DNA of 43,983 nt from Acidimicrobiales bacterium (lineage in GTDB: Bacteria > Actinomycetota > Acidimicrobiia > Acidimicrobiales > Bog-793): assembly GCA_035533595.1 (NCBI GenBank), contig DATLTN010000070.1, positions 1 to 43,983 on the forward strand, given 5' to 3'. A program made the translations under genes and the position numbers. The notes under the pieces were generated by a model. It did no database searches, was not told the origin of the DNA, and saw only the letters and a list, made by a program, of their open reading frames with translations. Numbering within the stretch: the stretch's first letter is position 1; every line of letters starts with the position of its first letter. Positions 1 through 43,983 of the stretch are shown one piece after another.

Positions 1-1
1 C

Positions 2-388
2 CTGGACGCGTCGGTCCTTGCGAACGCACTCGCCGACGATGGCGAGGACGGCCGCCGAGCGCGCGAGGAACTCCTAACCCAGGAGCAGCTCGCGGCTCCG
101 GACCTCATCGACGTAGAAACGGTCTCGGTGCTCCGGAAGCGCTGGCTCGAGGGCACGGTATCGGACTCACGTTTCGAGACCGCTCTTGACGACCTCGAGA
201 CCCTCGAGCTTGACCGCTATCCCACGCTTCAATTGATGAGGCGGGCATTTGAACTTCGTGCCAACGTCACGCCGTACGACGCGGCGTATGTTGCTCTTGC
301 CGAGGCGATGGACTGCGAGTTGCTGACCGCGGATGAACGGCTGGCAAGGTCGCCCGGACCTCGCTGTCGGTTCCGCGTGCTGGCCTGA
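2..388 (+). CDS. VapC-like PIN-domain toxin, 5' truncated
   Basis: C-terminal 128 codons of a PIN-fold ribonuclease, the toxin type of VapBC modules, which cleave RNA using a cluster of acidic residues that hold Mg2+. The reading frame is open from the window edge and starts within LDASVLANAL, matching the first conserved Asp of PIN domains. A second acidic site is in DLIDVETVSVLRK. The third lies in TPYDAAYVALAEAMDCELLT, the standard PIN C-terminal motif. Only a few residues should be missing at the N-terminus. The VapB antitoxin normally lies just upstream and would be outside the window, so toxin-antitoxin status is inference. Codon usage is less GC-biased than in the amino-acid genes further on. 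Confidence 0.85.
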   Translation: MDASVLANALADDGEDGRRAREELLTQEQLAAPDLIDVETVSVLRKRWLEGTVSDSRFETALDDLETLELDRYPTLQLMRRAFELRANVTPYDAAYVALAEAMDCELLTADERLARSPGPRCRFRVLA

Positions 389-637
389 CGGCAAGCTCGA
401 CACGCACTGCCCCCGAACGCTGCCGGATCGTCAACTCATGAGGATCGCGACTGGGAGCACGCGGAAGATTGTCGCTCAGGGGTGGATCGATTCGTTGCGC
501 CCCGCGTCCCACAATGCCGGGGCGTAGGCCTTTTGCCCTCGCCAGGCCTACCACGAGGTGCCCCTGAACAGTGAGCACTGCACGCGTTCTGCTTGACCTC
601 TTGATCAAGGAGGGCAGTCCTAGAGAGCACCCCGGGG

Positions 638-1297
638 TCAAGGACGGCCTCGTCGTAGTGCCTCGATCCAGGGGTGGCTCCGCGTTTGTGTCGGAAGGGG
701 TAGCTCAGACGCCCGCCGCTCGATTGCGTCTTCAAGCCAGCCTCGCTCGCGTGCCGTGAGGAGGGGTAGAGCGGTTTCGAAATCTGCTTGGTCCTGGGCG
801 CGGAAGGAGAAGGCGCGAAGGAACAAGATGACCGCGAGCGCGAGATGCGGTACGCCGCAACGGCTGGTGACTGCCTCGGCCATCGGAAGGCGAATCGCCG
901 GTTCGTCGGTGAAGACCCAATCGGCACCATCGGGCTCGCAGAATGCGAACTGGGTCGGTAGCGGGAGCTCCGGCGCGACGATGACCAAACGGTCCCCCGG
1001 CTTCAGCGTCGGCGTACCACTACCCCAGGGTCGTGGCGGATCCCCGAGTTCGAAGGCGACACCGCTCAACTGTGCAGGCAGCGCCATTGCATCGCCCGCG
1101 ACCATGTACAGGTCAATCCCGTTGTGGGGCCGGGAGACATAGCCAACGGCGAGGTCAATTGCCCATCCTCCGGTCAGCCACCACGGGAGGCGGAGCGCGG
1201 AAAGCAGGTTGAGAACCGGCCGGAGCGGCTGAAAGCCCTCCGGGAACTCAGGCTGCTGCATACAGGAAGTCTCGCCGGACCTCCCCGTGATCGCCAC
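638..1297 (-). CDS. nucleotidyltransferase-fold protein related to aminoglycoside adenylyltransferases, altered metal motif
   Basis: About 219 residues from a GTG at 1297, or 207 from the ATG at 1261, which has GGCGAG 9 nt upstream. The segment WWLTGGWAIDLAVG followed by SRPHNGIDLYM resembles the GGWA...R.HDDID core of ANT(2'')/LinB-type nucleotidyltransferases, which transfer AMP to antibiotics. In those enzymes the paired Asp residues of HDDID bind the catalytic metal. Here the motif reads HNGID, so the first catalytic Asp is replaced and only the last remains. The protein may therefore be inactive or have another role. No resistance phenotype should be assumed. It stands alone between the PIN gene and an unknown ORF. 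Confidence 0.65.
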   Translation of the reverse strand: MAITGRSGETSCMQQPEFPEGFQPLRPVLNLLSALRLPWWLTGGWAIDLAVGYVSRPHNGIDLYMVAGDAMALPAQLSGVAFELGDPPRPWGSGTPTLKPGDRLVIVAPELPLPTQFAFCEPDGADWVFTDEPAIRLPMAEAVTSRCGVPHLALAVILFLRAFSFRAQDQADFETALPLLTARERGWLEDAIERRASELPLPTQTRSHPWIEALRRGRP

Positions 1298-1495
1298 GGC
1301 CGCCAGCTCGCCCCAGCTGATCGCCGAATACTTCCCGGGGGTCAGGTCGGCAGCCCGCTGTTGTTCTGCGCGTCCTCGACCGAGTGCCCCTAAAGCTCTT
1401 GTCAGCTCCGGGGCGGTTGCCCGACGTTTATGTTCGCTTAGGCAGCCACGAAGAACTGCTGAACGTGACGCGGCGCGATGGGTGTGATGACCCTC

Positions 1496-1900
1496 TCAAC
1501 GGATGAAAACGCCGGGGTCCTCGTAAAGATCCGCCTCGTACCGGGCAAGCGTGGTAGGTGAAAAGAGTTCAGCGAACAGCACGTCACCCTGCTCATCGAC
1601 GGAGTACGCCACGCCGTCGCCCGCCGCTACGTAGCGGACACATCCCTTCCCCGCGCGCGACCTCAGTGCTACGGGCTCCGATCCGACTGCGGCCGAAAGA
1701 TCACTCGCCGACGGACTCGTCCATCCGAGATCCGAAGACAGGTACGCGAGGACGACCTTCCCGTCGAGGGCGAAAATCCGCCCAGGAAAGGTCGTCTTCT
1801 GCTGATACGCGACAAGGCCAGAGAGCTTGCCGTAGCTGACGTCCCACCACGGTCGCTTTCGCGAAGGAAGGATCCTCGCCCGGCTGATGGAGCTCGCCAC
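1496..1900 (-). CDS. hypothetical protein
   Basis: An ORF of 134 codons from a GTG at 1900, same strand as the nucleotidyltransferase. I do not recognise a family. The middle (GKLSGLVAYQQKTTFPGRIF, then ALDGKVVLAYLSSDLGWTSP) reads like a small beta-rich fold, and the C-terminus is acidic and aromatic (YEADLYEDPGVFIR). There is no signal peptide or membrane segment. The basic first 15 residues look unlike the rest, so the true start may lie downstream, or the gene may be a fragment of something longer. Its location in a gene-fragment-rich patch lowers confidence that it is functional. Confidence 0.4.
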   Translation of the reverse strand: MASSISRARILPSRKRPWWDVSYGKLSGLVAYQQKTTFPGRIFALDGKVVLAYLSSDLGWTSPSASDLSAAVGSEPVALRSRAGKGCVRYVAAGDGVAYSVDEQGDVLFAELFSPTTLARYEADLYEDPGVFIR

Positions 1901-2050
1901 TGAAACGGAGTCCCGGCGCCTACAGCGATCGGTGGCTCCCAGCCACGTACGGCGTTCGGGATGCGTGATGAGCTGGGCGCTCGGGGATCCGCGAGTCGAA
2001 GGCCTCGAGCAAGTACGTAGCCTCGTCGGCCACGCATCGGAAGGAGCTAC

Positions 2051-2692
2051 ATGTCAGGAGTTCGGGTTCACAACTTCTCCGTCTCGCTTGAGGGCTATGC
2101 CACCGGCGAGGGTCAGAGTCTCGAGTCACCCTTCGGGCACGCGGGGGCCAAGCTCCACCAATGGTTCTTTCCGACGAGAACCTTCCGCGAGATGCAGGGC
2201 CAGGCAGGTGGAAGCACGGGAGTCGACGATGCCTTCGCGAGCCAATGGGCCTCAGGCATCGGGGCGGAGATCATGGGGCGGAACAAGTTCGGACCGCAAC
2301 GCGGTCCTTGGGCCGATGAGGAATGGAAGGGCTGGTGGGGTGACGACCCACCCTTCCATTCCCCGGTGTTCGTGCTGACCCATCACCCGCGGCCCTCGGT
2401 CGAGATGGAGGGTGGCACCACGTTCCACTTCATCGACCTCAGCCCTCGGGAGGCCCTGCAGAAGGCACAAGATGCGGCCGGTGGCCTGGACGTCCGCATC
2501 GGCGGAGGAACGGCGACCGTCCGTCAGTTCCTCGCGGCGGACCTCATTGATCACCTCCACGTCGCGATCGTGCCGATCCTGCTTGGACGGGGGGAACGTC
2601 TGTGGGACGGATTCGAGGATCTCGAGCACCGCTTCGAGGTGGAGGCCGTCAGCTCGCCGAGTGGCGTCACGCACGTCACATTCAGTCGCTAA
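2051..2692 (+). CDS. dihydrofolate reductase-family protein (RibD C-terminal fold)
   Basis: 213 residues, ATG preceded by AAGGAG with good spacing. The N-terminus VHNFSVSLEGYATG is the first strand of RibD_C/DHFR-like proteins. The centre has IMGRNKFGPQRGPW and then SPVFVLTHHPRP, the usual strand-turn pattern. The segment DVRIGGGTATVRQFLAADLI holds the glycine-rich NADPH-binding turn, followed by DHLHVAIVPILLGRGERLW. Members are NAD(P)H-dependent reductases. Most bacterial single-domain copies have no known substrate and are not the folate enzyme. Length and motifs are complete. The gene is flanked by remnants, so it may be a recent arrival. Confidence 0.88.
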   Translation: MSGVRVHNFSVSLEGYATGEGQSLESPFGHAGAKLHQWFFPTRTFREMQGQAGGSTGVDDAFASQWASGIGAEIMGRNKFGPQRGPWADEEWKGWWGDDPPFHSPVFVLTHHPRPSVEMEGGTTFHFIDLSPREALQKAQDAAGGLDVRIGGGTATVRQFLAADLIDHLHVAIVPILLGRGERLWDGFEDLEHRFEVEAVSSPSGVTHVTFSR

Positions 2693-2700
2693 TCGACGCC

Positions 2701-2978
2701 GCGTTCCGTTCGCCACGTAGATCGTTCCGTCGGGGACCGCTTCCGAGTCCGTGACGCGAAGGTGGGCGATCGTCGAGATCGACCCCGAGGGCGATACGGA
2801 CTGCAGGGCGGTTGCCTCGCCGAGGTAGACGACGTTGCCTGACCCAGCAACTGCGCTCTGGATCGGGAGGCTCGCGTGGGCGAACGGGATCAACTGCGAA
2901 CCAGCGAGCTTGAAGAGCTCCGAACCGCTTGCGACGTAGAAAGTGCCGAGTGCCTCGCAAGGCAGGCAGCGCCGTAGT
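2701..2978 (-). pseudogene. fragment of a secreted beta-propeller (NHL/PQQ-like) protein
   Basis: On the minus strand, one frame reads GTFYVASGSELFKLAGSQLI then GNVVYLGEATALQSVSPSGS and GTIYVAN, the repeating Y-V/L-A...L.....G pattern of beta-propeller blades. A stop lies just upstream, at about 2978. The frame has no proper start except an internal TTG at 2893, and blade similarity ends near 2705. No N-terminal secretion signal remains. I read this as two or three blades left from a larger gene. It could instead be an internal piece of the neighbouring TIG gene's ancestral locus. Confidence 0.5.
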
Positions 2979-3015
2979 CACGGGTTTGTATGAGCCGGTC
3001 CGTAGCGACGGCGCG

Positions 3016-3802
3016 TCAGGAGGTGAGCGTCACTGAAACCGGCGCGGGCGCGGGGACCTGGAAGCTGGCCCGGTACGTCACCGAGTACGTCCCCGCTGGC
3101 AACGACGGTGCCGGGCATGACGGCGACTTGGCGGTCGCTTGCGCCGGATTCTGGGTGCACTGCTGGTACGTCGTCGGCACGGTGATGCGCACGGTTGTCG
3201 TGCCCGGCTCGATGACGTACGTGCATCCAACTCCTCCGGATGCGCCACCGGTAGCCAACTGGCTGTTGCTCAGCGTGATTGTGGAATTCTCCGGGCAGCC
3301 ACTCACGAGGACCGCTGCGCCGGGGTTGTCGACAACGAACGAGGCCGAAATCGGGGTGCCCGCCGCAACCGTTGCCTCATCCAGCTCGATCGACGTCGTG
3401 ATCGGGGCGGTAGGTGTGGGGGCGATAAAGGTGAAGCGAGCCGACGTCGACCGAGCGCTCCTCCCGCCTGTCGTGACCACGCTCACCGGGGCAGTGCCCC
3501 GACGATGCGCGGGAGCGCGAACGGTGCACTGCGCCGTCGTCTCGCATACCGCGGGGACACTGACAGAGCCGAAGAGGACGTGGGGCCGGCCATTTCCCCT
3601 GGCCAGGCCGAGGCCCTGAACGGACATGAGACTGCCCCCGGCAGTTGACCCGAACGTCGGCATGACCTTCACGATCACGGGGGAGGATGGGGGCATTGCG
3701 AGCGCCCAGCGCTACGGCCGGTACCGCCGGCACGGCCATGGCGACGCCGATGGCGACGAGGAGGATCATCGACGTCCGATGCCGCTGCACGATCGCCTCC
3801 AT
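3016..3802 (-). pseudogene. secreted IPT/TIG-domain protein, frameshifted near its N-terminus
   Basis: The minus-strand frame starting at ATG 3802 encodes a signal peptide: MEAIVQRHRTSMILLVAIG, then an Ala/Val-rich stretch ending AVALGARN. The mature protein continues only in another frame from about 3696 with VMPTFGSTAGGSLMSVQGLG, a typical IPT/TIG start, followed by a second beta-sandwich region to the stop at 3016. One surplus base in one of two G5 runs (3679-3683 or 3689-3693, C runs on the coding strand) explains the shift. Without it the protein would be about 262 residues and secreted. The four Cys in the second half suggest extracellular disulfides. This may be a real pseudogene, phase variation at the homopolymer, or a sequencing error. 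Confidence 0.65.
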
Positions 3803-3853
3803 CGTCGGATCGAGCGTTCGCGAGAGGGTAACAATCGACGCCCGGAGCTCCTC

Positions 3854-4312
3854 CTACTGAAGGACGCGATCGCGGACGAGGAGCTCGAGGAAGGGCTCCT
3901 TCGGGAGCGATCCGAGCTCCGCGAGGGAGATCCAGCGGACCTCGAGGGTCTCGTCGGCGTCCGGCGCTGCGTCTCCGCCGGTCACGTGACCGTCGTACAC
4001 CACCGAGACGTAGGAGATCTCGTCGCCGTTGGCATAGGTCTTCCGGTAGTCGGGGCCACCGACGACCGCCCGCACGCCGTCGAGCCGCACGGTGAGGCCG
4101 GTCTCCTCGAGCGTCTCTCTCACCGCGGCCTCCTCCGGGCCCTCCCCGGGCTCGATCACCCCTCCGGGCGGGCACCACTTGCCGGAGTCGCGTTCGAGGA
4201 CGACGAGCACGCGCCCCGCTGTGTCACGGCAGAGCACCGCCACGGAGGGGAGCTGGAGCAGCTGCTGGCCGACCTGCGAGCGCAGCAGCGCGACGTGCGG
4301 CGAGATCGGCAT
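3854..4312 (-). CDS. Nudix hydrolase (ADP-ribose pyrophosphatase-like)
   Basis: 152 residues when started at ATG 4312 (MPISPHVALLRSQVG), the usual beginning of this actinobacterial Nudix subgroup. The frame stays open to 4468, but the extra Arg-rich residues look untranslated. The Nudix box GX5EX7REUXEEXGU is perfect, from GVIEPGE through RETLEETGL, with all Mg2+-binding glutamates. The substrate should be a nucleoside diphosphate linked to another group, but the exact one cannot be told from sequence. A CATCAT box lies 7 nt before the ATG and no Shine-Dalgarno is visible, so the mRNA may be leaderless. It is divergent from the MFS gene. Confidence 0.9.
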   Translation of the reverse strand: MPISPHVALLRSQVGQQLLQLPSVAVLCRDTAGRVLVVLERDSGKWCPPGGVIEPGEGPEEAAVRETLEETGLTVRLDGVRAVVGGPDYRKTYANGDEISYVSVVYDGHVTGGDAAPDADETLEVRWISLAELGSLPKEPFLELLVRDRVLQ

Positions 4313-4647
4313 GGGACGAATGATGACCGAGTCCCGTTGTGCCGCGGGGCCGCCGATGGCGCGCACAGTGGTGAGCCCCCCGTCGCAGCCGCTGCGCCAT
4401 CGGCGCCGCGCACGACGCGAAAGTGCCCCGGTCAGTGCGGGAACACCGCCGGGGCTATCGGCATCCAAACCACTGGAGGCGACCCCGCGATTCTACAGGC
4501 GAGCGCTCAGGAGGCGTCGAGCAAGAGCAGCAGGTTCAGCGATACGCCAACAGCTGTCGCCGCTCCTTGCCGGAGTGGAGCAGCGTCACGGTGACCGGGG
4601 CTTCTCCGCTCGGCCGCCCCCGACGCCGCCCAGTACCCTCGGCTCTT
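4313..4647. other. intergenic region between divergent nudix and MFS genes
   Basis: About 335 bases with no supported gene if the starts chosen here are right. The left end carries the candidate CATCAT -10 box for the Nudix gene. The right end carries TACCCT (4634-4639) for the MFS gene. The reading frames crossing the middle are Arg/Pro-rich low-complexity translations with no recognisable domain. Confidence 0.5.
4634..4639 (+). promoter_or_regulatory. -10 box for leaderless MFS transcript
   Basis: TACCCT (TANNNT) ends 8 nt before the GTG at 4648 and there is no Shine-Dalgarno between. This predicts transcription starting at or within a base or two of the start codon, and it decides the start of the MFS gene. 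Confidence 0.55.
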
Positions 4648-6120
4648 GTGACCGTCGACCCCGCTGCTCCTGACGGAGCGAGCGGCGGGGAGCCCCGAGG
4701 CACCGAGGTCACCGCGCCGGTGCCTCCGGAGCGCCCTCGGGAGGCGGTGGCCGAAACCCCGCCCGCGCGGCGCCTCGCCATCTTCGCGGTCGTCGCGATC
4801 GCCCTCCTCATGAGCTCGCTCGACGGGACCATCGTCGCCACCGCGCTGCACGCGATGAAGGAAGGTCTGCACTCGTCGATCAACTGGACGGCCTGGTCGA
4901 TCACGGCCTACTCGGTCGGCATGGTCCTCATGTTGCCGCTCGCCGGCAAGTTGAGCGGGCGCTACGGCCGGCGGCGCTTCTTCCTCGCCTCGGTGGTCAT
5001 CTTCGCCGGCGCCTCGCTGTGCTGCGGCCTGGCGAGGAGCATCTACGTCCTCGTCGCGTTGCGCGCCGTGCAGGCGGCCGGGGGCGCGGGCTTCACGCCC
5101 TCGGCGACCGGGATCGTCGTCGAGCACTTCGGTTCGTCGCGCGACAAGGCGGTCGGCCTCTTCGGCAGCATCTTCCCGATCGGTTCGATGATCGGGCCGA
5201 TCTTCGGGGGTCTCTTCGTCGCCTACTGGTCGTGGCGAGGCATCTTCTTCGTGAATGTCCCGATCGGGATCCTGCTCGTGGTGCTGTGCCTGCGGTACGT
5301 CCCCCGTGATCCGCCGCGCGACGCCGTGGCGCGCCGCCCGCTCGACGTGAAGGGCATGGCGTTGCTCGGCGCCGGCGTGCTGGCCCTCATGACCGCGATC
5401 AGCTACCTCGGCCAGGCGGGGACCCGCGTCTCGTCGCCGCTGTTGATCGGTTCCTCGGTGGTCGCCGTGCTCGCGCTGGCGCAGTTCGCGCGCCACATCA
5501 ACCGCGCCACGGACCCCTTCATCGAGCCGCGCCTCATCCGCGGGCGGGGCTTCGCCGCGGTCAATGTGATCAACATCGTCTACGGGGGAGCGGCGAGCGG
5601 CCTCCTCGTGCTCGTCCCGCTCTACGCGGTCACCCGTTACCGGATCGACCCCCTCGGCTCGGGGACGCTCCTCACCGCCGAAGGGGCCTCGGTGATCGTC
5701 GTGTCGGGGCTCGCCGCGATGGCGTTGCGCCGCACCGGCTACCGGTCGCCGCTGTACGTCGGCTCGCTGTTGATCGCCGCCGGGATGGCCGCCCTCGCCG
5801 TGCGCCCCTCGGGGGTGTCGGCCTACGTCTGGCTGGCGTGCTGCTGCTGCGCGGTCGGCCTCGGGATGGGCTTCTCCTCCCCGGCGAGCCGCAACGCCGG
5901 CCTGCAGCTCGCTCCCGAGCACTCCGCCTCCCTCGCCGCGCTGCGCACCACCGGGCGGCAGGTGGGGTCGATCGCGGCGATCTCGATCACCACCGCGATC
6001 CTCGCCCAGGCGCTCCATCCGGGCGAGGTGCAGGCCAAGGTGTACGCGGCGTTCGCCCTGCTGCTGATCCTCTGCCTGCCGGTGATCTCACGCATCCCCG
6101 AGCACCGGGGGTCATGGTGA
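4648..6120 (+). CDS. DHA2-family MFS drug:proton antiporter
   Basis: 490 residues from GTG 4648. The soluble Pro/Glu-rich N-terminus (about 40 residues) is followed by TM1 with LLMSSLDGTIVATALHAM, the D-G-T-I/V-V-N/A-A-L signature of 14-helix DHA2 exporters. The loop 2-3 motif GKLSGRYGRRRFF is intact, as is motif C-like SIFPIGSMIGPIFGGLFV. Family members export drugs or dyes in exchange for protons across the inner membrane. The substrate is unknown. It ends just before a small basic-protein gene on the same strand. No regulator gene is adjacent. Confidence 0.9.
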   Translation: MTVDPAAPDGASGGEPRGTEVTAPVPPERPREAVAETPPARRLAIFAVVAIALLMSSLDGTIVATALHAMKEGLHSSINWTAWSITAYSVGMVLMLPLAGKLSGRYGRRRFFLASVVIFAGASLCCGLARSIYVLVALRAVQAAGGAGFTPSATGIVVEHFGSSRDKAVGLFGSIFPIGSMIGPIFGGLFVAYWSWRGIFFVNVPIGILLVVLCLRYVPRDPPRDAVARRPLDVKGMALLGAGVLALMTAISYLGQAGTRVSSPLLIGSSVVAVLALAQFARHINRATDPFIEPRLIRGRGFAAVNVINIVYGGAASGLLVLVPLYAVTRYRIDPLGSGTLLTAEGASVIVVSGLAAMALRRTGYRSPLYVGSLLIAAGMAALAVRPSGVSAYVWLACCCCAVGLGMGFSSPASRNAGLQLAPEHSASLAALRTTGRQVGSIAAISITTAILAQALHPGEVQAKVYAAFALLLILCLPVISRIPEHRGSW

Positions 6121-6156
6121 CGGCGGGTGGGGTTGCCTCGGGAAAGGCGGACGACG

Positions 6157-6363
6157 ATGGGTCGACACAGCGCGCGGCGAGCTGAGCGGCGCCAGCGCAA
6201 GCACGAATTACGTTGGGTCCGGCGCTTCCGGAGGGCCCTCTGGTTCGTCCCGCAGACGCGGTGGCTGAGGGTTCTCGGCTTCGTCCTCTCGGTGCCCGTG
6301 CCGATCGCCTGGCGTTTCCTCCGAAAGCGCAGGAGCGCCCCCCCGAGCGGCGGGACGCCGTGA
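6157..6363 (+). CDS. small basic protein with one hydrophobic segment
   Basis: 68 residues, ATG 6157 preceded by GGAAAGG at good spacing, 36 nt after the MFS stop, so probably co-transcribed. The first half is strongly basic (MGRHSARRAERRQRKHELRW). The second half has one possible membrane-interacting helix (WLRVLGFVLSVPVPIAWRFL). Third codon positions are almost all G or C, which supports real coding. I recognise no family. The 3' part overlaps the convergent DUF3565 gene by about 156 bases. Confidence 0.5.
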   Translation: MGRHSARRAERRQRKHELRWVRRFRRALWFVPQTRWLRVLGFVLSVPVPIAWRFLRKRRSAPPSGGTP

Positions 6364-6855
6364 GGGGCGGACGACGCCGGTGCCCGCCTGCCGGTCGGCG
6401 GGGACCCGGAAGTCGATGCTGAGCGTCACCGGCCCGTCGAGGACGAGGTGGTGCGCGACCTCGGGTGGGATCGCCTGACGGTCGCCAACGCCGACGAGCC
6501 GGGCGAACGGTGGGTCGACCGCCATCACGAACCGCACGGACCCTTCGAGCACGAGTAGCTCGCCCCAGGTGCCGCGCGCCACCCGGTGATCCCTGAGCAA
6601 CCCCCCCGGGAGGGTGCTCGCGTCGAAGGGCCCCGCCGTTCTCGCCAACGCGAGCCCTTCCGGCAGTTCCGCGCGGTCGCAGAGCGGGCAATCGATCTCC
6701 GAGCCGATGTGCGAGCTCCTCCCGGCTGCGCTCAGCACCCAGGGCCGCTCGAGGAAGGGCGGGCGGTGGCGGACGTGCTGGTTGTGCAGGCAGGAGAGCT
6801 CCGCGACCCAGTCACACGACTCGTCCTCGTGCAGGCCGACGATCATGCGCTCCAC
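6208..6855 (-). CDS. DUF3565-DUF1971 protein (TehB/YeaR-like cupin)
   Basis: 215 residues from GTG 6855, with an ATG alternative at 6846. The first 60 residues match DUF3565: IVGLHEDESCDWVAELSCLH, then NQHVRHRPPF and RPWVL, ending in a CPLC pair that probably binds metal with the earlier Cys and His. Residues 65-150 match DUF1971: TLPGGLLRDHRVARGTWGEL, then EVAHHLVLDGPVTLSIDFRV, a cupin fold seen in tellurite-resistance TehB N-termini and YeaR. The last 60 residues are Pro/Arg/Glu-rich without domain character and overlap the convergent small gene. The fold suggests stress or oxyanion response, but the function is not established. Confidence 0.82.
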   Translation of the reverse strand: MERMIVGLHEDESCDWVAELSCLHNQHVRHRPPFLERPWVLSAAGRSSHIGSEIDCPLCDRAELPEGLALARTAGPFDASTLPGGLLRDHRVARGTWGELLVLEGSVRFVMAVDPPFARLVGVGDRQAIPPEVAHHLVLDGPVTLSIDFRVPADRQAGTGVVRPSRRPAARGGAPALSEETPGDRHGHREDEAENPQPPRLRDEPEGPPEAPDPT

Positions 6856-6895
6856 CGCCTAAGCATGTCCGATTCGGGCACCGATCTCGCGGCGC

Positions 6896-7705
6896 TCAGT
6901 CGGCAGCGAGGGCGTCGAGGCCCGCCATCTGCGTCGGGGTGAGGGTGAAGCCGAAGAGATCGCGGTTCTCCGCGATGCGCTCACGGCGGGCGCTCTTCGG
7001 GAGGACGACGACGCCGTGCTGGAGGTGCCAGCGGAGCACCACCTGGGCGGGGGTGACCTCGTGGGCCGTCGCGGCCGCGACGAGGACGGGGTGCTGCAGG
7101 CTGCTGAGGGCGAGCGGGCTGTAGCCTTCGAGGCAGACCTCGCGCTCGTCGAGGTCGCGACGGATCGCCTCGTCGTGGCGAAAGGGGCTCCAGGGGATCT
7201 GGTTCACCTCGGGCGCCTCCCCCGTCGTTGCGATCAGCTCGTCGATCTCCTCGGTGCCGTAGTTGCTCACCCCGACGGCGCGAGCCAACCCTTCGTCGCG
7301 GAGGGCGAGCATCTCCGCGAACAGCCTCGGTGAGGAGCCCTCCGACGGTCGGTAGGACTGGGCGGGCGGCCAGTGGATGAGCCACAGGTCGACGAAGTCG
7401 ACGCCGAGGTCCGCGAGGCTCCGCTCGAGGGTCCTTCGGACCTCGGTCGCGTTCCCCGGGAGCTTCGTGGTGACGAAGACCTCGGTGCGCGCGAGGCCGC
7501 TGTCGGCGAGCGCGTCACCGACCTCCCGCTCGTTTCCGTAGACGGTCGCGGTGTCGAGGTGCCGGTAGCCGAGCTCGAGGGCGGCGGCCACCGCAGCGTG
7601 CGCCGCGGCTCCGGTGATCTGCCAGGTCCCGAAGCCGACGAGAGGGATCTGCGAACCCCGTCGGAGCAGGCGGGCGTCGGTCTCGGCGGGTCCCTGGTCG
7701 GTCAC
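6896..7705 (-). CDS. aldo/keto reductase
   Basis: 269 residues. The catalytic tetrad is complete: Asp51 and Tyr56 in HLDTATVYGNE, Lys81 in FVTTKLPG, and His111 in LWLIHWPPA. The N-terminal hairpin (LLRRGSQIPLVGFGTW) is typical of the 2,5-diketo-gluconate reductase-like AKR5 group. It should reduce aldehydes or ketones in the cytosol with NADPH. The NADP-binding C-terminal motif LPKSARRERIAENRDLFGF is present. The substrate cannot be inferred. The GTG start lies 6 nt after TAAGGT (7712-7717, minus strand), suggesting a leaderless mRNA. Confidence 0.93.
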   Translation of the reverse strand: MTDQGPAETDARLLRRGSQIPLVGFGTWQITGAAAHAAVAAALELGYRHLDTATVYGNEREVGDALADSGLARTEVFVTTKLPGNATEVRRTLERSLADLGVDFVDLWLIHWPPAQSYRPSEGSSPRLFAEMLALRDEGLARAVGVSNYGTEEIDELIATTGEAPEVNQIPWSPFRHDEAIRRDLDEREVCLEGYSPLALSSLQHPVLVAAATAHEVTPAQVVLRWHLQHGVVVLPKSARRERIAENRDLFGFTLTPTQMAGLDALAAD

Positions 7706-7711
7706 GGGGGC

Positions 7712-7717
7712 ACCTTA
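7712..7717 (-). promoter_or_regulatory. -10 box before aldo/keto reductase GTG
   Basis: TAAGGT on the minus strand, six bases before the GTG at 7705 with no ribosome binding site in between. It fits the leaderless pattern seen across the window. Confidence 0.5.
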
Positions 7718-7785
7718 CGCGGGGCCGCGCCCCCGTCCGGCCACCGATCCCCTCCGCCCGACGGCGCTCGGCTGACGGTCGGGGC

Positions 7786-8463
7786 TCACCGCGCCTCCGC
7801 CGCTTCGCACGGTTCGGGTCCTGGGAGCAGATCACAAGAGGCGAAGCCCTCACGCTCGAGCTGTTCGCCCGCTCCGATCGCGACGGGCGAGGAGAAGCCG
7901 GGGCCGTCCCAGACGAAGGTGTGGAACTCACCGCGCTCGCCGCAGGGATCGACCGCGGCCGGCAGCTCGTCGAGCAGTGCTGCGTCAAAGGCGCGCCCCA
8001 CGAAGCGGGCGTCGAGCTGCGCGGTGTCCACGCAGGTGAGCACGGCCCGCAGCCCCGACGCCAGCATCTCCCGAGCGAGCGCCGGGGTGGGTCGCTGCCA
8101 CAACGGGAAGACGGGCTGGACGCCCGTGCCCGCGAGCTGCGCCTCTCGGTAGGCCCGCACGTCGCGGAGGAAGAGGTCGCCGAAGGCGATGTGCGTGACC
8201 CCGTCGGCGACCGCCGCGGAGACGGCTTCGGCCATGCGGGCTTGGTAGAGCTCGTTCGGGCACGGTGAAGGGATCTCGACGGTAACGAGGGGGAGGCCGA
8301 CGGCGCGAGCCTGCGCCTCGAGGAGCGTGCGCCGGACCGCGTGCATGGCCACCCGCGCCGCTTCCGCGTTCACGGTGCACAGCAGCGCCGTGACGTCGAG
8401 CTCGCCGCCCGCACGAAGGGCAGCCAGTGCGGTGGCGCTGTCCTTCCCGCTGCTCCAGCTCAT
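7786..8463 (-). CDS. Dph6-like ATP pyrophosphatase (diphthine-ammonia ligase family)
   Basis: 225 residues from ATG 8463, with an in-frame TTG at 8487 as alternative. The N-terminus MSWSSGKDSATALAAL is the SGGxDS-type PP-loop of the ATP-binding_4/Dph6 family. EIPSPCPNELYQARM and ITHIAFGDLFLRDVRAYRE match the family core. In archaea and eukaryotes Dph6 amidates diphthine on EF2. Bacteria lack diphthamide, so the substrate here is unknown. The gene lies 35 nt downstream of a RidA gene on the same strand, a partnership that exists as a gene fusion in eukaryotic Dph6. The Cys-containing C-terminus (FASCDLLPGPEPC) is ordinary for the family. Confidence 0.85.
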   Translation of the reverse strand: MSWSSGKDSATALAALRAGGELDVTALLCTVNAEAARVAMHAVRRTLLEAQARAVGLPLVTVEIPSPCPNELYQARMAEAVSAAVADGVTHIAFGDLFLRDVRAYREAQLAGTGVQPVFPLWQRPTPALAREMLASGLRAVLTCVDTAQLDARFVGRAFDAALLDELPAAVDPCGERGEFHTFVWDGPGFSSPVAIGAGEQLEREGFASCDLLPGPEPCEAAEAR

Positions 8464-8498
8464 CCAGGCACGGGCGCGTGCGGTCAACGGTGCGTCGC

Positions 8499-8927
8499 TC
8501 AGCGCGCCGGCGTGCAGTCGACGGCGATGGCCTCGATCTCGACGAGCACCTCGGCGCGGCCGAGCCGGCTGACCACGCAGAGCGTGGCGGCGGGGAACGC
8601 GCCGTCCGGGAAGAGCACGGGCCAGAGCTCCTCGCGGAGCGTGACGAGCTCGGGCATGTGGTCGGCGTTCACCAGGTAGTAGTTCAGCTTCACGACGTTC
8701 CCGAAGTCCATGCCCGCCTCGGCGAGCACGGCACCGATGTTCTCGAAGACGCGCCGCGTCTGCGCCGTGAAGTCGTCGCTCACGATCCGGCCCTCGCTGT
8801 CGCTCGCGGTCTGGCCGGCGACGTAGAGGATGCGGCCCGGCGCCTCGGCGAGGACGCCTGGCGAGTAGGTGCCCCTCGGCGGGCCGAAGCTCGCCGGCCG
8901 CAGCATTGACAGTCCTTCCGCGGGCAT
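8499..8927 (-). CDS. RidA family (YjgF/YER057c/UK114) protein
   Basis: 142 residues from ATG 8927, with GGGAGG just upstream. The frame is open further but that part lacks character. Family hallmarks are YSPGVLAEAPGRILYVAGQT, then TRRVFENIGAVLAEAGMDFG and NVVKLNYYLVN. The PAATLCVVSRLGR segment holds the Arg used for imine hydrolysis in true RidA, followed by VEIEAIAV. RidA deaminates reactive 2-aminoacrylate and related imines made by PLP enzymes. Many paralogs have other substrates. It is directly upstream of the Dph6-like gene and probably in the same transcript. Confidence 0.92.
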   Translation of the reverse strand: MPAEGLSMLRPASFGPPRGTYSPGVLAEAPGRILYVAGQTASDSEGRIVSDDFTAQTRRVFENIGAVLAEAGMDFGNVVKLNYYLVNADHMPELVTLREELWPVLFPDGAFPAATLCVVSRLGRAEVLVEIEAIAVDCTPAR

Positions 8928-9048
8928 CGCGCCTCCCTTGGTCCGTCGGGTACACCGTCGAGTCTCGTCGAGCGCACGGTCGCGGTGGACGTGGCCGCCG
9001 CCTGCCGGCCGATCGCGGCGGGGCCGCCTCAGGTGGTTGCGGCGGCCC

Positions 9049-9531
9049 TCACGCACTCCGCGCGGCGCGCACGATCACGGTCGCGTGCCAACGCTCGACC
9101 GCACCGCAGGTGGGCGCACCCGAAGGCGCCGGCCCACAGGCGGGACGCGCCGCGCTCAGCACGACGGTCCCGGCGCGCACCGCTCGGAAGTTCGTCCCGG
9201 TGCTGCCTCGCCTGAACATCAGCGTCAGCGGAGCGATCTGCAGCACGCCGGCCCTCGAAACGTGGATCGCGCGCCACGGCGCAGCGCTCGGGCTCGGTCC
9301 GCTCAGCACCACCAAGAGCCGCTCGCCGGTCGCCACACAAACGCTCCGGCCGTTCTGTCGGTTGCCGATCGACGCGTCGTATCCGGGGCCACCCCCGCGC
9401 GGCGTGCTGCAGGTGACGGTCGACGCAGACGCTCGCGGCGCCGGGCTCGCGCTGTTCGTGGCCGCTAGGAGACCGCCCGCGATCGCGGCCGCCGCGAGGA
9501 CTGCCACGAGGGCGGCGGTCCTCGTCGTCAT
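9049..9531 (-). CDS. small secreted protein of unknown function
   Basis: 160 residues. An Ala-rich signal peptide (MTTRTAALVAVLAAAAIAGG) is followed by a mature domain with four Cys (TCSTP, SVCVA, RPACG, PTCGAVERW), which could form two disulfides outside the cell. The beta-rich C-terminus (FRAVRAGTVVLSAARP ... RWHATVIVR) loosely resembles the Ig-like fold of chagasin-type inhibitors, but key loops are not recognisable, so I do not assign that family. It is followed on the same strand, upstream, by another secreted protein gene. Confidence 0.65.
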   Translation of the reverse strand: MTTRTAALVAVLAAAAIAGGLLAATNSASPAPRASASTVTCSTPRGGGPGYDASIGNRQNGRSVCVATGERLLVVLSGPSPSAAPWRAIHVSRAGVLQIAPLTLMFRRGSTGTNFRAVRAGTVVLSAARPACGPAPSGAPTCGAVERWHATVIVRAARSA

Positions 9532-9633
9532 CCCCGGACCGCCCCGCCGGCCGCGGTCATCGGCCCGGCGCGCTGCCGCTCGGTCGGCCGGGCGGGGCCG
9601 CGAACCCGTCGGGCGGGGCGCTGCGCCGGCACG

Positions 9634-10344
9634 TCACAGTCGGCTTGCCGCCACTGCCGTCAAGTGTCGCGAGAGCGATCCCGGAAAGGAGGCCCCGATC
9701 GCCGTCAGGGTGAGCGTCTGCTCCTCGTCGCCCCTCACGTAGTCGGTCACCGTCAGCTGGACCTTCAACGTCGTTCCCTGGGAGGTCACCGGGAAGCTCA
9801 TCACGAAGTTGGCGGTCGAGGGTGCGAAGTCCGCGGCGGGGGCCCTCGTCACCGCGACCTTCCCGAGGTGAGTCCCCGCGCCTAGCTGGCCGACGAGTTG
9901 CGACCTCGCCGTCCCGTTCATGAGTGTGGTGAGACAGGACGGCGCCTTCGGGTTGGCGAGGCTCTCGTAGTCCGCCCTCGCCGAGGCCGCCGAGGAGTAC
10001 ACCGACGCCGAGTCCGAGACGGTGAGGAGGCCGTCCGCACTGTTGAAGTCCGGGCTGGTCGCGCTCGGAGGGTTGCTCGTGACCACGCTCGTCGCGACGC
10101 CGAGGCACCGCGCCAGCTGCGACGACCCCGGAAAGGCACCGCCGCCACCGGACGAGGACTTCGAGGAGGTCCAGCCCTTCGGCATGTCCGTGAGGCGAAG
10201 GAGCGCCTTGCCCGCGGTCGCGACGGGGGAGGTGCGGGCGGTCGCGACGGCGCCCGCAGGGCTACTCGCGGCGCCGACAGCGAGGACGAGGGCCACCCCG
10301 CACGCGAGCGCGATGCCTGCCGGGTTTCGTCCGCTTCGCCGCAT
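9634..10344 (-). CDS. secreted protein of unknown function
   Basis: 236 residues from ATG 10344, which has GGGGGGA at good spacing. The frame extends to 10416, but those residues are unlikely to be used. A signal peptide with hydrophobic core GIALACGVALVLAVGAASSP is cleaved near AGA. The mature part has a Ser/Gly linker (SSKSSSGGGG), two Cys (ARCLGVATS and APSCLTTLMN) and alternating beta segments ending FPVTSQGTTLKVQLTVTDYV. The layout (LLRLTDMPKGW near the start, two Cys, a YxSxxxA-type helix) is common among actinobacterial exported proteins of unknown role. It lacks a lipobox. It is divergent from ilvD. Confidence 0.7.
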   Translation of the reverse strand: MRRSGRNPAGIALACGVALVLAVGAASSPAGAVATARTSPVATAGKALLRLTDMPKGWTSSKSSSGGGGAFPGSSQLARCLGVATSVVTSNPPSATSPDFNSADGLLTVSDSASVYSSAASARADYESLANPKAPSCLTTLMNGTARSQLVGQLGAGTHLGKVAVTRAPAADFAPSTANFVMSFPVTSQGTTLKVQLTVTDYVRGDEEQTLTLTAIGASFPGSLSRHLTAVAASRL

Positions 10345-10477
10345 CTCGTTCCCCCCGATTCGTAGACGAAGCCGCGCCGCGCGCTCCGTCGCTCTGATCC
10401 GTCGACCGCCCGGCAACCTCGCGGCCGGGGGTGACCGCAGGCTACGCGCCTTCTAGCGGCACGGCCCCGGGTCGGCC

Positions 10478-10517
10478 GTGCGGTTCCCGGCCGGCCGCCG
10501 CCGGCCGGGAACCGCAC
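10478..10517. repeat. perfect 18-bp inverted repeat, 4-nt loop, upstream of ilvD
   Basis: Arms GTGCGGTTCCCGGCCGGC (10478-10495) and its exact complement (10500-10517), loop CGCC. There is no T-run on either side. It sits between the divergent secreted-protein gene and ilvD, upstream of the predicted ilvD -10 box, so it is probably not in the ilvD mRNA. It could be an operator or a transcription or supercoiling barrier. Confidence 0.8.
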
Positions 10518-10554
10518 GCCGACGCCGGCGGTGCATCCTCGCGGTCGGCGCCCA

Positions 10555-10560
10555 TAGGCT
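10555..10560 (+). promoter_or_regulatory. -10 box for ilvD
   Basis: TAGGCT, 8 nt before the ilvD ATG with no Shine-Dalgarno in between. The -35 element is weak (TGCATC at 10532-10537 with a 17-nt spacer). This predicts a leaderless or nearly leaderless ilvD mRNA. Confidence 0.45.
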
Positions 10561-10568
10561 GAGCCGCT

Positions 10569-12266
10569 ATGAGCACCGAGACCACGCCGCCGGCCAACCT
10601 GAAGATCCGCAGCCACGAGGTCACCGACGGCCCGCGGCGCGCCGCGGCGCGGGCGATGCTGCGCGCCGTCGGGATGCGCGACGAGGACTTCGACAAGCCG
10701 CAGATCGGCATCGCTTCGACCTGGAACGAGGTCACACCCTGCAACCTCTCGCTGGCGCGCCTCGCGCACCGCGCGAAGGACGGGGTGCGCGCCGCGGGCG
10801 GCTTCCCCCTCGAGTTCGGGACGATCACCGTCTCGGACGGCATCTCGATGGGCCACGAGGGGATGCGGGCCTCGCTCGTCAGCCGCGAGGTGATCACCGA
10901 CTCGGTGGAGACCGTGATGCACGCCGAGCGCTTCGACGGCTTCATCGGCCTCGCCGGTTGCGACAAGTCGCTCCCGGCGATGCTGATGGCGGCGGCGCGC
11001 CTCGATCTGCCGATGGTCTTCGTCTACGCGGGGACGATCCTCCCCGGCCACTGGCGCGACCAGACCCTCGACGTGGTGAGCGTCTTCGAGGCGATCGGCG
11101 CGCACGCCGCAGGGCAGATCGACGACGAGACGCTCTACCAGATCGAGCGCAACGCCTGTCCCGGCGAGGGCGCCTGCGCCGGCATGTTCACGGCGAACAC
11201 GATGGCGGCGATCGGCGAGGCGATCGGGATGTCGCTGCCCGCGGGAGCCTCGGCGCCGGCCGTCGACCGCCGTCGCGACGACAACGCCTTCGACTCCGGC
11301 AGGGCCGTGATCGGCCTCCTCGAGAAGGGCATCCGCCCCCGCCAGATCATGACCCGCGCCGCCTTTGAGAACGCGATCGCCGTGACGATGGCGCTCGGCG
11401 GCTCCACCAACGCCGTGCTGCACCTGCTCGCGATCGCCGCCGAGGCCCACGTCGACCTCTCGATCGACGACTTCGCCCGCATCGGGGCGCGCGTCCCGCA
11501 CCTCGCGGACATGAAGCCGCACGGCAAGTTCCACATGGTCGACCTCGACCGCGTCGGTGGCCTCCCCGTGGTCTTGAAGGCGCTCCTCGACGCCGGCCAC
11601 CTGAACGGTGACTGCCTCACCGTCACCGGCTCGACGCTCGGGGAGAACATCGAGCGCCTCGACCCGCCGGCCCCGGACGGGGTCGTCGTCCACCCCCTCG
11701 AGGCGCCGATCCACCGCCGCGGCGGCATCGTCATCCTCCGGGGGTCGCTCGCGCCCGCGGGGGCGGTCGTGAAGATCGCCGGCACCGACCTCATGCGTTT
11801 CGAGGGCACGGCGCGGGTCTTCGACGGGGAGGACGGCGCGATGGACGCGATCCTCGCCGGCTCGGTCGTGCCGGGCACGGTGCTCGTCATCCGCTACGAG
11901 GGGCCGAAGGGGGGCCCGGGGATGCGCGAGATGCTCGCCGTCACCGGGGCGCTCACCGGGGCGGGGCGCGGCGGCGACTGCGCCCTCATCACCGACGGCC
12001 GCTTCTCGGGTGGGACGCGCGGCTTCTGCGTCGGCCACGTCGCCCCCGAGGCGAGCGTCGGTGGCCCGATCGCCTTCGTCGCCGACGGCGACCGCATCGT
12101 GATCGACGCCGAGAACGGCTCGATCGAGCTGCTCGTGGACGAGGCCGAGCTCGACCGGCGCCGAGAGCGCTTCGACCCGCCGCCGCCCCGCTACACCTTC
12201 GGCGTGCTCGCCAAGTACGCCCGCCTCGTCACCGGCGCCGAGCGGGGCGCGATCACCGAGGCCTGA
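10569..12266 (+). CDS. ilvD: dihydroxy-acid dehydratase
   Basis: 565 residues, full length. It dehydrates 2,3-dihydroxy-isovalerate and -methylvalerate to the keto acids in valine and isoleucine synthesis. Iron-sulfur ligands are visible as Cys58 (EVTPCNLSL), Cys131 ([13 protein letters not shown]) and Cys203 ([14 protein letters not shown]). Substrate and Mg2+ regions ([30 protein letters not shown]) are intact, as is the C-terminal [19 protein letters not shown]. It is monocistronic upstream of ilvBNC, which has its own promoter and attenuator. No attenuator is seen before ilvD itself. Confidence 0.98.
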
Positions 12267-12273
12267 GGACGGC

Positions 12274-12302
12274 TTTACAGTGGCGCGGCGGGCTGGCAAG
12301 AT
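12274..12302 (+). promoter_or_regulatory. promoter of the ilvBNC operon
   Basis: TTTACA (12274-12279), a 17-nt spacer and CAAGAT (12297-12302). The predicted start of transcription is at or beside 12310, which is the GTG of the leader peptide. Confidence 0.6.
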
Positions 12303-12309
12303 CGGGGCC

Positions 12310-12348
12310 GTGACTGTTTCGCCCGCGCACCTGGTAGTCCTTACGTAG
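12310..12348 (+). CDS. ilvBNC leader peptide VTVSPAHLVVLT
   Basis: Thirteen codons including stop: GTG ACT GTT TCG CCC GCG, CAC CTG GTA GTC CTT, ACG TAG. Four successive branched-chain codons (Leu Val Val Leu) precede the last residue, and two of them (GTA, CTT) are codons the neighbouring genes use rarely. It is followed at once by a hairpin and an intrinsic terminator. Stalling of the ribosome on uncharged Leu or Val tRNA would prevent the terminator from forming. The GTG is probably at +1, so the peptide would be translated from a leaderless RNA. Confidence 0.7.
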   Translation: MTVSPAHLVVLT

Positions 12349-12371
12349 CAACGACGGCATCTCCGTCGTTG
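12349..12371 (+). promoter_or_regulatory. pause/antiterminator-region hairpin of the ilvBNC attenuator
   Basis: Perfect 9-bp stem CAACGACGG/CCGTCGTTG with loop CATCT, starting one base after the leader stop codon. Its location between leader peptide and terminator matches the first stem of classical attenuators. Confidence 0.65.
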
Positions 12372-12377
12372 CCCCGC

Positions 12378-12406
12378 GGCCTCCCGAAAGGGAGGTCGTT
12401 TTGTTT
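12378..12406 (+). terminator. intrinsic terminator of the ilvBNC attenuator
   Basis: Stem GGCCTCCC/GGGAGGTC (one G-U pair) closed by a GAAA loop, followed by GTTTTGTTT. It lies 87 nt before the ilvB start, between leader peptide and gene, so it serves as a conditional terminator. Confidence 0.75.
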
Positions 12407-12492
12407 CCCCGGAGCGCCCTCCGGGACGCGGAGCCCGAGACCCAGCCAACCCATCGACCGACACGACGAGGGAACAGGAAGGAGTGGAGCGA

Positions 12493-14217
12493 GTGGAGCT
12501 CACCGGCGCGCAAGCACTCATCAAGAGCCTCGAGCACGAGGGGGTCGAGGTCGTCTTCGGTCTCCCCGGCGGGGCGATCCTGCCCGTCTACGACCCGATC
12601 ATCGACTCTTCGATCCGTCACATCCTCGTCCGCCATGAGCAGGGCGCCGGTCACGCCGCCGAGGGCTACGCGCAGGTGACGGGCCGCCCCGGGGTGGCGA
12701 TGGTCACCTCCGGCCCAGGGGCGACGAACATCGTCACCCCGCTCGCGGATGCCTACATGGACTCGATCCCGCTCGTCGTCATCACCGGCCAGGTGGCGAC
12801 CGCGGCGATCGGCACCGACGCCTTCCAGGAGGTGGACACCACCGGCATCACGATGGGGGTGACCAAGCACAACTGGCTCGTCACCGACGCCGCCGAGATC
12901 CCGAACGTCGTCGCGGAGGCCTTCCACGTCGCGACGAGCGGTCGCCCGGGCCCGGTGCTCATCGACTTCCCGAAGGACGTCGCCAACGCGAAGATGACCT
13001 GGCACTGGCCCGAGCAACTCGACCTCCCCGGCTACCACCCGGTGCGCGAGCCCGAGGCCGCGGCGATCGCCGCCGCCGTCGAGCTGATCACCGCGGCCGA
13101 GCGCCCGGTGCTCTACGTGGGCGGCGGCGTGCTGAAGGCCGACGCCTCGCCGGCGCTCGCCGAGCTCGTCGAGCTCACCGGCATCCCGGTCGTCACGACG
13201 CTGATGGCGCGCGGCGCCTTCCCGGACTCGCACCGCCGCCACCTCGGGATGCCCGGCATGCACGGCAGCTACGCGGCGGTCACCTCCCTGCAGCGCGCCG
13301 ACCTCCTCGTCGCCCTCGGCGCGCGCTTCGACGACCGGGTGACCGGCAAGATCTCCGCCTTCGCGCCCGGGGCCAAGGTGATCCACGTCGACATCGACCG
13401 CGCCGAGCACGGCAAGGTCCGCCGCCCCGACGTGGCCGTGGCCGCCGACTGCCGGCTCGCGATCGAGGCGCTCATCACCGGGATCGCCGCCGCTCACGAC
13501 CGCGGCGCCGGGGAGCGCCTCGGGCCCTGGGTGGCGCAGTGCGAGGCCTGGCGGGAGCGCTTCCCCTTCACCTACGACGCCTCCGGCGAAGCCGGCGTGC
13601 TGAAGCCGCAGTACGTGATCGAGCAGCTGCGCGCCGCCAACGACGACGACACGATCCTCGTCTCCGGCGTCGGCCAGCATCAGATGTGGGCGGCCCAGCA
13701 CTGGCGCTTCGAGCGCCCGCGCAGCTGGGTGAACTCGGGCGGCCTCGGGACGATGGGCTTCGCCGTGCCGGCGGCGATCGGCGCCAAGGTCGGCCGCCCG
13801 GACCGCACGGTGTGGGCGGTGGACGGCGACGGCTGCTTCCAGATGACCGCCCAGGAGCTCGTCACCGCCTCCTCCGAGCGGATCCCGGTGAAGATCGCGA
13901 TCCTCAACAACGCCTATCTCGGCATGGTCCGGCAATGGCAGCACATGTTCTACGAGGAGCGCTACTCCGAGGTCTACCTCTCGCCCGACCTCCCCGACTA
14001 CGTGCGCTGGGCCGAGGCGATGGGCTGCGTCGGGCTGCGGGTCACCGAGCCCGAGGAGGTGGCGCCGGCGATCGACAAGGCGAACTCGATCGACGACCGC
14101 CCGGTGGTGATCGACTTCCGCACCGACTCGATGGAGCAGGTCTTCCCGATGGTCGCCGCCGGCTCCTCGAACGACGACATCATCGTCCACCCGAGCCAGC
14201 GCGAGCTGCCGCGGTGA
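12493..14217 (+). CDS. ilvB: acetolactate synthase large subunit
   Basis: 574 residues from GTG 12493. AAGGAG (12479-12484) lies 8 nt before this codon but overlaps the alternative GTG 12484, so the second start is favoured. A ThDP enzyme, it condenses pyruvate with pyruvate or 2-oxobutyrate as the first common step of BCAA synthesis. The catalytic Glu is in [15 protein letters not shown]. The ThDP/Mg motif runs from [15 protein letters not shown] to ILNN. The FAD-domain segment [12 protein letters not shown] is intact. The stop overlaps the ilvN start (GTGA), so the two subunits are translationally coupled. Confidence 0.97.
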
Positions 14218-14714
14218 ACGCCGTCGCCACCCACCACCTGCTCACCCTGCGGGTGGAGAACAAGGCGGGGGTCCTCGTGCGGGTCGCGGGCCTGTTCGCG
14301 CGCCGCGGCTACAACATCTTCTCCCTCGCCGTGGCGCCGACCGACGACGAGCGCTTCAGCCGCATCTCGATCGTCGTCGACGTCGAGTCCGCCCCCCTCC
14401 AGCAGGTCCTCGACCAGCTGAACAAGCTGATCCCCGTCGTCGAGATCTCCGAGCTGCACCCCGCCGACGCGCACGAGGCCGAGCTGCTGCTGGCGACGGT
14501 GTCCGTCGAGCGCGCCGCCGTCTCTGACCTCGAGGGCCGCTGCGCGGCGGTCGGGGCGACCATCGCCGAGCGGGGCGAGGGGGCCGTCACGGTGAGCTTC
14601 GCCGCCTCCCCGGAGGCCCTCGACGCCTTCGAGGCCGAGCTCGCCACCTATCCGATCCGCGAGCTCCAACGCACCGGCCGGATCGGTCTTCCTAAGCTGA
14701 CCGCTGCCCGCTGA
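14214..14714 (+). CDS. ilvN: acetolactate synthase small (regulatory) subunit
   Basis: 166 residues from GTG 14214, overlapping the ilvB stop by four bases. The N-terminal ACT domain ([20 protein letters not shown], then [14 protein letters not shown]) binds valine for feedback inhibition of IlvB. The second half is the ACT-like C-terminal domain ([19 protein letters not shown]). Length is normal for the family. ilvC follows 27 nt downstream. Confidence 0.96.
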
Positions 14715-14741
14715 CGGGCTATCGAGAGGAGCACCAAGGCA

Positions 14742-15767
14742 ATGCCGACGCTGTATTACTCCGCCGACGCCGATCACGGCCTGATCGCCGACCGAAAGGT
14801 GGCGATCCTCGGCTACGGCTCCCAGGGCCACGCGCACGCGCTGAACCTGCGCGACTCGGGGATCGACGTGCGCGTCGGCCTCCGTCCGGGCTCCTCCTCG
14901 AAGGAGAAGGCCGAGGGTGCCGGGCTGCGCGTGCTCTCCATCGCCGACGCCTCCCGTGAGGCGGACCTCGTGATGATCCTGCTCCCCGACACCGAGCAGG
15001 CCGCCGTCTACGAGGCCGAGATCGCCCCCAACCTGAGTGACGGCGACGCCGTCTTCTTCGCGCACGGCTTCAACATCCGCTACGGGACGATCACGCCCGC
15101 CGCCGGGCTCGACGTCGCGATGGTCGCCCCGAAGGGCCCCGGCCACCTCGTGCGCCGCACCTACACCGAGGGCGGCGGCGTGCCGTCGCTCATCGCGGTC
15201 GAGGCCGACGCCTCCGGCAAGGCGATGGACCTCGCCCTCGCCTACGCCGACGCGATCGGCGCCACCCGCGCCGGCGTGCTCGTCACGACCTTCCGCGAGG
15301 AGACCGAGACCGACCTCTTCGGGGAGCAGGTCGTCCTCTGCGGCGGGCTCACCTCGCTCATCACCGCCGGTTACGAGACCCTCGTCGACGCCGGCTACGA
15401 GCCGGAGTCGGCCTACTTCGAGTGCCTGCACGAGGTGAAGCTGATCGTCGACCTGATGTACGAGCAGGGGATCGCCGGGATGCGCTTCTCGATCTCGGAC
15501 ACCGCTGAGTACGGGGACCTCACCCGCGGGCCGCGGGTGATCAACGACGCGGTCCGCCAGGAGATGCGGCGGATCCTCGACGAGATTCAGGACGGCCGCT
15601 TCGCGGAGGAGTGGATCGCCGAGAACAAGGCCGGGCGCAACCGCTTCAACGCGCTGCGCCAGGCCGCCCAGGTGCACCCGATCGAGAAGGTCGGCGGCGA
15701 GCTGCGTGCGCTGATGCCCTTCATCGCCGGTGGCCGGGAGCGCTTCGAGGACGTCTCGGGGGGCTGA
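14742..15767 (+). CDS. ilvC: ketol-acid reductoisomerase
   Basis: 341 residues, class I (short) form, ATG preceded by GAGAGGAG. It converts acetolactate or acetohydroxybutyrate to dihydroxy acids using NADPH and Mg2+. The Rossmann motif [17 protein letters not shown] is clear. The loop [11 protein letters not shown] carries Arg and several Ser residues that suit NADPH preference. Metal-binding acidic residues are in [16 protein letters not shown]-type segment ([15 protein letters not shown]) and [16 protein letters not shown]. It ends the ilvBNC operon. A strong hairpin follows. Confidence 0.98.
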
Positions 15768-15801
15768 GCGCCGCGGGCGCCCGCGCCCGCACTCGCCCGA
15801 C

Positions 15802-15829
15802 ACGCGGGCCGTCTTCGGGCGGCCCGCGT
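15802..15829 (+). terminator. hairpin after ilvC
   Basis: Perfect 10-bp stem ACGCGGGCCG/CGGCCCGCGT with loop TCTTCGGG, 35 nt after the ilvC stop. There is no T-run, so it is a candidate terminator or mRNA-end stabiliser. Confidence 0.5.
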
Positions 15830-15907
15830 GGCGCGCACGGGCGCGACCGCCGGGGGAGCCCGCAGAGGGGCCGCCACTACGATCGGCACTCGCCGGGGAG
15901 GGCGTTC

Positions 15908-17506
15908 ATGCACGAAGCGACCGAGCACGACATCTTCAGCCAGGGGGGCGGTGGGGCGCAGCTGCGCGGCCGCCAGCTCGTGACGATCGGCGTCGATGTC
16001 GGCTCGACGACCTTCCACTTCCTCTTCGCCCGCCTCGTCTTCGGCAAGGGCGGGGGCGAGGAGGGCGGCGACGGCGGCCACGGCGACGGCGTGCGCCGCG
16101 AGATCCTCTGGCGCTCGCCGATCCACCTCACCCCCTACCGCGGCAAGCGCATCGACGCGATGTCCATCGGCCTCGCGATCGAGCTCGGCCACAAGGCGGC
16201 GCGCATCGCCCCGGAGCGGATCGACAGCGGCGCGATCATCTTCACCGGCGAGGCGCTGCGCGCCGAGAACGCCCGCGCCCTCGCCGACACGATCGCCACG
16301 ACCGCGGGGAAGTTCGTCTCGGTCTCCGCGGGCCACCACCTCGAGTCGATGCTCTCCGCCTACGGCTCGGGGGCGGTCGGCGCCGCCCGCGAGCACGGCG
16401 AGACGCTGCTGCACGTCGACATCGGCGGCGGCACGACCAAACTCTCCGTGATCGACGAGCGCGGCATCCGCCAGACGGCGGCGATCAACGGCGGCGGCCG
16501 GCTGGCGGCGATCGACGACAAGCGCCGCATCGTGCGCCTCGCCGCGGGGGCGAGGCCGCTCGCCCGCCACGCGGGGATCGTGCTCGAGGTGGGTGGCATC
16601 CTCTCCGAGGACGCGGCCCGCGCCCTCGCCGACGGCCTCGCCGACGCGATCGCCGGCATCGTGGACAAGGACACCTCCGGCACCGCCGAGCGGCGGCTGC
16701 GTCTCACCGAGCCCCTCGAGGAGCACTGGAAGCCGACCGCGATCTCCTTCTCGGGAGGGGTCTCGGAGTACATCTACGGGCGCGAGCAGCGCGACTACGG
16801 CGACATCGGCAGGGTGATCGCGGCGGCGATCAACGCCCGCCTCGACGACGGCCGCATCGCGCTCCCGGTGATCGACCCCGGCGAGGGGATCCGCGCCACG
16901 GTGATCGGCGCCGCGCAGTCGACCGCCCAGGTCTCGGGGAACACAGCGCTCGTCTCGGGCGCCGACCTGCCGATCACCGACGTGCCCGTCGTCCACCCGC
17001 ACTTCGACGCCGACGACGTGCGGGCCGACGACGTCGCCGCGGGGATCGCCCACGAGCTCGCCCTCTACGGGATCACCGGCGCCGACCCGGTCGCGCTCTC
17101 GATTTCCTTCGAGGGCTCCGCCTCCTACGCGCGCCTGCGCGAGCTGGCGGCGGGGATGGAGCGCGCGCTCGGGGCCGAGCGCACCGCGCCGACGGTCGTG
17201 CTCATCGACGTCGACATCGCGCACGTCTTCGGCAACCTCCTCGTCGAGGAGTTCCCGGCGGTGAAGGGCATCATCTGCCTCGACGGCCTCCACCTCTCCT
17301 CCCTCGACTACGTCGACGTCGGCGAGCCGCTCGAGTCCTCGGGCGTCTTCCCGGTGGTGATCAAGTCGCTGCTCTTCGACGTCCACGACCACGAGCATGT
17401 CCACGACCACGACCACGACCACGACCACGAGGACGGGGAGCACGACCACGACCACGGGGACGGCCACGACCACGGCCACCACCACGAGGGCCACGACGAG
17501 TCCTGA
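15908..17506 (+). CDS. EutA-like reactivating-factor ATPase with a His/Asp-rich C-terminal tail
   Basis: 532 residues from ATG 15908, with GGGGAGGG upstream. The actin/Hsp70-like ATPase core shows phosphate loop 1 (GVDVGSTTFHFLFARL), phosphate loop 2 (HVDIGGGTTKLSVIDERG) and an adenosine motif (SFSGGVSEYIYGREQRDYGD). The closest known family is EutA, which reactivates adenosylcobalamin-dependent ethanolamine ammonia-lyase by swapping out damaged cofactor. No eutBC, microcompartment or B12 gene is in the window. Two oddities stand out: a Gly/Glu/Asp insert near residues 45-60, and from about residue 493 to the end a tail built almost entirely of His, Asp, Glu and Gly. It is encoded by tandem cac-gac repeats and is likely to bind Ni, Co or Zn. 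Its convergent neighbour also has such a stretch. Confidence 0.88.
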   Translation: MHEATEHDIFSQGGGGAQLRGRQLVTIGVDVGSTTFHFLFARLVFGKGGGEEGGDGGHGDGVRREILWRSPIHLTPYRGKRIDAMSIGLAIELGHKAARIAPERIDSGAIIFTGEALRAENARALADTIATTAGKFVSVSAGHHLESMLSAYGSGAVGAAREHGETLLHVDIGGGTTKLSVIDERGIRQTAAINGGGRLAAIDDKRRIVRLAAGARPLARHAGIVLEVGGILSEDAARALADGLADAIAGIVDKDTSGTAERRLRLTEPLEEHWKPTAISFSGGVSEYIYGREQRDYGDIGRVIAAAINARLDDGRIALPVIDPGEGIRATVIGAAQSTAQVSGNTALVSGADLPITDVPVVHPHFDADDVRADDVAAGIAHELALYGITGADPVALSISFEGSASYARLRELAAGMERALGAERTAPTVVLIDVDIAHVFGNLLVEEFPAVKGIICLDGLHLSSLDYVDVGEPLESSGVFPVVIKSLLFDVHDHEHVHDHDHDHDHEDGEHDHDHGDGHDHGHHHEGHDES

Positions 17507-17508
17507 GC

Positions 17509-17523
17509 CCGGGCGGCGCCCGG
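17509..17523. terminator. short hairpin between convergent genes
   Basis: CCGGGC (17509-17514) and GCCCGG (17518-17523) with loop GGC, just after the stop of the EutA-like gene and in the convergent gap before the TAXI gene. There is no T-run, so it is a weak candidate bidirectional terminator. Confidence 0.35.
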
Positions 17524-17572
17524 AGCGCTGAGGGGCGCGGGCACCGCGACTCGACGGCGCCGAGGGCGCGCG

Positions 17573-18739
17573 TCAGTGCTTACCGAAACCGCCCTGCCAG
17601 GCCGGGGGGGCGTCGGTCGCGGCGGCGGTCGCCTTCTCCTTCTCGGGGAGGGCGTAGATGCCGTTGCGGGAGATCATCAGACCACCCGGGCCGTGCACCC
17701 CGATCTTGTCCCACAGGCTCGGGAGCTCCTTCGCGAGGTGGACGTGGCCGGAGAGGTCGCCGGGGCCGTGGCTGTGGTCCTCCCCCTCGCCGTGGTCGTG
17801 GTCCTCGGCGGCGTCACCGACGGGGTAGCGCATCGAGGAGTAGTAGCGGTGGGCGCCCGGGTGCAGCGGCACCCCGTAGCTCATCCCGACGTTCAGCGGG
17901 TCGTAGGAGAGCGCGACGTTGCTCACCCGCAGCATCGCCCGGTTCTCGTCGAGCGCCTGCGCGACGAGGCGCGCGAAGCCGCTCGGCATCGCTGCCGAGC
18001 CGTAGACGGCGTAAGGGTGGCGGGCGACCGAGGCGCACTCCTCGCCCTGGCCGCGCACCATCCACGCCGGGAGCGTCGACCATTCGCCGAGGCCGAGCTT
18101 GAAGGCGGCGCGCGCCACCTCGTCGGGGACGGGGAGGAAGTGCAGGTCGGTCGCCGCGCTCGCGGCGTGCCAGTGGCGGACGCGGGGTGCGTAGCCGGTG
18201 TACAGGTGGTCGACGATGACGTCGAACTCGCCGCGCGCCGCCCAGGCGTGGCCCTCCTCGCCCTCCGACAGCGGGAGGAGCGCGCCCCCCTGGAAGGCGA
18301 GGGTCTCCTCGTCGAGGCCGAAGTGCTCGAGGAGGAGCGCGGCGAGCCCCCCCGTCGCGGCGCGCAGGCGCACCGGGAGGCGGCGGGCGGTGATCTCCCC
18401 GAGGTCGCCGATCCCGAGCTCGGCACGGGCCGCGACCGCGAGCCACGAGGGGTGGTTGACGTGGGCGAGGACGCGCAGGTCGGCCCCGCCGACGGCGGAG
18501 AAGACCCCCGTCCCCTCGCGCGCCGCGAGCAGGAGCTCGATGTTCATCACCCCGAGGTCGCACTCGCCGAGGGCGACCGCGCGCGCGTTCCCCGGCCCGA
18601 TCCCGGTCGGCACGACCTCGATCGAGGAGACGTAGGGGCGCAGCACCCGGTGCAGCACGTCGACGATCGCGCCCCCCGGCGAGCCGCCCCCCGGGGTCGA
18701 CTCCCCGGCGAGGACGATGCGACGGACGTCGAAGGCCAT
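17573..18739 (-). CDS. cytosolic TAXI-fold (TRAP-type solute-binding-like) protein with His-rich insert
   Basis: 388 residues, ATG preceded by GAGAGGGG. The fold is that of TAXI/NMT1 solute-binding proteins: GGSPGGAIVDVLHR, then SSIEVVPTGIGPGNARAVAL and GECDLGVMN near the N-terminus, and VPLHPGAHRYYSSMRYP late in the protein. Unlike transporter subunits it has no signal peptide or lipobox and no TRAP membrane genes nearby, so it probably stays in the cytosol as a sensor or carrier. Residues about 309-332 form a His/Asp/Glu-rich insert (EDHDHGEGEDHSHG). The gene begins 22 nt after serC on the same strand and converges on the EutA-like gene, which has a similar His-rich tail. A joint metal- or cofactor-related role is inference. 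Confidence 0.8.
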   Translation of the reverse strand: MAFDVRRIVLAGESTPGGGSPGGAIVDVLHRVLRPYVSSIEVVPTGIGPGNARAVALGECDLGVMNIELLLAAREGTGVFSAVGGADLRVLAHVNHPSWLAVAARAELGIGDLGEITARRLPVRLRAATGGLAALLLEHFGLDEETLAFQGGALLPLSEGEEGHAWAARGEFDVIVDHLYTGYAPRVRHWHAASAATDLHFLPVPDEVARAAFKLGLGEWSTLPAWMVRGQGEECASVARHPYAVYGSAAMPSGFARLVAQALDENRAMLRVSNVALSYDPLNVGMSYGVPLHPGAHRYYSSMRYPVGDAAEDHDHGEGEDHSHGPGDLSGHVHLAKELPSLWDKIGVHGPGGLMISRNGIYALPEKEKATAAATDAPPAWQGGFGKH

Positions 18740-18761
18740 CGTCCCCTCTCGGTCGGTCGGC

Positions 18762-19889
18762 CTAGAGCGCGCCGATGACGTGGTCGATGCAGGCGGTGAG
18801 CGCCTCCACGTCGTCGGGGTCGATGCCGGGGAACATCGCGATGCGCAGCTGGTTGCGACCGAGCTTGCGGTACGGCTCGGTGTCGACGATCCCGTTCTCG
18901 CGCAGCACCTTCGCCACCGCCGCGGCGTCGATCCCCTCGTCGAAGTCGATCGTGCCGATCACGTGGCTGCGCTCGTCGGGCTTCTCGACGAAGGGGTGGG
19001 CGTGCGGCGAGCGCTCCGCCCAGCCGTAGAGGATCTCTGCGGAGCGGTCCGAGCGCGAGGCCGACCACTCGATGCCGCCGTTCGCGTTGAACCACTCGAT
19101 CTGCTCGGCGGCGAGCAGCAGCGTCGCGAGGGCGGGGGTGTTGTAGGTCTGCTCGAGGCGGGAGTTCTCGATCGCGATGTTGAGGTCGAGGATCGCCGGG
19201 ATGAAGCGTCCCGAGGCGCCGATCGCCGCCGAGCGCTCGAGCGCCGCAGGCGAGCAGGCGGCGAGCCAGAGCCCGCCATCGGAGCCGAGGCCCTTTTGGG
19301 GCGCGAAGTAGTAGACGTCGGTTTCGAGCGGGTCGAAGCGCAGGCCACCGGCCGCCGAGGTGCCGTCGACGAGCACGAGGCCGTCGGCGACGCGCCCGTC
19401 GGAGTGGCGGGGGCGCGCGAGCGGCATCGAGACGCCGGTCGAGGTCTCGTTGTGGGTCAGCGCGTAGGCGTCGACGCTGTCGTCGGCGACCGCCTCGGGG
19501 CGCGTCCCGTAGTCCGCGTTCTCGACGCGCGGCTCGTCGAGGAAGGGCGCCTGCTCGGCGGCGATCGCGAACTTCGAGGAGAACTCGCCGAAGCTCAGGT
19601 GCTCGGACTTGCGCTCGATTAGGCAGAACGTGGCGACGTCCCAGAAGGCCGTCGAGCCGCCGTTGCCGAGGATCACCTCGTAGCCCTCGGGGAGGCCGAG
19701 GAACTCGACGATGCCGCGGCGCACCCGCGCCACCAGCTCCTTCACCGGGGCCTGGCGGTGCGAGGTGCCGAGAACGGTCGTGCCGGCGTCGCGCAGCGCG
19801 TCGACGCCCTCCGCGCGGACCTTGGAGGGCCCGGCACCGAAGCGGCCGTCCTTCGGGAGCAGGTTCTTCGGGATCTCGATCGTCGCCAT
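18762..19889 (-). CDS. serC: phosphoserine aminotransferase (actinobacterial type)
   Basis: 375 residues from ATG 19889, with GGAGGTGG upstream. The open frame to 19952 is not needed. It converts 3-phosphohydroxypyruvate and glutamate to phosphoserine. The PLP-binding Lys is in [17 protein letters not shown]. Substrate and cofactor segments [21 protein letters not shown] and [13 protein letters not shown] agree with the Mycobacterium-type enzyme. The C-terminus [20 protein letters not shown] is typical. It is divergent from an aspartate-type aminotransferase, with serA beyond it, and upstream of the TAXI gene in the same direction. Confidence 0.95.
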
Positions 19890-19950
19890 CTCCACCTCCG
19901 CGGCGCCCCCGCGCCCACGCCGTCTGGCCCCCTTGTCGGTCTGTGCCAGC

Positions 19951-21204
19951 ATGACAGGTATGCGAGCCTCACCTCACACCGCTCCCGCCGTCGGGCGCGA
20001 ACTTGCCCGCCTCTCACGGCGCGTCGCGTCGGTTTCACCCTCCGCGACGCTCGCGATCGACGCCAAGGCCAAGGCGATGAAGGCGCAGGGCCTCGACGTC
20101 GTCGGCTTCGGCGCGGGGGAGCCGGACTTCCCGACCCCCGCGACGATCGTCGAGGCGGCGGCGAAGGCCTGCTTCGACACCGTGAACCACCGTTACACCC
20201 CCACCCAGGGCCTCCCCGAGCTGCGCGAGGCGATCGTCGAGAAGACGCGGCGCGACTCCGGCCTTGTGATCAGCGCCGCCGAGGTGCTCGTCACCAACGG
20301 CGCCAAGCACGCGATCGCGAACGCCTTCGCCGCGCTCCTCGACCCCGGTGACGAGGTGCTCATCCCGGCGCCGTACTGGACGACCTACCCCGAGTCGGTG
20401 CGCCTCGCGGGCGGCGTGCCGATCGAGATCCCGACCGGCACCGCGAGCGGCTTCAAGGTCACCCCCGCGGAGCTCGAGGAGCACTTGAGCGAGCGCACCA
20501 AGGTGCTGCTCTTCGTCTCCCCCTCGAACCCGACGGGCGCGGTCTACAGCGAGGCGGAGATGACCGAGATCGGCCAGTTCGCGCTGGAGCACGGCCTGTT
20601 CGTGCTCACCGACGAGATCTACGAGCACCTCGTGTACGGCGAGGCCACCCAGCACTCCCTCCCGGTGCTTGTCCCCGAGCTCGCCGAGCGCTGCGTCGTG
20701 GTGAACGGCGTCGCCAAGACCTACGCGATGACCGGTTGGCGGGTGGGGTGGATGATCGGCCCCCGCGACCTCGTCGACGGCGCGACCAACCTGCAGAGCC
20801 ACGAGACCTCCAACGTCGACAACGTCGCCCAGCGGGCGGCGGAGTGCGCGCTGCGCGGCGACCTCTCCGCGGTGGCCGAGATGCGCACCGCCTTCGACCG
20901 CCGGCGCCTCATCATCCACACGATGCTGAACGAGGTCGCCGGCACCGAGTGCCTGCTGCCCGAGGGCGCCTTCTACGCCTTCCCGAGCTTCGAGGGCCTG
21001 CTCCACAAGGAGATCCGCGGCCACCGCCCCGCCACCACGCTCGAGCTCGCCGCCGTCGCGCTCGAGGAGGCGAAGGTCGCCTTCGTGCCGGGCGAGGCCT
21101 TCGGCGCCCCCGGCTACGCCCGCTTCTCCTACGCCCTCTCCGACGAGGAGATGATCGAGGGGGTGCGCCGCCTCGGCGAGCTGTTCGCCGACGCCCGGGA
21201 CTGA
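19951..21204 (+). CDS. pyridoxal phosphate aminotransferase, class I (aspartate type)
   Basis: 417 residues from ATG 19951, with ATG 19960 ([10 protein letters not shown]) equally possible. It is a fold-type I aminotransferase of the bacterial AspC Ib group. [10 protein letters not shown] is the substrate-binding N-terminal motif. The Asn/Asp/Tyr cofactor residues are in [19 protein letters not shown] and [14 protein letters not shown]. The Schiff-base Lys is in [20 protein letters not shown]. Arg386-type carboxylate binding is in [10 protein letters not shown]. It probably makes aspartate from oxaloacetate, but an alanine or keto-acid role is not excluded. Only 61 bases separate it from divergent serC, and serA follows 83 nt downstream. 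Confidence 0.92.
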
Positions 21205-21287
21205 CCCCGGCCGCCGGGAGCCCCTAATCCCGACTGGCGATCGACCCCGCCGTCGGTTTTCATGCCCGTAGTCGACAGGAGAGCGCA

Positions 21288-22850
21288 ATGACCCGGATCC
21301 TCGTGACCGAGAAACTGGCCGACAACGGCCTGCAGGCGATGGCGGCGGCCGGCTACGAGGTCGACGTGCAGCTCGACCTCACCCCCGAGAGTCTGCTGCA
21401 GGCGATCGCCGGCGCGGCCGCCCTCGTGGTCCGCTCGGCGACGAAGGTGACCGCGGACGTCCTCGAGGCGGGGCGTGACCTGCAGGTCGTCGGCCGCGCC
21501 GGCGTCGGCCTCGACAACGTCGACGTCGAGGCGGCGACGCGCGTCGGGGTGATGGTCGTGAACGCCCCGGAGTCGAACATCCTCTCGGCCGCGGAGCACG
21601 CCTTCGGGCTGATGCTCGCGCAGGCCCGCAACATCCCCCAGGCCCACTCGGCGCTCGTCGCCGGCCGCTGGGAGCGCTCCAAGTGGGAGGGCGTCGAGCT
21701 GCACGGCAAGACGCTCGGCGTCGTCGGCCTCGGCCGTATCGGCGCCCTCGTCGCGCAGCGCGCGCTCGCCTTCGGGATGCGCCTCATCGCCTACGACCCG
21801 TACATCTCCGAGGAGCGGGCCAAGCGCATGGGCGTCGAGCTGATGACCCTCGACGGCCTCGTCGCCGCGGCGGACTTCATCACCATCCACCTCCCGAAGA
21901 CCAAGGAGACGACCGGTCTCTTCAACGCCGAGATGCTCGCCAAGTGCAAGCCCGGCGTGCGCCTCGTGAACGCGGCGCGTGGTGGGCTCATCGAGGAGCA
22001 GGCGCTCGCCGACGCGATCGTCTCCGGCCACGTGGGCGGGGCGGCGATCGACGTCTTCGACGCCGAGCCGACCACCGAGTCTCCGCTCTTCGCGATCCCG
22101 AGCGTCGTCGTCACCCCCCACCTCGGCGCCTCCACCGAGGAGGCACAGGACAAGGCGGGCGAGCAGATCGCCGAGCAGATCGTCCTCGCGCTGCGCGGCG
22201 ACTTCGTGCCCTACGCGGTGAACATCGCGGCCCGCGGCGCCTCCGAGGCGGTCCGCCCCTTCCTCGGTGTCGCCGAGAAGCTCGGCCGCTTCCTCGCCGC
22301 GCTCTGCGGCAGCCTCCCCGAAACTCTCGAGGTCGAGTACCAGGGCGAGCTCGCCGGCGAGGACACCTCGATCCTCACGCTCTCGGTGCTGAAGGGCTTC
22401 TTCGCCGCCGCGAGCGAGGAGCCCGTCTCCTATGTGAACGCCCCCCGCCTCGCCGAGGAGCGGGGCCTCGCGGTGCGCGAGAGCCAGACGACCACCTCGG
22501 ACCGGGTGAACCTCATCGTCGTGAGCGCCGCCGCGCACTCCGTCGCCGGCACGCTCTCCGGGGAGGGGGCGGCGCGCATCGTCTCGGTCGACGCCCACGA
22601 GGTCGAGGTGCCCTCGGCCGAGCACATGCTCATCGTTCGCAACGACGACCGCCCCGGCATGATCGGCGTCGTCGGCACGGCGGTCGGCGCGGCAGGGATC
22701 AGTATCTCCAACATGGCCGTCGGGCAGAGCCCGACCGGCGGCACCGCCCTCATGGTGCTCGCCCTCGACCGCCCCCTCGACGACGCGGCGCGCGCCGCGC
22801 TCTCGGGCGCCCCGGGGATCCTCGACCTGCACCTCGTCTCGGGGGTCTGA
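21288..22850 (+). CDS. serA: D-3-phosphoglycerate dehydrogenase
   Basis: 520 residues, ATG with AGGAG upstream. It catalyses the first step of serine synthesis. The NAD-binding motif is VVGLGRIGALVAQRALAFGM. The catalytic Arg is in VNAARGGLIEE, the Glu lies downstream in DVFDAEPTTESPLF, and the His is in VVTPHLGASTEEAQDKA. After the catalytic part come the intervening ASB domain (about 315-445) and a C-terminal ACT domain (LIVRNDDRPGMIGVVGTAVG), the long type I form found in mycobacteria, where serine inhibits through ACT. With serC and the aminotransferase it forms a serine module inside the BCAA cluster. Confidence 0.97.
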   Translation: MTRILVTEKLADNGLQAMAAAGYEVDVQLDLTPESLLQAIAGAAALVVRSATKVTADVLEAGRDLQVVGRAGVGLDNVDVEAATRVGVMVVNAPESNILSAAEHAFGLMLAQARNIPQAHSALVAGRWERSKWEGVELHGKTLGVVGLGRIGALVAQRALAFGMRLIAYDPYISEERAKRMGVELMTLDGLVAAADFITIHLPKTKETTGLFNAEMLAKCKPGVRLVNAARGGLIEEQALADAIVSGHVGGAAIDVFDAEPTTESPLFAIPSVVVTPHLGASTEEAQDKAGEQIAEQIVLALRGDFVPYAVNIAARGASEAVRPFLGVAEKLGRFLAALCGSLPETLEVEYQGELAGEDTSILTLSVLKGFFAAASEEPVSYVNAPRLAEERGLAVRESQTTTSDRVNLIVVSAAAHSVAGTLSGEGAARIVSVDAHEVEVPSAEHMLIVRNDDRPGMIGVVGTAVGAAGISISNMAVGQSPTGGTALMVLALDRPLDDAARAALSGAPGILDLHLVSGV

Positions 22851-22857
22851 GCGCCGC

Positions 22858-22910
22858 CCCCTCGGGAGCGCGAGGTCCCGGCCGGCAGCCGCCGGTCGCG
22901 GCCCGAGGGG
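22858..22910 (+). terminator. long-range hairpin after serA
   Basis: Arms CCCCTCGGG (22858-22866) and CCCGAGGGG (22902-22910) enclose a second GC-rich palindromic stretch (CCGGC...GCCGG). It begins 8 nt after the serA stop. There is no T-run, so termination is only a guess. Confidence 0.45.
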
Positions 22911-22929
22911 AAGTTCATCCTCTCGGCGC

Positions 22930-23088
22930 GCGAGGTCGTAACCTCGCTTGCAGGGATGTTGTTGCGGCGCGGGAAATGTTCTTGCCGCGCCGTACATCTC
23001 TATGAGGGCAGGGCCAAGCCGAAGGGTGTCGAGCCCTGCAGTTGAACCGAAGGGACAACGCCGATCTCGACTGAGCCTGCCAGTCGGC
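22930..23088 (+). promoter_or_regulatory. hairpin-rich leader before the c-di-GMP gene
   Basis: Successive inverted repeats are visible: GCGAGGT/ACCTCGC (22930-22947, loop CGTA); CGGCGCGG/CCGCGCCG (22965-22992); GCAGGG/CCCTGC (23008-23039); GTTG/CAAC (23041-23059), with the putative ribosome binding site AGGGA in its loop; and CGACT/AGTCG (23068-23086), alternating with GCCGA/TCGGC (23060-23088) over the putative start. The conserved GEMM (c-di-GMP-I) core is not present. No known riboswitch class is recognised. Confidence 0.45.
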
Positions 23089-26000
23089 GCGAACGGCTCC
23101 TCGTCCTCGACGAGGAGGCCCGTCTCGACGCGCTCCGGTGGCGGCTCCCCGAGAGCGTCGAGCTCCTCGTCGCGGGCACCGTCGAGGAGGCGCTCGGCGC
23201 CGCGCACGAGTGGCTCCTCGACGTCGACCTCGTCGTCATCGCCCTCGGCGCTCCCGGCGAGCATGCCTTCGACGCCGTGGTGGACCTCGCGGTCGCCCTC
23301 CCGGGAACGGGGATCGTCGTCGCGGCCGAGGACCCCGAGCTGCGCGCCGAGGCGCTCGCGCGCGGCTGCGTCGGCGCGTGCTCGTTCGCCGAGCTCGCAG
23401 GCGAGGAGGGCGGGGAGCGCGTCGCGTCGGCCCTCGCGGCGCGCGACCTGCACGACCAGTGGGGGGCGCGCTTCGCGCAGATGCGCACGCTCTTCGGTTC
23501 GCTCGACCTCGGCATCGTCGTCATCTCGCCGACCGGGCGGGTCGTCGTCGCCAACCTCCTCGCCAACGAGCTCGTCGGCACGCCACGCGCCGACCTCCTC
23601 TACCGCCGCGACCCCGACCTCGGCCTGAAGACCCTCGCGGGCAACGAAGTGACCCCCGAGGAGCGGATCGTCGAGCAGGTGCTCGCCACCGGCCGCCCCT
23701 CCGAGCCGGCGCAGCGGGTGGTCCGCCTCCCGAACGGCGGGGACCGCATCCTCGAGGTGCGCGCCGCCCCCGTCGCGGCGCCCGCCGGCCCGGGGGCGAT
23801 GGCGGTCGTCATCACCGGCCGCGACGTCACCGAGCAGCTGACGGTGCAGCGCGCGCTGCTCTCCGCGGAGCGGCGCGACAGCCTGCTCCTCGAGCACGCC
23901 GCCGAGGGCTACCTCGTGCTCGACGAGCACGGCCACGTCACCGAGGCGAGCCCGACCCTCAACCGCTACTACCCGGCGGAGTGGCTGCTCGGGATCGACG
24001 CCCGCCTCCTGCTGCACGCCGAGGAGCGCGAGCGTGCGGCTGCGATGTTCGCCGCGGTGCGCGAGCGCGCCGGCGTGCCCGTGCGCGCCGAGCTGCGCTT
24101 CGTCGACCGTGACGGCGAGGAGCGGTGGGCGGAGCTCACGATGACGAACCGCCTCGCGGAGGCCTCGATCGGCGGGATCGTCCTCAACCTGCGCGACATC
24201 ACCGAGCGCAAGCTCGCCGAGCAGTCGATGGCGCAGCTCTCGGCGATCGTCGAGTTCTCCGAGGACGCGATCATCGCCGAGACCCTCGACGGCACGATCA
24301 CCGCCTGGAACCCGGCCTCGGCCCGCCTCTACGGCTACTCCGCCGCCGAGGCGATCGGCCGACTCTCGATGGAGCTCATCGTGCCCTCGGCGCGCCGCGC
24401 CGAGCTGCAGGAGATCTGGGACCGCATCCGCCGCGGCGAGCACGTCGAGCGCCGCGACTCGCTGCGCGTCCGCAAAGACGGCACCCGGGTCGTCGTCTCG
24501 CTGCACGTCTCGCCCGTCTTCAACGCCAACGGCCAGCTCGTCGGGACCTCGACGATCGCCCGCGACGTCTCCGAGCGCCGTCGCCTCGAGGAGGAGCGCT
24601 CGATGTTCGAGGAGCGCTTCCGGATCGGCTTTGAGCAGGGGGCGATCGGCATGGCGATGCTCGACCTGCGTCGCCGCTTCACGCGCGTCAACAAGGCGCT
24701 GTGCACGATGCTCGGCCGCACCGAGGAGGAGCTCATCGGGCACGTGGTCGAGACCTTCGTCCACCCCTTCGAGATCGAGCTCGCGATCCAGGCCTCCTCC
24801 GCCCAGGTCGTGGGCGGGGTCGACCACTTCCACGGAGAGCGCCGCTACCTGCGCAAGGACGGGACCGACGTCTGGGCGACCGTCGACTCGACCGTCGTGC
24901 GCCAGCCCGACGGCTCGCCGATCTACGTCTTCTCCCAGCTCCAGGACATCACCGACCGCAAGCGCTCCGAGCAGGCGCTCGCCCACCAGGCGCTGCACGA
25001 CGCGCTCACGGGGCTGCCGAACCGGGCGCTCCTCGGCGACCGCCTCGGTCAGGCGATCGACCGTGGCCACCGCAACGTGACCCAGGTCGCCCTGCTCTTC
25101 CTCGACCTCGACCGCTTCAAGCTCGTGAACGACGGCCTCGGCCACGCGGCGGGCGACCGCCTCCTCGTCGATATCGGCGAGCGCCTCGTCGGCTCGCTGC
25201 GGCGCTCGGACACCGTCGCCCGCTTCGGCGGCGACGAGTTCATCGTGATGCGCGAGGACGTCGACGCCACCGAGGCGGTCGACCTCGGCGACAAGGTGAT
25301 CGGCCTGTTCCAGGAGGCCTTCGTCCTCGACGGCGTGGAGCTGCACGTCTCGACCTCCTGCGGCGTCGTCCTCGTCACCGGCGACACGACGGTCGACGAG
25401 GCGCTGCGCGACGCGGACGCCGCGATGTACCGCGCAAAGGAGCGCGGTGGGGCGCGCGTCGAGCTCTTCAACCCCGAGCTCCGGCGCGCCGTCTCCCAGC
25501 GCTTCGACCTCGAGCGGGCGCTCGCCTTCGCGATCGAGCGCAACGAGTTCCGCGTCGTCTACCAGCCCATCGTCTCGCTAGAGGACGGGCACCTCGTCGG
25601 CACCGAGGCGCTCGTGCGCTGGGAGCAGCCGCAGTGGGGGCTGCTCCACCCGGCCGAGTTCATCCCCGCCGCCGAGGAGACGGGGCACATCGCGGCAATC
25701 GGCGCCTTCGTGCTGCGCGAGGCGCTCTCGCAGGTGATGCGCTGGCGCGAGGGGCTGCCCGGCTCGGAGGGGCTGTGGGTCTCGGTGAACCTCTCCTCCC
25801 GCCAGCTCGCCCTCGCCGACCCCGTCGAGCTCTCGGCCTTCGCGCTCCGCGAGGCCGACGCGCCGCCGGACGCGCTCCGCCTCGAGCTCACCGAGTCGGC
25901 GGTCATGGAGGACGTCGACGCGGCGATCTCGCTCTTGCGCCAGCTACGCCTGCTCGGGATCAAGATCGCGATCGACGACTTCGGGACGGGCCACTCCTCG

Positions 26001-26291
26001 CTCAGCTACCTCTCGCGGCTGCCGATCTCGTCGCTCAAGATCGACCACTCCTTCGTCTGGGCGCTCGGCCCGGCGCTCGAGGACTCGGCGATCGTGCGGG
26101 CGATCATCTCCCTCGCCGACACGCTGAGCATCGAGCCCTGCGCCGAGGGCGTCGAGACCGAGGAGCAGCGGCAGGTGCTGAGCGAGCTCGGCTGCAACCT
26201 CGCGCAGGGCTTCCTCTTCGCCGCGCCGATGGCGCCCGAGGAGTTCGAGGCCTGGCAGCGGGGGAGGGTGGCGCCGGCCGGCGTCGCCTGA
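23064..26291 (+). CDS. REC-like/PAS/GGDEF/EAL cyclic-di-GMP signalling protein with apparent AUC start
   Basis: Domains in order: a degenerate receiver-like domain (about 9-130, no phospho-acceptor Asp; it reads DLVVIALGAPG), a PAS-like region near 140, another near 275, clear PAS domains near 392 (IVEFSEDAIIAETLDGTITA) and 515 (RFRIGFEQGAIGMAMLDLRR), GGDEF from about 641, then EAL. GGDEF is intact (ARFGGDEFIVM) with an RRSD inhibitory I-site five residues before it. EAL is intact (TEALVRWEQ, ELTESAVMED, IDDFGTGHSSLSYL, CAEGVETEEQ). Both synthesis and hydrolysis of c-di-GMP are possible. No ATG, GTG, TTG or CTG exists in frame between the stop at 23043 and the GTG at 23277, yet coding clearly extends upstream. 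ATC 23064 (ISTEPASRRERLLVLDEE) has AGGGA 8 nt before it. The conservative start is GTG 23277 (1004 residues). No transmembrane segment is seen. Confidence 0.85.
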   Translation: MSTEPASRRERLLVLDEEARLDALRWRLPESVELLVAGTVEEALGAAHEWLLDVDLVVIALGAPGEHAFDAVVDLAVALPGTGIVVAAEDPELRAEALARGCVGACSFAELAGEEGGERVASALAARDLHDQWGARFAQMRTLFGSLDLGIVVISPTGRVVVANLLANELVGTPRADLLYRRDPDLGLKTLAGNEVTPEERIVEQVLATGRPSEPAQRVVRLPNGGDRILEVRAAPVAAPAGPGAMAVVITGRDVTEQLTVQRALLSAERRDSLLLEHAAEGYLVLDEHGHVTEASPTLNRYYPAEWLLGIDARLLLHAEERERAAAMFAAVRERAGVPVRAELRFVDRDGEERWAELTMTNRLAEASIGGIVLNLRDITERKLAEQSMAQLSAIVEFSEDAIIAETLDGTITAWNPASARLYGYSAAEAIGRLSMELIVPSARRAELQEIWDRIRRGEHVERRDSLRVRKDGTRVVVSLHVSPVFNANGQLVGTSTIARDVSERRRLEEERSMFEERFRIGFEQGAIGMAMLDLRRRFTRVNKALCTMLGRTEEELIGHVVETFVHPFEIELAIQASSAQVVGGVDHFHGERRYLRKDGTDVWATVDSTVVRQPDGSPIYVFSQLQDITDRKRSEQALAHQALHDALTGLPNRALLGDRLGQAIDRGHRNVTQVALLFLDLDRFKLVNDGLGHAAGDRLLVDIGERLVGSLRRSDTVARFGGDEFIVMREDVDATEAVDLGDKVIGLFQEAFVLDGVELHVSTSCGVVLVTGDTTVDEALRDADAAMYRAKERGGARVELFNPELRRAVSQRFDLERALAFAIERNEFRVVYQPIVSLEDGHLVGTEALVRWEQPQWGLLHPAEFIPAAEETGHIAAIGAFVLREALSQVMRWREGLPGSEGLWVSVNLSSRQLALADPVELSAFALREADAPPDALRLELTESAVMEDVDAAISLLRQLRLLGIKIAIDDFGTGHSSLSYLSRLPISSLKIDHSFVWALGPALEDSAIVRAIISLADTLSIEPCAEGVETEEQRQVLSELGCNLAQGFLFAAPMAPEEFEAWQRGRVAPAGVA

Positions 26292-26310
26292 GGGGGCGCC
26301 GGGAGCCCCG

Positions 26311-28153
<1,843 letters not shown>

Positions 28154-28162
28154 CCCCACCAG

Positions 28163-28189
28163 CTTCTACCCCTCGCCCATCGCCGTCAA
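28163..28189 (-). promoter_or_regulatory. candidate leuA promoter
   Basis: Minus strand TTGACG (28184-28189) and TAGAAG (28163-28168), spacer 15 nt, which is short. It lies just after the leuD stop and upstream of the leader peptide, so leuA has its own transcript despite following greA-leuC-leuD on the same strand. Confidence 0.45.
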
Positions 28190-28199
28190 GGCGGCGGGG

Positions 28200-28802
28200 T
28201 CAGGCGCGGACGGTGACCGCCGGGTAGGCGCCGCTGCGGGTGGCCTCGAAGCGGTCGATGTCGGCCTCGTAGCGGAGCGTCACGCCGATGTCGTCGAGGC
28301 CGTTCAGCAGCCGCTCACGGGCGTCGTCGTCGAGGGAGAAGGGGGCGGTGAGGCCGATCGCCGGTGCCTCGACGAGCCTGCGCTCGACGTCCACGGTGAT
28401 CTCGAGGTCGGGGTCGGCGTGGATCGCGTCGAGCAGGGTGCGGGCCACCTCGGGCTCGACCTGCGCGGGGACGAGGCCGGTGCGGGTCGAGTTGTTGCGG
28501 AAGATGTCGCCGAAGCGCGCGCTCACGACGGCGTGGAAGCCATAGTCGACGAGCGCCCAGACGGCGTGCTCGCGCGAGGAGCCGATGCCGAAGTTCGGGC
28601 CGGCGACGACGATGCGCGCCCCGGCGTGCTCGGGCTGGTTGAGGACGAAGTCGCGGTCATCACGCCACTCGGCGAAGAGCCCCGCGCCGAAGCCGGTGCG
28701 CTCGATGCGCTTCAGCCACTCGCTCGGGATGATCTGGTCGGTGTCGACGTCGGCGCGGTCGAGCGGGAGGGCCTTGCCGGTGACGGCGCGTACGGGGTCC
28801 AT
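28200..28802 (-). CDS. leuD: 3-isopropylmalate dehydratase small subunit
   Basis: 200 residues from ATG 28802, 11 nt after leuC with AAAGGAC upstream. Aconitase-swivel domain: PLDRADVDTDQIIPSEWLKR, then GPNFGIGSSREHAVWAL carrying the Ser and Arg that bind substrate, and FGDIFRNNSTRTGLVPAQV. With LeuC it isomerises 2- to 3-isopropylmalate. The same enzyme can isomerise citramalate in the CimA route to isoleucine. Length is normal. Confidence 0.97.
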   Translation of the reverse strand: MDPVRAVTGKALPLDRADVDTDQIIPSEWLKRIERTGFGAGLFAEWRDDRDFVLNQPEHAGARIVVAGPNFGIGSSREHAVWALVDYGFHAVVSARFGDIFRNNSTRTGLVPAQVEPEVARTLLDAIHADPDLEITVDVERRLVEAPAIGLTAPFSLDDDARERLLNGLDDIGVTLRYEADIDRFEATRSGAYPAVTVRA

Positions 28803-28813
28803 GGCGTGTCCTT

Positions 28814-30214
28814 TTAGAGCTGCTCGGGAGCGGCGAAATGGCCGGCGATGGCGCTCGCCGCGGCGACCTGCGGGGAGACGAGGTGGGTGCGGCCGCCCCG
28901 CCCCTGGCGTCCTTCGAAGTTGCGGTTCGAGGTGGAGGCGCCGCGTTCGCCCGGCGCGAGGGTGTCGGGGTTCATCCCGAGGCACATCGAGCAGCCGGCC
29001 TCGCGCCACTCGAAACCCGCGGCGGTGAAGATCGCGTCGAGGCCCTCGGCCTCGGCCGCCTTCTTCACCCGCTGGGAGCCGGGCACCACGAGCGCCCGCA
29101 CCCCGCCGTGCACGCGCCGGCCGCGCGCCACCTCGGCGGCGGCGCGCAGGTCCTCGATGCGGCTGTTGGTGCACGAGCCGATGAAGACGGTATCGACGGG
29201 TACGTCGACGATCGCGGTGCCCGGCCGGAGGTCCATGTAGCGCAGCGCCCGCTCCGCCGCCTCGCGCTCGAGGGGGTCGGCGATCGCCGCCGGGTCGGGG
29301 ACGACGCCGTCGATCGGGATCACCTGGCCGGGGTTCGTTCCCCAGGTGACGTGCGGCGTGAGGCTCGTCGCGTCGATGCGGATCGTGGTGTCGAAGACGG
29401 CGTCGTCGTCGGTGACGAGGGTCTTCCAGTCCGCGACGGCGGCGTCGAAGTCCGCGCCGGAGCCGACGTGGTCGCGCCCCCGCAGGTACTCGAAGGTCTT
29501 CTCGTCGGGGGCGACGAGGCCGGCGCGGGCGCCCGCCTCGATCGACATGTTGCAGACGGTCATCCGCCCCTCCATCGAGAGGTCGCGGATCGCGCTGCCG
29601 CGGTACTCGATGACGTGGCCGATGCCGCCACCGGTGCCGAGGCGGCCGATGATCGCGAGGACGAGGTCCTTCGCGCTCACCGAGTCCGGGAGGGTGCCCT
29701 CGACCTCGACGGCCATCGTCTTCGGCCGTCGCTGCGGGAGGGTCTGGGTGGCGAGCACGTGCTCCACCTCGGAGGTGCCGATGCCGAAGGCGAGCGCCCC
29801 GAAGGCGCCGTGGGTGGAGGTGTGGCTGTCCCCGCAGACGATCGTCATCCCGGGCTGGCTGAGGCCCTGCTCGGGGCCGATGACGTGCACGATCCCCTGG
29901 TCGGGGTCACCCATCGGGAAGTAGGTGAGGCCGAAGTCCTCGGCGTTCTCCGCCATCGCCTCCAGCTGGCGGCGGGAGATCTCGTCCTCGATCGGCTTGT
30001 CGATGTCCTTGGTCGGGACGTTGTGGTCGGCGGTGGCGACGGTGAGGTCGGGGCGGCGGACGCGCCGACCCGAGAGGCGGAGGCCCTCGAAGGCCTGCGG
30101 CGAGGTCACCTCGTGGACGAGGTGGAGGTCGATGTAGAGCAGGTCCGGCTCGCTGCCCGTCCCGGCGTGCACGACGTGCCGCTCCCAGACCTTCTCCGAC
30201 AAGGTGCTTCCCAC
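28814..30214 (-). CDS. leuC: 3-isopropylmalate dehydratase large subunit
   Basis: 466 residues from GTG 30214, with GGAGGAGA upstream. Aconitase-type [4Fe-4S] dehydratase; cluster ligands are in [15 protein letters not shown] and in [34 protein letters not shown] and the preceding IVCGD form the active-site region. It starts 13 nt after the greA stop, so greA-leuC-leuD look like one transcript. No branched-chain leader peptide is seen before this unit. Confidence 0.97.
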
Positions 30215-30227
30215 GAACTCTCCTCCG

Positions 30228-30695
30228 CTAGTCGAGCGAGACGATCTCGACGCTCAGCTTGCCGTTCGGCGCCTCGTACTCCACGTGGTCGCCGACCCCG
30301 TGGCCGAGGAGGGCCTGGCCGAGCGGCGAGCCGGGCGAGATCACCGAGACGTCCTCCCGGCGCTCCTCGATCGAGCCGAGAAGATAGCGCTCCACCTCGT
30401 CGTCGCCCTCGTAACGGATGCCGACGACCGCCCCCGCCACGACCACGCCGCTCGCGCTCGCGCTCGGGTCGACGATCACCGCGTACTCGAGCATCGCCTG
30501 GATCTGCCGGATGCGCGCCTCCATCTTGCCCTGCGCGTCCTTCGCGGCGTGGTAGTCGCCGTTCTCCGAGAGGTCGCCGAGGGCGCGCGCCGCCTCGATC
30601 TGGCGGGCGATGTCGATCCGCCCGCGGGTCGTCAGGTCTTCGAGCTCCTCGCTGAGGCGCTGGTGGGCCTCGGGGGAGAGTTGCGTCTCGGGCAT
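30228..30695 (-). CDS. greA: transcription elongation factor GreA
   Basis: 155 residues. The N-terminal coiled coil holds the acidic tip residues in [20 protein letters not shown], which reach into the RNA polymerase secondary channel to stimulate transcript cleavage in backtracked complexes. The C-terminal FKBP-like domain ends [20 protein letters not shown]. The ATG is 7 nt after TACCCT (30703-30708, minus strand) with no Shine-Dalgarno, indicating a leaderless mRNA. leuC follows by 13 nt, an uncommon neighbour for greA. Confidence 0.97.
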
Positions 30696-30702
30696 CCGAG
30701 GA

Positions 30703-30708
30703 AGGGTA
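30703..30708 (-). promoter_or_regulatory. -10 box for the greA-leuC-leuD transcript
   Basis: TACCCT on the minus strand, 7 nt before the greA ATG, with no ribosome binding site between. Confidence 0.5.
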
Positions 30709-30755
30709 GCGCCCGCCCGCGGCGGCCAGTCCGGGCGGCTCCCGGGATCCGGCCC

Positions 30756-31184
30756 TCAGCCGGCGCGGCGCTCGGCGCGCTCGCGGCGGCGCGCCCGGTG
30801 GAGCTGCTCGCGCAGCACCCGGCGGAGATAGAGGAAGGCGGTGATGAGAAGGATCCAGCCGGGCCAGAAGCTGCCGTGGTGGCCGGAGAGGAGCCAGGCC
30901 GTCACGAAGAAGGCGTCGACCACGGCGAGCTCGCCGCCCATCAGCACGAGCGGCCGGCGCCAGGCCGCGAGGCGCGGCTCGGGCGCGGCCTCGACGGGCA
31001 GGTCGGCGGTCACCGCGTCGAGCTCGGCGAAGGTCCTCGCCGAGAGAGCGCGGCCGATGCGCTCGCCGAGCTCGTCGAAGTCGAGGCGGCCGAGCGCGGC
31101 GTGGCGGCGGAGGGCGTCGACGACGGCCTCGCGGTCTGCCTCCGCGGTGCGCAGCCGGGCGCGCTCGGGGAGGTGGTCGCTCAC
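30756..31184 (-). CDS. DUF1707 membrane protein
   Basis: 142 residues from GTG 31184. DUF1707 is complete at residues 9-63 (LRTAEADREAVVDALRRHAA, then GRLDFDELGERIGRAL and TFAELDAVTADLP), the actinobacterial SHOCT-like oligomerisation module. It is followed by a membrane hairpin (PLVLMGGELAVVDAFFVTAW, then FWPGWILLITAFLYLRRVL) and a basic cytoplasmic tail. The function of the family is unknown; members often act near the envelope. It is divergent from leuB and upstream of greA by 60 nt. There is no Shine-Dalgarno before the GTG. Confidence 0.85.
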   Translation of the reverse strand: MSDHLPERARLRTAEADREAVVDALRRHAALGRLDFDELGERIGRALSARTFAELDAVTADLPVEAAPEPRLAAWRRPLVLMGGELAVVDAFFVTAWLLSGHHGSFWPGWILLITAFLYLRRVLREQLHRARRRERAERRAG

Positions 31185-31230
31185 GGCTCAATGATCGCGC
31201 GGCGGACGCCGCGCGCCAGTCGGGGGCGGG

Positions 31231-31259
31231 TTGACGGGGCCGGTGTCGTGGACGAGACT
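31231..31259 (+). promoter_or_regulatory. promoter of the leuB-ilvE-cimA operon
   Basis: TTGACG (31231-31236), exactly 17 nt, then GAGACT (31254-31259). Expected +1 is about 31267, three bases before the leader ATG at 31270. Confidence 0.6.
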
Positions 31260-31269
31260 GAAGCCCAGC

Positions 31270-31314
31270 ATGAGGGACAAAAAGCGGCAGACGAAGCAGG
31301 TCGTAATTCCCTAG
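31270..31314 (+). CDS. leuB-operon leader peptide MRDKKRQTKQVVIP
   Basis: Fourteen codons plus TAG. The last residues are Val Val Ile Pro (GTC GTA ATT CCC). GTA and ATT are rare in the flanking genes, where GTC/GTG and ATC dominate. The rest is strongly basic. It is followed by a hairpin and a terminator in the same order as in the other two leaders. The Ile codon fits the isoleucine-forming role of cimA in this operon. Confidence 0.65.
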   Translation: MRDKKRQTKQVVIP

Positions 31315-31316
31315 AG

Positions 31317-31336
31317 GCGCTCACCTCATGGTGCGC
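31317..31336 (+). promoter_or_regulatory. pause/antiterminator-region hairpin of the leuB attenuator
   Basis: GCG-(CT bulge)-CACC pairs with GGTG-CGC around loop TCAT, starting three bases after the leader stop. Confidence 0.5.
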
Positions 31337-31344
31337 GTCGTCGA

Positions 31345-31371
31345 CCGTCCACCTGGTGGGCGGTTTTTTTG
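31345..31371 (+). terminator. intrinsic terminator of the leuB attenuator
   Basis: CCGTCCACC/GGTGGGCGG (one G-U pair, small loop) followed by seven T. It is 58 nt before the leuB start and downstream of the leader peptide, so it is conditional. Confidence 0.78.
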
Positions 31372-31428
31372 TTGCTTGTTTTGGTTCCTGGGCACAGGTT
31401 GACGAAGAAGGGCTGGAGGGCGATTCGG

Positions 31429-32454
31429 GTGGCAGCGTTCAAGGTCGCGGTGATCGGTGGGGACGGGATCGGCCCCGAGGTCACCGCCGAGGCGCTGAAG
31501 GTCGTCGCCGCGGCGGGGGTCACCCTCGACACGACCAACTACGAGCTCGGTGCCGCCCACTACGTGGCGACCGGCGAGGTGCTGCGCGACGAGGTCCTCG
31601 AGGAGCTGCGCGGCTACGACGCCATCGTCCTCGGCGCGATCGGCCCGCCGATCGGCTCGACCGAGGTGCCCTCCGGCGTCCTCGAGCGCGGCCTGCTGCT
31701 CCGCCTGCGCTTCGAGCTCGATCTCTACATCAACCTCCGCCCCTTCAACTCCTCCCCCGGGGCGATCGCCCCGGGCGCCGACTTCGTCGTCGTGCGTGAG
31801 AACACCGAGGGCCCCTACGTCGGCGAAGGGGGCGTGCTGCGGCGCAACACCCCCCACGAGGTCGCCACCCAGGGCTCGGTGAACACCCGCTTCGGTGTCG
31901 AGCGCTGCGCCCGCTTCGCCTTCGCCCTCGCCGAAGCCCGTCCCGCACGGCACCTCACCCTCGTCCACAAGACCAACGTGCTCACCTTCTCCGGCGACCT
32001 CTGGTCACGGGTGGTCGACGAGGTGAAGGGGGAGTTCCCCGAGGTCGCGGTGGACTACAACCACGTCGACGCGGCCTGCATCTACTTCGCGACCGACGCC
32101 GCCCGCTACGACGTGGTGGTCACCGACAACCTCTTCGGCGACATCCTCACCGACCTCGGCGGCGCCGTCACCGGGGGCATCGGCCTCGCCGCCTCGGCGA
32201 ACCTCAACCCGGCCCGCACCGGCCCCTCGCTGTTCGAGCCGGTGCACGGCGCCGCCCACGACATCGTCGGCACGGGTGCGGCGAACCCGCTCGCCGCGAT
32301 CCGGTCGGCGGCGATGATGCTCGAGCACCTCGGTGAGGCCGTCGCCGCCGCCAAGGTGACGGCTGCTGTGCTCGAGGTCCAGCGGGAGCTCGCGACGAGC
32401 GGGACCAAGCTGGAGACGACCGCGATCGGCGATGCCGTCGCAGGGAGGTTGTGA
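31429..32454 (+). CDS. leuB: 3-isopropylmalate dehydrogenase
   Basis: 341 residues from GTG 31429 ([18 protein letters not shown]), with GGAGGG 8 nt upstream. The longer frame from 31369 starts inside the attenuator T-tract and is not used. It is an NAD- and Mg2+-dependent beta-decarboxylating dehydrogenase. Substrate Arg residues lie in the [15 protein letters not shown] region. Other motifs are [31 protein letters not shown] with catalytic Tyr/Asp equivalents, and [20 protein letters not shown]. The same enzyme type oxidises 3-methylmalate in the citramalate route. ilvE begins 1 nt after the stop. Confidence 0.95.
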
Positions 32455-32455
32455 G

Positions 32456-33382
32456 ATGCCGATTACCCCGACGGCCAAGATCTGGATGGACGGCGAGCTC
32501 GTCGACTGGGAGGACGCCACCGTGCACGTCCTCACCCACAGCCTGCACTACGGCACCGGCGTCTTCGAGGGCATCCGCGCCTACGCGACGCCGGACGGGC
32601 CGGGAGTCTTCCGCCTCTCGGACCACATCTCCCGGCTGCTCCGCTCGGCGCACATCCTCGCCCTCGAGGTCCCCTTCAGCCACGCCGAGCTCTCGGCCGC
32701 GGTGCTGGACACTGTGCGCGCCTCCGGCCTCGACGCCTGCTACATCCGCCCCCTCGTCTACCTCGGCTACGGCGAGATGGGCCTCAACCCGCTCTTCTCC
32801 GAGGTCAAGGTCTCCGTCGCGGTCTGGCCCTGGAGCGCCTACCTCGGCGAGGAGGGGATCGCGAAGGGCATCCGCTTGAAGGTCAGCTCCTGGGCCCGCC
32901 ATGACCCGCGCGCGATGCCGACAGCCGCCAAGGCGACCGGGATGTACATCAACTCCTCGCTCGCCAAGGTGGAGGCGGTGCGCGCCGGGTACGACGAGGC
33001 GCTGCTGCTGACGACCGACGGCTACCTCTCCGAGGGCACCGGCGAGAACCTCTTCATCGTGCGCGACGGGGTGCTCTACTCGCCGTCGACCTCGGCGGTC
33101 GCCGCCCTCGAGGGGATCACCGCCGACAGCGCGCAGGTGATCGCCCGCGACCTCGGCTACGAGGTCCACCACGAGCTCCTCCGCCGCCCCGACCTCTACC
33201 TCGCCGACGAGGCCTTCCTCACCGGGACCGCGGCCGAGATCGTCCCCATCGCCTCGGTCGACGACCGCACCGTCGGCGCCGGGGAGCCGGGGCCGGTGAC
33301 GCGCGCCATCCAGGAGACCTACTTCTCGGCCGTCCGCGGCGGGGTCGACCGCTACAAGGACTGGGTCGAACTTGTCGACTGA
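32456..33382 (+). CDS. ilvE: branched-chain amino acid aminotransferase
   Basis: 308 residues, ATG 32456 with GGGAGG upstream. Fold-type IV PLP enzyme; it transfers amino groups between glutamate and the keto acids of Val, Leu and Ile. WMDGELVDWEDATVHVLTHS and LHYGTGVFEGIRAY are the N-terminal family signature. The Schiff-base Lys is in MPTAAKATGMYINSSLAKVE. SEGTGENLFIVRDG positions the cofactor. It is the final step shared by all three pathways encoded here. cimA overlaps its end in another frame. Confidence 0.97.
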   Translation: MPITPTAKIWMDGELVDWEDATVHVLTHSLHYGTGVFEGIRAYATPDGPGVFRLSDHISRLLRSAHILALEVPFSHAELSAAVLDTVRASGLDACYIRPLVYLGYGEMGLNPLFSEVKVSVAVWPWSAYLGEEGIAKGIRLKVSSWARHDPRAMPTAAKATGMYINSSLAKVEAVRAGYDEALLLTTDGYLSEGTGENLFIVRDGVLYSPSTSAVAALEGITADSAQVIARDLGYEVHHELLRRPDLYLADEAFLTGTAAEIVPIASVDDRTVGAGEPGPVTRAIQETYFSAVRGGVDRYKDWVELVD

Positions 33383-35084
33383 GGTCCCTGCCGGCGGGGG
33401 CGTGCTCGCGCGCCCCGCGCTGCCGGCGAGCGTCGAGATCTACGACACGACGCTGCGCGACGGCTCCCAGCAGGAGGGCATCTCGCTCACCGTCGAGGAC
33501 AAGCTGCGCGTCGCGCAGCAGATCGACCACCTCGGCGTGGCCTACATCGAGGGGGGCTGGCCGGGTGCCAACCCGAAGGACGGCGAGTTCTTCGCCCGCG
33601 CCCGCGACGAGCTGAAGCTCGAGCACGCCGTCCTCGCGGCCTTCGGTTCGACGCGCCGCGCTGGGGCCGCCGCCGCCGGGGACGAGACCCTCGGCCAGCT
33701 GCTGCGGGCCGCGACCGACACGGTCTGCATCGTCGCCAAGGCCTCCGACCTGCACGTCACCGAGGCGCTGCGGACGACCCTCGCCGAGGGCGTGGCGATG
33801 GTCCGCGACTCGGTCGCCCTCCTCGTCGGCGAGGGTCGGCAGGTCTTCTTGGACGCCGAGCACTTCTTCGATGGCTTCCGCCGCGACCCCGCCTTCTCCC
33901 TCGAGGTCCTCGCCGCCGCCGAGGAGGCGGGCGCCTCGGCGCTCGTGCTCTGCGACACCAACGGCGGCGCGCTGCCGCACGAGGTCGAGGAGATCGTGGC
34001 CACGGTGCGCGCCGCGACGCGGGCGGTGATCGGGGTGCACTTCCACAACGACTCGGGCTGCGCCGTCGCCAACAGCCTCGCCGCGGTGCGTGTCGGCGCG
34101 ACCCAGGTGCAGGGCTGCGTGAACGGCTACGGGGAGCGGGCGGGCAACGCCGACCTCTGCGTCGCGATCCCCGACCTCACCTTGAAGATGGGCATCAGCA
34201 CGGTCCCCGCGGAGAAGCTCCCTCTCGTCACGCCGACCGCCCGCCACATCGCGGAGATCGTCAACCTCACCCTCGACCCGCAGAAGCCCTACGTCGGCAC
34301 TGCCGCCTTCGCGCACAAGGCGGGGCTGCACACGAGCGCGATCGTGCGCCGCGCCGACGCCTACGAGCACGTCCCGCCGGACTCGGTCGGCAACGGCACG
34401 CGCGTCGTCGTCTCCGAGCTCGCCGGCCGCTCGACGCTCGCGATGAAGGCCGCCGAGCTCGGCATCGACCTCGACGCCGAGGCGACTGGCCGCGTCCTCG
34501 ACGCGCTGAAGCGCCTCGAGCACGCCGGCTACCACTTCGAGGTCGCCGACGGCTCGCTCGAGCTGCTGATGCGCGCCGCGTCGGGGGGAGGGCCGGAGGA
34601 GCTCGCCAGCTTCTTCACCGTCGAGTCCTTCCGGGTGGTCACCGACTGGCGCCAGCTCGACCACCCGGTCCCGGACCCTGAGCGCCTCGTGCACGGCTGG
34701 GGCGAGGAGGGCGAGCTCACCACTGAGGCGACCGTGAAGGTGCACGTCGGCGGCGACCGCGTCGTCGAGACCGCGGAGGGCAACGGCCCGGTGAACGCCC
34801 TCGACTCGGCGCTGCGCAAGGCGATCGGCCGCTACTTTCCCGAGCTCGCCGCGCTGCATCTCACCGACTACCGGGTGCGCGTCCTCGACACCGGGAAGGG
34901 CACCGGGGCGGTGACGCGCGTCCTGCTCGACACCGCCGACGAGGAGGGCAGCTTCTCGACGATCGGCGTCTCGGAGAACGTCATCGAGGCCTCCTGGCAG
35001 GCGCTCGTCGACTCGATCGTCTTCGGCCTGCTGCGCGCCGGCGGCGTGCGCGGCGGCGCGTCGGATACCCTCGGCGCTCGATGA
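33372..35084 (+). CDS. cimA: citramalate synthase
   Basis: Up to 570 residues from TTG 33372, which overlaps ilvE by 11 bases; GTG 33402 (VLARPALPASVEIYD) is an alternative. It makes citramalate from pyruvate and acetyl-CoA, the first step of threonine-independent isoleucine synthesis. The DRE-TIM barrel begins VEIYDTTLRDGSQQEGISL. The metal motif is IGVHFHNDSGCAVANS. GCVNGYGERAGNADLCVAI is the conserved loop. The C-terminal regulatory domain (VVETAEGNGPVNALDSALRK) should bind isoleucine. The QQEG pattern and the FDGFRRDP segment mark the CimA rather than LeuA group. Adjacency to leuB and ilvE agrees. Confidence 0.95.
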   Translation: MSTEVPAGGGVLARPALPASVEIYDTTLRDGSQQEGISLTVEDKLRVAQQIDHLGVAYIEGGWPGANPKDGEFFARARDELKLEHAVLAAFGSTRRAGAAAAGDETLGQLLRAATDTVCIVAKASDLHVTEALRTTLAEGVAMVRDSVALLVGEGRQVFLDAEHFFDGFRRDPAFSLEVLAAAEEAGASALVLCDTNGGALPHEVEEIVATVRAATRAVIGVHFHNDSGCAVANSLAAVRVGATQVQGCVNGYGERAGNADLCVAIPDLTLKMGISTVPAEKLPLVTPTARHIAEIVNLTLDPQKPYVGTAAFAHKAGLHTSAIVRRADAYEHVPPDSVGNGTRVVVSELAGRSTLAMKAAELGIDLDAEATGRVLDALKRLEHAGYHFEVADGSLELLMRAASGGGPEELASFFTVESFRVVTDWRQLDHPVPDPERLVHGWGEEGELTTEATVKVHVGGDRVVETAEGNGPVNALDSALRKAIGRYFPELAALHLTDYRVRVLDTGKGTGAVTRVLLDTADEEGSFSTIGVSENVIEASWQALVDSIVFGLLRAGGVRGGASDTLGAR

Positions 35085-35581
35085 CCCAGCCGAAGTTCGC
35101 GCCGATCGCCGCTCCCGACGAGGTCCGCCCGGCCTACCGCGTGGACACGCCGCGCCCCTGGCGGCCGCACCGCCCCGGTGAGCTCGTGAAGGCGACGGCC
35201 GGCGGCAAGGGCCTCGGTACCCCCGGGCCGGACCAGGGCTACGCCCTCGGCCTCGCGGAGCGCCTGCGCGGGCGCCTCGTCCTCACGAGCGGCGAGCACG
35301 CCGAGGACGCCCTTACCGCGGGCGTCGTCCTCGGCCTGCGCCGCGCCGCGAGCTACGGGCGGGCGCCGATCCTCGCCGACGTCGAGGTCGGCCTCGAGCT
35401 CCTCGGCTTCCTCTCCGACGCCCCCGCCGAGCTCATCGCGCACCGCCGGGAGCTCGTCGACGGCGTGACCCACGACTACTGGCGCCAGCGCCTCCTCGCC
35501 GAGTCGGCCCCCCTCGGATCGCTGCGCGGCTCGCCGGGCGAGAGCGCGGCGACCGGCTGGCGGGAGCGCCTCGGCGTCTGA
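35081..35581 (+). CDS. conserved hypothetical protein coupled to cimA
   Basis: 166 residues. The ATG overlaps the cimA stop by four bases (ATGA), so it is the last gene of leuB-ilvE-cimA and translationally coupled. I do not recognise a family. The first 50 residues are Pro/Arg-rich (KFAPIAAPDEVRPAYRVDTP). The middle is an Ala/Leu-rich helical region (LTSGEHAEDALTAGVVLGLR, then YGRAPILADVEVGLELLGFL), and HDYWRQRLL follows. There is no signal peptide or membrane helix. A role tied to isoleucine synthesis is only suggested by position. Confidence 0.75.
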   Translation: MTQPKFAPIAAPDEVRPAYRVDTPRPWRPHRPGELVKATAGGKGLGTPGPDQGYALGLAERLRGRLVLTSGEHAEDALTAGVVLGLRRAASYGRAPILADVEVGLELLGFLSDAPAELIAHRRELVDGVTHDYWRQRLLAESAPLGSLRGSPGESAATGWRERLGV

Positions 35582-35587
35582 GCCCGC

Positions 35588-37090
35588 TCAGCCGAGGGCG
35601 CGGAAGCCCTCCACGCCCGACTGCGTCGGCACGAGCAGCATCGAGTCGCCGACCGCCGGCGTGGCGAAGTGCTCGAGGGCGTCGGTCGGCCGGCTGAGCA
35701 CGACCCTCCCGCTCGTCGGGCTCATCGCGTAGAGCGCCCCGCCGTTCCAGTCGAGGGCGAAGACGAGGCCGCCGGCGAGGATCGGCGGGCCGTTGGCGGC
35801 GCCGGAGGACTGCCGCCAGGCGAGGTGGAAGCTCGCGCCGGCGACGCGCACCGCCGTGGTGCCGCTGCCGCAGGGCGCGAAGACGAGCACCCCGGCCGCG
35901 GTGGGATCGACGGCGGGGGCGCCGTAGACGCCGCCGCTCGCGCACAGCGCACCGGTGAAGGCCGGGCCGCCGACCCCGCCGAGGTGCTGCTCGTCGAGGA
36001 GGTAGCCGACGCTCCCGTTGCTGGCGGGCTTGCCGGCCACGAACAGCCGCGAGGTGCCGGGGATCTGTACCGGCCCACCCGAGCCGAGGTCCCAGTCGTC
36101 GTCGTTCAGCTGCACCCAGTTCGCGGGCGCCCACACCCCGAGGCGCGACAGCGAGGGGCTGAGGGCGATCACCGAGTTGCCCTCGTCGAAGTCCGTGGCG
36201 CTCGAGGAGGCGCCGTTCCCCGTCGCCACGTAGAGGTCACCGCCCGGGGCGACCGTCGCGCCGCTCGTCGCCCAGATCGCTCCCTCGCGGGCGCTCGCGA
36301 CCTGGTAGCTCTGGAGCGCCCCGCTCCCGCTCTCGGGGAGCGCGACGACGAAGCCGTGGTACTGGCCGCAGTCGCCGTAGAGGCCGCCGAGCTCGACGTA
36401 GAGGTGGCCGTTTGCCACGGTGAGGGCGCTGCGCTGCTGCTCGGCGCCGATGTAGTAGCGGTTCGGGTTGTTGCCCCCCGGCGGGTCGACGCGCCGCTTC
36501 CAGAGCACCCGGTGGCTCGTGAGGGAGACGGCGAAGAGCTCGTGGCGGATGTACCGCCAGTTGGCGTGGCCGCCGAGCTCGACCTCGCCGACGACGAAGA
36601 GCTCGTTGTTCGCCGGGTCGATGGCCGGGGTCCCGGTGATGCCGAGGGGGGCGATGTCTCCGCAGCCCGCGGTGGGAGTGCTGTGCAGCACGCTGCCGCT
36701 CACGGCGGTGCCGAGGTGCAGCGACCAGCGGAGCGCGCCCGAGCGGGCGTTCAGGGCGTAGAGGGTGTCGTTCTCGGTGGCCACGTAGGCGCTGCCGGCG
36801 TCGAGGAGCGGCTCGGCGTAGACGCCGCCGTCGAGGTGGCGGTCCCAGCGCGCCGCTGCCGAGAGGCCGGCGATCGCGGGGTCGGCGGGGTCGTCCCCGG
36901 AGCGGGCGATGTCGTAGTCGTAGGTGAGGAGGTCACCGAGGCGGGGTGAGGCGGGCACCCCGGCGCGCGGGGTCGAGCGCTGCGGGGCGCTGCTCGCGGT
37001 GGCGGCCGCGCCGCCGGCGGCCGTCAGCCCGCCGAGCAGCCCCACGAGGGCGGTGGCGAGCGGCAGGCGCCCGTTTCGCAGTGCCGCCAT
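35588..37090 (-). CDS. secreted PQQ-like beta-propeller protein
   Basis: 500 residues from ATG 37090, with GAGGAGTGG upstream. A signal peptide with hydrophobic core PLATALVGLLGGLTAAGGAA precedes the mature protein. Repeated blades of PQQ/BamB type follow: YVATENDTLYALNARSGALRW early, HGFVVALPESGSGALQSYQV and VFALDWNGGALYAMSPTSGR late. Cys residues (AGCGDIAPLG, YGDCGQYHG, GALCASGGVYG, VFAPCGSGTT) could form extracellular disulfides. Such proteins are either quinoprotein dehydrogenases or scaffolds. I see no haem motif and cannot name metal ligands, so the enzymatic role is open. It is convergent with the leuB operon. Confidence 0.85.
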   Translation of the reverse strand: MAALRNGRLPLATALVGLLGGLTAAGGAAATASSAPQRSTPRAGVPASPRLGDLLTYDYDIARSGDDPADPAIAGLSAAARWDRHLDGGVYAEPLLDAGSAYVATENDTLYALNARSGALRWSLHLGTAVSGSVLHSTPTAGCGDIAPLGITGTPAIDPANNELFVVGEVELGGHANWRYIRHELFAVSLTSHRVLWKRRVDPPGGNNPNRYYIGAEQQRSALTVANGHLYVELGGLYGDCGQYHGFVVALPESGSGALQSYQVASAREGAIWATSGATVAPGGDLYVATGNGASSSATDFDEGNSVIALSPSLSRLGVWAPANWVQLNDDDWDLGSGGPVQIPGTSRLFVAGKPASNGSVGYLLDEQHLGGVGGPAFTGALCASGGVYGAPAVDPTAAGVLVFAPCGSGTTAVRVAGASFHLAWRQSSGAANGPPILAGGLVFALDWNGGALYAMSPTSGRVVLSRPTDALEHFATPAVGDSMLLVPTQSGVEGFRALG

Positions 37091-37149
37091 CGTCCACTCC
37101 TCTGCTCGAAAGGCGCGCGCCGCCGGGCGCCGGCGGCGATGCGCCTGGT

Positions 37150-37632
37150 CTACCCGGTCGCCGCCTCGACCACGCACCACATCACGACGTGCACGCCGAT
37201 GCGCTCGATCTCGAACTCCGCGCCGGCGCGCGCGAGGCCCATCGTCGAATAGAAGTCGACGGCGCCGGCGCGCGCGTGGCACCACAGCACCCCGCCACCG
37301 CGGCGGGCGACCTCGGCGAGCACCGCCGTGAGCACGGCGGTGCCGACCCCGGTGCCGCGGTGCTCGGGGGCGGTCGCCATGCTGCGCAGGCGGAAGCCGG
37401 GGAGGCGGCGCGCGGCTTCGGGGACGCTCTCGGGAGCGGCCTCCTCGAAGAGGGTGGCGCAGCCGACGACCTCTTCGTCGGGGCCGGCGAGCGCGGCGAA
37501 GGTCGGCGCGCCCTCGTCGTCCGCCGCGAGCTCGTCGAGGCGCAACCAGGGGCGGAGCACGGCACGGCGCAGCGCGAAGGCGCGCGCCGGCGCGACCTGC
37601 TCGACCCGCAGCTCGCCGGATCGTTCAGCCAC
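37150..37632 (-). CDS. GNAT-family N-acetyltransferase
   Basis: 160 residues. The GTG directly abuts the stop of the S51 peptidase gene (TGAGTG on the minus strand), so the pair is coupled. The acetyl-CoA pyrophosphate loop is in LRSMATAPEHRGTGVGTAVL. The preceding strand VVGCATLFEEA and following VLWCHARAGAVDFYSTMGL with Tyr near the end are typical for GNAT. It likely acetylates a small molecule or a protein amine. The substrate is unknown. Confidence 0.9.
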   Translation of the reverse strand: MAERSGELRVEQVAPARAFALRRAVLRPWLRLDELAADDEGAPTFAALAGPDEEVVGCATLFEEAAPESVPEAARRLPGFRLRSMATAPEHRGTGVGTAVLTAVLAEVARRGGGVLWCHARAGAVDFYSTMGLARAGAEFEIERIGVHVVMWCVVEAATG

Positions 37633-38361
37633 TCAGGCCTCGATCACCGGCTCGCAGCCGACGGGGAGGAACACGCTGCTCCCGCTCTTCCACTCGCTGC
37701 GGCTGCCGTCCCTCCGGAGCCACCAGGCCGAGCGGCGCCCCATTACCGTGTAGTGCTCCGGCCCGCCGACGAGCGCCGTCTCCTCGTCGACACCGACGAT
37801 GCCGACCCCGGGCGGGACCCGCCCGGCGAACTGCGCGGCGAGGCCCGGGTCGCGGCCGTCGAAGCGGTCGAAGTGCGGGATCACCGCGAGGTGCGCGACG
37901 ACGGCGAGGCCGGGACGCGCCGCCGTGGAGCGCTCTCGGAAGCCCCCGGCGACGCGGGTGAGCGCGCACGCGCCGGCCGAGCAGCCGGCCAGCGCCGCAC
38001 CCGCCTCGTGGGCGTCGAGGATCGCCCGCCAGACGGCGGTGTCGCGGAGGGTGTCGGCGAGGTAGGCGGGGCTCCCGCCCGAGAGGTAGACGAGGCCCGC
38101 GCCGGCGATCTCGGCGGCGAGCTCCTCGCGCTCGGCGTCGCTCCGGTCAAGGACGCGCAGCGGCACGGCCTCGACGCCGAGTCGCTCGTAGTGCCTGCGC
38201 CCGAGATCGAGCCAGTAGTCGACGCGCTCGTCGCCCTCTTGGCCGGCGGCGGTGGGGAGGAAGACGGCGCGGCGCGGGCGCCCCTCGAGGAGGTGGCGGT
38301 CGACCTCGGTCATGACCTGCAGGAACTCGCCGCTTCCGACGAGCCCGAGCGGTCCGCGCAC
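37633..38361 (-). CDS. S51-family peptidase (dipeptidase E/cyanophycinase-like)
   Basis: 242 residues from GTG 38361 (VRGPLGLVGSGEFLQVMTEV); the frame is open to 38430 but TAGCCT sits 7 nt before this GTG. The nucleophile elbow GCSAGACAL holds the catalytic Ser. LVYLSGGSPAYLADTL and the VIPHFDRFDGRDP His region match family S51, class I amidotransferase-like serine peptidases that cleave Asp-X or cyanophycin-type bonds. The subgroup cannot be decided. It is followed without gap by the GNAT gene and is divergent from the ABC-F gene. Confidence 0.85.
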   Translation of the reverse strand: MRGPLGLVGSGEFLQVMTEVDRHLLEGRPRRAVFLPTAAGQEGDERVDYWLDLGRRHYERLGVEAVPLRVLDRSDAEREELAAEIAGAGLVYLSGGSPAYLADTLRDTAVWRAILDAHEAGAALAGCSAGACALTRVAGGFRERSTAARPGLAVVAHLAVIPHFDRFDGRDPGLAAQFAGRVPPGVGIVGVDEETALVGGPEHYTVMGRRSAWWLRRDGSRSEWKSGSSVFLPVGCEPVIEA

Positions 38362-38453
38362 CGTGTGGAGGCTACCCGGGGAGGTCCTGCACCGGTGGCG
38401 GCGCGATTTCCTGAAGAATGGGGGGGTCACCGACCGCTGAAGGGAGCCCCAAC

Positions 38454-40055
38454 GTGCTGCGCGCCAACGCGCTTGAACTCGCCGTCGGCGGGAGGACGTT
38501 GCTGCGTCCAGCGACTTTCGAGGTCGGGAGCGGGGACCGGATCGGCCTCGTGGGGCGCAACGGCGCCGGGAAGACCACCCTGTTGAAGGTGCTCGCCGGG
38601 GAGGCGCTCGCGCAGGGCGGGAGCGTGCAGCACAACGCCCCCATCGCCTACCTCCCCCAGGACCCCCGCACCGGTGACCTCGGCGTCATCGCCCGGGACC
38701 GCGTCCTGTCGGCCCGCGGCCTTGACGTCGTCGCGCGCGACCTCGCCGACATGGCGGCGAAGATGGGGACCGCCGATGACGAGGCGCGCGAGCAGGCGAT
38801 CGCCCGCTACGGCCGCCTCGAGCAGCGCTTCGAGAGTCTCGGCGGGTGGGGCGCGGAGTCCGAGGCGGCGGCGATCGTGTCGAGCCTCGGCCTCCCTGAA
38901 CGGGTCCTCGCGCAACCCCTCGAGACGCTCTCGGGCGGCCAGCGCCGCCGCATCGAGCTCGCCCGCGTGCTGTTCTCCGGCGCCGCGACCCTGCTCCTCG
39001 ACGAGCCGACGAACCACCTCGACGCGGACTCGATCGCCTGGTTGCGGGGCTACCTGAAGAGCTACGACGGCGGCCTCATCCTCGTCACCCACGACGTGGA
39101 GCTCCTCGAGGCGACCGTGAACCGGGTCTTCCACTTCGACGCCAACCGCCAGGAGGTCGACCTCTACAACGTCGGCTGGCGCGCCTACCTCGACGGGCGG
39201 GCCGCCGACGAGCGCCGCCGCACCCGTGAGCGCTCCAACGCCGAGCGCAAGATCGGGGCGTTGCGCTCGCAGGCCGACAAGATGCGGGCGACCGCCACCA
39301 AGGCTCGCGCCGCCCACCAGTTCGACCGGCGCGCCGAGCGCCTCGCGGCTGGCCTCGCCCCCGAGACGGTGCGCGATCAGGTGGCGCGCCTCACCTTCCC
39401 CGACCCCGCTCCGTGCGGGCGGGTCCCCCTCGAGGCCGAGGGCCTCTCCAAGTACTACGGATCCCTCGAGGTCTTCAGCGAGGTGGGCCTCGCCATCGAC
39501 CGCGGCAGCCGGGTGGTCATCCTCGGCCTGAACGGCGCCGGCAAGACGACGCTGCTGCGGCTGCTCGCCGGGGTCGACGAGCCGGACAGCGGGGAGATCA
39601 CCCACGGCCACGGCTTGCGGATCGGCTACTACGCGCAGGAGCACGAGTCCCTCGACCCCTACGCCTCGGTCTTCGACAACCTGCGGCGCGCCGCCCCCGC
39701 TGCGACGACCGACGTCGAGCTGCGGCGGATCCTCGGCGCCTTCCTCTTCGGTGGCGACCGGGTGGGCCAGACCGCGGGGACGCTCTCCGGCGGGGAGAAG
39801 ACCCGTCTCGCCCTTGCCACGCTCGTGGTCTCCTCCGCGAACCTGCTGCTGCTCGACGAGCCGACGAACAACCTCGACCCGGCGAGCCGCGCCGAGGTGC
39901 TGCGCGCGCTGCACAGCTACAAGGGGGCGATCATCCTCGTCACCCACGACCCCGGCGCGGTGGCGGCGCTCGCGCCCGAACGCGTGCTCCTCATGCCCGA
40001 CGGTGTCGAGGACCTGTGGAGCGACGAGCTCGCCGACCTCGTGGCGCTGGCCTGA
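38454..40055 (+). CDS. ABC-F family ATPase (ribosome-associated type)
   Basis: 533 residues from GTG 38454, with AGGGAG upstream. Two ABC domains with no membrane segment: Walker A GRNGAGKTTLLK and GLNGAGKTTLLR, signatures LSGGQRRRIELARVL and LSGGEKTRLALATLV, Walker B LLLDEPTNHLD and LLLDEPTNNLD. The interdomain linker is an Arg/Lys-rich helical pair (about 265-320), the P-site tRNA interaction motif region of ABC-F proteins. Such proteins act on the ribosome, either to relieve stalling like EttA/Uup or to protect from antibiotics. Sequence alone does not decide which, and no resistance should be assumed. Confidence 0.95.
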   Translation: MLRANALELAVGGRTLLRPATFEVGSGDRIGLVGRNGAGKTTLLKVLAGEALAQGGSVQHNAPIAYLPQDPRTGDLGVIARDRVLSARGLDVVARDLADMAAKMGTADDEAREQAIARYGRLEQRFESLGGWGAESEAAAIVSSLGLPERVLAQPLETLSGGQRRRIELARVLFSGAATLLLDEPTNHLDADSIAWLRGYLKSYDGGLILVTHDVELLEATVNRVFHFDANRQEVDLYNVGWRAYLDGRAADERRRTRERSNAERKIGALRSQADKMRATATKARAAHQFDRRAERLAAGLAPETVRDQVARLTFPDPAPCGRVPLEAEGLSKYYGSLEVFSEVGLAIDRGSRVVILGLNGAGKTTLLRLLAGVDEPDSGEITHGHGLRIGYYAQEHESLDPYASVFDNLRRAAPAATTDVELRRILGAFLFGGDRVGQTAGTLSGGEKTRLALATLVVSSANLLLLDEPTNNLDPASRAEVLRALHSYKGAIILVTHDPGAVAALAPERVLLMPDGVEDLWSDELADLVALA

Positions 40056-40150
40056 CCCCTAGGCGGGGCGCGATCGTCCGCACCCGGTCCTAGGAGCGGC
40101 TCATCGGGTAAGGACCGACCGGCGCCCGCGTTGGCGCCGTGACACACTCG

Positions 40151-40169
40151 CCGCGCCTGTTCGGCGCGG
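40151..40169 (+). promoter_or_regulatory. hairpin in the region upstream of the HtrA-like gene
   Basis: Perfect 7-bp stem CCGCGCC/GGCGCGG with loop TGTTC, 38 nt before the ATG. A second palindromic pair GGCGCC...GGCGCC lies just upstream (about 40120-40138), so the 5' region is structured. Confidence 0.4.
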
Positions 40170-40207
40170 TCGGGCACCAGGCCGGGCTGCCGGCCGGAGG
40201 GAGCCAT

Positions 40208-41383
40208 ATGGACGACGAGGCGGAGCGACAGGGAGAGCGCCCCGGGCCGCCCCCGCCGCCCCCGCGGCTGTTCGACGGCGAGGCGCTCGCCCCGTCGGCG
40301 GCGCCGCGCCGCAGGTTCCTCGCCGTGCTGCTCGCGGTCGCCCTCCTCGCGGGGGGGATCGGTGCCGCACTCGGGGCCTCCGTCATCCGTCCGCAGGCGG
40401 CCGCACACCCGACGCGCCCGCGCACCGCGGCGCGCCCGAGCCTTCGCACCCTTGCCGCCACCGTCGCCGCGGTGGAGCCCTCGGTGGTCGACATCCGCAG
40501 CGCCCTCTCCGAGGGCGGTGCGGCGGCCGGCACCGGGATCGTGCTCGACGGCGACGGTCTCGTCCTCACCAACAACCACGTCGTCCTCGACGCCGCCTCG
40601 CTGACCGTCACGACCGGCGGCTCGGCGAGCTACCCGGCGCACGTGATCGGGGTCGACCCGGCGAAGGACATCGCCCTCGTGCAGATCGACGGCCTCCACC
40701 GTCCGCTCGCCCCCGCACACCTCGGCGACTCCTCCGGGCTGCGGGTTGGGACGGCGGTGGTCGCGCTCGGGAACGTCCTCGGCCGCGGCGGGGTGCCGAC
40801 ACCGGCGACGGGCGTGGTGACGGCCAAGGGCCGCAGCATCTCCGCTTCCGACGACCTGTCGAGCAAGCCGGAGAAGCTCACCGGCCTCCTCGAGACCACC
40901 GTCGACATCCAAGAGGGCGACTCCGGTGGCCCGCTCGTCGACCTGCGGGGCCGCGTCGTCGGGATGGACACCGCGATGGCGACGGCCGACGGCGGCGACG
41001 CGGTGATCGGCTTCGCGATCCCGATTAACGAGGCGCGCGCCATCGCCCGGCTGATCACGCGGGGGAGGGCGGGGGACGGCATCGTCCTCGGGACCTCGTC
41101 GTTCCTCGGCGTCGAGTTCCCGCCCTCCGGCACGCTGCTCGCGAGCGCGCCGAAGGTGCCAGGGGCGCCGATCGAAGGGGTCGTCACCGACGGGCCGGCC
41201 GCGAAGGGCGGGCTCGAGGAAGGCGACGTGATCACCGCGCTCGGCGGCCGCCCGGTCACCAGCCCCGATGCCCTCCAGCAGCTCCTCCTCGCCTACCGTC
41301 CGGGCATGGCTGTCGGCATCGGCTACGTCGACCGCAGCGGGCGGCACACGGTGACGGTGACGCTCGGATCGACCGTCAAGTAG
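40208..41383 (+). CDS. HtrA/DegP-like serine protease with PDZ domain, membrane anchored
   Basis: 391 residues from ATG 40208, with GGAGGGAG upstream. A Pro-rich cytoplasmic N-terminus is followed by one membrane helix (FLAVLLAVALLAGGIGAALG) and then the S1C protease domain outside the cell. The catalytic triad is complete: His in LVLTNNHVVLDA, Asp in VDPAKDIALVQI, Ser in IQEGDSGGPLVDL. The C-terminal PDZ (IEGVVTDGPAAKGGLEEGDV) can bind substrate C-termini. It serves envelope protein quality control. An MFS gene follows 29 nt downstream. Confidence 0.95.
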   Translation: MDDEAERQGERPGPPPPPPRLFDGEALAPSAAPRRRFLAVLLAVALLAGGIGAALGASVIRPQAAAHPTRPRTAARPSLRTLAATVAAVEPSVVDIRSALSEGGAAAGTGIVLDGDGLVLTNNHVVLDAASLTVTTGGSASYPAHVIGVDPAKDIALVQIDGLHRPLAPAHLGDSSGLRVGTAVVALGNVLGRGGVPTPATGVVTAKGRSISASDDLSSKPEKLTGLLETTVDIQEGDSGGPLVDLRGRVVGMDTAMATADGGDAVIGFAIPINEARAIARLITRGRAGDGIVLGTSSFLGVEFPPSGTLLASAPKVPGAPIEGVVTDGPAAKGGLEEGDVITALGGRPVTSPDALQQLLLAYRPGMAVGIGYVDRSGRHTVTVTLGSTVK

Positions 41384-41412
41384 GTGGGCGCGCGCCGCGC
41401 CCGCCCCGAGGC

Positions 41413-42689
41413 GTGACCGCGGTGCCGCCGGCCGCGGAGGTACCGCGGACGCTGCGCCTGCACGCCGCGCGCTCGGGGGCGGTGCTCTCGCTCGCCCTCG
41501 TCTCGCTCACCGTCGGCTTCGCGCAGTTCGGCGCGGTCGCGTCCCTCGGTGAGGTGGCGCGCGCCTTCGGCCACCCGACCGGCGGCACGACGATCGCCGA
41601 GGAGGCCGGCCTCTCCGGCACCGAGCTCGGGATCGGACTCGCCATCCTGCGCCTCGCCTCGCTCGGCGCCCTCGCCTCGACGGCCGCCGCCGACCGCTAC
41701 GGACGCCGCCGCTGCCTGCTCGGGAGCGCCGCCGCTGGCCTCGCCTGCACCGCGGCGGTCGCGCTCTCGCCGAGCTACTGGTCCTTCGTCGCGATCTACG
41801 CCCTCGGCCGCCCGCTGCTCTCGAGCGCGAGCGCGCTCGCGCAGGTGATGGCCGCGGAGCAGACCGCGGCTTCGGACCGCGCCCTCGCGATTGCGCTCGT
41901 GAGCGGCGGCTACGGCCTCGGCGCCGGCGTCTCGGCGCTCGCGCACACCCTCCTCGGCGGCGGTGCGGGCTTCCGCGCGCTCTTCGCGCTCGCGCTGGTG
42001 CCGCTCGTCCTCCTGTGGCCGCTGCGCCGCGCGGTGAGCGAGCCCGACCGCTTCGCGCTCGTCGCGCCGCGGCTCAGCCGCCATCTCGTCGCGACCCTCG
42101 GCCCCGCCTACCGCCGCCGGCTGCTCGTCGTGCTCGTGCTCGCCTTCTCCATCGCCTTCATGGCCGGGCCGGTGAACAGTTTCGTCTACCTCTACGGGGA
42201 GAACATCCTCGGCCTGCCGAGCGGCGAGATCGCCGCCTTCGTGCTCGGCGCGGGGGTCGCCGGCCTCTGCGGCCTGCTCCTCGGCCAGCACCTCGCCGAC
42301 CGCATCGGGCGCCGACCGACGGGCGCCGGGGCGCTCGTCGCGATGGCCGGCTGCGCGGTCGCCACCTATTCGGGGAGCGAGCTCGGCCTCGGCCTCGGCT
42401 ACGTCCTCGGCATCGGCGCCGCCTCGGTGCTCGCCCCCGCGGTCGGGGCGCTCGGCAACGAGGTCTTCCCGACGGCGGTGCGCGCCTCGGTGGCCGGCTG
42501 GCTGGTGGCGGCGAGCGTGCTCGGCGCAGTGGCGGGCCTGCTGCTCTTCGGCGCCGTCGCCGACGCGGGTCGCGCCTTCGTCACGGTGCCGTGGTGGTCG
42601 CCGCGGTCGCCGCGACGTCGGGGGTGCTGTTCTTCGCGCTCCCCGAGAGCGCCGGCCTCGAGCCCGAGGAGCTCGTCCCCGGGCCGTGA
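41413..42689 (+). pseudogene. MFS transporter with a frameshift near its 3' end
   Basis: GTG or upstream start near 41413, 12 predicted helices. Typical motif A follows the first pair of helices (ADRYGRRRCLLGSAAAGLA) and its repeat is in the second half (LADRIGRRPTGAGALVAMAG). The frame is normal to about 42585 (DAGRAFVT), then turns to Arg/Pro-rich nonsense. In the -1 frame the last helix and a normal C-terminus continue (AVVVAAVAATSGVLFFALPE, ending EELVPGP, stop 42687-42689). One missing base around 42581-42600 accounts for this. Unrepaired, the ORF runs to 42786 and overlaps the next gene. It may be assembly error or a recent mutation. The substrate is unknown. Confidence 0.8.
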
Positions 42690-42691
42690 GC

Positions 42692-42976
42692 TCAGACCGC
42701 CGAGATGTCCGCGGCGAGCGACTGGTGGCGGGCGAGACGCAGCCGCACCTCGTCGACCGCCGTCGCGAGCTCGCTGTCGGTGGTGAGCACCCGGTGGGCG
42801 AGGGCGGTGAGCAGCCCCTCGAGGGGCTCCGCGATCTCGGGGTCGATGGCGTGCGCCTCGGACCACACGTTGAGCAGCGGGTTGATGATGCGGCTGACCG
42901 AGGTCACGTTGCCGGCGAACTTCTTGGTCAGGTCATCGAGCGCCGTCGTGAGCTGCTCTTCCTCGATCGTCCCCAC
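42692..42976 (-). CDS. small helical protein of unknown function
   Basis: 94 residues from GTG 42976, with GAGGAGGAA at good spacing. Predicted as all helix (LTTALDDLTKKFAGNVTSVS, then INPLLNVWSEAHAIDPEIAE and LEGLLTALAHRVLTTDSELA). There is no membrane segment, signal or known motif. The longer open frame to 43747 is antisense to the HAD gene. It lies between the MFS and HAD genes with its own ribosome binding site, and ends two bases from the repaired MFS stop. Confidence 0.6.
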   Translation of the reverse strand: MGTIEEEQLTTALDDLTKKFAGNVTSVSRIINPLLNVWSEAHAIDPEIAEPLEGLLTALAHRVLTTDSELATAVDEVRLRLARHQSLAADISAV

Positions 42977-43114
42977 CGTTCCTCCTCGCGTTGCCCCGGA
43001 ACCCGGGCACCACGGCGAGGCACCCGTCCCCTTCCACCGTAGTGGTCTGCGCGGCCTGTCGTGACGACAGCGTGACGAAATACGACGGGGTGACGCCCCC
43101 GCTACCGTGCCCGG

Positions 43115-43804
43115 GTGGCCCGCCGGCTCATCCTCTGGGACATCGACGGCACCCTGGTGCGCGCCGGCGACGTCGGCGGGCGCGTCTTCGAGGTCGCCCT
43201 CGAGCGGGTCCTCGGCCGCCGCCCGCAGGCGCGCGTCGCGATGTCGGGGAAGACCGACCCGCAGATCGCCCGCGAGTTCCTCGTCGCGATGGCCGAGGAC
43301 GACATGACGCTCCTCCCCCTCGTCCTCGAGCACCTGGAGCGCGAGCTCGCCGCCGCGGCCGAGGAGATCGCCACGCTCGGCGCCGCCTGCCACGGGGCGG
43401 AGGCGGTGGTCGCCGCCCTCGCCGCCGTGCCGGAGGTGCACCAGTCGGTGCTCACCGGGAACCTCGCGGCGAACGCCCTCGTGAAGCTCGCCGCCTTCGG
43501 CCTCGACCGCCATCTCGACCTCGAGGGCGGCGCCTTCGGGAGCGACGAGGAGGATCGTTGCCTGCTCGTCCCCGTCGCGCTCGGCCGCCAGCGCGAGCGG
43601 GGGCGCCGCTTCACGCCCGAGGAGACCTGGATCGTCGGTGACAGCCCCCGCGACCTCGAGTGCGCGCGGGCAGGCGGTGCCCACTGCCTCCTCGTCGGGA
43701 CCGGCCGCTACCCCCTCGACGAGCTCGCCCCCCTCGGTGCCGACCACGCGCTCGCCGACCTCGGCGACCTCGACGAGGTGCTCGGCATCCTCCTCCCCGC
43801 GTGA
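43115..43804 (+). CDS. HAD-superfamily hydrolase (phosphoglycolate phosphatase-like)
   Basis: 229 residues from GTG 43115. HAD motif I LILWDIDGTLVRAG supplies the Asp nucleophile and the acid/base Asp, motif II is in VLTGNLAANALVKLAAFGLD together with the motif III Lys, and motif IV is in IVGDSPRDLECARAGG. The alpha-helical C1 cap between residues 15 and 85 is typical of phosphoglycolate or beta-phosphoglucomutase-like members. It acts on a small phosphorylated metabolite. SerB activity is conceivable, as no serB lies near serA/serC, but nothing specific shows it. TACCGT (43103-43108) lies 6 nt before the GTG, suggesting a leaderless mRNA. Confidence 0.9.
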   Translation: MARRLILWDIDGTLVRAGDVGGRVFEVALERVLGRRPQARVAMSGKTDPQIAREFLVAMAEDDMTLLPLVLEHLERELAAAAEEIATLGAACHGAEAVVAALAAVPEVHQSVLTGNLAANALVKLAAFGLDRHLDLEGGAFGSDEEDRCLLVPVALGRQRERGRRFTPEETWIVGDSPRDLECARAGGAHCLLVGTGRYPLDELAPLGADHALADLGDLDEVLGILLPA

Positions 43805-43807
43805 GGC

Positions 43808-43983
43808 TCAGCGGCAGAGGGCGCTCACGAGGTCGGCCCCGACCGGCGAGCCGAGCCCCGAGGCCCGGTCGTAGCCGACGGTCGCCCCGTAGGCGCCGGG
43901 GTGGTCGCCGAGGTAGTCGTTGTCGCCGCTCGTGATGTCGTGGAAGTGCGCGGCGGGGGCGCGCCCCGCGAGGCGGTAGAGGA
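43808..43983 (-). CDS. sedolisin (S53) family peptidase, C-terminal end only
   Basis: 57 codons of a minus-strand gene whose 5' part lies beyond the window edge. FHDITSGDNDYLGDHPGAYG, then TVGYDRASGLGSPVGADLV match the calcium-binding C-terminus of sedolisins (DIT.G.N.Y ... GYD..TGLGSP). The Ser of the SGTS motif and the Glu/Asp catalytic pair are upstream and unseen. These are secreted proteases with acidic pH optima, which hints at an acid habitat. Confidence 0.8.
   Translation of the reverse strand, partial: LYRLAGRAPAAHFHDITSGDNDYLGDHPGAYGATVGYDRASGLGSPVGADLVSALCR

Follow-up and report, generated by a model that had tools for sequence, protein, structure and literature searches.

The gene for a c-di-GMP enzyme in this acidimicrobial genome probably starts its translation at an AUC codon, read as ATC at 23064, and we propose that it does so at a low rate and under the restraint of IF3. 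The window, meaning the whole 43,983-nucleotide stretch of DNA that was analysed, corresponds to contig C70 in a genome of 2.79 Mb that was assembled in 73 contigs and is 96% complete. The gene lies in an open frame on the plus strand (23046-26291) that is uninterrupted over 1081 codons; its product has several PAS domains, a GGDEF domain (PF00990, 139.5 bits against a cut-off of 23.8) and an EAL domain (PF00563, 234.1 bits against a cut-off of 31.3). The features on which the argument turns are the following:

21288..22850, plus strand: upstream neighbour, phosphoglycerate-dehydrogenase-like (serA), a synteny marker from the neighbour comparison
23002..23004, plus strand: ATG in another frame, suggested earlier as a frameshift entry; the frame is not coding-like
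23043..23045, plus strand: TGA, in-frame stop and upstream bound of the open frame
23051..23055, plus strand: AGGGA, probable Shine-Dalgarno sequence inside GAAGGGAC; -5.3 kcal/mol to an assumed 16S tail, ordinary strength
23058..23060, plus strand: ACG, near-cognate and the sole alternative in place; it follows AGGGA by 2 nt, which is too close
23064..23066, plus strand: ATC, probable start codon (sequence, orthologue, infC precedent, matrix)
23064..26291, plus strand: REC-like/PAS/GGDEF/EAL protein, probable coding sequence with its stop codon (domains, homology, predicted fold)
23088..23495, plus strand: receiver-like domain and the next helix, residues 9-144 after the ATC (structure prediction)
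23277..23279, plus strand: GTG, first in-frame canonical codon, within helix 3 of the receiver-like domain (sequence, structure prediction)
24990..25451, plus strand: GGDEF domain (Pfam profile)
25515..26228, plus strand: EAL domain (Pfam profile)

The landmarks named in the sequence-only reading of this DNA are all borne out: the in-frame TGA, the ATC with AGGGA 8 nt upstream of it, the out-of-frame ATG at 23002, and the lack of a usual start. Across the 77 codons from 23046 to 23276 there is no in-frame ATG, GTG, TTG or CTG; the first canonical codons are GTG 23277 and GTG 23280, and the only codons one base away from ATG in that stretch are ACG 23058, ATC 23064 and ATC 23238. That reading had also let coding sequence with normal GC3 extend up to the stop, which holds down to about 23097 but not further. 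Between 23097 and 23276 the signal is clear (GC3 in 57 of 60 codons, +54.1 bits) and downstream of GTG 23277 it continues (982 of 1004), whereas the 11 codons from the ATC onwards (23064-23096; 7 of 11, -10.7 bits) are not coding-like by themselves, and the score of 23046-23063 is negative too (4 of 6, -4.1 bits). N-termini often have atypical codons.

To place this signal in the genome, we took 20 stretches of 20 kb together with the window, chose 219 long genes by their codon-position composition and scored each for coding signal upstream of its first canonical start. The c-di-GMP gene ranks first, with 54.1 bits against 14.8 for the runner-up; by eye, ranks two to four resemble fragments or shadow ORFs that face other genes, and of the six genes read besides this one several look like shadow ORFs. 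A first canonical start at least 60 codons past the upstream stop occurs in 21 of the 219 genes and is thus not rare in itself. The rare feature is coding signal over such a stretch, not the long distance. Two further observations concern unusual frames in this genome. On contig C72 (locus L107, minus strand, 11324-12436), a recF-like gene has no usual start before a GTG at codon 21, which falls inside the expected first strand; translation more probably begins at a CTG, either that of codon 13 or that of codon 16. In the window, a minus-strand open frame of 1405 codons (21129-25346) opposite the serA-like and c-di-GMP genes resembles a high-GC shadow frame rather than a gene.

The protein encoded upstream of GTG 23277 has both a predicted fold and a homologue. 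A structure predicted from the single sequence of 23064-23510 (mean pLDDT 69) has a receiver-like alternating fold in which beta1 comprises residues 9-15 after the ATC, and receiver domains make up most of its best matches among solved structures (top E 1.8e-5, TM-score 0.64); Rho GTPases also occur, at lower ranks. According to this prediction, the part upstream of GTG 23277 encodes beta1 to beta3 of a degenerate receiver domain. The window protein has no match to Pfam Response_reg, and an Ala (23241-23243) occupies, after beta3, the alignment column of the phospho-acceptor Asp (VVVD) of the homologue in genome G003. The domain is therefore probably a pseudo-receiver in which Ala appears to replace the phospho-acceptor. 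The protein match to the orthologue in genome G012 begins at frame residue 14 (E 5.7e-15); with the G012 protein as query, it begins at residue 10 of that query. Taken together, coding signal, fold and homology place the real start between the stop and about 23088, and the candidates there are ATC 23064 and ACG 23058; no other near-cognate codon is in place.

The immediate surroundings of ATC 23064 are unremarkable in Shine-Dalgarno strength. Energies were computed against an assumed 16S tail rather than one read from this genome, and on that scale the -5.3 kcal/mol of the window is equalled or bettered by 20% of 6000 sampled ATC sites. Strength as sole proof was discarded, given this frequency and the fact that only 29% of 154 canonical starts computed for the sample reach the value. 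A matrix was built from 18 infC starts and applied to 11420 ATC sites: ATC 23064 ranks 59th on the upstream part and 13th once the downstream part is added. Its upstream score is -0.8, whereas 16 of the 18 infC starts score 9.9 to 27.7 when left out in turn, two fall below -0.8, and the ATC of G012 scores -13. The context from -35 to +20 is open, with 16% of 300 ATC contexts in the window equally or less folded.

Comparison with relatives covered 35 genomes of the family, including the window genome, which is the sole one of its genus among them. The N-terminal 275 residues find a match at E 0.001 or better in six of the 35, its own included. Searches with the window protein gave no close relatives in genome_contigs or viral_contigs, and a query with the G012 protein returned G012 alone. 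In G012, G013 and G010 the gene has the same two neighbours, a serA-like and an isopropylmalate-synthase-like gene, and we treated these three as syntenic orthologues. The latter neighbour (26311-28005) lies on the minus strand in the window and in the serA direction in the three relatives, a local rearrangement. G012, a metagenome-derived Acidimicrobiaceae isolate (bog_793, PLPK01000018) of the same family as the window genome, has an ATC 5 nt after the near-perfect Shine-Dalgarno sequence AAGGAGGG (-11.2 kcal/mol, a value attained at 0.35% of 6000 ATC sites); a TTG follows three codons past this ATC, 15 nt from the same Shine-Dalgarno sequence. In G013 a CTG stands 5 nt after CAGGGGGC (-9.4 kcal/mol, reached by 2.8% of 6000 CTG sites). 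The striking Shine-Dalgarno contexts are thus those of G012 and G013, not that of the window itself. The sequence-only reading had proposed to look for an ATG at this codon in homologues, and the outcome is mixed: G010 has a GTG at the first strand and the more distant G003, G008, G021 and G112 have an ATG within reach. With a usual start within reach in five of seven homologues, the idea of a non-canonical start throughout the family was rejected.

A positive control for AUC initiation is provided by infC, which was found in 32 of the 35 family genomes. In the 30 loci read (L122-L151), the apparent start is ATC in 27 and ATA in three, at Shine-Dalgarno distance and just before the conserved domain. 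Six of these loci have a usual codon farther upstream, without a good Shine-Dalgarno sequence; the other 24 have none anywhere from the preceding stop to the point where the profile match begins. The infC of the window genome itself (L130) has an ATC with a Shine-Dalgarno sequence of -8.1 at 8 nt and no usual start upstream of the conserved domain. The three ATA cases (G014, G025, G031) all belong to one genus (g15). In PMC5472188, infC is described as starting with ATC in Streptomyces and with ATT in E. coli. AUC thus very probably serves as a start codon in this lineage, as the infC starts seen here and that of Streptomyces indicate.

Several other readings have to be weighed against an AUC start. 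It is very unlikely that the product is merely a short protein begun at GTG 23277 or 23280, without the complete receiver-like domain, or that ribosomes enter by frameshift from ATG 23002. GTG 23277 is indeed the first canonical codon and the ATG does exist, but coding signal, homology and fold all lie upstream of 23277. GTG 23277 as main start is ruled out because the upstream part encodes beta1 to beta3 of the receiver-like domain, and a start there only, which had been kept as an outcome that would overturn the AUC start, is also contradicted by the homology from residue 14. The frameshift that the sequence-only reading offered as one of its three options is disfavoured, since the 32 codons scored in the frame of ATG 23002 sum to -35 bits, and no counterpart was seen in G012. 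Initiation at ACG 23058 deserves scarcely any credence: the codon keeps the frame and differs from ATG by one base, but it leaves only 2 nt after AGGGA, its computed pairing is -3.4 at 4 nt, and G012 has no ACG at the corresponding place.

The strongest rival to the AUC start is an error of sequencing or assembly: the true start would be an ordinary one, masked by an indel or a miscalled base somewhere from an upstream usual codon to 23097. We consider this unlikely. The genome is a draft, and a frame-broken GGDEF gene on another contig (L023) demonstrates that indels or pseudogenes occur in it; moreover, ATG 23002 and a TTG at 23042 sit in the other frames. However, the ATG frame is not coding-like, as given above, the TTG frame stops after 10 codons, and the unrelated assembly of G012 has ATC at the same place. 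A recent mutation of an ordinary start to ATC, which would leave the gene silent or nearly so with a body not yet decayed, is distinctly unlikely. The case is a single genome in its genus, most homologues keep a usual start and ATC is one base from ATG, but the open frame and its third-position composition downstream of GTG 23277 are intact, and the ATC recurs in G012. This recurrence weakens the mutated or misread ATG and the indel alike, both of which keep a low probability. The rare AUC start is probable and the best supported of the three options originally offered, on account of the infC precedent, the ATC of G012 and the presence of only ACG as a rival codon.

Searches of the leader for other kinds of control gave little. 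A riboswitch or structured leader, suggested by inverted repeats seen by eye in 23006-23090, was rejected: the fold has a z-score of -0.90, and 39 of 200 shuffled sequences fold as well or better. Rfam has no match in the window over the gathering score and only weak, implausible ones in 22840-23300, and no sigma-70 promoter or terminator motif was detected in 22700-23400. There is no second copy of the leader in the genome (the best hit after the leader itself spans 17 bases, E 0.14), and a DNA search of 60 relatives gave short matches only, mostly of the codon-bias type.

Under the AUC reading, AGGGA 8 nt upstream would place the ribosome on AUC 23064 in an open context, the initiator tRNA would mispair at the third codon position, and IF3 would reject most of the resulting initiation complexes. 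Synthesis of the enzyme would then be slow and would speed up as free IF3 declines, a scheme modelled on infC and on sigR of Streptomyces. We infer each of these elements, that is, the ribosome start, the low rate, the IF3 dependence and the link to physiology. As a scale, CUG initiation amounts to 0.86% of AUG initiation in E. coli, as quoted in PMC11497404; the literature searched gave no value for AUC. A wider proposal, that in some Acidimicrobiaceae-type bacteria an AUC start shared with infC puts a c-di-GMP enzyme under IF3 so that the amount of free IF3, and with it ribosome status, sets its level, is doubtful at present. The titles and abstracts searched, with incomplete journal coverage, report no AUC start, either in a gene for a c-di-GMP enzyme or in infC from this group of bacteria. 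Should the AUC start be real, the enzyme would be scarce and sensitive to IF3, and a second-messenger enzyme would join the very few bacterial genes whose level depends on start-codon discrimination. For annotation, the gene would be trimmed to GTG 23277 and lose its N-terminal sensor domain, because ATG, GTG and TTG are generally the only starts that gene callers allow.

Compared with other GGDEF/EAL genes of the same genome, which have the same domain types, the gene stands apart. In 13 of 16 paralogous loci a usual start lies at most 53 codons from the upstream stop or locus end, and no more than 4.7 bits of coding signal precede it. In L010 the usual start is codon 166, preceded by 1.5 bits, and in L022 it is codon 85, preceded by 0 bits; in L023 no usual start comes ahead of the match, and the frame appears broken. 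The GGDEF gene of L023 (G000:C42:67-3330) can be read only by changing frame, and the GGDEF motif itself is split, pointing to a pseudogene or assembly indels.

With infC the gene has in common an AUC at Shine-Dalgarno distance and no usual start in place. The difference is that the infC product is the very factor that discriminates and infC regulates itself, whereas here the product is a c-di-GMP enzyme and the Shine-Dalgarno sequence is weaker. The other parallel is sigR of Streptomyces, which in PMC5472188 is reported to start with GTC and to be repressed by IF3. There the GTC is found in 32 of 34 species and was proven by mutagenesis and N-terminal sequencing, while the ATC described here is a start predicted from sequence, with ATC in G012 and CTG or usual codons in the other homologues; sigR also has an extensive Shine-Dalgarno sequence, AGGAGGTG, where the c-di-GMP gene has an ordinary one. 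Like sigR, the c-di-GMP gene would be an actinobacterial regulatory gene whose product stays scarce because IF3 rejects its start codon.
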